Made by a program: the position numbers and the translations under genes
Shown: one piece after another, positions 1 through 64,000 of the stretch
Numbering within the stretch: position 1 is the stretch's first letter
How the letters are laid out: each line of letters begins with the position of its first letter
Origin: Sphingomonadales bacterium
Lineage (GTDB): Bacteria; Pseudomonadota; Alphaproteobacteria; Sphingomonadales; Sphingomonadaceae
Direction: 5' to 3'
NCBI GenBank assembly: GCA_025362295.1
Contig: JANYGX010000010.1
Coordinates: 90,388 to 154,387, forward strand
Length of the DNA: 64,000 nucleotides
The notes under the pieces: model-generated
What the model was told of the DNA's origin: nothing
What the model saw: only the letters and a program-made list of their open reading frames with translations
Databases searched by the model: none

Positions 1-602
1 AGCACCCCCAGTTGCGGTTTCAGCGTTGTGAACGGATAGTCTCCAACCTTGGCGCGGGCGTTGCTGATAGCATTCAGAAATGTCGATTTGCCTGCATTGG
101 GCATGCCGAGCAGGCCAACGTCTGCAATCAGTTTCAGCCGCAGCCACACCCAGGCCTCCTCGCCGGGATAGCCCGGCGTGTGCTGGCGCGGTGCCCTATT
201 GGTCGATGTTTTAAACGTGGCATTGCCGCGCCCGCCATCGCCACCCTTGAGAAACACCCGCTTTTCACCGGGTATGGTGAAGTCAGCCAAAACATGCTCT
301 TTGTCCTCGCTCAGCACCTGGGTGCCCGCTGGCACTTTGATCGTGAGCGTCTCGCCAGCCGCACCAAACCGGTCTTGCCCCATGCCGTGGGTGCCGCGCG
401 GGGCGCGGAAATGCTGGCTGTAGCGGAAATCTATCAAGGTGTTCAACCCTTCCACACACTCAAACACGATATCAGCACCGCGTCCGCCATTGCCACCGTC
501 GGGCCCGCCATATTCAGCGAACTTCTCGCGCCGAAAAGACACGCAGCCATCCCCGCCCTGACCGGAACTCAAATATATTTTGCATTGATCAATAAATTTC
601 AT
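1..602 (-). CDS. obgE: GTPase Obg/CgtA, 3' part cut off by window edge
   Basis: Obg is a ribosome-associated GTPase that helps assemble the 50S subunit and links ribosome status to cell-cycle and stress control. The first 200 residues are visible. The glycine-rich Obg fold (about residues 1-158) shows its typical repeats such as [14 protein letters not shown] and KGGDGGRGN. The G1 P-loop GMPNAGKST lies at residues 166-174, followed by the switch I region with DYPFTT. The start is the ATG at 602, which gives the usual MKFIDQ opening. The rest of the G domain lies beyond base 1. It is transcribed divergently from the merC-zur pair, with about 90-120 bases between them. The family call is near certain. 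Confidence 0.96.
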
Positions 603-681
603 ACCGCAGGTCTAGTTGAATATGGTCATTTTGGGTAGGGCATAGTTGTGCCAAGCGCATGCTTGTAAAAAAACAAGCGTA

Positions 682-693
682 ATGTTATAACAT
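682..693. promoter_or_regulatory. perfect 12-bp palindrome, candidate Zur operator
   Basis: ATGTTATAACAT is its own reverse complement. It sits between the divergent obgE and merC-zur genes. Its TGTTATAACA core resembles the A+T-rich boxes known for alphaproteobacterial zinc-type Fur regulators, and a Zur-like gene is the second gene downstream. Two more inverted repeats lie just upstream: CAAGC(4 nt)GCTTG at 652-665 and GCTTGT(6 nt)ACAAGC at 661-678. Autoregulation by Zur is an inference. Confidence 0.5.
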
Positions 694-721
694 GTATATG
701 GATATGAATCGGACAAGTGAC

Positions 722-1096
722 ATGAAATCTGCCAACCGCTGGCTGGATATTTCGGCCATCAGCCTGTCGGCCTTGTGCCTTGTCCATTGCTTGGGTGCGG
801 GCCTGTTTTTGGCTGTTGTATCTGCCTTGCAGGTAAAGAGTATCTGGCTTGGCGAGCGCTTTCATGCGGTTATTTTTGTAGTGGCTCTGCTTGTCGCCAG
901 CGTAGCGCTTGGCCGGGGCTGGCAGCGCTATCACGTTAAAACGGCGTTGATAGCCGGTGTTTCAGGCTTGTTCCTGATGGGATCAGCATTATTGCCGGGA
1001 TTGCATCATGACAGTCAGACCATCCTGACTGTGATCGGTGCATTGATGCTGGCTTTGGCACATTGTATTAATATGTTGGTTCATATCAGAACGTAG
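722..1096 (+). CDS. MerC-like small membrane protein
   Basis: This small integral membrane protein of about 124 residues has four hydrophobic segments. A Cys pair sits in the first one (the ALCLVHCLG stretch) and another Cys in the last (AHCIN). This pattern belongs to the MerC family, whose founding member carries mercuric ions across the inner membrane. Here no merR or merA is nearby and the next gene is a zinc-type Fur regulator. Transport or handling of zinc or another metal is therefore more likely than mercury resistance. In-frame ATGs exist at 692, 698, 704 and 722. The one at 692 lies inside a perfect palindrome that looks like an operator, so I chose 722, which has a weak GGA eight bases upstream. 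The family call is fairly firm; the substrate is unknown. Confidence 0.75.
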   Translation: MKSANRWLDISAISLSALCLVHCLGAGLFLAVVSALQVKSIWLGERFHAVIFVVALLVASVALGRGWQRYHVKTALIAGVSGLFLMGSALLPGLHHDSQTILTVIGALMLALAHCINMLVHIRT

Positions 1097-1113
1097 ATAT
1101 AACACATCAAGCC

Positions 1114-1581
1114 ATGACAACCAACAATCACGCGCATCTCCACCAAATCCATACACATATTGCGGGACCGGCCCAGCACGCATTTGAGGCGGCTGGCGGC
1201 CACTGGACGGTCATGCGAAAATCTGTATTTGAGGCTGTTGCTGCTGAAGGTGCGCCGCGCACCGCGTATGAAATTACGGATCACGTGTCTTCAGCTCTTG
1301 GCCGCAAAATCGGTGCCAATACAATTTATCGCATATTGGAGCTGTTTATTGAACACAACTTGGTCAGCCGTATCGAAAGCCAGAATACCTATGTGGCTTG
1401 CGACCATCCGCAAAATCCGGCGGACTGTATATTTTTGGTATGTTCCGGTTGCGGCAAGACCACTCATCTTGACGATCAAGCGACCTCGGAGCAGGTGCGG
1501 GCTTTGGCGACGGCCACCGGCTTTACGCCAGACCGCATGGTCATTGAGGCCAATGGCCGCTGTGTGGGCTGCAGCCTTTAG
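1114..1581 (+). CDS. zur: Fur-family transcriptional regulator, Zur type
   Basis: This is a metal-responsive repressor of the Fur superfamily, 155 residues long. The N-terminal winged helix covers about residues 30-95, with the recognition region GANTIYRILELF. The C-terminal dimerisation domain carries a structural zinc site of two Cys pairs, C110-x2-C113 and C150-x2-C153. A His-rich N-terminal tail (HAHLHQIHTH) precedes the DNA-binding domain. Its pairing with a MerC-like membrane protein 17 bases upstream, and overall resemblance to zinc regulators, favour Zur over Fur. Known Zur proteins repress zinc uptake genes when zinc is plentiful. The palindrome at 682-693 may be its own operator. 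Family certain, zinc specificity inferred. Confidence 0.85.
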   Translation: MTTNNHAHLHQIHTHIAGPAQHAFEAAGGHWTVMRKSVFEAVAAEGAPRTAYEITDHVSSALGRKIGANTIYRILELFIEHNLVSRIESQNTYVACDHPQNPADCIFLVCSGCGKTTHLDDQATSEQVRALATATGFTPDRMVIEANGRCVGCSL

Positions 1582-1712
1582 AACAAACCACGTAAACTGT
1601 TGCTACAATGTCGCACCATGTCACTGTATGACATCGGAAACGCGCGGCATGTTCGACATTTGGCTCATCGGTGCCTATACATCTGTACTAATATAAATAA
1701 CTGGAATTATCT

Positions 1713-3686
1713 GTGAACCAGTCTTCAAACGACATGCCATCCCCTCCTGTATTGGCGAAACCCAGTCTGCTTTCGTTTATCGATATCCCCGCTGATCTGC
1801 GCACACTCAGTCGCGATCAGTTGCCCCATGTCGCTGCCGAAGTGCGCGCGGCGATGATCAACGCTGTCAGTCAAACCGGTGGCCATCTCGGCGCTGGGCT
1901 TGGCGTGGTTGAGCTGACTGTGGCGCTCCATTATGTTTTCAATACGCCGGACGATACTCTTATCTGGGATGTCGGCCACCAGGCTTACCCGCACAAAATC
2001 CTAACCGCCCGCCGCGAGCGGATGCACACCATTCGCCAACCCGGCGGGCTATCTGGTTTTACCAAGCGTTCGGAAAGTGTGTTCGATCCGTTTGGTGCAG
2101 CGCACTCCTCGACATCTATTTCGGCGGCCATTGGCTTTGCCGTTGCTAATAAGCTGAAGGGCAACCGGCACAAGGCCATTGCCGTGATTGGTGACGGCGC
2201 CATGACGGCTGGCATGGCTTACGAGGCGATGAACAATGCCCAGGCGGCGGGCGATCAGCTGATCGTGATTCTCAATGACAATGACATGTCGATAGCGCCT
2301 CCGGTTGGTGCGCTGTCAGGCTATCTGGCCAAACTGTTGTCGTCGCGGCCTTACTTCAAACTCCGCAACATTGGCAAGCAAATTGCCAGCCAGCTTCCCA
2401 GATCACTTTTTTCAGCAACCAAAAAAGCTGAAGAATTCACGCGCGGTATGGTGACCGGCGGCACGCTGTTCGAGGAGCTTGGTTTTTATTATGTCGGGCC
2501 GATAGATGGCCACAACTTTGAGCATTTGATACCAGTGCTGGAAAATGTGCGCGATGGTGGCGAAGGGCCGATCCTCATTCATGTGGTGACACAAAAGGGC
2601 AAGGGCTATGCACCGGCCGAGGCCAGCAGCGATAAATATCACGGCGTCAACAAGTTCGATGTGATCACCGGCGCGCAGGTGAAATCAGTGGCCAAGGCCC
2701 CGCAATACACCCGCGTGTTTGCCGATGCGCTGGTTGCCGAAGCCAGCCGAGATGATACAATTATTGCCATCACCGCCGCCATGCCGTCCGGCACCGGGCT
2801 TGACCTGTTTCAGAAAAAATTCCCGACCCGAACATTTGATGTTGGTATTGCTGAGCAACATGCCGTCACCTTTGCCGCCGGTCTCGCTGCCCAAGGGATG
2901 CGGCCGTTCTGTGCGATCTATTCAACTTTTTTGCAACGCGCCTACGATCAGGTGGTGCACGATGTTGCCATCCAGAATCTGCCTGTGCGGTTTGGCATTG
3001 ATCGGGCTGGCTTGGTGGGGGCTGACGGTGCCACCCACGCTGGTTCGTTTGACGTCACCTATCTTGCAACGCTGCCCAATTTTGTTGTGATGGCAGCGGC
3101 GGACGAGGCCGAGCTTGTGCATATGGTGCACACAATGGCGCTGCATGACAGCGGCCCGATTGCCTGCCGCTACCCGCGCGGCGAGGGCAACGGCACAGCG
3201 TTGCCGGAGGTGCCACTGCAGCTTGAAATCGGCAAGGGCCGCGTGATCCGCGAGGGTAGCAAGGTCGCCATATTGTCGCTTGGCACCCGGCTCGACGAAG
3301 CCCTGAAAGCCGCAGACGAACTGGCCGCCAAGGGCCTGCCCACGACTGTCGCAGACATGCGCTTTGCCAAGCCCCTCGATCTTGCCTTAATCAGGAAGCT
3401 TGCGCTTAGTCACGAGGTTTTGCTGACAGTTGAAGAGAATGCCGTCGGTGGTTTTGGTGCGCATATACTCACCTATTTGTCGGACGAGGGCCTGCTGGAT
3501 CAAGGGCTAAAAATCCGCTCGCTGCGCCTGCCAGATGTGTTTCAGGATCAGGACAACCCTATGAAAATGTACGATCAGGCTGGGCTGAATGCCCCGCACA
3601 TGGTCGAGGCCGTTTTGACAGCGTTGCACCATAATGATGTGGGCAGAGAGGCCTCTGAAACGATTCGGGCCAAGGCATTGAAATAA
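1713..3686 (+). CDS. dxs: 1-deoxy-D-xylulose-5-phosphate synthase
   Basis: Dxs condenses pyruvate with glyceraldehyde 3-phosphate to 1-deoxy-D-xylulose 5-phosphate, using thiamine diphosphate. This is the first step of the MEP isoprenoid pathway and also feeds thiamine and pyridoxal synthesis. The protein is 657 residues, slightly longer than the roughly 620-640 usual, because of an N-terminal extension. Landmarks are the [10 protein letters not shown] segment, the ThDP motif beginning [34 protein letters not shown] in the pyrimidine-binding domain, and the C-terminal transketolase domain. The GTG at 1713 follows a weak GGAA; an ATG at 1734 is the alternative start. The 131 bases before it hold no other gene. 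Confidence 0.97.
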
Positions 3687-3704
3687 CCAAATAAGATATT
3701 TAAC

Positions 3705-3733
3705 TTGACATTTATTTATTCGTAACGTATAAC
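3705..3733 (+). promoter_or_regulatory. near-consensus sigma-70 type promoter for the slipin gene
   Basis: TTGACA at 3705-3710 and TATAAC at 3728-3733 are separated by exactly 17 bases. They lie 47 bases upstream of the slipin ATG, just behind the dxs stop codon. This is one of the best promoter matches in the window, so the slipin gene probably has its own transcript. Confidence 0.6.
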
Positions 3734-3779
3734 CTGAACTTGGGTTGATGTTCATTTCAATTTGTTCAGGAGGTTTATA

Positions 3780-4559
3780 ATGCTTAATTATCTGTTGTAT
3801 TTCAGTCTGTTATTTGTAGCCATTGTGCTTGTTTACGGCCTGCGTGTGATCAAGGAATATCAACGCGGTATTTTATTCACTTTAGGACGTTTTAGCGATG
3901 TTAAAAGTGCCGGCTTGCGCTTTATTGTACCCGTGTTCCAGACCATGACAAACGTCGATGTTCGCACCATCACTGTCGAACTGGCTCAGCAGGAAACCAT
4001 CACCAAGGACAACGTGCCGGTGAAGGTGACAGCGGTCATCTGGTACCGCGTGGTCGATCCCAAAAAGGCACTGATTGAGGTCAGTAATTTTAATCAGGCT
4101 GTCAGCAGCGTGGCGCTCACCATGCTCCGCAACATCATCGGCCAGCACAGTATGGACGACGTGCTGAAAGAGCGCGACCAGATTAGCACTGAAATGCAGG
4201 TGAGCGTTGACCGCGCCACTGAGCCATGGGGCGTGAAGGTGGAAATGGTCGAGATGCAAAACGTGGAAATTCCCGCATCCATGCAGCGGGTGATGGCGCA
4301 GGAAGCTGAAGCACTGCGTGAAAAGCGTGCCCGCATCATCAAGGCCGAAGCCGAAATGGAGGCTGCACAGCTGCTGCGTAATGCCTCTGAAATTATGATG
4401 CAAACGCCTGCAGCGCTTGAACTCCGCCGGATGCAAATGATCACCGAAGTGGGCGCTGAACAGAACACCATGACCATTATTATGGTACCGTCAGATTTCA
4501 TCAACGCTGCGAACGGCATTGCGAGCCTGGCGAAAGGGGTTGGTGGAAAAGGTGGATGA
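3780..4559 (+). CDS. slipin / stomatin-like SPFH-domain membrane protein
   Basis: This 259-residue protein starts with a single hydrophobic anchor (about residues 3-24), followed by an SPFH/Band 7 domain. Family landmarks are EYQRGILFTLGRF, a VDVRT segment, and the coiled helical stretch rich in Glu, Ala and Arg near residues 165-205. Slipins oligomerise at the inner membrane and organise membrane microdomains. The start is the ATG at 3780, since a perfect AGGAGG lies six bases upstream at 3768-3773. Most bacterial slipins are paired with an NfeD partner, but none is adjacent here: dxs precedes and a transposon follows. The family call is firm and the role unknown. Confidence 0.9.
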   Translation: MLNYLLYFSLLFVAIVLVYGLRVIKEYQRGILFTLGRFSDVKSAGLRFIVPVFQTMTNVDVRTITVELAQQETITKDNVPVKVTAVIWYRVVDPKKALIEVSNFNQAVSSVALTMLRNIIGQHSMDDVLKERDQISTEMQVSVDRATEPWGVKVEMVEMQNVEIPASMQRVMAQEAEALREKRARIIKAEAEMEAAQLLRNASEIMMQTPAALELRRMQMITEVGAEQNTMTIIMVPSDFINAANGIASLAKGVGGKGG

Positions 4560-4697
4560 AGCGCTGACAGGCGCTGCATCACAATGACGTGGATGGACTT
4601 GATTTCACCGCCCATAAAACAAGATTATTATAATAAATATTGAATTATAAAGGAGTGGGGTGAGAAAAACCAACGCCCTTGACTTAATATGTGAAGA

Positions 4698-4705
4698 AAT
4701 ATTTA
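4698..4705. repeat. left 8-bp target-site duplication
   Basis: AATATTTA directly precedes the left inverted repeat and is repeated exactly at 6754-6761. Eight-base A+T-rich duplications are what IS1595-family transposition leaves. Confidence 0.85.
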
Positions 4706-4729
4706 GGCGTCTATCCCCTTAGCATACGT
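4706..4729 (+). repeat. left terminal inverted repeat (IRL)
   Basis: This is the outer end of the IS1595-family element. It shares the core CTATCCCCTT and CATACGT with the right end, with mismatches at positions 3, 4, 16 and 17 of the first 24. Confidence 0.82.
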
Positions 4730-4774
4730 GAATCGGCGTTTGCATAGATGATAGAGTCGACGCAGGAGTTTATC

Positions 4775-5707
4775 ATGCCTGATGTTGTTGTTACATTAAC
4801 CGACACAAAGCCCTCACCACCTCGGGCCGACTTTGCGTTTGAGATTGATTTCCAGCGAGGCGTTGGCCCTGCTTCGCGGGTATTTTCCGCGACTCACGAC
4901 TTCATAAAGGCTTGCGAAGCGCTCGATGCCGAGTTGGTGCAATCAATAGATTTAAGTATCGAGACGGTCCTTGTTCTTGAGGACATCCAAATTGGTTCCA
5001 TCAAGACATGGCTTCGTAATACACTAACGGCCACTGAGGATGATGCTCTAAAAACACTGGATTGGAAGCCTCTGGTCGGAAAATATCTTGTCCGGGCCAA
5101 ATACGCCGTAATTCGATGGATTGATGATGAGAGTCACCCGCGAAGTCTCCCAGAATTGCGACGTGAAATTCAGCAAATAGCGGCTGAGACCGATGTAAGG
5201 CGTCTCCCTGATTATTCCGCCCCATCACCAACGGCCCTGACAAATGCGATCCGCGATTTTCAGGCAGTGAAGGACAGGCTTATTCCCGGTGATAGAGCGC
5301 GTCTGCTGACGCATGACGGCGACATTGAAATGAATTTGTCAGTATCATTCCAAATTGAGGACATCGAGGCGCTGGCAGTTGCCAAGACGATTGAAACCCC
5401 CGCTTCGGAAATGATCCTGGCCGTTAAAAAGCCCGACTACCTTGGAACGAGTAAGTGGGAGCTGCGTCATGGTAAGCGAACCATTTCAGCCAAGATTGAG
5501 GATGCGGGTTGGCTCAAGCGCTTTCAAGGTAGGCAGGTTGATGTGCGCCCTGGGGATGCCCTACAATGCACTGTCAAAATCGAAATGCTGTATGGATTTG
5601 ACAATGAGCTAATAGCAGAGCGTTACACCGTTTTGACGGTCATAGATGTGCTAGCAAATCGCTACCAGGTGATAGAACTGCCATTTGAGGATAAGAGCGA
5701 TGGCTAA
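4775..5707 (+). CDS. transposon passenger protein of unknown function
   Basis: I do not recognise this 310-residue protein. It is soluble, with no signal peptide and no membrane segment. The N-terminal part (about 1-110) contains a LEDIQIGSIKTWLR stretch. The C-terminal half (about 170-305) reads as mostly beta strands with several charged turns. The start is the ATG at 4775, since AGGAG lies six bases upstream; an ATG at 4748 is in frame but has no ribosome site. The gene begins only about 70 bases inside the transposon end and overlaps the next small gene by 8 bases. Its base composition looks less GC-rich than the neighbouring chromosomal genes, as expected for imported cargo. Function cannot be assigned from sequence alone. 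Confidence 0.8.
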   Translation: MPDVVVTLTDTKPSPPRADFAFEIDFQRGVGPASRVFSATHDFIKACEALDAELVQSIDLSIETVLVLEDIQIGSIKTWLRNTLTATEDDALKTLDWKPLVGKYLVRAKYAVIRWIDDESHPRSLPELRREIQQIAAETDVRRLPDYSAPSPTALTNAIRDFQAVKDRLIPGDRARLLTHDGDIEMNLSVSFQIEDIEALAVAKTIETPASEMILAVKKPDYLGTSKWELRHGKRTISAKIEDAGWLKRFQGRQVDVRPGDALQCTVKIEMLYGFDNELIAERYTVLTVIDVLANRYQVIELPFEDKSDG

Positions 5708-5876
5708 CCTTAAGCAAGCCCGTGAAACTGGCAACTTAGGCCAGTTCGCCAAGGAACGCGACGACGCCACAGCCCCCGGCTGTGAGGCTGCGTTCAATCG
5801 TGCTTTGGATTCAATGGTCGGAAAGTCGAAAGCAGTTCCGGCAACATCCGCTCGGGACAAGCGCGGCGGTTGAACC
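5700..5876 (+). CDS. small transposon passenger protein, 58-codon reading frame
   Basis: This short, charged, soluble protein starts MANLKQARETGNLGQFAKER and ends in a basic RDKRGG tail. Its ATG at 5700 overlaps the end of the 310-residue passenger gene by 8 bases, so the two are probably co-translated. Its 3' end runs about 80 bases into the 3' end of the transposase gene on the opposite strand. A protein of this size and charge beside a larger unknown partner could be an accessory or antitoxin-like factor, but nothing in the sequence proves this. Confidence 0.55.
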
Positions 5877-6705
5877 GATATTCAAATTCCTTGGCATAGC
5901 GCCCGAGATACTTGGTGCTGACACTGGTATGCGTTCCTTGAATCGAGCATTTCAGATGACGCCAAAAACCTTCTATCGAATTAACTGACACTGTGACGGC
6001 TAGACGATAATCGTAATAGGCATATTCCTCTGCTCCGTGATTGACCGTTGCATGACGATAGCCAGCTACAGCAAGCCCGCGATAGCTGTTCAATTCATCG
6101 GTATGGATTACGCCGCCTATTCTGACATTGCTTTTGACGAACGGCTCTAGCGTTACCTTGCGTTGGTTGGGAACGACCTGCGTAATCACATCCCCGCCGC
6201 GTTCCATAGCCCCAATAAGCACCGTCTTTGCCGCTGATCCGCGATTGTGAGCGCCTTTCTTGACGCCGCCGATCAGGGTCTCATCTATCTCAACATGAGT
6301 ATCAGGGCCACCGATGGGCGTTTCGCCGTCTACATCGGCCGTGTGCTGGCGAATAAGCCCCGCCATGCGCCATGCACACTTATAGGTTACACCTAGTTGG
6401 CGCTGCAATTCCTTGGCGCTGACACCGTGCCGTGTGACGGTAAACAGGTGGATGGCATAGAACCAAAGCTGCAAAGGGGTGCGGGTTTGCTCAAACGGCG
6501 TTCCTACAGTCGGGTGTAGATGATGGCCGCACCACTGGCATGAATAGGCCCGCTCTGCCTTGATCCGAAACCAATTCGACGGGCGTTCGCATAAAGGGCA
6601 TTCAAAGCCCTGTCCAAAGCGGGCATTGAACAGGTGATTGAGGCAGGTTTCATCGTCAGGAAACTGGCGGAAAAACTGGGCGGTGGTGATGGGTTTCGTC
6701 GTCAT
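5794..6705 (-). CDS. IS1595-family transposase
   Basis: This 303-residue transposase moves the surrounding element. An N-terminal zinc ribbon uses C36-x2-C39 and C56-x2-C59. A short helix-turn-helix-like region follows near residues 95-120. The RNase-H-like catalytic core has D141 (in EIDET), D203 (in HTDELNSY) and the conserved N242/E245...K252 cluster in VNSIEGFWRHLK. These are the IS1595/ISXO2-like hallmarks (DDE_Tnp_IS1595). The frame is complete, with no stop or frameshift, so the protein is probably active. Its last 80 or so bases overlap the small passenger gene tail-to-tail. Confidence 0.93.
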   Translation of the reverse strand: MTTKPITTAQFFRQFPDDETCLNHLFNARFGQGFECPLCERPSNWFRIKAERAYSCQWCGHHLHPTVGTPFEQTRTPLQLWFYAIHLFTVTRHGVSAKELQRQLGVTYKCAWRMAGLIRQHTADVDGETPIGGPDTHVEIDETLIGGVKKGAHNRGSAAKTVLIGAMERGGDVITQVVPNQRKVTLEPFVKSNVRIGGVIHTDELNSYRGLAVAGYRHATVNHGAEEYAYYDYRLAVTVSVNSIEGFWRHLKCSIQGTHTSVSTKYLGRYAKEFEYRFNRRACPERMLPELLSTFRPLNPKHD

Positions 6706-6729
6706 GCTCCCTAGATAGGCATATCAATT

Positions 6730-6753
6730 ACGTATGTAAAGGGGATAGAGTCC
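6730..6753 (-). repeat. right terminal inverted repeat (IRR)
   Basis: Read on the minus strand, this starts GGACTCTATCCCCTTTACAT and mirrors the left end of the element. It lies upstream of the transposase start, so the transposase promoter probably overlaps it. Confidence 0.82.
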
Positions 6754-6761
6754 AATATTTA
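6754..6761. repeat. right 8-bp target-site duplication
   Basis: AATATTTA is an exact copy of 4698-4705 and directly follows the right inverted repeat. Confidence 0.85.
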
Positions 6762-6832
6762 TTTCGACACAGTGTCTATTTCCTTCCAATATAGCGGTAT
6801 TGAACAATGAGCCGCTTAGCTCAGGCAGTTAG

Positions 6833-7387
6833 TCAGCCTGCGCTTTCATCGCGGTCTGTTGGATCCGTTTTAATCGCCACATAAACCACGTGGTCCATCC
6901 AGCCGTTGTCGTCTTTCCAGAAACTTTTTCGAATGCCTTCCCTGACCATGCCGGATTTTTCGACCACACCGATCGAGGCGTGATGATCTGGCAAGATGGC
7001 GGCTTCGATGCGGTGATAGCCGAGCGTGTCGATGCCAAACCGGATGGCGGCTGTGGCGGCTTCTGTCGCGTAGCCCTTGCGGCGCTGTCGCTCGTAGACT
7101 GTATAGCCGAGATTGGCCCAGTCGCGGTCATCGCGGCTGTAGGTTTGAAAATCGACGGTGCCAACCACAGTGCCGCTACGCTTGGCAAAAATGCCGAACA
7201 CATAGGCATGGTCAGCGGCTGCCAGACGCACAAAGCGCTGGCGGAACAGGCGAAACTGTAGCGCCGTCGGGCCCGCCTTGGCCGCTGCCGCTTTGCCCCC
7301 CATCAGGCCCTGCTTCCAGCCCTGATAATCGCTTGCCTTGAACGGTCGCATCATCAGGCGCGGGCTTTCAAACTGAAGGCGTTTCAT
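6833..7387 (-). CDS. GNAT-family N-acetyltransferase, RimJ/RimL type
   Basis: This is an acetyl-CoA-dependent N-acyltransferase of 184 residues. It opens with the ESPRLMMRPFKASDY motif typical of RimJ/RimL-like enzymes. The acetyl-CoA binding motif A is seen as YERQRRKGYATEA (about residues 97-109), followed by the strand and helix around HRIEAAILPDHHASIGVVEKSGM. Members acetylate ribosomal protein N-termini, small amines or antibiotics; the substrate cannot be told from sequence. It is the last gene of a tight minus-strand run: its ATG lies three bases after the stop of the response regulator gene. Confidence 0.88.
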   Translation of the reverse strand: MKRLQFESPRLMMRPFKASDYQGWKQGLMGGKAAAAKAGPTALQFRLFRQRFVRLAAADHAYVFGIFAKRSGTVVGTVDFQTYSRDDRDWANLGYTVYERQRRKGYATEAATAAIRFGIDTLGYHRIEAAILPDHHASIGVVEKSGMVREGIRKSFWKDDNGWMDHVVYVAIKTDPTDRDESAG

Positions 7388-7390
7388 GGT

Positions 7391-8170
7391 TTAATCCTCC
7401 AGTCTAAAAACCAAGCTGTCTTGCGCATGCAGGAACGTTGCGTCCGTTGCCAGTGCATCGAGCCTGCCAAGCGTTGCCAGCGCATCGGCCTGCCATGTTA
7501 AATCCAGCGCCCGGACAATCTCTGCCATCAATGCTGCCGCACGCAACTGCGCCAGCGCATTGGAGCGGGACAGGGTGGCGAGAACCCCGTCGATGACACC
7601 GATAAACCGCACGCAGTCCACCGCCGTGCGACCAAAATCAGGTTTGCTGTCCATCAGCAAGTCTTTGATCGTTGCCTCGGCGCGCTCACGCAAAATTGTG
7701 GCTGGGGCGCGCAACCGGGTGATTGCCGGGCCTATCGGGGATATACGCTCGAGGGTGGCCAAAGCCCGTGCGCGAATATGCCGGGGTTGGCCCACAAACG
7801 GCAACCCCAGCCAGCTGTTGATGAGCGCTGTGAGGTTGGCAAAGCGCATGCCTTTTAGGAAAAAATCATCCATACCCACCTCCAGCCCGCGCTGGATGAC
7901 CGACAGGTGATCATCCGCCGTGATGAGCACAACGGGAAATGTTTTGAGCTGCAAGCGCACCAGTTCTGCGCCAAGCGCCATGCCATCAAGGCCTGCCATG
8001 TTGAGGTCGGTTAGCATCAGCACCGGTGCCATGCGCCGCACACAGTCCAAGGCCTCATCACCATTCCCGGCAATGCGCGCCTCGAAGCCGCAGGCCGCAA
8101 CCGCGCGCGCGTGAAGCCGTGCAATCACCGGCTCATCATCGACAATCAGAATGTGCCCCGCGTTTGCCAT
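7391..8170 (-). CDS. response regulator with an N-terminal receiver domain and a helical C-terminal region
   Basis: Residues 1-120 form a CheY-like receiver domain. The acidic pair D11-D12, the phosphoacceptor D55 in LMLTDLNMAG, T84 and K106 are all in place. The remaining 140 residues are helical and rich in Ala, Leu and Arg, with no recognisable DNA-binding, GGDEF or HD domain. The output is therefore unknown and could be protein-protein contact. It sits 3 bases from mgtE upstream and 3 bases from the acetyltransferase downstream, so it is probably co-transcribed with them. No cognate kinase is adjacent. Confidence 0.85.
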   Translation of the reverse strand: MANAGHILIVDDEPVIARLHARAVAACGFEARIAGNGDEALDCVRRMAPVLMLTDLNMAGLDGMALGAELVRLQLKTFPVVLITADDHLSVIQRGLEVGMDDFFLKGMRFANLTALINSWLGLPFVGQPRHIRARALATLERISPIGPAITRLRAPATILRERAEATIKDLLMDSKPDFGRTAVDCVRFIGVIDGVLATLSRSNALAQLRAAALMAEIVRALDLTWQADALATLGRLDALATDATFLHAQDSLVFRLED

Positions 8171-8173
8171 GTA

Positions 8174-9586
8174 TCAGTGGTGCACCAGCCCCGAGGCGAC
8201 AGCAATGCCAAGAAAGGCAAAAAACCCCACGCAGTCTGTAACGGTGGTGACAAACACAGTGGAGGCCACAGCGGGATCGATATGAAAGCGGTCGAGTGTT
8301 AGGGGAATAAGCACACCAGCAAGGGCGGCCACCACCATGTTGATCAACATGGCTGCAGCGATCACCCAGCCGAGATCGTGATTGTGCGACCACCACGCCA
8401 CCAGTACGCCGGTGAGGACGGCAAGGGCAGCGCCATTGATCAGGCTGACATAAAGTTCCTTAAAGAATATCCGCGTCGCGTTGGATGCGGTGAGCTGGTT
8501 GGTGGCGAGCGCCCGCACCACAACGGTCGTCGTTTGCGTGGCGCCGTTGCCGCCCATGCCGGTGACGATCCCCATCACTACGCCGAGGATAGGCAAGGTG
8601 GATATGGCATTCTGGAACGGGTCGATGACAGCAGCGGCGAGCACGGCGGTCCAGAAATTGATGAACAGCCACCACAGCCGCGCCTTCACCGTTTGCATCA
8701 GCGGCTGGTTGATATCCCCTTCACCCGCACCGGCAAGTTTCAGCACATCTTCCTGCGCCTCTTCCTGAATGATGTTGACGATATCATCGACGGTGATCAC
8801 CCCGCAAAGCCGCCCGCCACCATCCACCACCGCTGCCGAGATCAGGTGATATTGCTGGAACTTGTAGGCCACTTCCTCCTGATCCATATCGACTGGAATG
8901 AGTGTTTGCTCGTCCGTCATGATGGTGCTGATGATGCGGCTGCGTTCCGACCGCAGCACCCACGACAGCCGCATGGTGCCGATTGGCCGGTGCTGCGGAT
9001 CAACCACAAATATTTCCCAGAAATCTGTGGTGAGCTGCTGGTTCTCGCGCAGCAGATCAATCACCTGACCCACGGACCAGAACGCTGGCACGGAAATCAG
9101 CTCGCGCTGCATGATCCGGCCAGCGGAATCCTCCGGATAGTTCAGCGCCTCCTCAAGCACGGCGCGCTCTTCGGTCGGCATGGCGCGCAGCACATCCTGC
9201 TGCTGCTGCACATCCATGTCCTCCAGAATGGCAACCGCATCATCGGTATCAAGTTCAGTGAACGCATCGGCAATTTCATGCGGGGTTAAATCCCCCACCA
9301 CATCGTCGCGCACATAATCGTTGAGTTCGGCAATCACGTCGCCGTCGAAGCTGTCGCCAAGGGCCGCCACAAGCGTAGCCCGTTCATCGCCGTGCATGAT
9401 CTCAATCAAATCGGCAATATCAGCCGGGTGCAGATCTTTGACCAGAAACTGCACACGCGCAGAATCGCCAGCGTTGAGAGCAGCACGCACATCGCCGACA
9501 TATTCGCGGCGCAGCTGGTTATCTTCCAGCGCCTCTTCAGCGGCTGGCAAGGTGGCCATATCAAGATCGGGTGTCTGTTCGCTCAT
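8174..9586 (-). CDS. mgtE: magnesium transporter MgtE
   Basis: MgtE is a homodimeric, magnesium-gated channel for Mg2+ in the inner membrane. The 470-residue protein has the cytosolic N domain (helical, with the ADIADLIEIM repeat), a tandem CBS pair (about 145-270, with the RELISVPAFWSVGQVIDLL start), the plug helix, and five transmembrane helices at the C-terminal end. The conserved GMGGNGATQTTTVVVRALA segment lines the pore. I chose the ATG at 9586; a TTG at 9622 would add 12 residues, and neither has a clear ribosome site. The protein is a normal length for the family. Confidence 0.94.
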   Translation of the reverse strand: MSEQTPDLDMATLPAAEEALEDNQLRREYVGDVRAALNAGDSARVQFLVKDLHPADIADLIEIMHGDERATLVAALGDSFDGDVIAELNDYVRDDVVGDLTPHEIADAFTELDTDDAVAILEDMDVQQQQDVLRAMPTEERAVLEEALNYPEDSAGRIMQRELISVPAFWSVGQVIDLLRENQQLTTDFWEIFVVDPQHRPIGTMRLSWVLRSERSRIISTIMTDEQTLIPVDMDQEEVAYKFQQYHLISAAVVDGGGRLCGVITVDDIVNIIQEEAQEDVLKLAGAGEGDINQPLMQTVKARLWWLFINFWTAVLAAAVIDPFQNAISTLPILGVVMGIVTGMGGNGATQTTTVVVRALATNQLTASNATRIFFKELYVSLINGAALAVLTGVLVAWWSHNHDLGWVIAAAMLINMVVAALAGVLIPLTLDRFHIDPAVASTVFVTTVTDCVGFFAFLGIAVASGLVHH

Positions 9587-9637
9587 GCCGGGTGTTGTGC
9601 CAAGGGATGACGCCGCTGACAAGCAAAAAGCCGGGAC

Positions 9638-11158
9638 TTAGAAGCGCACTGTCCAGCCGGCTTCCGCTTCAGCACGCGCCACTTTGCGGCCCGGTGTGTT
9701 TGGGCTGTCGCTTTGCGCGCGGGCTTTCACATCCACATCGCCCCATGCTGTAGGCCAGACAACACCGGCCTCGCCGAACCAGATGTGCTCGCGGTTCTGG
9801 CTGATGCGGTAGCTTGGTGTGTTCGAGATGTTGAGATCGATATAGCGGACGGCCCCGCTCCAGCGCCGGTTGTGTGTGTCGGTGAGTGAACCGTAGGCCG
9901 AGACCATATTGGCATCGCCGTCGATGCTGGCCCCAAGCGGCTGACCGCGAAAGCTGAAGCCGTCGGTGTAGACATAATTCAGATATGTTGAGCCCAGCTG
10001 GCGGCGCGGCAGGCCCGGCTGCAACAGGCGAATGGCGGCTGTGTCAATCGCCTCCGCACCTATTTTCCAGCTGCCAAGGCCCGCGGTATGGCCGGCAAAG
10101 CTGATGCCCGCAAGTTTGGATACGGAATCAAACGGGCTGTCTTCGGCAAAAAATTGTGAATAGAAGTTAAAATTCACATTACCCACTGGCCGCCCGTAGC
10201 GGAGGTCAATCGAAGCGCCAGAGTTGCTGGAGTCCGTGGCGAGCGTGCCGCTGTTGGCACTGCCAACCAGCACGAGCGATTTGGCAATGACTGACAGCCC
10301 GCACTTCCGATCAGGCAGACCCGCTGGATTTTTCTTGCCGCAGATCTGCGTGGTTTTGGTAGCGGCAATCTCAAAGTGGCTAAACGGTGAAAACTCAAAA
10401 CGCTGGCTTAGAATATAACTATTCTGGTAGTCGTGTCGCGGGCCTGTCAGCACACCGGCAGACGCTTCCAGTCGCCATGGACCAATCCAGCTCAACCAGC
10501 GGCTTTCCGGCGCAGCGGTTGCCGCGCGCTTGAATCCGACTTTCGGGTAGGGCCGTGCGGTGTTGCTAAGGCTTAGCGATTGTTCACCACTTGGTCCCCA
10601 CCACTCGTCTGGGGTTCCCGCAAAGAAAATCCAGTTGCCGAGCTTTTTGGATACGTAAATATTATCAGCCACCACATGACCACCGTATGTCTGGCCCTCG
10701 AAGACTTGCGATTGCTGATAGCCGATGCCGTAGACAATCGTCGTGCTGTCCCAGCCATGTTCAAAACGCGCTGACACATCAGCCTTGCTGCGTGCACCAC
10801 CGGAAAAATCCCTAACCAGTGTGGCGCCGTTGGTGGCCTGCATTTTGATTTCCACGTTGGGGCGCAGGCCGCGCTCGCGATGTTCGTGGTAGCGCGCCAC
10901 AATCCGCCGGGCGGCGGCTTGCAGGAACGGCGAAATATCGTCAGCGGTTGTAGCTTGTGTTGCATCCTCAGCAATCTGCTCCCACGGTAACGGCCACGAC
11001 AGCACAGGGCCGTGCAGCACACCGGCGTCGTGCAGAATTTCTACATCCTCACGCAGTTGCTTGTCACCAACCTCGGCCCATTGCGAGGCGGTGGCGGCAC
11101 AGGACAAAGACGCTGAAGCCAGCACAAACATGAAGAATATACGCATAATTAAAGGCAT
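9638..11158 (-). CDS. Wzi-like capsule assembly outer-membrane protein
   Basis: The mature protein is a predicted outer-membrane beta barrel of the Wzi (Cap_assemb_Wzi) family, a lectin that helps tether surface polysaccharide to the outer membrane. Evidence is the N-terminal signal peptide ending near LSCAATA, an opening helical segment with LREDVEILHDAGVL and WPLPW, then alternating amphipathic strands. Family landmarks are the NIYVSKKLGNW and GTPDEWWGP segments, and the last residues WTVRF end in Phe as in many barrels. The start is the ATG at 11158, which places the signal peptide at the N-terminus (506 residues). The mgtE gene follows about 50 bases downstream. Other genes for surface sugars nearby include a phosphomannomutase. 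Confidence 0.82.
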   Translation of the reverse strand: MPLIMRIFFMFVLASASLSCAATASQWAEVGDKQLREDVEILHDAGVLHGPVLSWPLPWEQIAEDATQATTADDISPFLQAAARRIVARYHEHRERGLRPNVEIKMQATNGATLVRDFSGGARSKADVSARFEHGWDSTTIVYGIGYQQSQVFEGQTYGGHVVADNIYVSKKLGNWIFFAGTPDEWWGPSGEQSLSLSNTARPYPKVGFKRAATAAPESRWLSWIGPWRLEASAGVLTGPRHDYQNSYILSQRFEFSPFSHFEIAATKTTQICGKKNPAGLPDRKCGLSVIAKSLVLVGSANSGTLATDSSNSGASIDLRYGRPVGNVNFNFYSQFFAEDSPFDSVSKLAGISFAGHTAGLGSWKIGAEAIDTAAIRLLQPGLPRRQLGSTYLNYVYTDGFSFRGQPLGASIDGDANMVSAYGSLTDTHNRRWSGAVRYIDLNISNTPSYRISQNREHIWFGEAGVVWPTAWGDVDVKARAQSDSPNTPGRKVARAEAEAGWTVRF

Positions 11159-11299
11159 TAACCTATGAGGGTTTGACAAGTCAATGAAGCGCAAATCACC
11201 ATAGCAAACAGTTAGGTGAAATGATGTTGGCGTCTTAGAACCATTCAAGGCCCAAGCCGACATGCCCGTGATACGATCGGCTTATCACATCTCACGCCA

Positions 11300-12880
11300 T
11301 CACTTCAGCGGTTGCAGTTTCACCCCGACAAAGAAATACACGCCTTGCCTGTACATGCGCATCAGTACTGATGATTTTCTGGCCGTGCGGGCGACGTCTA
11401 CCTGCCTCGCTGCCGCATCCACGGAACCAACGGCAAGACCGTTGATCTCGATGATGGCATCACCCGGTTGCAAGCCTTTTTGAGCCGCGTCCGACGATGG
11501 ATTAATCTCGGATATCACCACAGCCGGAATGCTCGCCTCAAGCTTGAGGCGCTGGCGCAGCTCCGGTGTCAATGGTGTGAGCGTCAGGCCAAGGCTTTGC
11601 CGTGCTGATTTATTATCTTTTTTGTCTTTTGGTTCTTCAGCGTCCGGGGCCACGCCAATTTTCTCGATGTCTCCACCTGGCAGTTCAGCAACGGTAATCC
11701 TAAGGCTCATGGGCTTGCCACCGCGCAAGATTTGCAGATCGACGGTTTTGCCAATCGGTGTTTGCGACACCAGCAACGGCAATGTGCTATAAGTGGGAAT
11801 TGGGTTACCATCAAAGGTGGTGATGATATCGCCAGCTTTAACGCCGGCCTTGCTTGCCGGCGTGCCGGGCTCAACCTTGTTGACAATGGCGCCACGGGTA
11901 TTTTGCAAGCCTTGCGCTTCGGCCACGTCGTCTGACAGCGGCTGGATGCCAACGCCAAGCCAGGCACGGTGCACCTTGCCGCCATTGCGCAACTGGCTGA
12001 TCACAGACGAGGCGTAAGTCGATGGAATGGCAAAGCCAATGCCAACGTTGCCACCGGAGGGCGAATATATCGCACTGTTGATGCCAATCACTTCACCGCT
12101 GGTGTTGAACATCGGCCCGCCGGAGTTGCCACGATTGATCGAGGCATCGGTCTGGATGAAATAATCATAGGGTGAGGCCCCCTGCACACCCCGGTGCAGC
12201 GCCGACACAATGCCGGATGTAACGGAGCCACCAAGGCCAAACGGGTTGCCAATGGCAAGCACAGCGTCACCAACACGGGCCTTGTTGGAGTCACCGAATT
12301 TCACAAACGGCACTGGCTTGCCTTTGGTGTCAATTTTAAGCAGTGCCAGATCCGCTGGCTTGTCGCGGCCGATCAGCCGCGCATCATATTCTGTACCATC
12401 GGGAAACGTCACCTTGATGCTGTCCACCATGGTTTCAAGGTCTTCGCCGGTGATCACATGGTTGTTGGTAACCACCAATCCCGAGCCATCAATCACAAAA
12501 CCCGAACCCAGCGAGCGAGCTTCGCGGGTGATCGGTTGGGATTCATCGCTGCCACCATCCGCTGGTGGCGTACCTCTGCCACCCTTGCGGCTTTGCGGCG
12601 GAGTCTGGCGGCGAAAAAACTCTTCCAGCGGATGGCCAGGGGGCAAACCCTCAAACATTTGTACCGTACGGCCCACCTCAACTTTTGTGGTGGTGGAGAC
12701 GTTGACCACCGCCGGTTGCAGCTGCTGCACCAAATCCGCAAACCCCTCTGATGGAATGCCGCGCGCCATGGCCGGCGCAAGCGGCAGGCTTGTCGTCGCC
12801 AGACCGGCAAAGCTTGCAAGCAATGCAGTGGCCGCCGTGCCAAGCAGCCTTGATCTCAAAGCAGATTTAATCGTCATCAT
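11300..12880 (-). CDS. degP: periplasmic serine protease of the HtrA/DegP (Do) family
   Basis: This is a periplasmic protease and chaperone that degrades misfolded envelope proteins. The 526-residue protein has a signal peptide (cleavage near APAMA, residue 39), a linker rich in Gly and Pro, the trypsin-like domain with the catalytic triad H141 (TNNHV), D177 (ADLAL) and S253 (GNSGGP), then two PDZ domains (about 300-390 and 430-520). Start codons ATG at 12880 and 12877 are adjacent, and CCAGGTT lies just upstream. The position downstream of the type I secretion genes fits envelope quality control, although the intervening 229 bases suggest a separate transcript. Confidence 0.95.
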   Translation of the reverse strand: MMTIKSALRSRLLGTAATALLASFAGLATTSLPLAPAMARGIPSEGFADLVQQLQPAVVNVSTTTKVEVGRTVQMFEGLPPGHPLEEFFRRQTPPQSRKGGRGTPPADGGSDESQPITREARSLGSGFVIDGSGLVVTNNHVITGEDLETMVDSIKVTFPDGTEYDARLIGRDKPADLALLKIDTKGKPVPFVKFGDSNKARVGDAVLAIGNPFGLGGSVTSGIVSALHRGVQGASPYDYFIQTDASINRGNSGGPMFNTSGEVIGINSAIYSPSGGNVGIGFAIPSTYASSVISQLRNGGKVHRAWLGVGIQPLSDDVAEAQGLQNTRGAIVNKVEPGTPASKAGVKAGDIITTFDGNPIPTYSTLPLLVSQTPIGKTVDLQILRGGKPMSLRITVAELPGGDIEKIGVAPDAEEPKDKKDNKSARQSLGLTLTPLTPELRQRLKLEASIPAVVISEINPSSDAAQKGLQPGDAIIEINGLAVGSVDAAARQVDVARTARKSSVLMRMYRQGVYFFVGVKLQPLK

Positions 12881-13109
12881 AACCTGGAGCCTCTGTTGAA
12901 TAGGATGTTGTAAAGTGCATATGGTCTAAATAGTGCTCTTAAATCAAGTGGCTGGCCTGTAGCCTGCTCTTTGCCTGCGATAAGACGAGTTCCACGGACA
13001 CCTCTGTGCAGGCGAAAAACGCCGTCTTCAAAATCCTCGCCCGCAAGAGCCTGTCCCAGCGAAGGGTGGGGGGAGGATTTTTTGAGCATAATACCTGTCG
13101 TTACGTCGC
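12881..13109. other. intergenic region between hlyD-type gene and degP, with long hairpin
   Basis: This stretch holds only a 78-codon open frame on the minus strand (12877-13113) that overlaps both neighbours. It resembles no protein family, so I do not call it a gene. A 9-bp inverted repeat (AAAATCCTC at 13030-13038, GAGGATTTT at 13073-13081) with a G/C-rich centre is followed on the plus strand by a run of T. It may form a hairpin in the transcript leaving the adaptor gene, or be part of a dispersed repeat. Confidence 0.4.
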
Positions 13110-14432
13110 TCACTTCTCGGTGAACGCTTTCTGGCTGACATTCTTGATCGGGCTGAGCAGATAATCCAGCACCGAGCGTTTGCCATTGAGCACATCGATT
13201 TCGGCAATCATACCAGGCGATATGGCGCGTGGACCGTCCTTGGTTTGCAAGGCATCGCTCAGCGTGCGCACCCGCACCATGTAATGGGTTTCAGCCGTAC
13301 GCTCGTCTTTCACGGCATCTGGCGAGATATATTCGACCCGGCCTTCCAGCCCGCCATAGATCGAGAAATCATAGGCGGTGATTTTTACGAGTGCGGACTG
13401 GCCAGGCTTTAGGAAAGCAATATCAGCAGGCTTCACCCGCGCTTCAACCACCAGACTGTCATCCTTCGGTACAATCTCGACCAGCGGCTCGCCGGGTTTG
13501 ACGACGCCGCCGACGGTTGCCACCAGAACGCGGTTGATGGTGCCGCTGATCGGGGCCTTCACTTCGGTGCGCTTTACCCGGTCCTGCAGTGCTGGCAGCT
13601 CGCGGCCCATACCAGCGAGCTCTGCCTTGGCTTTGGTCACATCCTCAACCGCTGTGGTGTGATAGTGCTCGCGCACCGCCTGCAATTCAGACATAGCCTC
13701 GTTCACCGCATTGCCAGCCCGCTGGGCCCCCAGACGCGCGGCATGCGCTTGTCCCGCAGTGTCCGCCGCGCGGCCCTGCGCACGAATAAGCTCGATGCGC
13801 GGCTCAATGCCTTTGTCGACCAGCGGTGTGATCATCGTCACCTCCTGCGCGGCCAGCCGCTGGGCTTGCGTTGCGGTCTCGGCCTGCACCTCGGCCTGCG
13901 CCTCTGATTGCCGCGCCTGATCAAGCTTGCTTTGCGCAACCAGCGTGTTGGCGCGGAGTTCCGATTGGCGTGCCGCGTGGAGCGTTTGCTCTGCCGTCAC
14001 CAGTTCCGGTGAGGTTTTGATAAGCGCTGGCGGAAACAGGGGATCGCCAAACTGGGCCTCTGCATTTAACCGGGTGATTTTGGCAATGAGGGCATTATAG
14101 CCTTCCTGCCCCTTGGCGAAATCGGCCCCAAACTGTGTGCCATCCATGCGCAACAACACATCACCAGCTTTCACATGCTGGCCCTGCTGCACCAGAATAT
14201 CGCGGATGATGCCACCTTCAAGGTTCTGCACCACCTGCAACTGCCGCGACGGGATAACCCGTCCTTCACCGCGCGTCACCTGATCGAGTTTTGAAAAACT
14301 CGCCCACAGAAAGAAGAACAGCACAAAGGCCGCAATGGCCAGCAGCAAAAGGTTGGCGGCAAGTTTGGGCTTAAGGGTGTAGAGGGGTGGGAGAGTATCT
14401 TCAGTGTCTGTATCTTTATGCATAGCGTTCAC
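13110..14432 (-). CDS. HlyD-family type I secretion periplasmic adaptor
   Basis: This protein bridges the inner-membrane ABC transporter and the outer-membrane TolC-type channel. The 440-residue sequence has a short cytosolic N-terminus, one transmembrane helix (about residues 25-47), a biotinyl-lipoyl-like half domain around NLEGGIIRDILVQQGQHVKAGD, a long coiled-coil region rich in Ala, Gln and Glu (about 125-275), the second lipoyl half with APISGTINRV, and a C-terminal beta domain. The NLEGGII segment is typical of the type I secretion branch of HlyD proteins. It follows the ABC transporter gene by about 135 bases. An ATG at 14423 is an alternative start. Confidence 0.93.
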   Translation of the reverse strand: MNAMHKDTDTEDTLPPLYTLKPKLAANLLLLAIAAFVLFFFLWASFSKLDQVTRGEGRVIPSRQLQVVQNLEGGIIRDILVQQGQHVKAGDVLLRMDGTQFGADFAKGQEGYNALIAKITRLNAEAQFGDPLFPPALIKTSPELVTAEQTLHAARQSELRANTLVAQSKLDQARQSEAQAEVQAETATQAQRLAAQEVTMITPLVDKGIEPRIELIRAQGRAADTAGQAHAARLGAQRAGNAVNEAMSELQAVREHYHTTAVEDVTKAKAELAGMGRELPALQDRVKRTEVKAPISGTINRVLVATVGGVVKPGEPLVEIVPKDDSLVVEARVKPADIAFLKPGQSALVKITAYDFSIYGGLEGRVEYISPDAVKDERTAETHYMVRVRTLSDALQTKDGPRAISPGMIAEIDVLNGKRSVLDYLLSPIKNVSQKAFTEK

Positions 14433-14463
14433 CCCAGGTAAAATTTTGCATTGAGGGTGCTAA

Positions 14464-14550
14464 TTCTCCCCGCTTGCCAGTGAGGATACGCAGACTTAGC
14501 AGCGCTTTATAACCGCTTAGCCGAAGTTGAAGAAGGGGAGAGAGGGGTTC
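14464..14550. repeat. intergenic palindromic repeat, copy A
   Basis: This repeat of about 85 bp lies between the adaptor and ABC transporter genes. Its core ATACGCAGACTTAGC (14486-14500) occurs again in exact reverse complement at 16397-16411, on the other side of the ABC transporter gene. Flanking blocks of the AGGGGTT and GGGGAG type also match in inverted order. Confidence 0.6.
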
Positions 14551-14567
14551 AGATCCAAAATGCATAT

Positions 14568-16277
14568 TCATACAGCACCTCCCGCAGCACCCAGCACCAC
14601 ATCGCGCGGGCCATCAGCGACAATCTTGCCACGATCAATAATGATCACCCGCTCGACCAGCCGCAGCAATGTCATGCGGTGCGTGATAAGCAGCAGCGTG
14701 CGATCTTTTGTTTCTGTCGCCAGATTATCAAGCAGCACGGCCTCCGTGCTGCTGTCCATGGCGGCGGTTGGTTCATCAAACAACAATATGGGCGGCGCAC
14801 CGAGCAGAGCCCGCGCCACGGCAATCGACTGGCGCTGGCCACCAGACAGGCCCTCGCCGCGATCCGTCAACTTGATGTCGTAGCCGCCAGGAATCTGGCC
14901 GACAAAATCGTGCACACCAGCAAGCTTTGAGACCCGCAGCACATCGTCGTCGCTGGCGTCCGGATCGCGCAGCGTTATGTTCTCGCGGATTGGACCCGAC
15001 AACAAAACCACATCCTGCAGCACGGCCCCAATGTTGCGGCGCAGATCCTTCGGGTGCAGCTGGCGCGCATCGGTATCGTCAATCATGATGGCACCTTCAC
15101 TTGGTTCATAGAGCCCCATGATCAGCCGCGCGAGGGTGCTTTTGCCAGAGCCGATGCGACCGAGAATGGCAACTTTCTCGCCGGGGTTGATTTTGAACGA
15201 CACATCATCTAAGGCGCGTACCGTTGAACCGGGGTAACGAAAAATGACGTTGCGAAACTCAACCGCACCGCTCAGGTTTTTGCGCCGCATATAGCTGGTG
15301 CTGTCCGATGTTTCGCCGCTCTGGCTCATCATCGCGTCGAGCTGATTGTACGCTGCCTGGGTCTGGCCAATGCGTGACAGCAACTGGGCAATCTGGGTGA
15401 GCGGTGAAAGGGCGCGCGACACCATCATCGACGAGGCAACAAGCCCGCCGGTGGTCAGATGCCCCTTGCCGATCATCAGCACGCCAACAAACACAGTACC
15501 GACATAGGCAATCTGCTGGGCAAAACCCGCTGCATTGACAGCAATCGAAGAAAAGCCGCGCATCTTCCGCGACACATCTGCGTGGCTGGAAACGGCTGTG
15601 CGCCAGCGATTTTCCAAGACGGCGCTTGCACCAATTGTTTTGATTGTTTCGAGGCCCGATACAGTTTCCACCAGCACGCCCTGCTTGGTAAAGCCCTGTT
15701 GCATGGATTGGCCAGACAATCGCTGCAAGGCCGGTTGCACCAGCCAGCCAATAATAATGACCACAGGCACGGCAATCACCGGCACCCAAACCACCGCACC
15801 GCCAACAAGGCCTATGACAATGAGAAACAGAATCACAAACGGCAAATCGACAAGCGCTGCCATGGTGGCTGATGCAAAAAACTCACGCAGTGTTTCGAAC
15901 TCGCGCAGCAATCCAGCAAACGATCCGTTTGAACCCTTCTTATTCGCCATGCGCATATCAAGCAGGCGTTTGTAGATGCTCTCGCCAACCTGCGCATCAA
16001 TTTGATGACCGGCAATATCAATGAAATAGCCGCGCAGGGCTTTCAGAATGAAATCGAAAATCAGCACCACCGCCATGCCGATGACCAAGGCGATGAGACT
16101 GCTTTGCGCATTGTTCGGCACCACCCGGTCGTACACCGCCATGACAAAAATCGAGGTGCCAAGCGAAAACAGGTTGATGAGGAATGTTGCCATGCCAACC
16201 TGAATATAGGTCCAGCGTGCGGCATAGATTGGTCCGAACAGCCAGTGCGACTGGATAGGTTTTGCGGCGGTGGTCAT
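14568..16277 (-). CDS. type I secretion ABC transporter (permease and ATPase)
   Basis: This inner-membrane exporter powers type I secretion. In the 569-residue protein the transmembrane domain occupies about residues 20-320, with six helices. The ATPase domain follows, with Walker A GRIGSGKST (373-381), signature LSGGQ (477-481), Walker B ILLFDE (497-502) and the switch His in ITHR. It lacks the N-terminal C39 peptidase or C39-like domain found in HlyB-type exporters. That resembles the PrtD group of RTX protease and lipase exporters, and the substrate would not be cleaved by a Gly-Gly leader peptidase. The tolC-type gene is upstream and the adaptor gene downstream, each separated by a copy of a palindromic repeat. 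Confidence 0.94.
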   Translation of the reverse strand: MTTAAKPIQSHWLFGPIYAARWTYIQVGMATFLINLFSLGTSIFVMAVYDRVVPNNAQSSLIALVIGMAVVLIFDFILKALRGYFIDIAGHQIDAQVGESIYKRLLDMRMANKKGSNGSFAGLLREFETLREFFASATMAALVDLPFVILFLIVIGLVGGAVVWVPVIAVPVVIIIGWLVQPALQRLSGQSMQQGFTKQGVLVETVSGLETIKTIGASAVLENRWRTAVSSHADVSRKMRGFSSIAVNAAGFAQQIAYVGTVFVGVLMIGKGHLTTGGLVASSMMVSRALSPLTQIAQLLSRIGQTQAAYNQLDAMMSQSGETSDSTSYMRRKNLSGAVEFRNVIFRYPGSTVRALDDVSFKINPGEKVAILGRIGSGKSTLARLIMGLYEPSEGAIMIDDTDARQLHPKDLRRNIGAVLQDVVLLSGPIRENITLRDPDASDDDVLRVSKLAGVHDFVGQIPGGYDIKLTDRGEGLSGGQRQSIAVARALLGAPPILLFDEPTAAMDSSTEAVLLDNLATETKDRTLLLITHRMTLLRLVERVIIIDRGKIVADGPRDVVLGAAGGAV

Positions 16278-16282
16278 AAGCG

Positions 16283-16440
16283 CTGCTGCGTCCTCTCTCC
16301 CCTAGCGGGAGACATAGCGTCGCTTAGCGCAGCTGAGAGAGGGGCGCTCTTCAGCCGCCAAACCCCTCTCCAACGCCGACTAGGCCGTGAAGAGCGGCTA
16401 AGTCTGCGTATGCTCTCCCGCAAGGGGAGCGGCATAGAAT
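16283..16440. repeat. intergenic palindromic repeat, copy B, with extra hairpin
   Basis: The part at 16361-16431 matches copy A (14464-14550) in inverted orientation, sharing 15 identical bases (16397-16411) and flanking CCCCTCTC and GGGGAG blocks. The part at 16291-16345 is a separate hairpin closed by CCTCTCTC and GAGAGAGG arms. The whole gap between the tolC-type and ABC genes is made of such repeats. Confidence 0.6.
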
Positions 16441-16452
16441 GATGTCGTGTCA

Positions 16453-17883
16453 TCACCGCACACCCCACAAATCTGTTTTATCATTATACGAAAAATGCAC
16501 CCCGTAACTCGGCAGTAATTCACCCGTGCGGGCCATCAATGTTTGCCGCGCGAGGTCCAGCTGGCCGATCGCGCGAATATACGCAACGGTCGCCTCAAAC
16601 GCATCCTGTTCGGCTTGCAGCACATCGAGCAGGGTGCCGCGCGCCACCTTGAACTGCTCGACAAAATAATCGCGCGAGCGCACACTGGCGACATAGGCGC
16701 GCTTCAGCGTATCAACCTGAGCTTGCAGCGCTGTCACATCTTCAAAGGCAATGATGGTGTCACGCGCTGTCTCTTGTGCTGCACGCGATTCTGAATCTTC
16801 CGCAGCACGAAATCGCTGATAGGCCTGCGCCGACTTTGATGCGCGGCTGCCACCATCAAACAGCGGGTAATTGCTGATCAACCGGGTGCGGATATCATAA
16901 TCGTTGCCACCGTGAAAAATGCCGTACTTGGTTGCATCAACGCCAACCGCGAGCCGAGGATACAAATCTGACCGCGCGGCTTTGTAATCTTCTTTCGCAC
17001 CGTTGGTGAGCGCTTTGGCCCTGACCACACTGGCACCCTGCGCTTGGGCAAGGTTCACCGCTTCATCAGACGTTGCGGCTGTGGATTTGGGCAGTGCCAC
17101 CCGTTCAAGACCAGCTGGTGCCGGTGTGTTGAACACACTGCGGTAACGTGCTTTGGCTTGCGCCAGATCGCGGGTGAGGTTGGCGACCGTGCCTTCCGCG
17201 CGCGCCAGATACGCCTCCACCCGCGCCACATCGCTGCCACGCCCGAAGCCTTGGTCAAAACTTAGTTTGGTATCAGCCAGAATTTTCTCGTGACGTTTGA
17301 TGAAGGCATCGCCAACTTGGGTCAGTGTTTGCAATTCAACCACCGCACTCCACGCCGAGGCCGCTTCAAGGGCAACGCTGGTGGCGGCATCATCGACGTC
17401 GGATTGTGCTGCCACAGTGCGCAACGTTTGGCCCTTGATGCGGTGACGGGTGGCACCAAAATCGGTTAACAGTTGCTGGCCCTGCAGGCTCACATCGGTG
17501 GTGGCTTTGGGTTGCAGGCTTTCCACCCGCCTGCCTTGCAGATCGAAAAATTGACGACTGAGCGAGCGGTTGGTGTTGAGATCGGCGCTGAGCGTTGGCA
17601 GCAATCCGGCCCGCACCTCACGCACGCGCTGGCCTTGTTCGCGCTGGCTGGCAATAGCCTCCAGCACACGCGGATGCGCTTCAACCGCCGCTGCAACCGT
17701 GTCCCGGTAGGCGCGGCTGTCGCCAGCGCTGCCAGTGATGCGCGCCACAAGCGCTGCACTAATTTCCGTAGGGGTTGGTTCAGCGGCAAGGCATTGTGTT
17801 GCAACCACCAACGCCAAAGCTGGCCATAAAACCCTCCCCTGCAAGAAGAGGATTTTATGGCCCCTGATAGCTCTTTCAATCAT
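16453..17883 (-). CDS. TolC-family outer-membrane channel of a type I secretion system
   Basis: TolC-type proteins form a trimeric barrel and periplasmic tunnel that lets type I substrates leave the cell. The protein of about 476 residues has a signal peptide (hydrophobic WPALALVVATQCLA, cleavage near LAAEP). It then shows the two OEP repeats of long amphipathic helices rich in Ala, Gln, Glu and Arg, with the strand markers VGVDATKYG and NYPLFDGGSRAS. The start is uncertain: a TTG at 17889 overlaps the stop of the manB-type gene by 4 bases, while the ATG at 17883 follows that stop by 2. Either way it is coupled to the phosphomannomutase gene. The channel, ABC transporter and adaptor genes make a full type I apparatus. 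Confidence 0.92.
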   Translation of the reverse strand: MIERAIRGHKILFLQGRVLWPALALVVATQCLAAEPTPTEISAALVARITGSAGDSRAYRDTVAAAVEAHPRVLEAIASQREQGQRVREVRAGLLPTLSADLNTNRSLSRQFFDLQGRRVESLQPKATTDVSLQGQQLLTDFGATRHRIKGQTLRTVAAQSDVDDAATSVALEAASAWSAVVELQTLTQVGDAFIKRHEKILADTKLSFDQGFGRGSDVARVEAYLARAEGTVANLTRDLAQAKARYRSVFNTPAPAGLERVALPKSTAATSDEAVNLAQAQGASVVRAKALTNGAKEDYKAARSDLYPRLAVGVDATKYGIFHGGNDYDIRTRLISNYPLFDGGSRASKSAQAYQRFRAAEDSESRAAQETARDTIIAFEDVTALQAQVDTLKRAYVASVRSRDYFVEQFKVARGTLLDVLQAEQDAFEATVAYIRAIGQLDLARQTLMARTGELLPSYGVHFSYNDKTDLWGVR

Positions 17884-17885
17884 CC

Positions 17886-19265
17886 TCAATGATCAACCGA
17901 TACCAGCTCAAGCCCCACGGCGTGCAGATGACCACGCAAGGCAACAAGCAACCGTTCTAGACCCTCGGCGGATCGGGATTCAGCGCGTGCCACCAGCACG
18001 GCACCGGTGTTTGAGGCCCGGATCAGCCACCAACCATCCACTGTTTTGACCCGCGCCCCGTCAATATCGCTGACATCGGCGCCTTCGGCTTTCACCTGCG
18101 CGACAATCGCTGCGACGTTTGCAAATTTGGTGTCCTCTGCGCAGGCGATGCGCAGTTCCGGCGTGCTGAACGAGGGTGGAATTTTATCGGCAAATTCGGC
18201 AAGCGTTTGATGGGTCCGCTGAAGGGCTGCAAGCAAACGAAGCCCGGCATAAATCCCGTCGTCATAACCATAATATTGATCAGCAAAGAAAATATGGCCG
18301 CTCATCTCGCCTGCCAGAGGTGATCCGGTTTCCTTCATCTTGGCCTTGACCAGCGAATGGCCGGTTTTCCACATAAGGGCCTTGCCGCCGCATTTTTCGA
18401 TATGATCGAACAGGTTTTGCGAACATTTCACATCGCCAACAATTGTTGCCCCCGGATAATCCCTCAGCACATCGTCGGCATAAAGCATCATCAGGTTATC
18501 CGCGCGCACAATCCGGCCTTGCGCATCAATTGCCCCCACGCGGTCTGCATCGCCATCAAAAGCGATGCCGAGATCGCAGTGTTTGGCTTGCACCAGCGCT
18601 TGCAGCTGCACCATGTTGGCGTCAACCGTCGGGTCAGGATGATGGGCCGGAAAATGGCCATCAACACTCGCGTTGATGACATGATGGGTGCCTGGCAGGG
18701 TTTTCAGTACCTCTGTCAAAATTTCCCCACCAGAGCCGTTGCCCGGATCCCAGGCCACAGTCATGCAGCCAACATCAAGGCCCTGCATCAGGCGGGCCAC
18801 ATAGGCTGCGCTAATGTTATGGACAGCACATGAACCCGCACCACTCACCCAATCACCGGCTGTTGCCATGGTGCCGAAATCCTGAATAGCCGCGCCATAT
18901 ATCGACCCATCGTGCCAGGCCATTTTGAAACCGTTATCAGCGGGTGGGTTGTGCGAGCCAGTGACCATGATACCGGCATCGGTTTTTAAATGCTGGATAG
19001 CAAAATACAGCATGGGCGTTGGTCCCATGCCAACATCAAGCGCTTCAAGCCCGCTGTCGATAATGCCGCGCACCACCGCTGCCGACATTGTTGGTGATGA
19101 CAAGCGCCCGTCGCGCCCAACAGCAATGCGCGTGCCCCCGCGACGCTTGGTGGCCGTGGCGAGTGAACGCGCCAGCGCATACGCATCGGCTTCAAACAAG
19201 GTTTTTTCTGTTGTACCGCGCACATCATATTCGCGCAGCAGTGAGGTGTGAAACACATGGCTCAT
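17886..19265 (-). CDS. manB: phosphomannomutase/phosphoglucomutase
   Basis: The enzyme interconverts mannose 6-phosphate and mannose 1-phosphate (and often the glucose pair), feeding GDP-mannose and UDP-glucose for surface polysaccharides. All four domains of the alpha-D-phosphohexomutase superfamily are present in 459 residues. The phosphoserine loop is TGSHNP with S104, the metal-binding loop is DGDADR (D237, D239, D241), the sugar-binding loop is GEMSGH, and the phosphate-binding RASNTG loop is near the end. It starts two bases after the kup stop and overlaps or abuts the tolC-type gene, so potassium uptake, sugar precursor supply and type I export look like one transcript. Confidence 0.93.
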   Translation of the reverse strand: MSHVFHTSLLREYDVRGTTEKTLFEADAYALARSLATATKRRGGTRIAVGRDGRLSSPTMSAAVVRGIIDSGLEALDVGMGPTPMLYFAIQHLKTDAGIMVTGSHNPPADNGFKMAWHDGSIYGAAIQDFGTMATAGDWVSGAGSCAVHNISAAYVARLMQGLDVGCMTVAWDPGNGSGGEILTEVLKTLPGTHHVINASVDGHFPAHHPDPTVDANMVQLQALVQAKHCDLGIAFDGDADRVGAIDAQGRIVRADNLMMLYADDVLRDYPGATIVGDVKCSQNLFDHIEKCGGKALMWKTGHSLVKAKMKETGSPLAGEMSGHIFFADQYYGYDDGIYAGLRLLAALQRTHQTLAEFADKIPPSFSTPELRIACAEDTKFANVAAIVAQVKAEGADVSDIDGARVKTVDGWWLIRASNTGAVLVARAESRSAEGLERLLVALRGHLHAVGLELVSVDH

Positions 19266-19267
19266 AC

Positions 19268-21217
19268 TTAAATCTCCACCTGACTGCCCAGTTCAACCAC
19301 ACGGTTGGTTGGCAGACGAAAAAATTCCATCGCACTTACGGCACCCTTGTTCATCCAGGTGAAGAGATGCTCGCGCCACACCGCCATGCCAGGGTGATCA
19401 CTGGCAAGAATTGTCTGGCGGCTGAGAAAGAAGCTCGTGTCCATCATTTTGAAAGGCAAGCCCTTGGCAGCGGCTTGCGCCAGTGCCTTGGGCAAATCGG
19501 GCTGATCCATGAAGCCATAATGCACCATGACACGATAAAAACCGTTGGTGAGATCGGTAATCTCGATGCGCTTAGCGTCACTCACGGCTGGCACATCCTC
19601 AACGGTCACGGTCAGGAAAATCGTTCGTTCATGCAGCACCATATTGTGCTTGAGATTGTGGAGCAAAGCCGACGGCACGCCGACCAGCGCGTTGGTCAGG
19701 AACACCGCTGTGCGCGGCACACGGGTGGCGCTGGCACACGCTGATTTGATAAACAGCTCCAGTGGCATGGCGCCTTCGTTGAGCCGCGCCTGCACCAGCG
19801 ACCGGCCACGCTTCCAGGTGGTGAGCAGGGTAAAAATCATGAGCCCAATCATCAACGGAAACCAACCACCAGCAACAATTTTTGTGGCGGACGAGGCAAA
19901 CAGCCCAAGGTCCATGGTGAATATAATGGCGAACAGCGGCACCGCATAAAGCTTGTTCCACTTCCACACGCGGAACACCATCAGCGCCAACATCACCGTG
20001 GTAATCAGCATGGTGCCGGTTACGGCCAAGCCATAGGCGGCCCCCAAATTATCAGAACTCTGAAAGCCGAGCACCAGAATAACAACGCAAACCAACAGCG
20101 ACCAGTTCACAGCTGGCAGATAAATTTGCCCAAGCTCGGTGGCTGACGTATGCAAGATACTCATGCGCGGCAGGTAGCCAAGCTGAATGGCTTGCTGTGT
20201 TACAGAATAAGCCCCCGAAATCACCGCTTGGCTTGCAATCACAGCCGCCATAGTCGCAAGGATCAGCAGTGGCAGCAGTAACGCTGGCGGGGCCATGTGA
20301 TAGAACACATCGGCTATGGCACCAGGCTCGCGGAGCACCAGGGCACTCTGGCCAAGATAATTCAGAATGAGGGCTGGAAACACCACACCGGTCCAGGCGA
20401 TCTTGATTGGGTTTCGGCCAAAGTGGCCCATGTCAGCGTAGAGCGCTTCCGCACCCGTAACGGCTAGCACCACAGAACCTAGCGTGAAAAATGCCCGCAG
20501 CGGATCACCGATAACAAATTGCGCGGCATACAGTGGCGACAGCGCCCAAAGCACCTGCGGTTGCTTCATAATTTGTATGACCCCGAGTGTGGCAATGGTG
20601 ATGAAATAAACCAGCGTGATCGGGCCGAACAACGCGCCAACGCTTGCGGTGCCCTTGCGCTGGATAAGAAACAGAAAAATGACGACGATCAATGTGAACG
20701 GCACCACGAGGGGTCCAAAATGCGGGTTAAGCAAGCGCAAGCCTTCAACAGCCCCCAGCACAGATATGGCTGGCGTGATCATCGCATCGCCATAAAACAG
20801 CGCTGTCGCCATAACACCAAGAAGTGTGAGTGGCACCACCCATTGCTTGCCCGTGCCGCCCGGCAGGGTGCGGGTGAGCAGCGAAAGCAAGGCAAAACTG
20901 CCGCCTTCGCCTTTATTATCAGCCTTGAGGGTGATCATGACATATTTGATGGTGACCACCAGCATCAGTGACCACAACATCATTGATAACACGCCGAGAA
21001 TATGGAATTTGTCCACCGGCAATTTGTGTGCGCCAGTGAAAGCCTCGCGGAAAGCATAAAGCGGGCTGGTACCAATATCGCCGTAGACAACGCCAATGGC
21101 CCCGACAGTCAGTTTTACTAGGCTTTTTTTGGCGTGCCCCGCCCCACTGGGGATGGCTGAGCTTGAGGCAGACGGGTTTGGATTGGAAGTGTCTGCCGCA
21201 GCAGTGCTTGATGTCAT
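19268..21217 (-). CDS. kup: potassium uptake protein Kup
   Basis: Kup is a low-affinity K+/H+ symporter of the inner membrane. The 649-residue protein has a Ser/Pro/Ala-rich cytosolic N-terminus, the family signature GAIGVVYGDIGTSPLYAFRE, about 12 transmembrane helices (residues 35-460), the conserved KADNKGEGGSFALLSLL loop, and a C-terminal cytosolic domain of about 190 residues. Length is normal for the family. A 21-bp inverted repeat lies about 50 bases upstream of its start. It heads the minus-strand run that continues into manB and the type I secretion genes. Confidence 0.95.
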   Translation of the reverse strand: MTSSTAAADTSNPNPSASSSAIPSGAGHAKKSLVKLTVGAIGVVYGDIGTSPLYAFREAFTGAHKLPVDKFHILGVLSMMLWSLMLVVTIKYVMITLKADNKGEGGSFALLSLLTRTLPGGTGKQWVVPLTLLGVMATALFYGDAMITPAISVLGAVEGLRLLNPHFGPLVVPFTLIVVIFLFLIQRKGTASVGALFGPITLVYFITIATLGVIQIMKQPQVLWALSPLYAAQFVIGDPLRAFFTLGSVVLAVTGAEALYADMGHFGRNPIKIAWTGVVFPALILNYLGQSALVLREPGAIADVFYHMAPPALLLPLLILATMAAVIASQAVISGAYSVTQQAIQLGYLPRMSILHTSATELGQIYLPAVNWSLLVCVVILVLGFQSSDNLGAAYGLAVTGTMLITTVMLALMVFRVWKWNKLYAVPLFAIIFTMDLGLFASSATKIVAGGWFPLMIGLMIFTLLTTWKRGRSLVQARLNEGAMPLELFIKSACASATRVPRTAVFLTNALVGVPSALLHNLKHNMVLHERTIFLTVTVEDVPAVSDAKRIEITDLTNGFYRVMVHYGFMDQPDLPKALAQAAAKGLPFKMMDTSFFLSRQTILASDHPGMAVWREHLFTWMNKGAVSAMEFFRLPTNRVVELGSQVEI

Positions 21218-21265
21218 AAATGCACCTTATACCATATTCGCTATGTATCGAAGACGTAGAAGCAT

Positions 21266-21286
21266 TTATGCTGCGATGCAGCATAA
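21266..21286. promoter_or_regulatory. 21-bp perfect inverted repeat upstream of kup
   Basis: TTATGCTGC, then GAT, then GCAGCATAA gives 9-bp perfect arms with a 3-base centre, 49 bases before the kup start. The CTGC-N3-GCAG core is the type of site reported for the PHB regulator PhaR in Paracoccus. Whether PhaR acts here is only a guess; an operator for some dimeric regulator is likely. Confidence 0.45.
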
Positions 21287-21338
21287 GTCAATGCCGACAG
21301 CCATTTTTTATATGATCATGCCTTATTATCACGTTGGA

Positions 21339-21376
21339 TGCACAAATCAAAGGCTAGTGCACAAATCAAAGGCCAG
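21339..21376. repeat. tandem 19-bp direct repeat
   Basis: TGCACAAATCAAAGGCTAG (21339-21357) is followed at once by the same unit with one change (21358-21376). The second unit runs into the terminator-like hairpin at 21369-21398. Confidence 0.7.
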
Positions 21377-21398
21377 TCCGGTTCCCCGAACTGGCCTT
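21369..21398 (-). terminator. hairpin terminator behind the His-rich protein gene
   Basis: The arms AAGGCCAGTCCGG and CCGAACTGGCCTT pair at 12 of 13 positions around a 4-base loop. On the minus strand the stem is followed by TTTGATTTGT, a loose T-rich tract. It lies about 50 bases beyond the stop codon at 21447. Confidence 0.6.
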
Positions 21399-21446
21399 GA
21401 AATGTATGAAATCTGACCAGAACAAACTCTGATCAAAAAGCTTTCA

Positions 21447-21725
21447 TTACTTGGCTGCTGGTGCAGCGTCAGCAGCAGGTGCAGCTTCTGGAGCAGCAGC
21501 GTCAGCTTTTTTCATCATTTTTTTCATGCCATGATGATGGTGATGCATTTTGCGAGCATGATGATGATGCTTTTTCATCATTGGCTTGGCAGCAGCATCA
21601 GCAACGACTGGTGCAGCCGCTTCAGCAGCTGGAGCGGCCGCTGGTGCAGCAGCATCAGCAGCAAGAGCAACGCCTGAAACGAGCAGGCTGGAAACGATGG
21701 CGGTTGCCAAAGAGCGTACAAACAT
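21447..21725 (-). CDS. small secreted His- and Ala-rich protein
   Basis: This 92-residue protein has a clear signal peptide (cleavage near VALAA, residue 22). The mature part is low complexity: Ala/Pro-rich stretches flank a basic block with HHHH and HHHHH runs separated by Lys, Met and Arg. Clustered His and Met suggest binding of Zn, Ni or Cu in the periplasm or outside the cell, but this is inferred from composition only. The start is the ATG at 21725 because GGAGGA lies seven bases upstream, the best ribosome site in this area, which implies strong expression. A hairpin terminator follows, so it is probably a single-gene unit. I recognise no named family. Confidence 0.8.
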   Translation of the reverse strand: MFVRSLATAIVSSLLVSGVALAADAAAPAAAPAAEAAAPVVADAAAKPMMKKHHHHARKMHHHHHGMKKMMKKADAAAPEAAPAADAAPAAK

Positions 21726-21920
21726 GGATGATCTCCTCCGTAAAAGTCTTATAAGGTGTGGCCATCGTGGCGCACACACAAATTGGACGGTATATAGTGA
21801 TTTTGCGTCCGTCAATGGGTATGGTTAACCTTGCGCAAGAAAATTCATCAATTGTGACATTTAAATAAAATCAAAGAAATGGTCAAATTTGTTTATTATA
21901 TTGCGTCATGAAGAAGCAAT
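21726..21920. other. intergenic region between the His-rich protein gene and purD
   Basis: These 195 bases contain the leader of the His-rich protein gene, with GGAGGA at its 3' end. A TTGACG on the minus strand (21810-21815) sits 15 bases from TATACC, which could be its promoter. The purD-proximal part is A+T-rich and shows no hairpin terminator. I see no further gene. Confidence 0.35.
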
Positions 21921-23222
21921 TCACGCGCCCCTGTTGCGCTGATTGCCGGCCACGTCTGGCTTGTTGCCACCAATTGCACGCCAACCGATGTCGCGGCGGC
22001 AGAACCCTTCGGGCCACTCAATTTTATCAATCGCTGCATAAACCTTCTGGCGCGCCGCCGCAACCGTTGCCGCCCGTGCTGTGACATTGAGCACCCGGCC
22101 ACCATTGGCGAGCAACCGCGCGCCATCGCGTGTCGTGCCGGCGTGAAACACCACGATGTCTGGGTCAGTGGCAAGCGCTTCGAGCCCCCTGATTTCGCTG
22201 CCACGCAGCGGCGGACCAGGATAACCACGCGCAGCCATCACAACGGTCAGTGCCACATCCTGCGACCATTGCACCTCATGCTGATCGAGCGTGCCGGTGG
22301 CTGCAGCCAGCAGCAGCGGCAACAGATCGCTTGTCATGCGCAGCATTAACACTTGCGTTTCAGGATCGCCAAAACGGCAGTTATATTCGATCAGCTGCGG
22401 GCCGTCAGCGGTGATCATCAAACCGGCAAACAGCACACCAATAAACGGTATGCGTTCAGCCGCCATGGCGCGCACGGTTGGCAGAATAATCTCATCCATC
22501 GTGCGCTCGATCAACGCAGGTGTTATCACCGGCGCTGGCGAATAGGCCCCCATGCCGCCCGTGTTGGGGCCCGTGTCGCCATCCCCCACCCGCTTGTGAT
22601 CTTGTGCGGCGGCAAGCGGCAACACATGGGTGCCATCACACAGCACAAAAAAGCTCGCCTCCTCGCCGACCATACAGGCCTCGACCACCAGGGCGGCACC
22701 GGACGTGCTCATAATGCTGTCGATGGCAACATGAGCCTCGGCAACACTGCTTGCCACCACCACGCCCTTGCCTGCCGCAAGGCCATCCGCCTTGATCACA
22801 ATCGGCGCACCCTGGGCCGTTACATAAGCCTTTGCTGCCGTTGCATCGCTGAAACGCTGATAAGCGGCTGTGGGAATATGGTATTTTGCACAGAGGTCTT
22901 TGGTAAAGCCCTTGGAGCCTTCCAGTTGGGCCGCCTGTGCTGACGGGCCAAAGCAGACAATGCCGGCGGCCCTGAGATGATCAGCGAGCCCGTCAATCAG
23001 CGGTTGTTCGGGCCCAATCACCACCAGACCAATCGTGTGTTGCCGACAAAAGTCAATCACGGTTGGCGCATCGATGAACGCAAGATCAACACAGATGGCA
23101 AGGGCAGCCATACCCGGATTGCCCGGCGCACAATGGAGCGTGCCAAGCTGCGGCGACTGCTTAAGCTTCCAGGCCAGCGCGTGTTCGCGGCCGCCGCTGC
23201 CAATGATGAGACAATTGATCAT
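21921..23222 (-). CDS. purD: phosphoribosylamine-glycine ligase
   Basis: PurD (GAR synthetase) joins glycine to 5-phosphoribosylamine using ATP, the second step of purine synthesis. The protein has 433 residues. It shows the N-terminal [13 protein letters not shown] motif, the ATP-grasp core with [11 protein letters not shown] and [14 protein letters not shown], and the GARS signature [11 protein letters not shown] moved the start to the ATG at 23222, since AGAGG lies five bases upstream and this gives the usual MINCLIIG beginning; a longer frame to 23258 exists. It is divergent from xseA, a common arrangement in alphaproteobacteria. Confidence 0.96.
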
Positions 23223-23301
23223 GCTGCCTCTTTTGCCCAACCGGCGGCGGCGGCACAAGTCCAGAGTTGTGCCGTGTGCCCGCCCTGGCTAGTATCGTGT
23301 C

Positions 23302-24699
23302 ATGGCCGAACCCACAACCAACCTGCCAGCGCTTTCCGTCTCGGAGCTTGCCGGCGCCCTGAAGCGCACGGTCGAGGACCGATTTGGCCACGTGCGGGTG
23401 CGCGGCGAGATTTCCGGCCTTGCACGGCCAGCGTCCGGCCATGTCTATCTGGCCCTGAAAGATAACAGCGCTGTACTCGATGCAGTGATGTGGAAAGGCG
23501 TTGCGGCCCTGCTTGGCTTTCGCCCCGAGAACGGCCTAGAGGTGATAGCGACCGGTAAGCTCACCACATACCCGGGCCGCTCCAAATACCAGATCGTGAT
23601 TGAGCGGTTGGAACCCGCAGGCATTGGCGCGCTAATGGCGCTGATTGATACGCGCCGCCTTGCGCTGACTGCAGAGGGCTTGTTTGCCGACACCCGCAAG
23701 CGCGCCATTCCCTACATCCCCGAAGTCATTGGGGTTGTCACCTCACCGACCGGTGCCGTCATCCGCGATATCCTGCACCGGCTGGCCGAGCGCTTTCCGC
23801 GCCGTGTGCTGATCTGGCCGGTGCTGGTCCAAGGCGAAGGCGCGGCAGCACAGATTGCGGCTGCCATTCACGGCTTCAACGCTTTGCCGGTTGGCGGCGA
23901 CATACCCCGGCCCGACGTGCTGATTGTCGCACGCGGTGGCGGCTCTATTGAAGACCTCTGGGCCTTTAATGAGGAGATTGTGGTGCGCGCGGCAGCCAGC
24001 AGCGCCATCCCACTGATCTCGGCCGTCGGCCACGAAACCGACACCACCCTGATCGACTATGCCGCTGACAGGCGCGCACCAACACCGACAGCCGCAGCCG
24101 AAATGGCGGTGCCCGTGCAGCGGGAGCTTATAGACACACTGATGACGCTGGACCTGCGCCTGAAACGCGCCGTGCAGCGTGGCTTTAATGGCCATCAGGA
24201 TCAGGTGCGGGCCCTTGCCAGAGCCATGCCACACCCGCGCCACCTGCTGGGGTTGGCACAGCAGCGCTTTGATGAGCAGGCGTTGCGCTTGCCTCGGGCG
24301 CTGACCACAGGGGCCATGCGCTGGCAGGCAAAACTTGAACGCACCGTTGCAAAGTTGCGCCTTGGCGATATCGAGCGTCTGCAGTGGCAGGGCCGAACCG
24401 TGCTGGTGCGTGCGGCCAAAGCGCTCGACCAGGCCAGCCGTGCACAGCTTGTTAAATCGCGGACACCGCTCGTCACCGCCGTGCGCCTGCTGGAAACCTT
24501 GAGCTATACAGCGACACTGGCACGCGGTTACGCGGTGGTGCGCCAAGCAGACGGGCGGGTCGTTGCAACAGCAAATTCTGCCAGACGCAGCAGCCCGTTG
24601 ACGATTGAGTTCCATGACGGCACAATTGAGCTGATGAAAAACCATTCCAAATCAATCGATCCAAAACCATCACCGGCAACACAGGAGCGTTTGTTCTGA
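23302..24699 (+). CDS. xseA: exodeoxyribonuclease VII large subunit
   Basis: XseA is the catalytic subunit of exonuclease VII, which degrades single-stranded DNA from both ends. The 465-residue protein has the N-terminal OB fold (about 10-105, with VRVRGEISGLARPASGHVYL), the catalytic domain with PTGAVIRDIL and VARGGGSIEDLWAFN, and SAVGHETDTTLIDYAADRRAPTPTAAAE. A long helical region and a C-terminal tail follow. The small subunit gene xseB is not adjacent. The last base of its stop codon is the first base of the DUF2093 gene. Confidence 0.96.
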   Translation: MAEPTTNLPALSVSELAGALKRTVEDRFGHVRVRGEISGLARPASGHVYLALKDNSAVLDAVMWKGVAALLGFRPENGLEVIATGKLTTYPGRSKYQIVIERLEPAGIGALMALIDTRRLALTAEGLFADTRKRAIPYIPEVIGVVTSPTGAVIRDILHRLAERFPRRVLIWPVLVQGEGAAAQIAAAIHGFNALPVGGDIPRPDVLIVARGGGSIEDLWAFNEEIVVRAAASSAIPLISAVGHETDTTLIDYAADRRAPTPTAAAEMAVPVQRELIDTLMTLDLRLKRAVQRGFNGHQDQVRALARAMPHPRHLLGLAQQRFDEQALRLPRALTTGAMRWQAKLERTVAKLRLGDIERLQWQGRTVLVRAAKALDQASRAQLVKSRTPLVTAVRLLETLSYTATLARGYAVVRQADGRVVATANSARRSSPLTIEFHDGTIELMKNHSKSIDPKPSPATQERLF

Positions 24700-24929
24700 T
24701 GCTGACGCGCACACCCATTGAAGGCCACCCCATCGAGGGTCGCGAAGCCCGACTGCGGTTTTTGCAAGGCACATTCCAGCTCCTCAGCCCCGGCGATTAT
24801 GTGGTGTGCGCAACCACCGGCGTGCGCATAGCACTCGCTGATCTTAAATACTGGGATGTTGATACTCAGCAGGCTTACGCCGATGCGGCGGCAGCAGACT
24901 TGGCGTATGCACAGCGGCAGGGAATGTGA
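24699..24929 (+). CDS. DUF2093 family protein
   Basis: This small 76-residue protein of unknown function is conserved in alphaproteobacteria, often beside xseA. The conserved core runs from the RFLQGTFQLLSPGDYVVCA segment through TGVRIALADLKYWDVDTQQAYADA. The CATTG stretch is the best conserved point. It overlaps the xseA stop by one base and the next gene by four (ATGTGA), so the three are translationally coupled. Confidence 0.87.
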   Translation: MLTRTPIEGHPIEGREARLRFLQGTFQLLSPGDYVVCATTGVRIALADLKYWDVDTQQAYADAAAADLAYAQRQGM

Positions 24930-25768
24930 CCAAAGCAAGAGTGTTTTTCGCGTTATACCAACCAAGGCTGGTGTTCAGCTTTTTGTATGCACTTTTTTTC
25001 GCGTCCACTGCCCTTGCCCAGATCACGCTCACCAATGCCGCCACACAAGGTGGCCTTGTCTTTGGTCATGCCGATATCACAAAAGTGACTGGCCTCAGCC
25101 TTGATGACACACCGGTTTCACTCACCGCCGATGGTGATTTTGTGCTCGGTTTTGGCCGCGAAGCACCAGCCAGCGAAACGCTTGCCATCACACTGAGGGA
25201 CGGCAGCACAACCCGCCAGAGCATCGCTATCAAACAGCGCCGCTACAGGACCGAACGAGTGAACGGCCTGCCGCCAAAGACGGTCGAGCTTTCACCTGAT
25301 GATGAAGCGCGCCGCAAGGGCGAGGTGGCACAGATTGTTGAGGCCCGTCACATTGATTCAAACCAGACCGGCTGGCAGCAAACGTTCAGCTGGCCCGCTG
25401 TTGGCCCGATTGGCGGCACCTACGGCAGCATCCGCATCCGCAATGGCGTACCGGGCTCACCTCACGGCGGTGTTGATATCAAAAAACCGACTGGCACGCC
25501 TGTCAAAGCCCCGGCAAGCGGCATCGTGCGACTGTCTGGTCCAGACTATCTGCTGGAAGGTGGCCTTATCATTATCGATCATGGCCATGGTTTGTTTTCA
25601 GATTTCATGCATCTGTCGCGGCTCGATGTCAATGTCGGCGATCATGTCACCCAAGGTCAAACCATTGGTGCTGTCGGGGCAACCGGCCGCGCCACCGGGC
25701 CGCATCTGCATTGGGGGATGAAGTGGCACGAGGCGCGCATCGACCCGCAGCTGGTGGTGAAAAAATAA
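24926..25768 (+). CDS. M23-family metallopeptidase (secreted)
   Basis: This predicted periplasmic LytM-type peptidase has 280 residues. It has a signal peptide with cleavage near TALAQ (about residue 31), a beta-rich N-terminal domain, and the M23 fold at about 165-280. The zinc ligands are the His and Asp of SPHGGVDI and the His of the final GPHLHWGM. The HGHGLFSDFMHL segment supplies the other conserved His. It probably cleaves peptidoglycan cross-links or activates amidases. The start is the GTG at 24926 overlapping the preceding stop; no better start precedes the signal peptide. It is the third gene of the xseA unit. Confidence 0.9.
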   Translation: MTKARVFFALYQPRLVFSFLYALFFASTALAQITLTNAATQGGLVFGHADITKVTGLSLDDTPVSLTADGDFVLGFGREAPASETLAITLRDGSTTRQSIAIKQRRYRTERVNGLPPKTVELSPDDEARRKGEVAQIVEARHIDSNQTGWQQTFSWPAVGPIGGTYGSIRIRNGVPGSPHGGVDIKKPTGTPVKAPASGIVRLSGPDYLLEGGLIIIDHGHGLFSDFMHLSRLDVNVGDHVTQGQTIGAVGATGRATGPHLHWGMKWHEARIDPQLVVKK

Positions 25769-25789
25769 CGATCCGATTAAACGGCCAGA

Positions 25790-26365
25790 TCAAGCCGCTT
25801 GGCACGCTTTAAAGCTGGCCAGCTCACTCTCGAGTTGTTTGCGGCGTGTTGTTTCCGTCTCAAGCACAGCACGCATATCTTCGATCTCAAGCTTGCGTTC
25901 GGTGATGCGTTTATCAAGGGCCATGTTGGCAAGTCGCAGATCACTTTCCGCGCTCATGCGGGACAGTTGCGCGTTAACGCGCGCCAACAGGATGGGAAAG
26001 CTGATTGGCTTGGTGATATAATCGTTGGCTCCAGCTGCAAGCGCTGCAACAGCAACGTCTTCCGACACTAGCGCTGTCACCATGATCACCGGCAGTTCCA
26101 TCAGGCTGCGCTGGCCACGCAGGATTTTCAGCACGTCAAGCCCGTTCATATCCGGCATCATGTGGTCGAGCAGCACCAGGTCCGGCATATCGGTTTCGAC
26201 CACCATCAAGGCGGCACGGCCACCGTCCGCCTCGCTGATCTGGAAGCCAAGCTTGCTCAAGCGGCGCACCAGCACTTCGCGGTTATCAACATTGTCGTCT
26301 ACAACCAGAATACGAAAGTCGGTTTGGCGAGCGGCATTAGAAGGCACGGGGAGTAACACAGACAC
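25790..26365 (-). CDS. response regulator with C-terminal coiled coil
   Basis: The receiver domain covers about residues 18-135. It has the ILVVDDN acidic pocket, the phosphoacceptor Asp in LVLLDHMMPDMNG, the Thr of MVTALVS, and the Lys of ITKPIS. A helical, Glu/Arg-rich tail of about 55 residues follows, without a known output domain. The GTG at 26365 preceded by GAAGG is a sensible start 7 bases behind the previous stop. A longer frame to 26467 would run about 95 bases into the upstream gene. It is the last of four signalling genes on the minus strand. Confidence 0.8.
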   Translation of the reverse strand: MSVLLPVPSNAARQTDFRILVVDDNVDNREVLVRRLSKLGFQISEADGGRAALMVVETDMPDLVLLDHMMPDMNGLDVLKILRGQRSLMELPVIMVTALVSEDVAVAALAAGANDYITKPISFPILLARVNAQLSRMSAESDLRLANMALDKRITERKLEIEDMRAVLETETTRRKQLESELASFKACQAA

Positions 26366-26372
26366 AATACCT

Positions 26373-26747
26373 TCAGGCAGCGTTTGAAATTGGTTGATAG
26401 GTTTCGATCTGGTCCATAAGCGCCGGAAAATCGATGGGCTTGCTGGCAAAACCGTTGCAACCAGCATCCATGCAGGCCTGACGATCAGACGACATGGCGT
26501 GTGCTGTCAGCGCAATAATCGGCACGCTGGCGGTTTCCGGATCAGCCTTTAAAATCACGGTCGCTTCCAGTCCGGACATATTGGGCATGGAAATATCCAT
26601 GAGCACCAGATCGGGCTTGAGCGCTCTGGTTTGCGCAACCGCAATCACGCCGTCTTCAGCAACCGCAATACGGTGACCGCGCTTCAGCAGCCGTCGCGAC
26701 AACATATCTCGGTTATCCGCATTATCTTCAGCAAGCAATATAAACAT
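26373..26747 (-). CDS. single-domain response regulator (CheY/DivK-like)
   Basis: This 124-residue protein is only a receiver domain. The acidic residues sit in LLAEDNADNRD, the phosphoacceptor Asp in LVLMDISMPNMSG, Thr in IIALTAHAM and Lys in FASKPIDFP. It resembles the DivK type of stand-alone receiver, which relays phosphate or binds kinases rather than DNA. It lies 45 bases downstream of the hybrid kinase gene, making that kinase a likely partner. Confidence 0.88.
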   Translation of the reverse strand: MFILLAEDNADNRDMLSRRLLKRGHRIAVAEDGVIAVAQTRALKPDLVLMDISMPNMSGLEATVILKADPETASVPIIALTAHAMSSDRQACMDAGCNGFASKPIDFPALMDQIETYQPISNAA

Positions 26748-26792
26748 CAGACCCTCTCAATCATGTTTCAAATTATACACACGCAACCATAC

Positions 26793-28826
26793 CTAACCAT
26801 TAACAACCCGACGCGGTGGTGCTTCTGCATGTTCACCAGTCAGTAAATAAATATCTTTAACCAGATCGCGCGGGCTAAGGCCGCCTTTGGTGCGCAATTT
26901 CTGGATGCGGCCCGCCAGCCGCTGCCTATCATCACGGGTGAGTTCCTTGGCGGTCACCACCATGATCGGCATCATGTTGTGGGGGTCGCGCCGTTCAAGC
27001 GCTTCGATCAACTGAAAGCCGTCCATCTCCGGCATCATCAGATCGACAACGGCAAGCGAATAGGTTTTATGCTCCATCAGTTTCAGGGCCTCAAGACCAT
27101 TCGAGGCATGATCGACACCAAAGCCGGCCTGCTCGATGCCGCGACTGTATATTTCAGCAATCATCGGATCATCTTCCACCAGCAGGATCGTCCCTTCACC
27201 CTTGCCGGAATAGAGTGCAAGAATGCGCGCCAGATCTTCGCGCTCGACCGGCTTGGTGATGTGTTCACTGGCACCCAGCAATATACCGCGACGGCGATCA
27301 TCATGGGCTGTTACCATAATGGTTGGGATAAGCCGGGTCACGTCATCGGCGCGCAACAGCTCCAGCACTTCCCAGCCGTTCAGTTTGGGCATGGAGACAT
27401 CAAGGAGGATAATGGCCGGCTTCATGGTCCGCGCCATTTCGACGCCCATCACACCGTCTTGTGCGGTTATGGTCTGATAGCCAAGCCGCATCAGCCAGCG
27501 GCCCATCAGTTCCTGCGCCATTGGTTCATCGTCAATGACCAGAATGAGTGGCGCATCCGTTTTACTGGTGCGCACCGGCAACTGGCTTTGCAGCATGGTC
27601 ATATCAGGTCCATGCGCAGCTTGGCCGGTATTCAAATCAAGCGTCTCGATGCTTGCAGGCACCTGACGCGGCAGCAGAATGGAAAATGTTGTGCCAATGC
27701 CAGGCTCGCTGGTAACGCTGATATCGCCGCCCATCAGTTCCACAAATCGTTTGGTGATGGCAAGCCCGAGGCCCGTGCCGCCAAACTTGCGGGTGGTTGA
27801 GGCATCGGCCTGCGTGAATGGCTGAAACAAACCGCCGATCTGTTCTTCGCTCATGCCTATGCCGGTGTCGCTGACATTGAACTGCACCGTGCCGCCCTGT
27901 GTGTCTTCACGTCCGCGCTCTGATGCAAGTGATTTGACGGCAATGGTGATAATGCCGTTTTCAGTGAACTTGCAGGCGTTTGAGACAATGTTGAGCAAGC
28001 ACTGCCGCAACTTCACATCATCCGAACACATATTGCCAAGATCAGGTTCCAGCCGCACGATTAGGCGATTGCCTTTTTTCTGTGCCAGCGGTTGGACTGT
28101 CGAGAGAATATCGTTGGCGAGCAACGCAAGATCGAAACTCTGGGCATCGATCTGCATTTTACCCGCTTCGATTTTCGACAAGTCGAGAATATCATTGATG
28201 AGAGTGAGCAAATGATGCGCAGAGCGGCGAATCTTGCCAAGGTCATCAACGGCTGATTGTTCTGCGGAATCCTCAAGATCTTCAATCAGGATTTCCGTAT
28301 AGCCAATAATGGCATTGAGCGGGGTGCGCAGCTCGTGGCTCATGTTGGCCAGAAACTGGCTCTTTGAAACACTCGCCTGCTCGGCCATGTCTCGCGCATC
28401 TTCCAGCTCCTTGAGGCTTTGCGCCACCTGCAGATCGCTTGTTTGCAAGTCCGACAGCAAGCCATTAAAACTTTTGATAAGCTTACCGAATTGATCGTCC
28501 ACCAGATGCTCGACACGGGCTGAATAGTCACGGGTCTCGCGGGTATGGTCAATGCCTGCCACCAGCACATCAACTGGGTTCAGCAGCAAATGCTCAAACG
28601 CCCGGGCTGTAAAAAAGGTAACAAACAACGATAAAAAGGGCATAAACTTATACCAGACTGACGTTGCCGCGACGGGCATGTAAAAATGGCCGCTACCCAC
28701 AAGCCGCGCATCATCAAGGGCTATGTTGATGAATGCTGCCAGCGCCAGTGTTACGGCCGACGTGACCACAATGGCCCCAGTGAGTTTTGCACGAAAGGTC
28801 AGTTTTTGAAACATGGACATCCTCAA
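26793..28826 (-). CDS. hybrid sensor histidine kinase with two receiver domains
   Basis: This 677-residue inner-membrane kinase has two hydrophobic segments near residues 14-35 and 60-75 around a short periplasmic loop, and then a HAMP-like stretch. The HisKA domain carries the phosphorylated H164 in SHELRTPLN, and the HATPase domain has [15 protein letters not shown] and GGTGLGLAI. Two receiver domains follow (about 410-535 and 545-665), with phosphoacceptors in ILLDVSMP and [11 protein letters not shown]. The small periplasmic loop suggests sensing within the membrane or by partners. Its ATG overlaps the end of the GGDEF-EAL gene by four bases, tying it to c-di-GMP signalling. Confidence 0.93.
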
Positions 28827-30718
28827 TTCATTGCTGCAATGCGTTTCGGCCAGAGCCTGCCGGATGGCTCGGCTTGTGATATCTCAACAGGCAGTGCCGA
28901 TTGAGTGACCATAGTCTGTATGTGGTTTTTCCAGTATGCATCAAACTCAGCCACTGGTTTTGGTTTTGAAAATAAATAGCCTTGCAGTATTTCACACCCC
29001 GCAACGCGCAATATCTCGGCTTGACGCGCTGTCTCGACGCCTTCAGCCACAACCTCGTAACCAAAGGTTTGCGCCATGGCGAGCATGGTTGATACTATCA
29101 TACGGGCTTCTTCCTGGGTTTCGATACCGCTGATGAACGAGCGATCAATTTTCAACCGGTCAAAGCGCAAGCGTTTCAGCAGGCCAAGGTTAGAATAGCC
29201 GGTGCCGAAATCATCAATCGCCATGCTGACACCAAGCGCTCTGATGTCATCGAAGCGCTGACGAATTTCAGAGGTATCTTTCATGGCCAGTGTTTCTGTG
29301 AGTTCAAGCTCCAGCAACCAGGGCTGCAGTTGATGAGTCTCCAAAACATCGCGCAGCAGCGTTAAAAAATCCGCTCGCAGCAATTGCATAGGCGAGACAT
29401 TGACGCTGACACGCAAAGGCCGTCCTGACTGGGCCCAGAGTGACGCTTGCTTCACCGCCTGCCGGAGCACAAAGGCACCGATGTCAATAATCAATCCGTA
29501 GTCCTCAGCGATCTTGATAAAGCTTGCTGGTGCCATCAGGCCAGCGACTGGATGATGCCAGCGCACCAGCGCCTCGGCGCCGATCACGACATGGGTGATG
29601 GCGCTCACTTGCGGCTGATAAAACACTTCAAACGCCTCGGTCTTGATGGCTTCCCTGAGCTGGGCTTCAATAGCAAGCCGTTCAGCCGATTGCTGATCCA
29701 TGGATTCTGAATAAAACTGATAGGTTTTGCGGCCAAGTTCCTTGGCATAGAGCATGGCGATGTCAGCATTGCGCAACAAAATTTCGTAGCTGTTGCCGTC
29801 GCTCGGATAGCAAGCAATACCAATGGACACACTCATCACCACCGATTCACCGGCAAAATCGAACGGATCTTCCATGGCCTTGAGGATGCGTTGGGTGGTT
29901 TTGGCAATATCGGTTAGGCGGGTTATGTTGGGCAACAGAATGGTAAACTCATCGCCACCTATGCGGGCCGCAAATGTTTTGGCCACCGCATTATAGGATT
30001 GCCTGACATTTGTTTCTGTTGGCAACTGAAAATCTACGGCCACATCAAGCACGGTACGCAGTCGCTCAGCAAACATTTGCAGCAGCCGGTCACCCTGTGC
30101 ATGGCCAAGCGTATCGTTAACCATTTTAAATCGGTCCATATCCAGAAACAGTATGGCAAGCTCGTTGTTGCTGCGTGCGGCCTGCTGGATGGCCTCGATG
30201 GCGAGGTTTTTGAAATGATTGCGATTGGGCAGTTGTGTGACCGCGTCGATATAGGCCAGCCGCTCCATGCGGTTGACACTGCTCCGCAAGCGCCGGATCA
30301 TCACGCTGAAAGCGCGCACCAGTCGGCCTGGTTCGCCGTCCACTGGTGGCGGCAGCGTCACACTCAGATCCCCTGTGGCAGCCTGTTCGGCCACGTCAAT
30401 CAAGGCCATCAAGGGCGCGAGCAGGGTTTTAATGAACTGGCTGGTAAAAAGGCCAACCGTCACCACTGTCACAATAAACATGACAACATGCGCAAACATT
30501 GGTGATGCATTGGCGGGCAACATAGCTTTTAAAAAAGCTGTTTCAGGCACCATAACCAGCATGATATTGCCGAGCACAGTCAGCAGCATGGAAAAGCCAA
30601 TGGTGCGGGGCACCAAGCCTATGCTTTCTACAGGGTCTTTTTGCGACGGCGACTTGTCCATTATGTATGTCTCAAACATCAACACAACGCGACTCGTTGC
30701 TGATTGATACCCGAACAT
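28823..30718 (-). CDS. membrane GGDEF-EAL protein (c-di-GMP synthase/phosphodiesterase)
   Basis: This 631-residue protein has two N-terminal transmembrane helices, a HAMP domain, a GGDEF domain with the intact GGDEF signature and I-site region, and an EAL domain with EALVRW, the metal-binding NVSPMQL and DDFGTGYSNL segments and VAEGVET. Both catalytic motifs look intact, so it could make and break cyclic di-GMP. Possible starts are at 30718, 30679 and 30661; none has a convincing ribosome site. It heads a four-gene signalling unit with the hybrid kinase and two receivers. Confidence 0.93.
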   Translation of the reverse strand: MFGYQSATSRVVLMFETYIMDKSPSQKDPVESIGLVPRTIGFSMLLTVLGNIMLVMVPETAFLKAMLPANASPMFAHVVMFIVTVVTVGLFTSQFIKTLLAPLMALIDVAEQAATGDLSVTLPPPVDGEPGRLVRAFSVMIRRLRSSVNRMERLAYIDAVTQLPNRNHFKNLAIEAIQQAARSNNELAILFLDMDRFKMVNDTLGHAQGDRLLQMFAERLRTVLDVAVDFQLPTETNVRQSYNAVAKTFAARIGGDEFTILLPNITRLTDIAKTTQRILKAMEDPFDFAGESVVMSVSIGIACYPSDGNSYEILLRNADIAMLYAKELGRKTYQFYSESMDQQSAERLAIEAQLREAIKTEAFEVFYQPQVSAITHVVIGAEALVRWHHPVAGLMAPASFIKIAEDYGLIIDIGAFVLRQAVKQASLWAQSGRPLRVSVNVSPMQLLRADFLTLLRDVLETHQLQPWLLELELTETLAMKDTSEIRQRFDDIRALGVSMAIDDFGTGYSNLGLLKRLRFDRLKIDRSFISGIETQEEARMIVSTMLAMAQTFGYEVVAEGVETARQAEILRVAGCEILQGYLFSKPKPVAEFDAYWKNHIQTMVTQSALPVEISQAEPSGRLWPKRIAAMN

Positions 30719-30801
30719 TAGCCGACGGTGTCTTGGTGAATTGTTAATGAAACCGAAAAAAACGATGATTTTTTGTGTTACCGCGATATTAACTGTTTAT
30801 T

Positions 30802-31263
30802 TCAGCGCCGCTGGCTGAAAAAATCGTGCAGCAAACCGGCCGATGCCTCTGCTCCAAGCCCAGCAAGGATGTCCGGCTTGTGATGACATGTGCTGTGCGC
30901 AAACACGCGTGCGCCGTGCGCCACACCACCACTCTTGACATCATCAGCACCGTAATAAAGCCGCCGGAGCCTGGCGTTGGCGATGGCACCGGCACACATG
31001 GCACACGGTTCCAGTGTCACATAAAGATCGCAACCGGTGAGCCGCTCGCTGCCAAGACGGGTGCTGGCGGCGCGTATAACCAGCATCTCTGCGTGCGCTG
31101 TCGGATCCGACAGTTCCAGCGTCCGGTTGCCTGCCGATGCGACAATATTGCCCTGATACGCGATCACGGCACCCACTGGCACCTCACCGCGTGCCGCCGC
31201 CGTTCTGGCTTCTGCAAGCGCCTCTGGCATGAACGACAAAAAAGGTGATGTCACCTGCCGCAA
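30802..31263 (-). CDS. tadA: tRNA-specific adenosine deaminase
   Basis: TadA converts adenosine 34 of tRNA-Arg(ACG) to inosine, which is essential for decoding. The zinc and proton-transfer motif HAEM (H57, E59) and PCAMC (C87, C90) are present, and GEVPVGAV is the typical N-terminal strand. The frame opens with a TTG at 31263; a GTG at 31254 and an ATG at 31230 are alternatives, and the ATG would give the shortest normal protein. The stop codon of the upstream GST remnant abuts this start. Confidence 0.93.
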   Translation of the reverse strand: MRQVTSPFLSFMPEALAEARTAAARGEVPVGAVIAYQGNIVASAGNRTLELSDPTAHAEMLVIRAASTRLGSERLTGCDLYVTLEPCAMCAGAIANARLRRLYYGADDVKSGGVAHGARVFAHSTCHHKPDILAGLGAEASAGLLHDFFSQRR

Positions 31264-31437
31264 TCAGACTCTGGGCGGCATAAGGGCATTGTCAATGGCA
31301 TCGGCGCGCTGTTTGGCCGGGCGATTGGCTATACCGGCCCAGTAATGTTTAAACGCCGGTGTCACCACCACACGCCCGTGTTTCAGATCAGGCACCTTGC
31401 CCATCGGGTTGGTGTAGAATGTGAGGGCATCTGTCAT
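31264..31437 (-). pseudogene. glutathione S-transferase remnant, internally deleted to 57 codons
   Basis: The open frame reads MTDALTFYTNPM, then GKVPDLKHGRVVVT, then PAFKHYWAGIANRPAKQR and ends in IDNALMPP. These are three separate pieces of an ordinary GST of about 200-230 residues: the first strand, the cis-Pro/substrate loop, and the last C-terminal helix. Two internal segments, together about 150 residues, are missing, yet the frame stays open. The first join lies at NPM, a tripeptide that occurs at both original sites, so deletion between short repeats is likely. AAGGA seven bases upstream of the ATG survives. It cannot fold as a GST. Alignment is from memory of the family. Confidence 0.7.
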
Positions 31438-31505
31438 CAGTTCATCCTTAATGCATTATTACGGCGATCCTGCACATAGAAGATAAATCCGTTGTGTGGA
31501 TATTT

Positions 31506-31533
31506 CAGTATTGTTGAGGCAGTATTGTTGAGG
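31506..31533. repeat. tandem 14-bp direct repeat
   Basis: CAGTATTGTTGAGG occurs twice in a row (31506-31519 and 31520-31533), immediately next to the hairpin at 31524-31564. Confidence 0.7.
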
Positions 31534-31564
31534 CCCGGCGCTCAAGACGTCAAGCCTCAACAAT
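31524..31564 (-). terminator. long hairpin after the downstream GH10 gene
   Basis: ATTGTTGAGGC (31524-31534) and GCCTCAACAAT (31554-31564) are perfect 11-bp arms around a 19-base loop. It starts 15 bases beyond the stop codon of the minus-strand xylanase gene. No strong T run follows on the minus strand, so it may act as a transcript stabiliser or Rho-related end rather than a classic terminator. Confidence 0.5.
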
Positions 31565-31578
31565 AAGGCTGTTCCAGT

Positions 31579-33495
31579 TTAGCAACCGGTTGGCACACTA
31601 ACGGTCGTCGCGGCATTAACATCGTTAAAGACTGTCGTGGATTTACCGCAGGCATTCACTGTAATTTTATAGCGGCCCTTGAACGCCTGTGTCGTGAATT
31701 GACCCTGGCTGTTTGTGCTCCCTGCCGTGTTCGTGTGCCAGGTTTTCTGTGTAAGCTGTTTCCAGACAGCACCGGCTGGTTTCAGGCTCCAATCTTTACG
31801 ATACAATGGTCCGTTATTGCTGTCCTGGTTGCCATCCCAAAAACCCCAGATCTGGAAGGTGCTGAACTTTGGCGAGCCAAAGACGTAGGTTGCAAAATCA
31901 CTGACGATATCCGCCTGCAAGTTTTCATCCAGCGTGACCGCATCAAACTCGGTCACTCCGTAATGGTTGACCAGTGGATCAAACAGCGCCAGCGTCGAGT
32001 CCATGTCCGAAAAAACCGGGCCTGTGGCTGCAAAATGCGCTTGAAACCCCATGCCATCAAGTGGCGCGCCACCGGCTTTGATGTATTTGGCAAATGCCAG
32101 AGTGTAAGCCCGATGTGTGGGGTCAAGACTTTCAAAAATTGAATAATCATTGAGGTAGAGGAGCGTGTTGGGATCGGTCGCATGGACTTTTTTATACCAG
32201 TCTATAACAATGTTATTTCCAAGCACGCCGTTCGTATGCTCTACAAACGGCGGCACAGCAATCAACCCCTGCAGGTATGAATTGCCGTATGGCTCGTTCA
32301 CCACATCCCACTCAGGGATTTGGCCTAGCAGCTGTGCAACCTCACCCTCACCTTTGATAGCAGAGTTGATTTTATCAATATGATCCAGCGAGCGCTGACG
32401 CACTGTGGCCACCGGTGTTGTCTTATCCTGGATATCCGCTGGCAACTGATAGTCATTGGCGATGCCTGGCCAATAAAGATTATGTCCGCGCGTGCGCAAA
32501 TTGTTGGCACGGAACCAGGCGAGGGCTTTGGTTGGTGTTTTCTGGTCGCCCTCCCAATCCGGCCACTTCAATTCGTTTTGCATCGAGGCACCGTTGAAAT
32601 TGGCATGAATGGCTTGCCGGTAGCGTTGACGGTCAAGGGCAGTGATGCCAGGCGTCGCGCTTGGTCCACCGACGATATCGGATGGTATCACCGAGGTCAT
32701 CCAGTTGAACGCAGAACTCATCTGCCAGATGTAAACCCGCGCTTTGGTGAGCGGTGTGCCGTTAGCATTGGTAACGGCAACAGTGAGATTTGCTTTGCGT
32801 GTTGCCTCGATATTGGCAAGTGCCGCCGTGCGCCAGGCGGCGTTCACATCCCCGCGACCGGGATAGTAAAACGAGAATTGCTGCACAAGGTCGGCCGGCA
32901 ATGGCCCGCTGATCTGGCCATAATCAACAACTGAAACGCCGCCAAACTCAAAGCTCTGGGCCGCAGCCCCAAAGCGGAACTGGAAACTTTTTGCACCAGC
33001 TGCACCGTCAGTGCCCGCGCGAAAACCGATGGTGTATTTTTTCCAGACACCGAGATCTGTTGGGGTGTTTGATGTAAAATCCTGTACATAGGTTGTATTA
33101 TCCTGCAAATCCATTTCAATACGCAAAATTGATGTGGCTGGTGTTGGATTGGCATTGCGCAGCCAGTATGTGGCAAGGATAACGTCATCTTTTTTGACAG
33201 CGGCAATGGTTGAACAATTATTGACGGCAAGATAACTGAACTGCTTCGCAGTGGCGTGATCAACATGCACGGCTTGCGTGAATGGCAAAGACGAATCACT
33301 GACCGCAATAGTTTGGGCGCCGTCGCCGGGGCCGTCGAGGCCGTAGCCGTTAAAGGCTGTACCGCAAGCGGGACTAACCAGCTGCGTGCCTGGCGTCTGG
33401 GCACATAAAGTCTGGCTTGCCAGCATAGCAATACAGCTGATGCTGGCTTGAAGTGTTATGTTGGAGAATAGCATAAATATATTTCCTTTGTTCAT
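31579..33495 (-). CDS. GH10 endo-beta-1,4-xylanase, Sec-secreted
   Basis: This 638-residue secreted enzyme probably cleaves xylan. The signal peptide ends near TLCAQ (residue 33). Residues 40-195 form a beta-sandwich like CBM4/9 carbohydrate-binding modules. The GH10 barrel covers about 215-575, with NELKW (307-311), RGHNLYW, the acid/base E401 in WDVVNEP, and the nucleophile E516 in VTEFD. A C-terminal beta module of about 50 residues with Cys near its end (NACGK, PTGC) follows. It lies 5 bases behind a close paralogue with the same domains. Both would be made from one transcript. The substrate is inferred from family only. Confidence 0.9.
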   Translation of the reverse strand: MNKGNIFMLFSNITLQASISCIAMLASQTLCAQTPGTQLVSPACGTAFNGYGLDGPGDGAQTIAVSDSSLPFTQAVHVDHATAKQFSYLAVNNCSTIAAVKKDDVILATYWLRNANPTPATSILRIEMDLQDNTTYVQDFTSNTPTDLGVWKKYTIGFRAGTDGAAGAKSFQFRFGAAAQSFEFGGVSVVDYGQISGPLPADLVQQFSFYYPGRGDVNAAWRTAALANIEATRKANLTVAVTNANGTPLTKARVYIWQMSSAFNWMTSVIPSDIVGGPSATPGITALDRQRYRQAIHANFNGASMQNELKWPDWEGDQKTPTKALAWFRANNLRTRGHNLYWPGIANDYQLPADIQDKTTPVATVRQRSLDHIDKINSAIKGEGEVAQLLGQIPEWDVVNEPYGNSYLQGLIAVPPFVEHTNGVLGNNIVIDWYKKVHATDPNTLLYLNDYSIFESLDPTHRAYTLAFAKYIKAGGAPLDGMGFQAHFAATGPVFSDMDSTLALFDPLVNHYGVTEFDAVTLDENLQADIVSDFATYVFGSPKFSTFQIWGFWDGNQDSNNGPLYRKDWSLKPAGAVWKQLTQKTWHTNTAGSTNSQGQFTTQAFKGRYKITVNACGKSTTVFNDVNAATTVSVPTGC

Positions 33496-33500
33496 GAGAT

Positions 33501-35405
33501 TTAGCAGCCCGAAGGCAAGGTGAGTGTGGTTGCGCTGGTAACATCCCGCGTGAAAAGTGTTGTTTTACCGCAAGCCTTGAGTGTAATCTGATACCTACCA
33601 AGAAAAGCCCGCGTGCTATACTGGCCACTGTTATTTGTGGTGCCGCTGACATTGGTGCGCCAGGTTTTCTGGGTCAGCTGTTGCCAAGCGGCACCAGCGG
33701 GTTTCAGGCTCCAGTCACGCCGGTATAAAGGGCCGTTGCGATCATCCTGGTTGCCATCCCAAAACCCCCAGATCTGAAAGGTGCTGAACTTGGGCGAGCC
33801 AAACACATAAGTTGCGTAATCGCCCAGGATATCAGCTTGCAGCGTCTCATCAAGTGTTGTGGAATCAAATTCCGTCACGCCGTAGTGGTTGACCAGCGGA
33901 TCAAACAGCGCCAGCGATTGATCCATGTCCGAAAATATCGGGCCCGACAAACCGAAATGTGATTCAAACCCGATGCCGTCAAGCTGTGCACCACCGGCTT
34001 TGATATAGTTGGCATAGGCCAACACATAATCACGGTGTACAGGGTCGAGGTTATCGAAAATGCCTGCATCATTCAGATATAAAAGCGCGCCCGGATCCGT
34101 TGCATGCACCAGCTTGTACCAGTCCACAATAATGCTGTTGCCAAGCACACCAGGTGCCTGCTGGACAAAAGGCGGCACAGCGATAAGGCCTTGCAAGTAA
34201 GTGTTGCCATAAGGCTCGTTGATCACATCCCATTCAGGAATTTGGCCTTGCAGCTGGGCGACTTCACCTTCACCGGTGTTGCCTGAGTTGATGTGGTTGA
34301 TGTGATCAAGAGAGCGTTTGTGCACGGTGGCAACAGGTGTCGCCGGGTTTTGAATATCGAGTGGCAGCTGGTAGGTGTTGGCAAGGCTCGGCCAATACAG
34401 GTTATGACCGCGTGTGCGCAAATTATTGGCGCGAAACCAGGCGAGGGCTTTCAACGGCGTCTTTTGGTCAAGCTCCCAGTCTGTCCACTTCAGCTCGTTC
34501 TGCATGGAAGCGCCATTGAAATTTGTTTTGATCGCAGCGCGGTAGCGCTGTCTGTCAAGCGCTGTGATGTCCGGCGTTGCCTGTGGGCCACCGACAATAT
34601 CTGAAGGTTGCGAAGCTGTCATCCAGTTGAAGGTTGATGTCAGCTGCCGCACAGACACTCGTGCCTGTGGTGTCGGCGTGCCGTCAGTTTTTGTCACCGC
34701 TATGGTCACATTGGCTTTGCGGGTATTTTCGATATTGGCAAGTGCTGCGACGCGCCACGCAACTGCCGGGTCGCCGCGACCCGGATAGTAAAATGAAAAC
34801 TGCCTTGAAAGCGCTGCTGGCAGAGGGTTTGAAATCGGGCCATAATTAATCAGTGAAATGCCGCCAAACTCAAAACTTTGGGCCGCGAGGCCAAAGCGAA
34901 ATTGAAAACTTTTAGTGCCGACCAAACCATCACTGCGGGCCCGAAACGCAATCGTATATTTTTTCCACACCGCCACATCGGTTGGTGTGTTGGATATAAA
35001 ATCCGGTTCGTAGTCAGAATTATTCTGCAAATCCATTTCGATGCGGAGAACAGATGTGGCAGGTGCCGCGTTGGCGTTGCGCACCCAGTAGGTTGCCAAA
35101 ATCACATCATTTTTTTTGATATCAGCAAGGGTTGTGCAACTGTGAATCGCATTATAACTAAATTGTTTGGCTGTGGTCAGAGTAACATGCACAGCGCGCC
35201 GGAATGGCACAGCAGGATCGTTAACAGCTATAGTATTGGCAGAGTCCCCTGGCCCGTCAAGGCCGCCACCGCTGAACACCGTGGAACACGCTGGTGCAAT
35301 CAGTTTTTTTGGCATAGCCAATGCTTTTTGAACATCAAACTTAGTGCAACCAAGGATAAAGAATAAACTTGAGAAAATGAAAGTGTGTGTTTTAACTCGA
35401 ATCAT
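33501..35405 (-). CDS. GH10 endo-beta-1,4-xylanase, lipoprotein paralogue
   Basis: This 634-residue protein has the same architecture as its downstream neighbour: N-terminal carbohydrate-binding-like sandwich, GH10 barrel with NELKW, RGHNLYW, acid/base WDVINEP and nucleophile VTEFD, and a C-terminal beta module ending PSGC. The main difference is the N-terminus, where FFILGC with Cys at about residue 20 is a lipobox. This copy should be lipid-anchored while the other is released. It is the first gene of the pair; about 260 bases of A+T-rich DNA separate it from the divergent aquaporin gene. Tandem duplication followed by a change of anchoring is the simplest reading. Confidence 0.9.
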   Translation of the reverse strand: MIRVKTHTFIFSSLFFILGCTKFDVQKALAMPKKLIAPACSTVFSGGGLDGPGDSANTIAVNDPAVPFRRAVHVTLTTAKQFSYNAIHSCTTLADIKKNDVILATYWVRNANAAPATSVLRIEMDLQNNSDYEPDFISNTPTDVAVWKKYTIAFRARSDGLVGTKSFQFRFGLAAQSFEFGGISLINYGPISNPLPAALSRQFSFYYPGRGDPAVAWRVAALANIENTRKANVTIAVTKTDGTPTPQARVSVRQLTSTFNWMTASQPSDIVGGPQATPDITALDRQRYRAAIKTNFNGASMQNELKWTDWELDQKTPLKALAWFRANNLRTRGHNLYWPSLANTYQLPLDIQNPATPVATVHKRSLDHINHINSGNTGEGEVAQLQGQIPEWDVINEPYGNTYLQGLIAVPPFVQQAPGVLGNSIIVDWYKLVHATDPGALLYLNDAGIFDNLDPVHRDYVLAYANYIKAGGAQLDGIGFESHFGLSGPIFSDMDQSLALFDPLVNHYGVTEFDSTTLDETLQADILGDYATYVFGSPKFSTFQIWGFWDGNQDDRNGPLYRRDWSLKPAGAAWQQLTQKTWRTNVSGTTNNSGQYSTRAFLGRYQITLKACGKTTLFTRDVTSATTLTLPSGC

Positions 35406-35665
35406 AAAGCTACCTTTTGCAATGAGCAGCCCGCCTATTTAACTATTGTTTTTCTTTTGTGACTAACATTTTTTCATTGCAGATAAAAGACAAATGATGT
35501 TTAATAAACTGATAAATATACATTTTTTTCGAATGTTGCTTTTTAAACTGGTTGGTGACGGCAACCGTCGCATTTCAGAACACGCATGTATGGTTAACAA
35601 ATTCGCTTGTCATGCTGTCTCAGCCATGCAAACATATTGATGTTGTTCAACAAAGGGAGAATTTC
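35406..35665. other. A+T-rich divergent promoter region between GH10 pair and aquaporin gene
   Basis: These 260 bases separate the divergent xylanase pair and aqpZ and must hold both promoters. The sequence is clearly A+T-rich in its first half (runs of T and A around 35440-35550). I see no clear operator palindrome and no small gene. Confidence 0.4.
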
Positions 35666-36343
35666 ATGAATAAGTTTGTAGCGGAATTTTTAGGCACAGC
35701 CGTGCTTGTTCTGTTTGGCTGCGGGGCTGCTGTGCTGGCAGGCGATGCCGTGGGCCAACTTGGCATCAGCCTGGCCTTTGGCCTCAGCATTGTGGCCATG
35801 GCCTATGGCATTGGCATGGTTTCAGGGTGCCATATCAATCCGGCAGTGTCGGTCGGGGTGTTTGTATCCGGACGCATGAGCGCAAGCGATCTGGCGTTTT
35901 ACATTTTAGCACAATGCGCGGGTGCTATTGCCGGGGCAGCGATCTTACTGGTTATTGCCAGTGGTCATACAGGCTATGATCTTACCCAGAACGGCCTTGG
36001 CCAGAACGGCTGGGGGCCCGGCTACCTTGGCGAATATACCATGCAAGCAGCGTTTGTCTGGGAGGTTGTGGCCACTTTTATATTTCTGGTAGTGATTCTT
36101 GGCGTTACCCAAAAAGGCGCACCAACCATGCTGGCAGGCCTTGCCATTGGTTTAACACTCGCGGTCATTCATATCGTTGGCATTAAGGTCACTGGCGTCT
36201 CTGTCAACCCGGCGCGGAGCCTTGGACCAGCCCTGCTGGTCGGTGGCAAAGCCCTCGCCCAGCTGTGGCTGTTCATTGTGGCACCGTTGATCGGGGCTGT
36301 TCTGGCTGGCCTATGCTTCCGCACCAAACTGCTGGAAGCTTGA
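35666..36343 (+). CDS. aqpZ: aquaporin Z
   Basis: This is a water channel of the MIP family, 225 residues, with six transmembrane helices. The two half-helix signatures are INPA (NPA at residues 58-60) and VNPAR (181-184). The Arg after the second NPA is the filter residue of water-selective members. The start is the ATG at 35666, with GGGAGA six bases upstream; the frame opens earlier, at 35552, without a ribosome site. A similar AAAGGGAG leader precedes the next gene 57 bases downstream. The family call is certain; water rather than glycerol specificity is probable. Confidence 0.93.
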   Translation: MNKFVAEFLGTAVLVLFGCGAAVLAGDAVGQLGISLAFGLSIVAMAYGIGMVSGCHINPAVSVGVFVSGRMSASDLAFYILAQCAGAIAGAAILLVIASGHTGYDLTQNGLGQNGWGPGYLGEYTMQAAFVWEVVATFIFLVVILGVTQKGAPTMLAGLAIGLTLAVIHIVGIKVTGVSVNPARSLGPALLVGGKALAQLWLFIVAPLIGAVLAGLCFRTKLLEA

Positions 36344-36400
36344 TTTTGATAAGCATTGAGCGCATCCTTTAATTATAAAAATATTCAAAGGGAGCGTTCA

Positions 36401-37693
36401 ATGCGATCAAATCTTATTGTGTGCCTTGTGGCATCGGTGTTTTTAACCAGCCCAGTCAAGGCCGATGTCACGGTTATTAAAGTTGCGCATATTATCGTAG
36501 ACGCCAGCAAACCGGTTTTAGGCGCTGGCATAATTGTGGTGCGGGATGGTAAAATTATTGCTGTCGGCAACACAATGCCCGCTCTTAAACCCAATGAGCC
36601 GGTCAAAACCATCGATCTTGGCAGCCGCACGGCAATGCCGGGTTTCATCGACAGCCATGTGCACCTGTCGTCTGACCCCGGCACGCCGTGGTATATGGAG
36701 TCGGTGCTAAGCGACCCCTATCAAACCGCCATTGGCACCAAGAATGCCCTGCTTACGGTCAAAGCCGGGTTCACCACCGTGCGCGATGTCGGCAGCCAGG
36801 CCGATGTGGGTTTTGCCCTGCGGGATGCGATTAACAACGGTGTTATTGTTGGCCCCCGCATGCTGTCGTCAGGCCCGGCGATATCGATCATAGGCGGCCA
36901 CGGCGACACTTCGGGTTTCCGCCGTGAGGTCAACGATGCTCTATCAGCTGGAAATCACAACACCTGCACAGGTGCCGACCAGTGCGCCGCACGGGTGCGT
37001 GAAGCCGCACGGGCAGGGGCTGACGTGATCAAGATCACTGCAACCGGCGGTGTGCTGTCATCCCAATCGCGCGGGCTGGACCAGCATTTTACCGATGCGG
37101 AACTGCGCTCGATTGTCAGCACGGCAACAACGCTTGGGCTCAAGGTGGCGGCTCACGCCCACGGCGCGCGCGGTATTGAATCTGCAGCGCGCGCCGGTGT
37201 TGCCTCGATTGAACATGGCACATTTGCTGATGATGCAGCGTTGAAGGTTATGAAAGTTAACGGTACCTATATGGTGCCAACGCTGATGGCCTCGACCGGA
37301 TTGAATGACCGGGTTGGCAAGGGCATTTACCTGCCACAGGTGGAGGCCAAGGCCAGGGCAGCGCTGGCAATCTGGGGCAAGGCGCTCGCCAAAGCCAGCC
37401 AGATGGGCATCCCGATTGCATTCGGCACAGACTCCGGCGTGTTCGAGCATGGCCGAAACGGTGAGGAATTTGCGCTCATGGTCAGCAAGGGCGGCATGAG
37501 CCCGCGCGCCGCGATTGCCAGTGCCACCACAGTCGCTGCAAAGCTGCTGGGGCTGGACCGCGAGATCGGCACACTTGAGGTTGGGAAATCCGCTGATATT
37601 GTCGCTGTCGATGCAGATCCGCTCGCCGATATTCACACACTTGAACACCCCGCCTTTGTTATGGCGCGCGGCTCTATAATTGTAACACCCTAA
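36401..37693 (+). CDS. secreted metal-dependent amidohydrolase
   Basis: This 430-residue protein belongs to the amidohydrolase superfamily (imidazolonepropionase/prolidase-like group). A signal peptide covers about residues 1-21. The metal ligands are H86 and H88 in DSHVHLS, the Lys of DVIKITATGG, His in AAHAHG, His in SIEHG and Asp in FGTDSG. Secreted relatives hydrolyse Xaa-Pro or Xaa-Lys dipeptides or N-acyl amino acids; the substrate here is unknown. The start at 36401 has GGGAG six bases upstream. It probably shares a transcript with aqpZ. Confidence 0.88.
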   Translation: MRSNLIVCLVASVFLTSPVKADVTVIKVAHIIVDASKPVLGAGIIVVRDGKIIAVGNTMPALKPNEPVKTIDLGSRTAMPGFIDSHVHLSSDPGTPWYMESVLSDPYQTAIGTKNALLTVKAGFTTVRDVGSQADVGFALRDAINNGVIVGPRMLSSGPAISIIGGHGDTSGFRREVNDALSAGNHNTCTGADQCAARVREAARAGADVIKITATGGVLSSQSRGLDQHFTDAELRSIVSTATTLGLKVAAHAHGARGIESAARAGVASIEHGTFADDAALKVMKVNGTYMVPTLMASTGLNDRVGKGIYLPQVEAKARAALAIWGKALAKASQMGIPIAFGTDSGVFEHGRNGEEFALMVSKGGMSPRAAIASATTVAAKLLGLDREIGTLEVGKSADIVAVDADPLADIHTLEHPAFVMARGSIIVTP

Positions 37694-37724
37694 GCACATA
37701 GTATATCGGGAAGGATATTCTGCA

Positions 37725-38138
37725 ATGACACCACAAGGTTTTGCCCTCATGGGTTTGATGACAATACTTATGCTGCTGACGTATCTCTGGACTGGCATAC
37801 GGGTTGACCCGGCCCGCAAAAAATATGATGTCAACTATCCGGCGACCCACGGCCCCGATGATTTCAACAGGGTGTACCGCGCGCATGTCAATACGCTTGA
37901 GCAGCTGGCCATGGCTGTGCCTGCCTTCTGGATATTTGCTGAAGCCACACACGCCAAATATGCAGCCGTTGCGGCATTGGTGTGGGTGATCGGTCGCATC
38001 ATTTACGTTGTTGCCTATTCCAAGCAGGCAGACACACGCAGCACTGGTTTTATGATAGGGTTTGTAGCACTGGCGGTTGCCATATTGTGGTCAGCCGGAT
38101 CGCTTGGCTACTTTCTGCTGCAACATCATACGCTTTAA
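37725..38138 (+). CDS. MAPEG-family membrane protein
   Basis: This 137-residue protein has four transmembrane helices. The MAPEG signature is visible in RVYRAHVNTLEQLAMAVPAFWIFA, followed by GRIIYVVAYSKQADTRSTGF. Eukaryotic members are glutathione-dependent enzymes of eicosanoid metabolism and microsomal glutathione transferases. Bacterial homologues are poorly characterised. It follows the amidohydrolase gene by 31 bases. Family firm, reaction unknown. Confidence 0.87.
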   Translation: MTPQGFALMGLMTILMLLTYLWTGIRVDPARKKYDVNYPATHGPDDFNRVYRAHVNTLEQLAMAVPAFWIFAEATHAKYAAVAALVWVIGRIIYVVAYSKQADTRSTGFMIGFVALAVAILWSAGSLGYFLLQHHTL

Positions 38139-38374
38139 GTTTGAGTAATGTTTTTTACGCTGCCGTAAACAACAAATTATGTCTATTTTGTTGAAAGACA
38201 TAACTGCGCCTGTTTTGGATCTGGCGACAAGCCCGATTTATTTGAGCTTTAAGCGGCCACCGCCGACTATTTTATGGGCGACCCAAATTTTGATCGATAT
38301 AAACATTTCATGGTTGATACAATTTTTTCATGAGCTAGTATCTGGAATATTTTAATATGTCACAAGGAAACAAT
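38139..38374. other. intergenic region before the DUF885 gene
   Basis: These 236 bases lie between the MAPEG gene and the DUF885 gene. They are moderately A+T-rich and contain the leader of the DUF885 gene, with AAGGA before its ATG. I see no clear terminator or small gene. Confidence 0.35.
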
Positions 38375-40180
38375 ATGAAAATGCAATGTGTTTTAACGAC
38401 AGCGCTTTTACTATCAACGGGTCTTGTGGCCCCGGCGCAGGTTTTGGCTGAAACGGCCAGCGCTATTTCAGCCTCCCCCTCGGCAACCCTGAAGCAACTG
38501 TTTATCGACAGTGACGAGACATCCCTCAAAATCAACCCTATCAGCGCGCTGTTTCGCGGTGATTTGCGCTATGCCGACCGTTATGGTGACCCGCTCAGCG
38601 ATGCAACCCTGCATGCCAACAGTGCTGCCAATGACAGTGATTTAAAGCGCCTCAAGGCAATTGATCGCAGCAAGCTGTCAGCGTCTGAACAAATCAGCTA
38701 CGATGTGTTCTTATATGGTGCTGAACAATCAAAGAATTTCAACGATCAAAAGCTCGATGCGCTGGAGCTCATGTTACCCATCGATCATTTCAACGGCGTG
38801 CATATTTTCTTCCCCGATCTGTCCTCAGGTCAGGGGGCTGCCCCGTTCAACACGCTGGCGGATTACGAGAACAACCTCAAACGTCTCGATGGCTTTGTCA
38901 AAAATCTTGATGATGCGATTGTTCGCATGAAACAGGGCATGGCCGAAGGCGTTGTGCAGCCAAAACTGGTGATGAAAAACGTGGTGAGCCAGCTGGACGG
39001 CCTGTTGAAAGACAGCGCTGACAATTCGCCCTTTATTGGGCCACTTAAAAAATTTCCGGACAGCATCACGCCAGCCGATCGTGCGCGTTTGACTACCCTC
39101 TACAAGACGGCCGTCAAGGATAAAATTCAGCCAGCGTTTCAGCGCCTGCGCGATTTCGTGCAAAACACATATTTGCCCGCGTGCCGCGACAGCGTTGGCC
39201 TGTCCGGCCTGAAAGGCGGCCCCGCGCTTTACAAGGCACTGGTTGAGTCCAACACCACAACAACCATGTCGCCAGATGAAATTCACAAGCTTGGCCTGTC
39301 AGAGGTTGCGCGCATCACCGCCGAGCAAGCCAAAATCCGCGTTGCGGTTGGCTTCAAGGGGGATGCAAAGGCTTTCTCGACGTATTTGCGAAACGATCCC
39401 AAATTCAAATTCAAAACCAAAGACGATTTGATTGCTGGGTATCAGGCCATCTGGAAACGGATTGAACCGAAGTTGCCGGGCTTTTTTAGCCTGAAACCCA
39501 AAACAGCGTTTGAGATAAGGCCGGTGCCCGCGTTTGCGGAAGCCAATCAGGCTGGCGCCTATTACAACCAGGGGACACCGGACGGCAAGCGCCCTGGTGT
39601 ATTCTACGCCAACACCTACGATCTGCCGTCGCGCACCTCGCCGACCATGGAAACCCTGTTCATGCACGAGGCGGTGCCGGGCCATCACTTCCAGATCAGC
39701 CTGGCACAGGAAGATGAAAGCCTGCCACCGTTTCAGCGTTTTGGCGGCAACACAGCTTATGTGGAAGGCTGGGCGCTGTACGCCGAATCGCTCGGCACGG
39801 AAATGGGCATGTACACCGATCCTTATCAGCTGTTTGGCCATCTCGATGATGAAATGCTGCGCGCCATGCGTTTGGTGGTCGATACCGGTATTCACGCGCA
39901 GGGCTGGAGCCGCGATCAGGCGATTGCCTATATGCTCGACAACAGCTCAATGGGTGCGACAGATGCCAAGAACGAGGTGGAGCGCTATATCGCCTATCCG
40001 GGTCAGGCTTTGGCCTACAAAATCGGCCAGCTGACCATCCGGCGACTGCGCACCAATGCCGAAACCGTGCTTGGGCCAAAGTTTGATGTGCGAATTTTTC
40101 ATGCGCAAGTTTTAGGCTCTGGCGCGCTTCCGATGGCTGTGCTGGAGAACAAGATCAATGGCTGGGTGAAAAAATATTAA
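38375..40180 (+). CDS. DUF885-family secreted protein, probable metallopeptidase
   Basis: This 601-residue protein has a signal peptide (cleavage near VLAET, residue 26) and the long helical DUF885 fold. The conserved metal-site candidate is MHEAVPGHHFQ (HExxxGH) near residue 430, with further conserved parts YVEGWALYAE and the SRDQAI region. DUF885 is related to the thimet-oligopeptidase-like gluzincins, but few members have been tested. The start is the ATG at 38375, with AAGGA six bases upstream. It stands alone, converging with the Fic gene with a 4-base overlap. Confidence 0.88.
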   Translation: MKMQCVLTTALLLSTGLVAPAQVLAETASAISASPSATLKQLFIDSDETSLKINPISALFRGDLRYADRYGDPLSDATLHANSAANDSDLKRLKAIDRSKLSASEQISYDVFLYGAEQSKNFNDQKLDALELMLPIDHFNGVHIFFPDLSSGQGAAPFNTLADYENNLKRLDGFVKNLDDAIVRMKQGMAEGVVQPKLVMKNVVSQLDGLLKDSADNSPFIGPLKKFPDSITPADRARLTTLYKTAVKDKIQPAFQRLRDFVQNTYLPACRDSVGLSGLKGGPALYKALVESNTTTTMSPDEIHKLGLSEVARITAEQAKIRVAVGFKGDAKAFSTYLRNDPKFKFKTKDDLIAGYQAIWKRIEPKLPGFFSLKPKTAFEIRPVPAFAEANQAGAYYNQGTPDGKRPGVFYANTYDLPSRTSPTMETLFMHEAVPGHHFQISLAQEDESLPPFQRFGGNTAYVEGWALYAESLGTEMGMYTDPYQLFGHLDDEMLRAMRLVVDTGIHAQGWSRDQAIAYMLDNSSMGATDAKNEVERYIAYPGQALAYKIGQLTIRRLRTNAETVLGPKFDVRIFHAQVLGSGALPMAVLENKINGWVKKY

Positions 40181-40863
40181 TGAAGTCTTCGCTGTGGGTT
40201 TGTAACCGTGTTATCGGTAGATATTGCAGCACTAAGTGCGTCACGTAACTGGACTTCCAGATATGATTCCAAAAGTTTTTCCATTGCACTCGTGTCTACC
40301 GTGCCAACAATAAAAGCTTCATCTGCCTTTTCTAATGCATCGTAATACGGTGTTTTATCTTTGGCAATTTGCTCTGGTATCGTCGTGCGCCCTGGGAACC
40401 GGTCACCAAATTTAGCACAGAGCACCAAGTAAGCCACGGCTCTTGATGTGCGGCCGTTGCCGTCACTAAAAGGATGAATCCAGTTTAATCTCCACATGGC
40501 GTATGCGCAAAGTTTAATCGGCGCTTCATTCCAGTTATCATTCACCCAATCACATAATTCATCCACTAGGTTTCCTACAAGGTGTGCTGCTGGCGGTGTG
40601 TGTTTACTTTTGCCAATCTCAACTGACTTTTGTCTGAAAGCACCTGCTCGGCTATCGAGTCCATTCAAGGCGATTTCATGCAATGCCAAGACACGGCTGG
40701 CTCTAAGGCGAAATGGATGACCGTCACGGGCCACTTCGTCAATCATGTCCAGAACCATATCAAATTGCCGCACAGCATTGCTTGCTTCCCGTGCAGCAAT
40801 TTCATCGGTATCGGTCAGTATCGTTGTGTCTTCAGCTATTGTATGGCGCTGATTATCTGACAT
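40177..40863 (-). CDS. Fic-family AMP-transferase toxin
   Basis: Fic proteins transfer AMP or similar groups from nucleotides to target proteins. The 228-residue protein has the full active-site motif HPFSDGNGRTSR, with catalytic H130 and anion-binding R141, and the flap region before it. No inhibitory helix motif is evident at its own N-terminus. Inhibition would therefore have to come in trans, as in class I Fic systems. A 56-codon gene resembling the VbhA antitoxin lies 6 bases upstream on the same strand, as expected for such a module. Its target is unknown. Confidence 0.9.
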   Translation of the reverse strand: MSDNQRHTIAEDTTILTDTDEIAAREASNAVRQFDMVLDMIDEVARDGHPFRLRASRVLALHEIALNGLDSRAGAFRQKSVEIGKSKHTPPAAHLVGNLVDELCDWVNDNWNEAPIKLCAYAMWRLNWIHPFSDGNGRTSRAVAYLVLCAKFGDRFPGRTTIPEQIAKDKTPYYDALEKADEAFIVGTVDTSAMEKLLESYLEVQLRDALSAAISTDNTVTNPQRRLH

Positions 40864-40869
40864 GCACTA

Positions 40870-41040
40870 TTATGCTTTGATTTTGCTGGCAGCCTCATCC
40901 ACCATTTGACGAGTCACACGTTCATTCTCAATATGTGCGTTGCCATAAGCAAAGCTGCGTCGCTGCGCTTCTTTGTCTTCATCGGTCATTGGAGGCGCCT
41001 TCCGCACAGCTTCCATAAGTTCTTGTAATGACACAGTCAT
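40870..41040 (-). CDS. small VbhA-like antitoxin of the Fic toxin
   Basis: This 56-residue protein is mainly helical and charged. The central part QRRSFAYGNAHIENERVTR matches the pattern of the VbhA/FicA antitoxin helix. In VbhA the inhibitory motif is (S/T)xxxE(G/N); here the corresponding stretch reads NAHIEN, so the Glu that blocks the ATP site is kept and the first position is Asn. AAAGGAT lies eight bases before the ATG, and the Fic gene starts six bases after its stop. It is the first gene of a two-gene toxin-antitoxin operon. The alignment with VbhA is from memory. Confidence 0.78.
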   Translation of the reverse strand: MTVSLQELMEAVRKAPPMTDEDKEAQRRSFAYGNAHIENERVTRQMVDEAASKIKA

Positions 41041-41291
41041 AGATATATCCTTTCAGAACATGTCGATTTTATGAATTATGCCAGCCAGCTTTGCAACCAT
41101 TCATTCAATCAGTATTTTTAATTTTGAGACATAAAGCTAAATCTGGTAATGAACTGGATTTGAACATCAATTGATTGAACATAATTTAGCACTTATGACA
41201 AACGTGATATAGTGTTATTATAAATCTTGCCTTTGTTTAAGCTGCACCTGAGATCGCATTATACAAAAAAATTAAAATATAACAGGTATTC
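41041..41291. other. divergent promoter region of Fic module and permease
   Basis: These 251 bases separate the leftward Fic module and the rightward permease gene. The segment is A+T-rich and contains short imperfect inverted repeats around CAATTGATTG (41168-41177), but no gene or strong terminator that I can support. Confidence 0.35.
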
Positions 41292-42893
41292 ATGACCCGC
41301 GCTAAGGACACACTAACCCCTGAACCGCATCTTAATCGCACCATCACTTGGCAGGATACGTTCTGGGTGGTGAGCGGGGTGCCCGCTCAACTGTTGATCA
41401 GCATTGGCGGGTTGGCGGCGGCGGTTGGCACCACATCGTGGGTGCTCTGGATTTTATCGGTCACCATTGGTTTTGTGCAGTGCTTTGCCTACGCAGAAGT
41501 CGCCAGCCTGTTTCCCAGCCAATCCGGCGGTGCCTCGGTTTACGGTGCGATTGCCTGGGTGCGCTACAGCAAGTTTCTCGCCCCCATCTCCGTCTGGTGC
41601 AACTGGATTGCCTGGTCGCCGGTACTGACGATTGCCACGGGCATTGCCGGTGGCTATATCCTCACCTCTATTTTTCCGGCAACATCGACAGTGATGCGGT
41701 GGGAGTTGCTCATTGCCCATCTCGACTGGTTGCAACCGGGGTTGAAGCTGCGCCTGAACGCGGTGTTTTTCATGAGTGCCGCCTTGCTGCTTGTCACCTT
41801 TGTCATCCAGCATCGCGGCATTTTACGCGCTGCCAACGCCACGAAGATTCTCAGCATTGCTGCACTCGCCCCGCTACTGATTGTCGGCATTATACCGCTG
41901 CTGAACAGCGAAGTGTTGCACGTCAACCTCCATCCTCTGGTGCCGATGGTGCACAACGCCGCTGGCCATCTGGTGCCGGGACTGTGGGACAAAAACGGTT
42001 GGACACTGATGGCCGGCGGCATGTTCATCGCTGGCTGGTCCACCTACGGCGCTGAAACCGCTGTCTGTTACACCCGCGAATTTAAGAACCCGAAGTCAGA
42101 CACCTTCAAGGCGATCTTCTGGAGCGGCGTGCTTTGTCTGGTGATCTACACCATTGTCCCCATCGCCTTTCAGGGGTCGCTTGGGGTTGAGAAACTGCAG
42201 GATGCGAGCATCGTCGATGGGTCAGGGGTCGCCAAAGCCATGGCCTCGATGGTGGGTGGCGGCACACTGGTGCTTGCTGTCATTGTCGTGATGCTAACAC
42301 TTGCGCTGACGCTTAGCGTTATCACGGCCATGGCCGGATCGTCGCGCACCCTCTACCAGGGGTCACTCAACGGCTGGTTTCCGAAATATCTAAGCACAGT
42401 CAACGAGCATGGCGCACCAACGCGGGCGATGTGGACAGATTTGTGTTTTAACCTCATCCTGCTTGCCATATCCAACTACGGGTTTGTGCTTTCGGCATCT
42501 AACGTTGCATATTTAATGTTCACGTTTCTTAATCTCAACGCAGGTTGGCTGCACCGCATCGATAACCCGGGCATACCGCGCCCGTACCGTGCGCCGACGG
42601 TGCTGCTGGCAGCCGGTGCCGTGTGCGGTTTTTTCAATCTGCTGATCACCGGTGCCGGCGCTGATATATATGGGGCAGGCACCTTACGGGCCGGATTGTT
42701 GCTGATCTTGCTGGTGTTTCCGATTTTCGCTTGGCGGCATTACGTGGTTGATGGAGGCCGGTTTCCCGACCACATGCTGGAGGATTTGCATTTGAACGGG
42801 GTGTTGCCCAAGACCCGTGGCTTTAACGCAGCCTGGGCCGCGTTGATTGGCGGCGGGCTCACCATATGGATTGGTTACAACCTATCGCATTAA
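41292..42893 (+). CDS. APC-superfamily amino acid permease
   Basis: This 533-residue integral membrane protein has about 12-14 hydrophobic helices. It shows the N-terminal unwound-helix pattern near SGVPAQLLISIGG, the AYAEVASLFPSQSGGASVYGA motif and GWSTYGAETAVCYTREFKNPK. These are typical of the amino acid/polyamine/organocation superfamily. The substrate cannot be read from the sequence. It ends 7 bases before the end of the convergent PepSY gene. The ATG at 41292 has no strong ribosome site. Confidence 0.88.
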   Translation: MTRAKDTLTPEPHLNRTITWQDTFWVVSGVPAQLLISIGGLAAAVGTTSWVLWILSVTIGFVQCFAYAEVASLFPSQSGGASVYGAIAWVRYSKFLAPISVWCNWIAWSPVLTIATGIAGGYILTSIFPATSTVMRWELLIAHLDWLQPGLKLRLNAVFFMSAALLLVTFVIQHRGILRAANATKILSIAALAPLLIVGIIPLLNSEVLHVNLHPLVPMVHNAAGHLVPGLWDKNGWTLMAGGMFIAGWSTYGAETAVCYTREFKNPKSDTFKAIFWSGVLCLVIYTIVPIAFQGSLGVEKLQDASIVDGSGVAKAMASMVGGGTLVLAVIVVMLTLALTLSVITAMAGSSRTLYQGSLNGWFPKYLSTVNEHGAPTRAMWTDLCFNLILLAISNYGFVLSASNVAYLMFTFLNLNAGWLHRIDNPGIPRPYRAPTVLLAAGAVCGFFNLLITGAGADIYGAGTLRAGLLLILLVFPIFAWRHYVVDGGRFPDHMLEDLHLNGVLPKTRGFNAAWAALIGGGLTIWIGYNLSH

Positions 42894-42900
42894 CGGTGTA

Positions 42901-43242
42901 TTACTGAGGCTGCTTTTTGGCGACCATAGCTTCGCTGGCCTCAATTTTGGCTTCTGTGATTTCTTTCGCAGCACTTTCATGATGACGATTGATGAGCTTG
43001 CCTGTGTAGGCGCTGATCTGCACTTCCTCAACACCCGGCTTGTTGGGTTCAGTGATATCGAAGCTGTAAATCATCGTGCCATGCTCTTTTTCGAGCTCGC
43101 TTGATTTTACCACGCCGCCTTTTACCAGCGACAAAGCGGTGGAGCGTGCCGTGGCTTCAGATATTTTTGCCATTGGCATCGCGGCGAATGCCGGTGTTGC
43201 TGACACGGCCATTGCAAGCAAGGCGATGGTTACTGTTTTCAT
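42901..43242 (-). CDS. periplasmic PepSY-domain protein
   Basis: This 113-residue protein has a signal peptide (cleavage near AFAA, residue 21) and one PepSY domain (about 27-95). Markers are ISEATARSTALSLVKGGVV, SSELEKEHGTMIYSFDI and the final VQISAYTGKLIN. PepSY domains usually inhibit or bind proteases or metals. The start at 43242 puts the signal peptide at the N-terminus; an upstream frame to 43341 would precede it. A 17-bp inverted repeat lies 25 bases upstream. Confidence 0.85.
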   Translation of the reverse strand: MKTVTIALLAMAVSATPAFAAMPMAKISEATARSTALSLVKGGVVKSSELEKEHGTMIYSFDITEPNKPGVEEVQISAYTGKLINRHHESAAKEITEAKIEASEAMVAKKQPQ

Positions 43243-43266
43243 AATTATTGCCTGATTTTTGAGTAA

Positions 43267-43283
43267 TATATGTGCAACATATA
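43267..43283. promoter_or_regulatory. perfect inverted repeat upstream of the PepSY gene
   Basis: TATATGT, GCA, ACATATA gives 7-bp perfect arms, 25 bases before the start codon of the PepSY gene. It could be an operator or overlap the -10 region. No regulator is known. Confidence 0.35.
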
Positions 43284-43349
43284 ATGCCAGAACAGGTTCC
43301 CCCAGTAAACATATAAAAGCACATTTATATGCCCCAACCAAGTGCGCGC

Positions 43350-43386
43350 AAAAAAGCTGCCCTTCACACCAAAGGGCAGCTTTTTC
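43350..43386 (-). terminator. Rho-independent terminator of rplM-rpsI
   Basis: GCTGCCCTT (43356-43364) pairs with AAGGGCAGC (43372-43380) around a 7-base loop, and the minus-strand stem is followed by six T. A run of T on the other strand makes it potentially bidirectional. It starts about 20 bases beyond the rpsI stop codon. Confidence 0.85.
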
Positions 43387-43404
43387 AACGCGTGAATATA
43401 AAAT

Positions 43405-43890
43405 CTAGCGTTTCGAGAACTGGAAGCTGCGGCGGGCACCGGCCTTGCCGTATTTCTTCCGCTCGACCACACGACTGTCGCGGGTGAGAAACCCGGCCGC
43501 CTTGATCGGGCTGCGAAGGTCTGGTTCCTGACGGGTGAGTGCGTGGCTGATGCCGTGGCGCACAGCGCCAGCTTGACCAGACAAGCCGCCGCCAGCAACG
43601 GTTGCAATCACATCATAAGCACCAACACGGGCGGCCACATCGAATGGCTGGTTGATCACCAGGCGAAGCGTTGGCCGTGCAAAATACTGGGTTTGATCCT
43701 TGCCATTGATGGTGATTTTACCAGAACCCGGTTTGACCCAAACCCGCGCCGTCGCATCCTTGCGGCGACCGGTTGCATAGGACCTGCCTTGTTTATCGAT
43801 GATGGCGACACGCAGAGGTTTAGAGTCGACCGCTGGCGTTGCACCCGCTGTTAGCGACCCTAGATCGGCAAGAGAGTTAATTTCAGACAT
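43405..43890 (-). CDS. rpsI: 30S ribosomal protein S9
   Basis: S9 binds the head of the small subunit, and its C-terminal tail reaches the P-site tRNA. The 161-residue protein has an N-terminal extension of about 30 residues usual for alphaproteobacteria, then [14 protein letters not shown], the [19 protein letters not shown] core and the tail [17 protein letters not shown]. It overlaps the rplM stop by one base (TGATG) and is followed by a strong terminator. Confidence 0.98.
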
Positions 43891-44354
43891 CAGGCCACCC
43901 GTTTGTTTTTGGAGTTCATGGCAGCGACATCGAGTGTCACCGGATTTGTACCAGCATGAGGGTGCTCGGTACCATTGTAGGTTTTAAGCCGCATCATCTG
44001 GGCCCGGCCCAACGGGCCACGTGGCACCATGCGCTCAACCGCCTTGATCAGCACGCGCTCCGGAAACCGACCATCCAGAACCTTGTCGGCACGATATTCC
44101 TTGATGCCGCCAATATAGCCAGTGTGCTTGTAGTAAAATTTCTGGGTGGACTTGCGACCGGTGAATTTCACTTTGCCGGCGTTGATAACAATCACGTTGT
44201 CACCGCAATCAACGTGCGGGGTGAAAATTGGCTTGTGCTTGCCGCGCAACAGGTTTGCAATAATGGAGGCAACTCGCCCGACCACAAGGCCTTCAGCGTC
44301 GATCACCAGCCATTTATTATCAACCTCAGCCGGTTTGGCCGAAAACGTCTTCAT
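43890..44354 (-). CDS. rplM: 50S ribosomal protein L13
   Basis: L13 is an early-assembly protein of the large subunit. The 154-residue sequence has [17 protein letters not shown] at the start, then [24 protein letters not shown] and [12 protein letters not shown], all diagnostic. It heads the conserved rplM-rpsI operon. Confidence 0.98.
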
Positions 44355-44478
44355 AAATATGTCCTGCTATTTGTTTATACTTCATCATATATGCACATAC
44401 GCCAAAAACGTCAACAAAAAGAGGCTAATTTTATTGTGGTATTATATTACCGCATATGGCATGGATGTGCGCAGTCCC

Positions 44479-45074
44479 TCACGCATGCCCAGCACTGCCG
44501 CTGAGGGCTGACACCCGCACACCGATTGAGGCCAGCGCGCTTGGCCACTTTTGCCCCATCGGCACATCATAAAGAAGTTCGGGCCGTGCGTCTGCTGTGA
44601 GCCAGCCATTGATGCTGAGTTCGCGGTCCAGCTGACCGGCGCCCCAGCCCGCATAACCAAGGCAGACGAGCGCTTGCTTTGGCCCCTGATGGGTGGCGAT
44701 GGCCATCAGCAGATCGATGGTTGCACTCAGCACCACGCCGTCACTCACGTGGCGACTGCCCTCCTTGAAATAATCGTCGCTGTGCAGCACAAAGCCGCGT
44801 CCCGGCTCCACCGGACCACCGGCATATAGGGGGGTACATCCGGGATGGTCCCGGGCACGGTCATATTCAACTGACCAAGCAAGCCGGCAAAGTTCAGCCC
44901 CTGAAACGACCGGTTGAGCACTAGGCCCATCGCCCCAACTTTGGAATGCGAACACAGGTAGATCATGGTGCGGTCGAAGCGCTCATCACCAATGCCCGGC
45001 ATCGCGAGCAGCAGCTGGCCTTCCAGATAAGGGCCGGCGGCGGTGGCGCCGGTTGCAGTGTCTGATATCATCAT
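44479..45074 (-). pseudogene. yqgE: YqgE/AlgH family gene with frameshift
   Basis: The N-terminal part (45074 down to about 44835) reads GQLLLAMPGIGDERFDRTMIYLCSH and GLVLNRS, and the C-terminal part (from about 44830 down to 44479) reads LYAGGPVEPGRGFVLHSDDY and ALVCLGYAGWGAGQL. Together they make a normal YqgE (DUF179) protein of about 198 residues, but the two halves lie in different frames. The break is at six consecutive G on the plus strand (44829-44834). Losing two bases or adding one would restore the frame. This may be a sequencing error in a homopolymer, a real inactivation, or slippage. YqgE/AlgH function is poorly known. Confidence 0.85.
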
Positions 45075-45200
45075 TCTGTCTCAAAAAAACAATTTGCGCA
45101 CAGTGCTTTAAACGCCACGATCATGCAACCCATTGCCCGATCCATCGTTAAACCCTACATATATACTTACCCTTTAACCCTGCAAAAGAAAGAGTTCTTC

Positions 45201-45683
45201 ATGACGATCAAAGTTGGCGATACAATACCCGATGGCACCCTGATGCATATGACCGAATCTGGCCAGGCAACGGCCAGCACAACGGATTTGTTTGCGGGTA
45301 AAACCGTGCTGTTGTTTTCTGTGCCTGGTGCCTTCACCCCCACATGCTCGGCAAAACATTTGCCGGGCTTCGTCACCCATGCGGCTGATTTCAAGGCCAA
45401 AGGCGTTGACAGCATCATCTGCCTGTCAGTCAACGATGTGTTCGTGATGAACGCTTGGGGCAAGGATCAAGGCGTTGGCGAACGGGTGATTATGGCGGCC
45501 GATGGCAACGGCACGTTTTCAAAAGCCCTTGGGCTGGACTTTGATGGCAGTAAATTTGGCATGGGCACGCGCGGCCAACGCTTTAGCCTGATCGCCAAAG
45601 ATGGCGTTGTCACTCAGCTAAATGTGGAAGCCCCCGGTGAGTTCAAAGTATCCTCTGCCGAACATGCGCTGAGCCAACTTTAA
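45201..45683 (+). CDS. peroxiredoxin, Prx5 type
   Basis: This 160-residue thiol peroxidase reduces hydrogen peroxide and organic hydroperoxides. The peroxidatic Cys is C49 in PGAFTPTCS, the signature of the Prx5/AhpE-like glutaredoxin-dependent group. INDVFVMNAWGKD-type sequence follows. The start is the ATG at 45201, which gives the usual MTIKVGDTIPDGTL beginning; AAAGAG lies upstream. It is a single-gene unit ending in a strong hairpin shared with the convergent phaB. Confidence 0.92.
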   Translation: MTIKVGDTIPDGTLMHMTESGQATASTTDLFAGKTVLLFSVPGAFTPTCSAKHLPGFVTHAADFKAKGVDSIICLSVNDVFVMNAWGKDQGVGERVIMAADGNGTFSKALGLDFDGSKFGMGTRGQRFSLIAKDGVVTQLNVEAPGEFKVSSAEHALSQL

Positions 45684-45690
45684 AAATGTT

Positions 45691-45722
45691 ATGTCCCCTC
45701 TTCCTGTCGGAAGAGGGGACAT
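45691..45722. terminator. bidirectional hairpin between prx and phaB
   Basis: ATGTCCCCTCTTCC (45691-45704) and GGAAGAGGGGACAT (45709-45722) form a perfect 14-bp stem with a 4-base loop, between two converging genes. No long T run follows on either side, but the stem is very stable. Confidence 0.7.
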
Positions 45723-45724
45723 GC

Positions 45725-46447
45725 TCAATACATATGCTGGCCGCCATTAATCGACAGCGTTGAGCCAGTCAAAAATCCGGCCTTCTCGCAGCTCAGGAAC
45801 ACCACGCCGCGCGCAATTTCGGCGGCCTGCCCAAGTCGGCCAACCGGCACCTTGGCAACAATTTTTTCGAGCACCTCTTTGGGCACAGCGGCCACCATAT
45901 CCGTATCGATATAACCGGGAGCCAGCGCGTTGACGGTGATGTTAAATTTAGCACCTTCCTGTGCCAGCGCCTTGGTGAAGCCATGAATGCCGGATTTTGC
46001 CGCGGCATAGTTCACCTGGCCGTATTGGCCGCCTTGCCCGTTAATGGAGCCGATGTTCACAATGCGGCCAAATCCGCGCTCTTTCATACCCGCAAACACC
46101 GCTTTGGCCATATTGAAGCAACCGCCGAGGTTGGTGTCAATCACCTCTTTCCACATCTGGTGGGTCATGCGCAGCAATGTGCCGTCGCGGGTAATGCCCG
46201 CATTGTTCACCAGAATATCACACGGCGCATTTTCAGTTTCGATGGTTTTAACGGCAGCCTGACAAGCGTCGTAATCCGCCACATCGAACTTGTAAGCCTT
46301 GATGCCGTGGGTCTGAGTGAATTTTGCTGCCGCTTCATCATTGCCGGCATAGCTTGCAACAACGGAAACGCCCTCTGCTTTCAGTGCAAGGCATATGGCC
46401 TCGCCAATGCCGCGTGTGCCGCCGGTAACGATTGCTGTGCGTGTCAT
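45725..46447 (-). CDS. phaB: acetoacetyl-CoA reductase
   Basis: PhaB reduces acetoacetyl-CoA to (R)-3-hydroxybutyryl-CoA with NADPH for polyhydroxybutyrate synthesis. The 240-residue short-chain dehydrogenase has the cofactor loop TGGTRGIG, the NNAG motif, the catalytic Ser in NIGSINGQ, and Y-x3-K in NYAAAKSG. The NGQGGQYGQVNY sequence and C-terminal INGGQHMY are typical of PhaB/PhbB. The polymerase and thiolase genes are not in the window. Confidence 0.93.
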   Translation of the reverse strand: MTRTAIVTGGTRGIGEAICLALKAEGVSVVASYAGNDEAAAKFTQTHGIKAYKFDVADYDACQAAVKTIETENAPCDILVNNAGITRDGTLLRMTHQMWKEVIDTNLGGCFNMAKAVFAGMKERGFGRIVNIGSINGQGGQYGQVNYAAAKSGIHGFTKALAQEGAKFNITVNALAPGYIDTDMVAAVPKEVLEKIVAKVPVGRLGQAAEIARGVVFLSCEKAGFLTGSTLSINGGQHMY

Positions 46448-46513
46448 CGGTGTTCTCCCATGATGATTATAATGTTGACAGCTTAAGGCTTGGCGCAGTG
46501 CAGCAACAAGGGC

Positions 46514-47533
46514 TTATTTCAGCCAGCCTGCCAATTCATTGCCAATCAGGCTGTGCAGCAGGGCTATGCCGGTGGCGCTGGCGTTGAGCGCAGGCACGGC
46601 GCTGAAGTGAGTGCCGCCGCTGAGCCGGAACGCATCGCCAAGCTCAACATTGATTTCTTCTAGTGTTTCGAGATTATCCGCTGCAAAGCCTGGTGCCATA
46701 ATCACCAGACACTTGATGCCCTGTTGTGCAAGCTCGGCTACCTTTACCACACTGTAAGGTTGCAGCCAGGTTTGCGCCCCGAGCCGTGATTGAAAACTGT
46801 GTGGCATGTGGTCGGCGGTTTTATTCACATACTCGCGCAGCAACCTGGCGGTTTTGGCACAGTGGCAGTGATAGGGGTCGCCTTTGGTTAGGGTTATTTT
46901 CGGCATGCCGTGAAACGACAGCAAAACAGTCTCGGGCTCAAAATCCAGCGTCTGCAAGTGGTTGTTGAGCGACTGTGCCAGCGCCTCGATATACAGCGGA
47001 TGATCATAATAGGGCGGCAAGGTGCGCACGGCCGGTTGCCAGCGCAATGTTTTCAAATGCGCTGCAAACGCATCGAAACCGGTTGCTGTGGTTGCCGCAC
47101 AATATTGCGGATAAAGCGGTGCAAGCAAAATCCGGTCACAGCCCTTTGCCCGCAATGCCTCAACCGCACTGGCAATCGATGGTGCACCATAGCGCATGGC
47201 GTGGACGATGTTGACCTGCGGGCCAAAGCTCTGTTGCAGCGCCGCTGATTGATCGGCAGTGATCAGCGCCAGCGGCGAGCCATCCCGCGTGCGGTCCCAA
47301 ATGCTGGCATAGAGGTTGGCGGAACGGCGCGCGCGGGTGGGGGCAATGATCAGCCGCACCAAGGCATTGCGCAGCAGTGCCGGCAATTCAATCACCCGAT
47401 GGTCCGTGAGAAACTCCGTGAGATAGGCAGCCACCGCTTTCGGTGTTGGTGCTGTTGGCGTGCCAAGGTTGACCAGCAGCACACCAATGTTGCCGATGTT
47501 AATGGCCGGGTGGTGATCAGGCAGTGTCGGCAT
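46514..47533 (-). CDS. hemH: ferrochelatase
   Basis: HemH inserts Fe2+ into protoporphyrin IX, the last step of heme synthesis. The 339-residue protein shows VLLVNLGTP at the N-terminus, MRYGAPSI, LYPQY, the catalytic His in LLSFHGMP and the conserved C-terminal APGFAADNLETLEEI. Its ATG follows the stop of the molybdopterin oxidoreductase gene by three bases. Confidence 0.96.
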   Translation of the reverse strand: MPTLPDHHPAINIGNIGVLLVNLGTPTAPTPKAVAAYLTEFLTDHRVIELPALLRNALVRLIIAPTRARRSANLYASIWDRTRDGSPLALITADQSAALQQSFGPQVNIVHAMRYGAPSIASAVEALRAKGCDRILLAPLYPQYCAATTATGFDAFAAHLKTLRWQPAVRTLPPYYDHPLYIEALAQSLNNHLQTLDFEPETVLLSFHGMPKITLTKGDPYHCHCAKTARLLREYVNKTADHMPHSFQSRLGAQTWLQPYSVVKVAELAQQGIKCLVIMAPGFAADNLETLEEINVELGDAFRLSGGTHFSAVPALNASATGIALLHSLIGNELAGWLK

Positions 47534-47536
47534 GCT

Positions 47537-49954
47537 TTAGTGTGTGCCAGCTGTTGCGGCTGGAGTATCTCTGGCATTATCCCCGGCATTATCCCTGGCA
47601 TCCGGAATGCCTGTCTTGCTGCCGGTCTGCTCGGCCTCGTTACGCTTGTCAGTTTGCAGTTGCTGTTTGGCGCGCAGCATCTGCTCTTCGGACACCAGAT
47701 GCTGGCCATCGAGCGGCAGCTGGCGCACGCGGACGCCAGTCACATTAAAAATGGCGTTAACTATGGCCGGTGCGAGCGGTGGCACGGCGACTTCACCAAT
47801 GCCGCCAAGGGCGTTTCCGGAGCGGATGATCTCTACACTGATCTCTGGTGTTTCCGCAAGTGTTACCAGTGAATAGCCATCGAAATTGCTTTGCTCGGTA
47901 ACACCGCGCGCAAAGCCGATCTGGCCGTGACGTGCTGCCGAAAGGGCAAAAATAATGCCGCCCTCCATTTGGCCAACCACTGTGTCCGGGTGGATGACAT
48001 CGCCGCAATCGACAACACAGACAACGCGCTTCACCGAAAGGTCACCGCTGTCAGAGACTGTCACATCCGCCACCTGGGCGACAATTGAGCCAAAGCTTTC
48101 GTGCAGCGCATAGCCGCGCCCACGACCCGCTGCCAGTGGCCCGGCTGTAGCGGCAGCGGTTTGCAAAACCTTGGCATGGCGCGGTGATTTTGTTAGGTGT
48201 GCCAGTCGAAATTGCAGCGGATCCTGCTTGGCAGCATGCGCCAGTTCGTCAACAAACCCTTCGACAAAAAACGCGTTCTGGCTGTGCCCGACCGAGCGCC
48301 AGAAGCCAACCGGTATAGCCATTTTATCCATCACATGGGCAACCCGCGTTGCCCCAAAATCATAGGGCATTTTTGTCAAGCCCTGCACGCTGCCTTCGTC
48401 CGGTTCATGACTGGCAATGGCGGGCAGATTGCGGTCGAGAAAACTGCCGGAGGTGGACTGGCTAGCAGCGCGCACGTCAAAAGCGCTGACCTTGCCAGCT
48501 TTATCGACAACACCAGAAAGTTTTGCCAGTGCCATCGGGCGGAAGCGCCCAGCGCGCATGTCTTCTTCCCGGCTCCAGATGAGTTGTACGGGTCGCTTCA
48601 TGTGGCGGGCAATTAGGGCAGCCTCGATACACACATCGGATTCAGCCTTGCGGCCAAAGCCGCCGCCGACAAGTGTTGGGTATACCCTGATCTTGTCCTG
48701 CGCCATGTCAAGCGCCTTGGCCACACCCATAGCAACCAGTGTGATCGACTGGGTGGGCGCCCATATATCCATGGTGCCATCAGTGTTGACGCGCGCTGTG
48801 GCCGTCATTGGTTCAAGGCAGGCATGGGCAAGGTAGGGCACCTCGTAGTTGGCAGACACCAGTGTGCCTTCGCCTTTCAAGGCTGTGTCCACATCGCCGG
48901 CTGTTTCATAGACATGCGGCTTGCCGTCCTTGAGGGCGGATTTAAGCCGGCCATGCACCCAGTCCGTAGAAATCTGGTCCGCTTTGCGGTGGTCAAACTC
49001 GATTTTCAAAGGGTCAAGCACTGTGCGCGCGGCCCAGTAGCGTTTGCCGACCACAGCCAGCCAGTTCGGCCCCTCCACCACATCCAGCACATCGGTATTG
49101 GCCCCAATGGCCTGCTTGTCATATGCGACGATTTTACCACCACCAATCGGCCCGTGGCGAATGGCGGCATACACCATATCTGGCAGCCTCACATCGGCAC
49201 CGTAAATCGCTGTGCCATCGACTTTAGACGGGATATCAAGCCGTGGCACGCTGTTACCAACAATATTGAATGTATCGCGGCTTTTGAGTACTGGTTCGGA
49301 TGGTGCGTCTTCAGCAGCGGCTTTGGGGGCCAGATCTGCATAACGCAAGCTCTTGCCAGCGTGATGCACCATGCCACCAAAAGCTTCGGTCTGTTGCCAG
49401 TCAATACCCCATTGCCGCGCTGCAGCCTTGCGCAGCATATCACGCGCACTGGCCCCGGCCAGCCGGAGCGTATCATGATAACTCCTGACCGACGTGCTGC
49501 CACCGGTCACGTGCATGGCATAGCGGCCAATCAATTGCCGAAGCCCCCATGTGGCGACCCCTTGCATCGCTTTCGGCATCGGCGCCACGGCATCTTCGGT
49601 CATATTGTAATTGGCATAAAGCGGGTGCAAAGGGGCAGGCTCCACCGACACACTTTCCCACGCCACCCTAAGCTCATCCGCCACTATCATTGGCAGCGAT
49701 GTGTAAACGCCCTGGCCCATTTCGGCTTGCGGCACAATGACAACTACGCGGCCATCCGTGCCAATTTTCAGCCAACCATTGACGATGGCCTCGTCTTTCG
49801 CAGCAGAGAGGTTAAGTTTGGGATGGCGTGGCCACACCACATAGCCAATCAGCAGACCAACGGCGGCCCCAGTGCCAATGAGAAATTTGCGCCGGTTGGC
49901 TTTGGGCATCGCGGGCATGATGGCGCGGGTGGCTGTTGGCGTATCTAGAGCCAT
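47537..49954 (-). CDS. molybdopterin-dependent oxidoreductase large subunit (isoquinoline 1-oxidoreductase beta-like)
   Basis: This 805-residue protein belongs to the xanthine oxidase family, of the IorB/aldehyde-dehydrogenase type. A twin-arginine signal (RRKFLIG near residue 21) directs folded enzyme to the periplasm. Molybdopterin-binding segments include VPQAEMGQGVYTSLP, VGGGFGRKAESD, FWRSVGHSQNAF and the final GGIGEVAVPP. The conserved glutamate near the active site lies in GIGE. No small [2Fe-2S] subunit gene (IorA type) is next to it. The C-terminal tail is a low-complexity Asp/Asn/Ala sequence made by a short DNA repeat. Substrate unknown. Confidence 0.9.
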   Translation of the reverse strand: MALDTPTATRAIMPAMPKANRRKFLIGTGAAVGLLIGYVVWPRHPKLNLSAAKDEAIVNGWLKIGTDGRVVVIVPQAEMGQGVYTSLPMIVADELRVAWESVSVEPAPLHPLYANYNMTEDAVAPMPKAMQGVATWGLRQLIGRYAMHVTGGSTSVRSYHDTLRLAGASARDMLRKAAARQWGIDWQQTEAFGGMVHHAGKSLRYADLAPKAAAEDAPSEPVLKSRDTFNIVGNSVPRLDIPSKVDGTAIYGADVRLPDMVYAAIRHGPIGGGKIVAYDKQAIGANTDVLDVVEGPNWLAVVGKRYWAARTVLDPLKIEFDHRKADQISTDWVHGRLKSALKDGKPHVYETAGDVDTALKGEGTLVSANYEVPYLAHACLEPMTATARVNTDGTMDIWAPTQSITLVAMGVAKALDMAQDKIRVYPTLVGGGFGRKAESDVCIEAALIARHMKRPVQLIWSREEDMRAGRFRPMALAKLSGVVDKAGKVSAFDVRAASQSTSGSFLDRNLPAIASHEPDEGSVQGLTKMPYDFGATRVAHVMDKMAIPVGFWRSVGHSQNAFFVEGFVDELAHAAKQDPLQFRLAHLTKSPRHAKVLQTAAATAGPLAAGRGRGYALHESFGSIVAQVADVTVSDSGDLSVKRVVCVVDCGDVIHPDTVVGQMEGGIIFALSAARHGQIGFARGVTEQSNFDGYSLVTLAETPEISVEIIRSGNALGGIGEVAVPPLAPAIVNAIFNVTGVRVRQLPLDGQHLVSEEQMLRAKQQLQTDKRNEAEQTGSKTGIPDARDNAGDNARDTPAATAGTH
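47573..47596. repeat. two tandem 12-bp units inside the oxidoreductase gene
   Basis: GGCATTATCCCC and GGCATTATCCCT are consecutive, and the next bases begin the unit again (GGCATCC). They encode the D/N/A repeat at the C-terminal end of the protein and are in frame, so copy number can change without breaking the gene. Confidence 0.65.
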
Positions 49955-49972
49955 GGGATAATCCTGTACAGT

Positions 49973-50521
49973 TCAAGCAAAGCCATGGATGGGTTGGCTG
50001 AAAACCTTATGCACCAGCGGCTCGAAACTGTCGAGAGATGGCACGGGATACGCTGGATCAAAGGCTGGCATGTCCCACCGGTCAACGAGCTTTACCGCCA
50101 GATCATGCCAGCTCTCGGTTTTGAAGTTTTCACGCAGGTTGGTGGGTTTGCCCATATACCCGTAATAATACTGACCCTGAAACGCCTGATGATGATAGAC
50201 CGCATGATAGGCATCTGGTGACACATAGGGTTTTAGAATTTCGGCCGCTATCGCACCATGATTGGGAATGGATACGGCTTTGCCCATGTCGTGGCACAGC
50301 GCTATCAGCACCTCTTCGTCAGCTGCATGGTCAGCTTGAGCGAGCGAAGCGGCCATCAGCACGTGGGTGAGTTGGCTGGCGGCAAAACCGACCTGAATAT
50401 TGCCAAGCTTGGCCAGCATGTCCATGACCAGACTTGGGGCTTTGGTTTGCTGGTGCTTGGCATGCTCGGCCCCGATGTGCATCCAGTCAGCCTCTGTACC
50501 CTGATCCATTCGCGTGAACAT
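49973..50521 (-). CDS. HD-domain phosphohydrolase-like protein
   Basis: This 182-residue protein has an HD fold with metal ligands in QLTHVL, CHDMGK, PNHG and YHHQ. The tail GKPTNLRENF and RWDMPAFDPAY is conserved in its subfamily. HD proteins hydrolyse nucleotides or act as mixed-valent diiron oxygenases (PhnZ/MIOX group); the layout is compatible with either. It lies 17 bases after the acyl-CoA synthetase gene and 18 bases before the oxidoreductase gene, in one long minus-strand run. Confidence 0.8.
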   Translation of the reverse strand: MFTRMDQGTEADWMHIGAEHAKHQQTKAPSLVMDMLAKLGNIQVGFAASQLTHVLMAASLAQADHAADEEVLIALCHDMGKAVSIPNHGAIAAEILKPYVSPDAYHAVYHHQAFQGQYYYGYMGKPTNLRENFKTESWHDLAVKLVDRWDMPAFDPAYPVPSLDSFEPLVHKVFSQPIHGFA

Positions 50522-50538
50522 GGTCGGTGTTCTCCCTT

Positions 50539-52251
50539 TCAGATAATCGCTGTGTGGCTTTGGGCATAGCTCTTGCGCAAACTCACTTTGTCAATCTTGC
50601 CTGACCCAAGCCGAGGCAGCGATTGCTCCGTTAACCATATATGGGCCGGGACCTTGAACTTGGCAATCTTGCCAGCCGCAAAGGCCATCAGGTCTCCGAC
50701 TTCGAGCACTTCCCCCGCTTTTGGATAGACCACGGCACTGACGATTTCGCCAAGCCGCTCATCCGCCAGACCAAAAACGCACACCTCGCTAACAGCCGGA
50801 TGACAATAAAGTGCGGCCTCAACCTCCACACACGAAATGTTTTCACCACCTCTGATGATCAGGTCTTTTTTGCGATCAACTATAAACATGTATTCGTCCG
50901 CATCGAGATAGGCGAGGTCACCGGTTTTGAACCAGCCATCGGTTGTAAAGGCGGCGGCTGTCGCTTCCGGGTTGTTCCAGTAGCCGCGCACCAGGGCGGC
51001 TGAATACATCCACACTTCACCGACCTCGCCAGGTTGTGCCTCACGCTCATTGTCAAGCATAATCCGCACGGCCATCAAGGGCTTGATGCGTCTGCCCGTG
51101 GAGCTTGGCTTGGCAAGATACCCCGGTCCCCGGTTGATAATGGCAAGCGCGTTGGTTTCTGTGAGGCCGTAACCAATCGCTGGTTGCTTGTCCTGAAAGC
51201 TTTCCCGCAAGCGCCGCACATGATCGGCCGGACGCGGGGCACCGCCAGCGCCGATATCCCGCAGCGACGACAAATCGTAACGATCGCGGTCAGGGTGCTG
51301 CAACAGTTCAAGACTCATGGTCGGCACGCCAATAAAATAGGTGATGCGCTCTTTTTCGATCAGCTTCAGCGCCTCGGTTGCATCCCACCGGTGCATGAAC
51401 ACCAGTGCGCGGCCAATGGCAATCGAGGGTAGAAAAACCGCGTGACTGCCGGTGATATGAAACAGCGGCACGGCCAGCAAAACCGAGTGACGATCTTCAG
51501 GCGACGCTCCCAGTTTTTCTTCAACGGCAGCATGAGCAAAGCCAAGCATCAGCAGACCCAAAACACCATGAACAGCACCACGATGCGTGGCAACAGCGCC
51601 TTTGGGATTGCCGGTCGAGCCGGATGTGTAAAATATTGTCGCATCATCATCAGGGTGTAAGGGCGGCATATAGTCTGGCGTGTCTGGCGCTGTTATCAGC
51701 ACATCCTGCATCAGCACCCAGCCTGGAGGTTCGGCGACGGCACGCGCCGTGCGTACTACGGCGATCGGCACGTGGCTGTCAGCACAACGCATGGCACGCT
51801 CTTCGTCGGCAATGATGAGCCGCGCACCGCTGTGGGCGACCGCATAGGCAATTTCATCCGCCGTCCACCACGCGTTGAGTGGCACGGCCACAGCGCCAAT
51901 GATCCCAAGCCCCATGAAGGCCAGCACCCATTCCGGATAGTTGCGCATGGCGATCACCACCCGGTCGCCCTTGGCTATGCCAAAGCGGCTTTGCAGCGCC
52001 GCCCCCCAGCGGTAGGCCGCCGTGCGGGTTTCAGCCAGGCTCATCCGTTCATCGTTGTAAATCAAAAATGGCTTGTCGGGGTTTAGCAATGCCGTATCGT
52101 AATACTCCCTGAGGGTTTGCGGCGTGTTGACTAGCACTGCTTGCCGGTGCCCACGCACATCCATGGCTTCAACCTTGAACATGCCGTCTGCGGCCATGGC
52201 CGCCAGTGTGTCATCAAGCATTTGATCGCGGTGCTGAAATGTCGCTAACAT
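50539..52251 (-). CDS. acyl-CoA synthetase (AMP-binding family)
   Basis: The enzyme activates a carboxylic acid as acyl-AMP and transfers it to CoA. The 570-residue protein has the P-loop-like FYTSGSTGNPKGAV, then GYGLTETNA, KTGDLAYLD and the hinge KDLIIRGGENIS, with the C-terminal catalytic Lys in GKIDK. The chain length of the substrate cannot be told; the sequence resembles medium- and long-chain members. The start is the ATG at 52251, with GGGAGAGG just upstream; the longer frame to 52521 runs into the divergent lgt gene. It is divergent from lgt, with 87 bases between. Confidence 0.92.
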   Translation of the reverse strand: MLATFQHRDQMLDDTLAAMAADGMFKVEAMDVRGHRQAVLVNTPQTLREYYDTALLNPDKPFLIYNDERMSLAETRTAAYRWGAALQSRFGIAKGDRVVIAMRNYPEWVLAFMGLGIIGAVAVPLNAWWTADEIAYAVAHSGARLIIADEERAMRCADSHVPIAVVRTARAVAEPPGWVLMQDVLITAPDTPDYMPPLHPDDDATIFYTSGSTGNPKGAVATHRGAVHGVLGLLMLGFAHAAVEEKLGASPEDRHSVLLAVPLFHITGSHAVFLPSIAIGRALVFMHRWDATEALKLIEKERITYFIGVPTMSLELLQHPDRDRYDLSSLRDIGAGGAPRPADHVRRLRESFQDKQPAIGYGLTETNALAIINRGPGYLAKPSSTGRRIKPLMAVRIMLDNEREAQPGEVGEVWMYSAALVRGYWNNPEATAAAFTTDGWFKTGDLAYLDADEYMFIVDRKKDLIIRGGENISCVEVEAALYCHPAVSEVCVFGLADERLGEIVSAVVYPKAGEVLEVGDLMAFAAGKIAKFKVPAHIWLTEQSLPRLGSGKIDKVSLRKSYAQSHTAII

Positions 52252-52338
52252 CAACCTCTCCCAAATATTGCAACCTTTATGTTGGCGACTATGATGCAAA
52301 ATGCCATACACGGCAATCGAATAGAAAGATTTTTGCCC

Positions 52339-53172
52339 ATGTTTCATCATCTCCTGGCACGACCATTGGTTATCAAAGCCAATACCCCGGCCGTGTTGTT
52401 TGCCTTCGGCCCGCTGGTCATTCGCTGGTACGCGCTGGCATACATGGCGGGTATCATCGGTGGCATCCTTTATCTGGGGCGGTTGATCCGCGCGCCAGCC
52501 GCCCCCATGGCCCAGCGGCATGTGGACGATCTGGTGCTGTGGCTAACCGGTGGGATTATTCTGGGTGGCCGCATTGGCCATATCCTGTTCTACGGGCTGC
52601 ACCCGGGCAGCGCGTATCTTGAACACCCGCTCGCCATGCTGGAAATCTGGAAGGGCGGCATGTCCTATCACGGCGGCATGATCGGGGTTACGCTGGCGTT
52701 GCTGGCTTTTTCCAGACGCCATGGCCTCGAATTTCTGCGTGTGCATGATTATGTGGCGGTGGTCTCGCCCATCGGCCTATTTTTCGGGCGGCTGGCAAAT
52801 TTTTTCAATGGTGAATTGTGGGGGGCGAAAACAACTGCAGCGTGGGGGGTGGTCTTTCAGGGCGTCGATGCCATCGACACCCCGCGCCACCCGAGCCAGC
52901 TCTATGAGGCAGGGCTTGAGGGGCTGGTGCTGTTCGCTGTGCTGAACTGGCTGTTCTGGAAAACCGAGGCCCGACGCTGGCCAGGGTTTTTCTGCGGCCT
53001 GTTTTTGCTGCTCTACGGCATATTTCGCTTTAGCATTGAATTCATCCGCGAAGCAGACGCTGATCTGGTCGGCAAAACCGGCCTGCTGCACACGGGCCAG
53101 TGGCTGTGCATCCCGATGATCCTGGGTGGATTATATCTGACTGCGACGGCCAAAAGCCGCGCCAGGGTGTGA
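52339..53172 (+). CDS. lgt: prolipoprotein diacylglyceryl transferase
   Basis: Lgt attaches diacylglycerol to the lipobox Cys of prolipoproteins, the first step of lipoprotein maturation. The 277-residue inner-membrane protein has about seven helices, the YHGGMIG motif with the essential His, the signature GRLANFFNGELWG and HPSQLYEA. The ATG at 52339 gives a normal length; upstream in-frame starts exist. It would act, among others, on the lipoprotein xylanase encoded at 33.5-35.4 kb. Confidence 0.95.
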   Translation: MFHHLLARPLVIKANTPAVLFAFGPLVIRWYALAYMAGIIGGILYLGRLIRAPAAPMAQRHVDDLVLWLTGGIILGGRIGHILFYGLHPGSAYLEHPLAMLEIWKGGMSYHGGMIGVTLALLAFSRRHGLEFLRVHDYVAVVSPIGLFFGRLANFFNGELWGAKTTAAWGVVFQGVDAIDTPRHPSQLYEAGLEGLVLFAVLNWLFWKTEARRWPGFFCGLFLLLYGIFRFSIEFIREADADLVGKTGLLHTGQWLCIPMILGGLYLTATAKSRARV

Positions 53173-54215
53173 GTCTGCAAAACGAAATTGTACTGTGGAT
53201 CACAGCACACGGGCCAATGCCACTTGCCGAGTATATGGCTCGGTGCAACCAACACTATTATGCAACGCAAAACCCCTTTGGCATAGATGGCGACTTCATC
53301 ACAGCGCCAGATATATCACAATGCTTTAGTGAATTGGTCGGCCTGTGGTGTGCTGACCTTTGGCTGCGTGCTGGTGCACCACAGTCGTTTCAGCTCATCG
53401 AACTCGGGCCAGGGCGGGGGACACTGATGGCTGACGCGCTACGGGCCACCAAAATGATGTCGGGATTTCACGATGCGGTACAGGTTCATATGGTTGAGAC
53501 GAGTCTTAAGCTTCGGGACGCACAGGCAGCGGCTGTACCGCAAGCGCACTGGCACAATGCGATCGATGCTGTGCCGGATGGATTGCCCTCTATCATCATC
53601 GCCAACGAGTTTTTCGATGCACTGCCAATCGAGCAGAACGTGATCACCGAGGCTGGCTGGATGCAGAGGGCTGTGGGCCTAGAAGACGAAAAACTCACCT
53701 TAACCCTCTCCCCATGCGGGAAAGGGATGTCATGCCCTTCGCGTTACAGTGAGCGGGAAACATATGAATCGTCCCCGATCAGCCAAAGCATTGCAGCGTC
53801 GATCGCCTCCCGCCTTGCCAGCAATGGCGGCGCGTGCCTTGTCATCGATTATGGCTATGCTGAGTTAGCCGTTGGCGACACTTTGCAAGCGGTTTCTCGT
53901 CACGCCTATGCCGATATTCTTGCAGAACCCGGCACGGTTGATTTGACCGCTCATGTGGATTTCTCAGCGCTGTTTGCCGGTAGTCCCCTCACCCGCTACG
54001 GCCCAGCCACGCAGGGCAGTTTCCTGCGCCGCCTTGGCATCGATGCGCGCACAGCCGCACTCTGCCGCGCCAACCCCGACAAGGCCGAAACCCTGATGGC
54101 GGCAACAGCACGATTGACCAATCCTGACCAGATGGGGCAGATGTTCAAAGTTATGGCTGTCGTGTCGCACGACTGGCCACAGCCTGGCGGATTTGGAAAG
54201 ACGGATTATGAATGA
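53169..54215 (+). CDS. MidA/NDUFAF7-family SAM-dependent methyltransferase with repeat insertion
   Basis: This 348-residue protein belongs to the DUF185 (Methyltransf_28) family, whose mitochondrial member methylates an Arg of complex I. The SAM-binding motif is ELGPGRGTLMADALRAT; NEFFDALPIEQ and VIDYGYAE follow. The GTG at 53169 overlaps the lgt stop (GTGA). Residues about 176-197 (LTLSPCGKGMSCPSRYSERE) look foreign: they are the translation of a palindromic DNA repeat inserted in frame. The flanking protein is otherwise continuous. Confidence 0.88.
   Translation: MSLQNEIVLWITAHGPMPLAEYMARCNQHYYATQNPFGIDGDFITAPDISQCFSELVGLWCADLWLRAGAPQSFQLIELGPGRGTLMADALRATKMMSGFHDAVQVHMVETSLKLRDAQAAAVPQAHWHNAIDAVPDGLPSIIIANEFFDALPIEQNVITEAGWMQRAVGLEDEKLTLTLSPCGKGMSCPSRYSERETYESSPISQSIAASIASRLASNGGACLVIDYGYAELAVGDTLQAVSRHAYADILAEPGTVDLTAHVDFSALFAGSPLTRYGPATQGSFLRRLGIDARTAALCRANPDKAETLMAATARLTNPDQMGQMFKVMAVVSHDWPQPGGFGKTDYE
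53694..53757. repeat. palindromic element inside the midA-like gene
   Basis: The DNA CTCACCTTAACCCTCTCCCC, then GCGGG and ...TTACAGTGAGCGGG, has the composition of a dispersed intergenic palindromic repeat with C- and G-rich arms. It encodes a Cys/Pro/Ser/Arg-rich segment not expected in this methyltransferase and adds about 21 codons without a frameshift. Confidence 0.55.
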
Positions 54216-54735
54216 AATTACATTGCGCGCGCCACGCCTTGACGAGGCTGCCGCCCTGGCGACTTTTGGCCGTGATATTTTTGTCGAGACCTTCAACCAT
54301 CTTTACAAACCAGAGGATTTGGCTGTGTTTCTTGCTGAAACATACACGACAGATATTTTAGCCAAGTATATTGCGGATCCGACAATCGCAATCCGGATTG
54401 CCGAGGTGGCTGGCACGTGGGCAGGTTATGTTCGTATCAGCTCAAATACCACCATGCCATTTGCCGTTGAAGGTCGCAAAACCGCTGAAGTGAAACAGCT
54501 GTATGTTTTTAAAGCCTGGCATGGCAAAGATGTTGCTGAACACTTAATGGCATGGACCATGGCCGAACTTAAGGCACAAGGCCATCAGGATGTGTTGCTC
54601 AGTGTGTTTTCGGAAAACCCAAGGGCGCAAAAATTTTACCAGCGTCATGGTTTTGCAAAAATCGCTGATTATTTTTTCATGGTGGGCCAACAAAAAGACC
54701 TCGAATTTGTTTTTAGGGCCAACCTTGTCCCATGA
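54208..54735 (+). CDS. GNAT-family N-acetyltransferase
   Basis: This 175-residue acyl-CoA-dependent transferase carries motif A in KQLYVFKAWHGKDVAEHLM and the acceptor-side NPRAQKFYQRHGFAK. The opening MNEITLRAPRLDEAAALA resembles the PaiA/spermidine acetyltransferase-like group. The ATG at 54208 overlaps the preceding stop by 8 bases, and its own stop overlaps the pgeF start by 4, so lgt, midA, gnat and pgeF form one translationally coupled unit. Substrate unknown. Confidence 0.87.
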   Translation: MNEITLRAPRLDEAAALATFGRDIFVETFNHLYKPEDLAVFLAETYTTDILAKYIADPTIAIRIAEVAGTWAGYVRISSNTTMPFAVEGRKTAEVKQLYVFKAWHGKDVAEHLMAWTMAELKAQGHQDVLLSVFSENPRAQKFYQRHGFAKIADYFFMVGQQKDLEFVFRANLVP

Positions 54736-55511
54736 TTACTTGTCCTATGATTACCAGCCTCACATCGGGAACACTGGCGGGTATGCCGCATGGCTTCCTC
54801 GGACGCACCGGGGGTGTTTCCGGTGGGCTGTACGCAAGTCTGAATGTTGGGCTTGGGTCCAACGATATAGCGGACCATGTGCAAAACAATCGCGCACGTG
54901 TGGTTGACGCCGTGCTGCCGGAGGCGGCGCTGGTGACAGTGCACCAGATTCACTCTGCAACCTGTGTGGTGGTCGATCAGCCCTGGTCCAATGATGCCAG
55001 ACCACAGGCTGATGCGATGGTGACCAACAAACCCGGCCTGTTGCTCGGCATTCTGACAGCCGACTGCGCACCAGTGCTGCTGGCCGACAAGAGTGCAGGC
55101 GTGATTGGCGCTGCCCATGCCGGCTGGCAGGGCGCACTTGGCGGCGTGATCGAGGCAACGGTTGCGGCCATGGTCGGGCTTGGCGCTGTGCGAGAACATA
55201 TTTATGCAGCGGTCGGACCGTGCATTGCACGGCGGTCCTACGAGGTCGATGGTGGATTTTATGCAAAATTTGTTGCCGCCTCAGACAATCATGACCTCTT
55301 TTTCAGTGCTGGACACCAAGTTGGCCGGTTCCAGTTTGATCTGGAGGCTTTTGTGCTGGGCCAGCTGGCAACCGCAGGCATCACCCGCGCGGAAGCGCTG
55401 GGCGAAGATACCTACAGCCAGCCAACGCGCTATTTCTCCTACCGCCGCACCACCCACGCCAGTGAACCGGATTATGGACGGCAGATCAGTGTGATCGGAT
55501 TAAACGGGTAA
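54732..55511 (+). CDS. pgeF: peptidoglycan editing factor PgeF (YfiH/laccase-domain)
   Basis: PgeF/YfiH proteins carry a metal site in the Cu-oxidase_4 fold and are reported to remove mis-incorporated L-Ser from peptidoglycan precursors. Some members act on purine nucleosides or phenols. The ligands are His in VHQIHSATCV, Cys in TADCAPV and His in AAHAGWQGALGG; FLGRTGGVS near the N-terminus is also conserved. The protein has 259 residues. The start overlaps the GNAT stop (ATGA); an ATG at 54747 is possible. Confidence 0.92.
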   Translation: MITCPMITSLTSGTLAGMPHGFLGRTGGVSGGLYASLNVGLGSNDIADHVQNNRARVVDAVLPEAALVTVHQIHSATCVVVDQPWSNDARPQADAMVTNKPGLLLGILTADCAPVLLADKSAGVIGAAHAGWQGALGGVIEATVAAMVGLGAVREHIYAAVGPCIARRSYEVDGGFYAKFVAASDNHDLFFSAGHQVGRFQFDLEAFVLGQLATAGITRAEALGEDTYSQPTRYFSYRRTTHASEPDYGRQISVIGLNG

Positions 55512-55532
55512 AAATTGACAATGTGCACGCCT

Positions 55533-55550
55533 TACTCCATGTAAGGAGTA
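55533..55550. promoter_or_regulatory. inverted repeat, candidate VapB operator
   Basis: TACTCC (55533-55538) and GGAGTA (55545-55550) flank a 6-base spacer just before the antitoxin gene. A TTGACA at 55515-55520 could be the -35 element. Autoregulation by the AbrB-like antitoxin is usual in such modules and is inferred here. The GGAG at 55551-55554 is the ribosome site. Confidence 0.45.
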
Positions 55551-55560
55551 GGAGAATGCC

Positions 55561-55818
55561 GTGCCAACAGCCACCATGACATCCAAAGGTCAATTTACCA
55601 TGCCTGCTGAAGTCAGGGCAAGGTTGCAACTTATGCCAGGCAGTAAAATTGATATTGTAGAGAATGCTGCCGGTGAAACAGTGATAAGACCCAAAAAAAC
55701 TAATATGGACCGGCTCTATGCCATTGTTAGAAAACCGGCATCTCCGATATCCATTACGGATATGGATGACGCTATTGGTGACGCCATTGCTGAGGATTAT
55801 ATGCGCTCTGTATCATGA
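55561..55818 (+). CDS. vapB: AbrB-fold antitoxin (VapB/MazE type)
   Basis: This 85-residue DNA-binding antitoxin has the AbrB/SpoVT swapped-hairpin domain at its N-terminus (MTSKGQFTMPAEVRARL and GSKIDIVE). Its C-terminal tail (SPISITDMDDAIGDAIAEDY) is the part that should thread into the toxin. It starts with GTG at 55561, with GGAG six bases before. Its stop overlaps the toxin start by four bases (ATGA). An inverted repeat upstream may be its own operator. Confidence 0.88.
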   Translation: MPTATMTSKGQFTMPAEVRARLQLMPGSKIDIVENAAGETVIRPKKTNMDRLYAIVRKPASPISITDMDDAIGDAIAEDYMRSVS

Positions 55819-56207
55819 TCGCTTTGGATACAAATATTCTTGTGCGCTATTTTGCCGGTGATGATGAAACACAATCCCCAATAGCCAGACAGTATATAAA
55901 TCATGGTCTCAGCGCTGCAATACCAGGCTTCGTTTCTCTCATCGTCATCGTTGAGCTTATTTGGGTTTTGCAGCGCGTTTACAAGGAAACCGATAGCATA
56001 ATAGGGCAAATTCTTGCTGGCATGCTCGAAAATCCTGCGTTGATTGTCGAACGAGCCGATTTACTTGCGCTGGCGCTAGAAACAGACAAAGCTAATATTG
56101 CAGATATAATCTTGCATCGGCTAGGCAAGCTCCATGGCTGCTCAAAAACCGTCACCTTCGATACCCGTTTTGCCCAACTAGCCGGTGTTGAGTTGCTCAA
56201 AGGTTGA
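55815..56207 (+). CDS. vapC: PIN-domain toxin (VapC type)
   Basis: This 130-residue ribonuclease has the acidic PIN active site: D5 in LDTNILV, E47, D97 and D116 in TFDTRFA. VapC toxins cut tRNA or rRNA when freed from VapB. The gene overlaps vapB by four bases. The module sits between pgeF and prs. Confidence 0.9.
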
Positions 56208-56262
56208 CTCCCGTGCGCACCGCCGCCAAACGGTGCACATATTTTCAATCACAGGGCCTCAC

Positions 56263-57198
56263 ATGAAACTCGTCACCGGCAACAGCAACCCGCCCCTTGC
56301 CGAGGCAATTGCCGCTTACCTCAACATTCCGCTCACCAAAGCCAGCGTGAGGCGCTTTTCCGACGATGAAGTGTTTGTCGAGATTCATGAAAATGTACGC
56401 GGTGAGGATGTGTTTGTCATCCAGTCTACCTCCAAGCCGTGCAACGATAACCTGATGGAGCTCTTGATCTGCATGGATGCGCTGAGGCGCGCTTCAGCCA
56501 AACGCATCACGGCCGTTATTCCCTATTACGGTTATGCGCGGCAGGACCGCAAACCGGGCCCGCGCACGCCAATCTCGGCCAAGCTGGTCGCCAACCTCAT
56601 CACCACGTCGGGTGCTGACCGGGTGCTAACGATGGATTTGCACGCTGGGCAAATTCAGGGCTTTTTCGATATCCCGACCGATAACCTATATGCCGCCCCG
56701 GTGATGAGCGCGGATATCACCGAGCGCCACAGTGGCAAACCGATCACCGTGGTCTCGCCAGATGTCGGTGGTGTGGTGCGGGCGCGGTCACTGGCCAAGC
56801 GGCTGTCCAACGCGCCGCTTGCCATCATCGACAAACGCCGCGAGAAGCCAGGTGAATCGGAAGTGATGAACATCATCGGCGATGTGAAGGGCCGCACCTG
56901 TATCCTCTGCGATGATATCGTCGATTCAGCAGGCACCTTGTGCAATGCTGCGGATGCCCTGATGGCCGCTGGTGCGCTGTCAGTCTCCGCTTACGTGAGC
57001 CACGCAGTGCTCTCGGGCGGCGCTGTTGCGCGGGTGGGGGCCTCAGGCCTGGAGGAGCTGGTGATCACCGACTCCATCCAGGCAACAGAAGCCGTGCGGG
57101 TATCGAAAAAAATCCGCCGCCTGACCATCGCCCCGCTGATCGCCGAGGCCATGCACAGGATCACCCAGGAAAGCTCGGTATCAAGTTTGTTTGATTGA
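56263..57198 (+). CDS. prs: ribose-phosphate pyrophosphokinase
   Basis: Prs makes PRPP from ribose 5-phosphate and ATP, the precursor of purines, pyrimidines, His and Trp. The 311-residue protein has [13 protein letters not shown], the ATP loop [10 protein letters not shown], the flexible DKRREKPG segment, and the PRPP-binding [11 protein letters not shown]. The start is the ATG at 56263, with AGGG seven bases before; a frame open to 56185 overlaps vapC. Confidence 0.96.
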
Positions 57199-57213
57199 GT
57201 AATTCTAAATTTC

Positions 57214-60200
57214 TCACCCGCCCAGCAGCCGCTTCGCTGTCAGCTGATCGAACTTGTACCTGAGTGAAATAAAAGGCCCCTGCTGGCTGTGGTGTGCAGC
57301 GGAAAAATCCCGATCACTATAACCTTTGACATTATAGCCGAGGCTGAACCAGGCGTTGGTGAAGGGTGATACGCCAAGCGTTGGCCCGTAGGCATAGCTG
57401 ATATCGTGTGCACTCCAGGCATGGCGCACATCTGCATGAAAGCCAACATCAAGCTGGTGACCGATATCGCGCCGCACCTCGACACCAAGCACATCGGTAT
57501 AGCCTTTATAATCGATATGATCGAACTGGGTGAATACATATTTGGCCCCATAAAATACCGACCACTCGGTGCGGCCCTGTTGTTCCGAAGACGACACATG
57601 GTTGACCACCAGATTGTTGACCAGTCTTTGCGACGCGGCGTCGCCAAAGATATTAAGCGTGGTGCTGCCCAAAGGTGTCGCCAGCGAAGTGCCAAGCCCG
57701 CCCTTGACTGCATCGACATGCAACTCCAGTTTATCGAGCAACGACCAGCCGCTGCCGGATGGCCGGATGGCAATGCCGGCGGCCACTGTTGCAACAGTGG
57801 TTTTCGTACCGATTTTCTGATCAGCCCGCTGAACGTTTGCTGACAAGGAAACAGCTGTGCCGTTGCTGATCTGGCGCAGCAACGCTGTCACCACACCGTA
57901 GCGATTGTCACTGCCACCCTGGCGCACTTCGAGCTTGCCATTCCACGACCATAACGGCGCGCGATATGTAGCGCCTGTGCTGAGCGCCCAGAAGTTATCC
58001 GTGAGTGTGCCGATAGCCAGCTGGCCGCCAGAGGCAATCGGCTGCAACGGGTTGATCGCGGCGATTGTACCGACCCGCTGGTGCAGGGTTTTATTGCTGT
58101 CAAACGCGACATCGACACCCCAGTGCGCATCCAACACGAACGATTGCATCAGGCCAAATTGCGCAAACGTACGCGGGCCGGACTCCTGAATGGCATTTTG
58201 GTTGAGGGTGCTGGTGAGATGGCCACCGCGCCATGGGTCCACCTCTATACCAAATTGCGTTGTTCGGCTGTCGTATTGCTGACCGTGCGACAGTTCCTCA
58301 TTGGCAATCAGCCGCACGCCATCGCGCACAGCATAAGCAGCTCCTACCCGGTAGCGCGATGGATAGTTGATGGCACTGGTGTGATTGTTGTCCAAACCAA
58401 AATCGCTTTCGGCACTGAGTTCCAGTTTGTGGTGCAGCAGGAATTGACTGCCTGCCACAACAAATTGTTGCGATGAACGCGTAACACCATCAACCTGCTC
58501 ATCATTGGCCACCTGCATGCCAGCGCGCAAGCTTGTGTTGTTTGTGTGATACTCCAGCTGTGTGGAGCCAGCGATTTCCGTAAGGCCCGTTTGCAATAAA
58601 TGCTGGTGTGAAAAACTCGCAAGGCCGCGCATGGTCTGATTGAAATCATAGCGCGCATCAAAGCCAAATTTACGAGTGCCGGACTCACTGCCATTCTGCT
58701 GGCTGATGCCGAAGTTGCTGCCCTGATAGCGTAGGTACGCCAAAGCATCGAAGTGGCCGGACTGCTGTTCGATCTCGGCAATATAGGCCGTGTCGCTCCC
58801 CGTGGTTTTGGTTATGCCCCCGGCCTGCGGGATCACGCTTGCGCTCACGGTGCCGGATTTCACACTGTGCGCAGCCTCCAGCCTTATTTCGGTCTGGGGT
58901 GTCAGTTTGAGTCTGGCATCAAAGCCACCAAGATTGGTTTGCGTTGCACCGTTGTCATCGTGAATAAACGTTGCACCAGCGATGATCCGTCCGCCGTGCA
59001 ATTCAACCCCAGTGCGGCCGCCATAGTTCAGCTGCTTCGATGCCGCGTTTGCCGTTTCATAATCGGCGACTATGAAGTTTGGGTTGAAATTAATGTCGTG
59101 GCTGAGCAGCGGTTGACGAAAGGTGATGGTGCCCGCATTGGCATCGAGTGTATAATCCACGTAGCGCTGCAAAACCTGTGTGCTGACGATCCGCTCGCTG
59201 CGCAACCGGTCGCGCGTTTCCACCATCACGCGCTCGGAATTCAGAATGATATCGCTGCGTGACAAACGGTATGGCCCGGACAACCCGTTCGCCTGGATTT
59301 CATCGCGCTGGTGATTCAAGTTTGTCTCAGCCGCAAACCAGTTCGCATGCATTGCCTTGCCATGATACTCACCCTTAAGGCCTGAGAGGCTGCGATTGTA
59401 GCGCATCAGCTGGCTCTGGTTCAGCGCTGTTTCATAATCGCCAAACAAGCCGTAATATTGCTGCCGTTCAAGCTTGAGATACAGCTTGTACTGGCTGGCA
59501 GCATCGGATCGCTGTTCGGCGCGGTCACCATAAAGTGTGTAGAGCCGGTTTGGATCAATCACCCCGCCAAGTGAGCGGTCGCGATTGGGGTTTTTCTGCT
59601 TATCGCTGTCATAGGCGAGGGTCAGCAGCCATTTGCCCAGCACCTTGCCTTTTGCATAGAGGCTAATGCTGCCATCCGTATAAGTGCTGGTATCGCGACC
59701 AACTGGCAGAGCTTTCGAGCGCAAGGTCTCAAAACCCAGCGTGCCGCTGGCAAAGCCCACCACCACCCAGTCACGCGGGGCTGCTTGCAACCAGGTTCTG
59801 ATTGTCTGATGGCGTTTGGAGAGGTCGCCATTAAAATCGAAATCTATGGCCACCTGACCGGCCGTTGTGGTCGGGGCCAGCTCGATATAGGCCGTGCCGT
59901 TATCATCACTGACCCGGTAGGTCGGCTCTAGCCGGTCCAGCCCGGCGAGCTGACGGCTTTGTTCAAGATCAATCCGCGATGCGGGCACATAGGGCGCTGA
60001 CACATGAAAACTGCCACTGACACCAGTCCGCACCGGATGCCCGTCGCGGTCGGTGAACCGCACAGCAAGGGTCGGCTTGTGTAAGCCGTCTGCCAGCACC
60101 TGCGAGCGCGCCTGTATCAACTCGGCATGGGCTGGTGTGTTGGTGTAAAAGATTGTGCGCCTGTAATGCTCATTAGTTTGTGTTGTGTCGTTGCGCAGTT

Positions 60201-62337
60201 CGGCATCAATCAGATTGGCACCATCAACCAGTGGCACGCCGCGCCAGACGCTGACCGCTATGCTGCTATCGGCATTAGTCTGCGTACCATCAAAGGCCAG
60301 CGCATCCAGTGTTTTGCCATTGACAGACAGCGTAATATGTTGGCCCGCGGCATACCGCACAACCACACGGCTCACCGGTGCGCGCGGGTTATGGCTAGCG
60401 GCCGGAAACACAATACCGTTGCCGGCTGGCGCTTGCGCGAACCAGTCCACCTTGCCGCCACCACCGGCGGTGACGTCATCCACAGCTTCGGGCACTTCCA
60501 GCGATGGGATGGCAGGCCCAGCAGCACTGTCGCGCGGCTTTAAATAAAAGTCTGCGCGCCAGGCACTGCCGCCGTTACCTTCAACAAACTGTGAAAACCC
60601 GCGACCTGCCGAGCGACTGGTGCTGTGACACTGGGCGACGTCCAAACTGGCTGGTAAACTGACGTCATCGAGCTGCACCACATGCGTGCCGGGCCGGATG
60701 TTTTCAAAGTGAAATTGCCCATTGACGTCCGTGACCACATAGGTGCCGTCATCCAGCAGCATCCGGATATTGGCAATACCCTTCATGCGTCTGGTCGGTG
60801 CATCGCACGGCCCTAGCATCACACGACCAAGAATGGACATCTGGTCATTAAAAAAAGCGGCGACTATGCGTGTGGCAACCTTCGATGCATTCGATTGCAA
60901 CCCGCCTTTTGAAAAAACCGTCGCTGTGTTGATAGCATCACCTATCGGCGCGTTGCTGCCCACCTGCGCCACATAGGTGACATCAAGCGTGCTGTTTGCA
61001 GCAATACTGCCAAGCGGAATACTGAGTCTCGCGCCGTCGCCACTGATTGCCGGATCGATGGTTTTGAGATTATTGATGCGGAGCGATCCAGGCGTGTAGT
61101 GCAACCCGCTTGGCAGCACATCGCTTATAACAGCGTGCTGCGCGACAGCCCCCGGATTGCGGTTCTGCAATTTCAGGTGATACTGCAAATAATCACCGGC
61201 TGAGGCTGTTGGAGTCGAGACCTGTTTATCCAGCACAAGGGAGCTGGGAATCGGATCGACTGGCACGTCAATTTTTACGATCTCTGTGCCATCAACATTG
61301 AAAAGGTCACCCAGCGAACCTGGCTTCACCAGATACAGTTCGCCTGTCGGGGATTGAACGGACTTGAGCACGGTCACAGGCACGATCGACGGCGCGGTAA
61401 ACCCCCCAGGCGGTGTAATGACGAAATGATAGTTGGCTGGCGCAACTAGCGGAAAGCGAAAGCCGCCTGCCGGAAACTGATAGAGTGTGCCACTGGCATC
61501 AGTGGCTGACCCGCCACTGGTAACCGTTGCCGGATAGGCGCTGGCGGCATCGTCGCCGAGAACGGTCGCCTGTGCGCCTGTGGCATCGTTGATCAGGGTG
61601 ATTGTCGCCCCATTGACCGGATCGCCTGTGGCCGAATTGAAAACGCGGCCCAGCGGATCAACCAGTATGTCCGCATGCGCCTGATCGGACGGCGCACTGG
61701 TGTTTTGATAATCCGCCTGCAGCATTGTGCCGTCGGATACTGACAATATGCAGTTGTTTGGTACAATGGCCGTGGCTGTCGACTGTGTGGCCACCGCGCC
61801 TGCAAATATACCGGTGTCTGGTCCGGTTTCAACCAAACGCAGTGTTTCTTCATCGCCAACCGATGTGCGAACAATCATGTCAACCGTTTCGCGCTGGGTT
61901 GCATTGAGGTTGCGCGATGGATCGCTGAGGCTCAAAAAAACCACGTCGCCTGCATGATAGGCTCTGGCCGGAAACAGCGGTATGGCGGTCAAGTCCTGAT
62001 CGGCTGATGCGGATGTGCCGATTTTCGGCAAGCTTGTCGCAACAAACGCGCCACTGGCGGTTTTACACTGAGTGCCGGCCACCGGCATTGTTTGTGTCGC
62101 GTTGCTGCCCGAGGCGTAGTGCAAGAATTGCACGTGCGCGGCAAATTGCGCTGGCTGGATATCGAAGCTGACGCTGTTCGAGGTTATGCTCTGGTCGCTG
62201 CCGGCAAGTTGATAGTGGAGACTGGCGGTGTTGCTGACTGTGCCAAGGTTTTCAGCACGGGCTGGTGCGTTACACCCGATAGATATGGCAACCAGCACCG
62301 CCATAAGGTTTGGAATGTGGTGTGAACGATTTAACAT
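57214..62337 (-). CDS. giant DUF11/SdrD-like surface protein with C-terminal outer-membrane barrel
   Basis: This 1,707-residue protein has a signal peptide (cleavage near ARAEN, residue 28). Next comes a short module (LGTVSNTASLHYQLAG) that also occurs at the start of the 355-residue neighbour. A DUF11 domain lies around residues 390-500 (LDKQVSTPTASAGDYLQYHLKL, DVLPSGLHY). A carboxypeptidase-regulatory/SdrD-like beta domain follows near 510-570 (DDGTYVVTDVNGQFHFENIRPG), then further beta domains. The last 800 or so residues show alternating strands with aromatic girdles, as in a large outer-membrane barrel, ending in GPFISLRYKFD. I infer export to and insertion in the outer membrane. It is the last of three adjacent genes of similar type. 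No named family covers the whole protein. Confidence 0.78.
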   Translation of the reverse strand: MLNRSHHIPNLMAVLVAISIGCNAPARAENLGTVSNTASLHYQLAGSDQSITSNSVSFDIQPAQFAAHVQFLHYASGSNATQTMPVAGTQCKTASGAFVATSLPKIGTSASADQDLTAIPLFPARAYHAGDVVFLSLSDPSRNLNATQRETVDMIVRTSVGDEETLRLVETGPDTGIFAGAVATQSTATAIVPNNCILSVSDGTMLQADYQNTSAPSDQAHADILVDPLGRVFNSATGDPVNGATITLINDATGAQATVLGDDAASAYPATVTSGGSATDASGTLYQFPAGGFRFPLVAPANYHFVITPPGGFTAPSIVPVTVLKSVQSPTGELYLVKPGSLGDLFNVDGTEIVKIDVPVDPIPSSLVLDKQVSTPTASAGDYLQYHLKLQNRNPGAVAQHAVISDVLPSGLHYTPGSLRINNLKTIDPAISGDGARLSIPLGSIAANSTLDVTYVAQVGSNAPIGDAINTATVFSKGGLQSNASKVATRIVAAFFNDQMSILGRVMLGPCDAPTRRMKGIANIRMLLDDGTYVVTDVNGQFHFENIRPGTHVVQLDDVSLPASLDVAQCHSTSRSAGRGFSQFVEGNGGSAWRADFYLKPRDSAAGPAIPSLEVPEAVDDVTAGGGGKVDWFAQAPAGNGIVFPAASHNPRAPVSRVVVRYAAGQHITLSVNGKTLDALAFDGTQTNADSSIAVSVWRGVPLVDGANLIDAELRNDTTQTNEHYRRTIFYTNTPAHAELIQARSQVLADGLHKPTLAVRFTDRDGHPVRTGVSGSFHVSAPYVPASRIDLEQSRQLAGLDRLEPTYRVSDDNGTAYIELAPTTTAGQVAIDFDFNGDLSKRHQTIRTWLQAAPRDWVVVGFASGTLGFETLRSKALPVGRDTSTYTDGSISLYAKGKVLGKWLLTLAYDSDKQKNPNRDRSLGGVIDPNRLYTLYGDRAEQRSDAASQYKLYLKLERQQYYGLFGDYETALNQSQLMRYNRSLSGLKGEYHGKAMHANWFAAETNLNHQRDEIQANGLSGPYRLSRSDIILNSERVMVETRDRLRSERIVSTQVLQRYVDYTLDANAGTITFRQPLLSHDINFNPNFIVADYETANAASKQLNYGGRTGVELHGGRIIAGATFIHDDNGATQTNLGGFDARLKLTPQTEIRLEAAHSVKSGTVSASVIPQAGGITKTTGSDTAYIAEIEQQSGHFDALAYLRYQGSNFGISQQNGSESGTRKFGFDARYDFNQTMRGLASFSHQHLLQTGLTEIAGSTQLEYHTNNTSLRAGMQVANDEQVDGVTRSSQQFVVAGSQFLLHHKLELSAESDFGLDNNHTSAINYPSRYRVGAAYAVRDGVRLIANEELSHGQQYDSRTTQFGIEVDPWRGGHLTSTLNQNAIQESGPRTFAQFGLMQSFVLDAHWGVDVAFDSNKTLHQRVGTIAAINPLQPIASGGQLAIGTLTDNFWALSTGATYRAPLWSWNGKLEVRQGGSDNRYGVVTALLRQISNGTAVSLSANVQRADQKIGTKTTVATVAAGIAIRPSGSGWSLLDKLELHVDAVKGGLGTSLATPLGSTTLNIFGDAASQRLVNNLVVNHVSSSEQQGRTEWSVFYGAKYVFTQFDHIDYKGYTDVLGVEVRRDIGHQLDVGFHADVRHAWSAHDISYAYGPTLGVSPFTNAWFSLGYNVKGYSDRDFSAAHHSQQGPFISLRYKFDQLTAKRLLGG

Positions 62338-62412
62338 GATACAGATTGAACACCACTTTTATACATCCGCCGGTCTGGGTTCGAAGCTATGCCCCGAACC
62401 CGATATGCCGGT

Positions 62413-63480
62413 TTAGTTGACAGTGACCCTGAACACGGTGGTGGTGGTGACGCCTGCAGCAACGCTTGCAATCGTGGTTGTCACTTTGCCGGACACCAGG
62501 CCGACAGCATCGGTAACCGCTGTACCATCGGTGTTACACACGCCCGCAGTTACCGTGCCACCAGCTTTGATGGAGCTTGCAACAAACGTTGTGTTGGTCG
62601 GGACCGGATCGGTCACCACAACACTGGTGGCTGTGGCCCCGGCGGCTGCATTGGTCACCTGGATGCAATATTCGACAATGGCACCGGGTATGGCTTTTGG
62701 ATTGCTGGCGCTAAAACCATCGCTGATAACTTTTGAAGTTTTGGTGACAGTGATGGCGGCCGATGACACATCAAATTCGCCGCCAGCCCCAAATTTACCG
62801 TCTTTGGCAGCATCGCCGCGCCCGGCACCATCAGCAAACACCGTATCAACAGCAGCCTGATTATCGGCCCCTGCGGTTTGTGCCACATTGGTGCCAGCTG
62901 TGCCGAACCCGCCTACAGTGGGTTCGACAGCTGTTGCTGTGAGCGTGGTACCAGCGACCTGACCGTTGGTGGCGGCTGCAGGCACATCAGCCTCGACCCA
63001 GACTGTAACCGTCGCCCCAGCAGCAACCGCGCTGATGGACGTGATGACGGCTCCTGGTGCACCCGAGACATCAGAGAACACCTTGTAGTTGGTGAGCTGG
63101 GTGGTGATGGTTTTGGATGATGGCGCTGGTGTTGTGCCACCATTGGCGTCTGATGTTGCCACCAGGCCAAAATCAAGCGGCGCATTCGAATTGTTTGTGA
63201 CTGTGAACGAAACTGCCGAGCCGCCAGTGCCAAGCTGGCCAGGCGTTACAGATTTGACGGCACCTTGCGCAACAACCACATCGATTTTACGGTCAACGAG
63301 AAAGGTTGAGGTGTTGCTGCTAAGCTGGGTTTGAGCCAGACCGCCAACCTTGTAGTCAACCGTGGCTGTATTAGAAATGGTAACGTTTGCTGCTGTGCTG
63401 GCGGCCTCAGCCGGATTAACCAAGGCCATGGCGGCCGTTGCAACGATTGCGGCGCTCAAAAACTGTTTGATAATATTCAT
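62413..63480 (-). CDS. secreted DUF11-type repeat protein
   Basis: This 355-residue protein has a signal peptide (cleavage near AEAAS, residue 27). The mature part is Ala/Thr/Val/Gly-rich and low in Cys and aromatics. An N-terminal module reads VTISNTATVDYKVGG, and a C-terminal DUF11 domain reads VEYCIQVTNAAAGATATSVVVTDPVPTNTTFV. Such immunoglobulin-like domains are found in surface and secreted proteins. It lies 60 bases from the upstream gene and 75 from the downstream giant gene, so the three are probably co-transcribed. Function unknown. Confidence 0.82.
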   Translation of the reverse strand: MNIIKQFLSAAIVATAAMALVNPAEAASTAANVTISNTATVDYKVGGLAQTQLSSNTSTFLVDRKIDVVVAQGAVKSVTPGQLGTGGSAVSFTVTNNSNAPLDFGLVATSDANGGTTPAPSSKTITTQLTNYKVFSDVSGAPGAVITSISAVAAGATVTVWVEADVPAAATNGQVAGTTLTATAVEPTVGGFGTAGTNVAQTAGADNQAAVDTVFADGAGRGDAAKDGKFGAGGEFDVSSAAITVTKTSKVISDGFSASNPKAIPGAIVEYCIQVTNAAAGATATSVVVTDPVPTNTTFVASSIKAGGTVTAGVCNTDGTAVTDAVGLVSGKVTTTIASVAAGVTTTTVFRVTVN

Positions 63481-63540
63481 GGCCTGTACTCACATTTGAT
63501 TAGATATTAAATGTGATAGCGCATAAAACTTATTAAACCG

Positions 63541-64000
63541 TTACTTGACTCGGGCAGAGTATGAAATCTGTGCTTCACTCGCGGCTTTGAGCGGTGCAGG
63601 CAGAGTCCAGCGCATGTGTGTCACGTCCGCTGCCCGGGCTGGCCGTGTGCCGCCAGTGTCCTGCTTTACTGTCAGATTTTGCAACACCCCAAAGCTGTGA
63701 CCGGCATCCACAGATACCTGCGGTACCGGCGATGTTGGGCTGGTGGCAATATACTCAAGCTGCGGGGGCACAGCTGCACTGATCGTTGGCGACTCGATCG
63801 CCTGCGCTGTCTGGTTGCGCAAGGTAAGCCGGTAAATCACCGATTCGCCCGGCGCAAACCGTTTGGCCGGCACGATGTGGTGCTCGGTCTTGCCATCGAC
63901 CGTTTTGACAATCTCGTCCTTGAACACCGCATTGATCAGCTGCACACCGCCGGCTGCAAAAACCGGTCCAATGGCAAGACAGGTAACCAGGGCCGGAACA
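63541..64000 (-). CDS. DUF11-type secreted protein, N-terminus beyond window edge
   Basis: Only the last 153 codons or so are visible. The first residues seen (VPALVTCLAIGPVFAAGG) form the end of a signal peptide, so little is missing. The rest is a DUF11-like domain (YRLTLRNQTAQAIESPTISAAVPPQLEYI), ending in SYSARVK. A shorter frame from a GTG at 63945 is misleading because the open frame continues to base 64000. It is the first of three related genes. Confidence 0.8.
   Translation of the reverse strand, partial: VPALVTCLAIGPVFAAGGVQLINAVFKDEIVKTVDGKTEHHIVPAKRFAPGESVIYRLTLRNQTAQAIESPTISAAVPPQLEYIATSPTSPVPQVSVDAGHSFGVLQNLTVKQDTGGTRPARAADVTHMRWTLPAPLKAASEAQISYSARVK

Follow-up and report, generated by a model that had tools for sequence, protein, structure and literature searches.

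An IS1595-type transposase gene in a Sphingomonadales contig lies beside two further genes, raising the question of whether all three belong to an intact mobile element, whether the two additional genes move with it and what they contribute. We addressed this for one locus in a window of 64,000 nucleotides (the whole stretch of DNA that was analysed). The answer that we consider fairly probable is that the locus is an intact IS1595 cargo transposon with a phage-associated, probably anti-phage, passenger gene. Its features are as follows.

4706-6753: whole element, 2,048 bp between the duplications
4698..4705, no strand: left 8-bp target duplication, AATATTTA
4706..4729, plus strand: left inverted end, 24 bp, core TATCCCCTT, 20/24 matching the right end
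4775..5707, plus strand: passenger gene, 310 aa, PDC-S42-like / NF053583 family, C-terminal part modelled as an OB-fold
5700..5873, plus strand: small companion gene, 57 aa, with a motif found in 30/32 near-branch elements
5794..6705, minus strand: IS1595-family transposase, 303 aa, zinc ribbon and DDE domain (Pfam and NCBIfam matches)
6730..6753, minus strand: right inverted end, 24 bp, 20/24 matching the left end
6754..6761, no strand: right 8-bp target duplication, AATATTTA

The original prediction of an intact IS1595-family element was borne out at each of its visible parts: the 24-bp ends with 20 matches and the exact 8-bp AATATTTA duplication are both present, the 310-codon and small reading frames both lie between the left end and the transposase gene, and the transposase frame is open and carries the domains of the family. 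When every pair of exact 8-bp repeats near the transposase gene was scanned, the second-best inverted pairing reached only 11/24, as did the best pairing in a direct-orientation null, which argues that the ends are not a chance match. The transposase matched PF12762 (DDE_Tnp_IS1595; E 1.2e-34, 119.9 bits against a cut-off of 27), the PF12760 zinc ribbon (E 2.8e-9, above the cut-off) and NF033547 (177.5 bits, cut-off 75). Its CxxC pairs begin at residues 36 and 56, and the predicted DDN/E core can be read as D141, D203 and E245, with N242 three residues before E245, which we take to be the catalytic letters. The element thus has what is expected of an IS1595 member, in its transposase domains and zinc ribbon as in its 8-bp target duplication and short inverted ends. 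The element has a GC content of 51.8%, the passenger gene one of 49.8% and the window one of 55.0%; the duplicated targets of the elements read are 73% A+T, compared with 44% in their flanks. The transposase would be expected to recognise the 24-bp ends and to insert all 2,048 bp at 8-bp targets rich in A+T. Because the host's own genome (2.59 Mb, 37 contigs) holds a single copy of the element, and one IS1595 transposase in all, present-day transposition is presumed rather than proved. A search with the neighbouring slipin gene for the orthologous site, across 59 genomes from the genus, family and order, gave matches in 57 (the best 39-45% identical); these 59 included no second genome of the host genus and hence no orthologous site.

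Movement of the genes as a unit was instead visible at a second locus. A profile of the passenger, run against 397 genomes of the host family, matched seven, the host's own included, and in one of the seven (G970, from another genus) passenger and transposase occur together again. This locus, L200, contains the passenger, a small gene with the same motif and the transposase, spanning 2,040 bp between ends that match at 22 of 24 positions. Its transposase is 80% identical to that of the window, and its passenger is 81% identical over 94 codons in the N-terminal part and 69% over 210 in the C-terminal part, with the frame broken between the two. The 8-bp stretches just beyond its two ends differ from each other, and the flanking genes are not those of the window. 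The L200 copy is probably old. The three-gene set is common to two genera at unrelated places, and because L200 sits at such a place in another genus, passenger, small gene and transposase appear to travel together, as the original prediction of a pair mobile as a unit, with copies to be sought elsewhere, had anticipated.

To place the element among its relatives, we compared 59 loci picked by transposase similarity and not by cargo: the window, 16 better matches (L071-L085 and L090), 17 matches at 31-36% identity (L141-L157), two plasmid loci (L091 and L092) and 23 of the 25 non-own matches in a second transposase search (L118-L140), the remaining matches falling outside the sample. Elements were called complete when their ends matched at 16/24 or better and were flanked by an exact 8-bp repeat (42 of the 59); the 17 loci with no end pair at 16/24 enter no count. 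One candidate, L131 (19/24 ends), was dropped: its second-best pairing scored 16, and it was GC-rich and lacked the end core of the branch. The transposases of 32 of the 41 elements are at least 43% identical to that of the window (the near branch); those of the other nine are 31-35% identical and have different ends (the distant elements). Six distant IS1595 transposase loci from plasmids served as controls.

Cargo-bearing members of the family had been predicted to be few, and on this branch the opposite was found. Across elements of 1.2-4.6 kb, 40 of the 41 have 705-3,576 bp past the transposase stop (that is, more than 700 bp), with a median of 1,252 bp over all 41; the one exception, L127, is cargo-free, at 1,195 bp in total and 251 bp past the stop. 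Four of the six controls, by contrast, are 1.03-1.21 kb long, consist of the transposase alone and end 5-16 bp after its stop, so that the window element differs from them in adding a 310-aa passenger and a small gene; the other two controls (L184 and L187) gave no clean ends, and L184 falls within a cargo-bearing far branch of the tree. Cargo is therefore the rule, not a rarity, among the branch elements read.

By sequence comparison, the cargo itself turns over. The transposases of the window, L072 and L073 are 81-87% identical and form one clade (support 100/99). L072 (transposase 81%, intact ends) carries a large gene without detectable similarity to the window passenger, and the large gene of L073 is connected to it through PDC-S42 models only. 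Direct profile comparison of the passenger with the cargo of L073 and L075 gave a probability of 5% (P 0.008), and the link among the three is drawn because all match PDC-S42 (L073 at 3.7e-9, L075 at 1.6e-6); comparison with the cargo of L118 and L139 gave nothing. Similar cargo also occurs with dissimilar transposases: the cargo of L129 and L143 is 54% identical and their transposases 34%, and L123 and L142 have a peptidase in common (38% identical) and transposases that are 34% identical. On the transposase tree, where cargo labels were partly assigned by eye, the domain scan did not name which members matched and a shuffle control is uninformative for two-member cargo groups, starred branches force two or more changes in each of the labels PDC-S42, L118/L139, M78, methylase and L129/L143; the trypsin-like pair is compatible with one origin. 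These patterns bear on whether the passenger is cargo at all. Were it to have a role in transposition, such as target choice or regulation, recurrence of the three-gene unit in another genus would be expected, but so would retention of the gene by the sister element L072, and close relatives of the passenger exist without the transposase; we therefore regard such a role as very improbable. We instead propose that the element has a slot between the transposase and the left end, whose large gene is exchanged among related elements and is here of the phage-associated PDC-S42 / NF053583 kind.

Slot contents across the branch include IrrE-like peptidases, N6 methylases, SocA/Panacea, P63C, Bro-N, ParE, VapD and trypsin-like proteins, and in 17 of the 41 elements one or more cargo frames appear membrane-bound when judged by simple hydropathy. 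At E 0.01, PADLOC returned 101 families for 65 cargo frames and 59 families for 67 flank control frames (every third of 199), where the lists count families rather than proteins and include generic methylases, and the cargo frames are mechanical picks of at least 90 aa, some surely not genes and three including the small gene (L081, L134 and L136). Because flank control genes match too, the enrichment in cargo is only modest. When ten cargo proteins were scanned singly against PADLOC, five (from L118, L129, L143, L085 and L141) had no match at E 0.01.

The 310-codon passenger, at first taken to be wholly unfamiliar, no longer is. An in-frame ATG at 4748 would lengthen it to 319 aa. No Pfam family matched it, and two other libraries did. 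PADLOC model PDC-S42, one of a set of phage-defence candidates, matched at E 3.7e-11 (the tool gives no cut-off), along profile positions 194-291 of 302 only, so that the likeness is confined to the C-terminal third. NCBIfam NF053583, titled 'LAPAL motif-containing putative phage structural protein', matched residues 47-292 at 96.9 bits (curated cut-off 60). Four viral contigs in IMG/VR carry relatives that are 74-79% identical, and the stretches read of these contigs contain no such transposase. The gene is patchily distributed (5/396, 7/397 and 3/385 genomes in three samples, the host's own genome in each count), gave no match in plasmids and, where it occurs elsewhere without IS ends or this transposase, does so at places other than the window spot; around seven stand-alone relatives (L002, L003, L004, L086, L087, L088 and L089), no convincing IS ends were found, the best scoring 16/24. 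Pairwise pN/pS values of about 0.13-0.27 against L200, L002, L158, L159 and L003 indicate that the passenger is under purifying selection.

The NCBIfam title would make the passenger a phage virion or assembly protein carried by chance, for which the NF053583 score above its cut-off and the presence of relatives in phages and viral contigs both speak. The gene neighbourhoods read do not support the 'phage structural' name and suggest regulatory or early positions, or positions near an end: in viral contig L161, repressor and CII-like genes lie less than 3 kb from the passenger relative; in L158, a RecT-like gene lies 2.8 kb downstream (the gene adjoining the relative had no PHROG match); gp62 of Mesorhizobium phage vB_MseS-P1 (37% identical) lies near the record end, after lysozyme genes; and a relative at 27% identity in a Vibrio phage lies near a Phd/RelE pair. 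Chance carriage also fits poorly with the repeated presence of the passenger or its remote kin in IS1595 elements (the window, L073, L075 and L200). We consider a virion protein improbable.

The AlphaFold model of the passenger is weak (mean pLDDT 56.7), with residues 200-295 better, and for this C-terminal part the closest structure was Rim1 (Z 8.1 over 80 residues, from the same weak model); the matches shown are mostly OB-fold by title, and we take them to be OB-fold proteins. Foldseek against the PDB gave no match at E 0.001 or better, and a sequence search against solved structures gave two chance-level matches only. In the Foldseek viral library, the best match (E 4e-6) was a Mycobacterium phage Pipsqueaks protein, 184 aa long and uncharacterised, which, by its length among the 35 features read, is presumably gp31. 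Both proteins match phrog_3243 (gp31 at 3e-48, the passenger weakly at 2e-4), and their direct alignment with hhalign was weak (P 0.01). Pipsqueaks gp31 is located between the lysis genes and the integrase. Pipsqueaks is described in a passage of PMC4939774 as a cluster N mycobacteriophage, and genes at the centre of cluster N phage genomes are, according to passages of PMC6426596, expressed in lysogens and confer defence. The passenger is linked to these lysogenic defence genes through phrog_3243 and the Foldseek match to the presumed gp31; its similarity to gp31 is weak, and the function of gp31 is unstated in those parts of PMC6426596 and PMC4939774. The passages of PMC6426596 on cluster N defence genes do not mention gp31.

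Combining the family matches, the phage neighbourhoods and the Pipsqueaks/cluster N link, we moderately prefer an anti-phage reading of the passenger to the 'structural' one. The passenger would then most likely be an anti-phage effector of the superinfection-exclusion or abortive-infection type, with a C-terminal OB-fold that, if modelled correctly, may bind nucleic acid.

The small gene proved to be of a different nature. Its ATG lies within the last bases of the 310-codon gene, and it shares 80 bp with the transposase gene where the two meet tail to tail at their 3' ends. A motif, LxxAxxxGxLxxF and/or FDxLLxAM, recurs around or just before the transposase overlap in 30 of the 32 near-branch elements, with unlike cargo (27 by pattern and three, L073, L091 and L132, by eye, with the patterns derived from the same sequences), and is absent in L133 and L137. 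In L078 the motif lies further away, past a second insert; in L126 and L140 it forms the C-terminus of a large cargo protein; and L127, itself cargo-free and closest to the cargo-bearing L139, has it too. A tblastn search with the window protein is not a valid test of its distribution, as it missed the L200 small gene too. Because the motif recurs whatever the cargo, and in an element with none, the small gene appears to belong to the element core. Of the two passengers originally proposed, the 310-aa gene does move with the element; the small gene is better regarded as part of the vehicle, its likeliest role being that of a transposase partner or regulator. Transcription of the cargo operon may, in addition, reduce transposition through the convergent overlap of the small gene and the transposase gene.

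Two other explanations of the small gene were weighed. Under the first, the element is stabilised by the passenger acting as a selfish or addiction gene, either a toxin or one member of a toxin-antitoxin pair, and the small gene encodes the antitoxin. The overlap of the small gene start with the passenger end is suggestive of such a pair, and toxin-antitoxin or antitoxin-like genes (ParE, SocA/Panacea and VapD) are found on other elements of the branch. A specific partner of the passenger would not, however, be expected beside unlike cargo or in L127. The motif follows the passenger in two cases only, the window and L200; all 11 relatives located outside elements of this type lack it. We judge an addiction pair to be unlikely, if somewhat less so than a virion protein. 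The other takes the small gene to be an accidental antisense frame of the conserved transposase 3' end. Its C-terminal half is indeed antisense to the transposase, so that conservation there could be passive, and the window/L200 pair shows no purifying selection (pN/pS about 1.1 over 21 codons; pS 0.36, pN 0.39). Most of the motif sequence, however, falls outside the overlap; conservation is highest at codon position 2 and lowest at position 3, a comparison biased by the choice of motif; and in eight of eight pairs pN/pS outside the overlap was 0.21-0.61, in short comparisons (13-32 codons) of which most are saturated at silent sites. An accidental frame thus seems improbable to us, and a coding gene of the element core is preferred.

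IS elements are usually viewed as carrying movement genes only, and Tn7-like transposons are known with defence cargo. The branch described here resembles the latter in swapping defence-type cargo, and differs in having one transposase, a size of 1.2-4.6 kb and one to few cargo genes. The IS1595 family of insertion sequences was reportedly established in a 2009 paper by Siguier, Gagnevin and Chandler. That paper appears by title in the reference lists of PMC7986276 and PMC6579920, and passages of PMC7986276 define insertion sequences with passenger genes as tIS; both the family and passenger-carrying IS are already known. The window element resembles tIS in holding, between IS ends, a gene of no transposition role, which L200 and the sister element L072 together indicate to be such and to move with the ends. 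It differs in that cargo on its branch is near-universal (40 of the 41 elements read), turns over and sits beside a recurring small gene. In a literature search with most subscription papers outside its scope, no paper tied IS1595 to defence cargo; in the parts seen of three antiphage papers that mention IS1595 (PMC9148166, PMC6579920 and PMC9145550), the family is merely named or the 2009 paper cited. Nor did the literature searched, with the founding IS1595 paper outside its reach, describe a branch-wide slot with a recurring small gene.

More broadly, and tentatively, since we hold it to be rather less than an even chance, this alphaproteobacterial IS1595 branch could be a widespread, standard miniature vehicle composed of a transposase, a dedicated small partner and an exchangeable slot, whose occupants would mostly be genes for anti-phage, toxin-antitoxin or membrane effectors that pass between phages and these elements. 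If so, the small protein would be a new accessory factor in transposition, enabling cargo to be retained, and the slots a catalogue of undescribed defence genes. Even apart from this reading, a branch whose members nearly always retain an additional gene in a constant slot offers an easy route to new defence or toxin-like genes, by reading the slots, and a testable case of an IS becoming a transposon, in which the small gene is found irrespective of cargo. Among the nine distant elements, a different short motif (like LDMPFDEALERF) was seen by eye right after the transposase in five, standing alone in L146 and L151 and placed N-terminally within larger proteins of L141, L143 and L153.

Among bacterial relatives of the window's 310-aa passenger gene that stand alone, the closest (79%) was found at L002, a locus outside IS1595 elements. 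It lies there at the 3′ terminus of a putative glpD, identified by eye, and is flanked by exact direct repeats of 41 bp that are copies of the end of that gene:

L002:4862-4902, first 41-bp direct repeat
L002:5905-5945, second 41-bp direct repeat

A search around this relative found no convincing IS ends, and no recombinase was seen among its near neighbours; the arrangement at the glpD end may therefore represent a second route of mobility for this gene.

Among the IS1595 elements read for comparison, the slot between transposase and left end held varied contents. The cargo genes of L118 and L139 belong to one family (40% identical, with transposases 48% identical), which is also phage-associated, because the L118 member matches phrog_5147; this cargo probably represents the DUF7946 family, a two-member match among the cargo. 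In two further elements, cargo resembling the phage-defence candidate profile PDC-S42 is accompanied on the other strand by a small frame that appears to span the membrane; no counterpart of this frame was seen in the window element. In L078, a gene pair resembling YefM/YoeB by eye separates the small gene from the transposase, as a second insert in the slot.

L073 element 1063-1258 (oriented), opposite strand, small frame, apparently membrane-spanning
L075 element 1050-1254 (oriented), opposite strand, small frame, apparently membrane-spanning
L078 element 948-1266, YefM/YoeB-like pair

At L166, on a viral contig, a second IS1595-type transposase interrupts one that shares 83% identity with the window's, making this locus one IS1595 element nested inside another. 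In a distant IS1595 branch (L141, L143, L146, L151 and L153), a short motif like LDMPFDEALERF..TDP lies directly past the transposase stop, where it either forms a small protein of its own or begins a P63C, Bro-N or DinD-like protein at the N-terminus.
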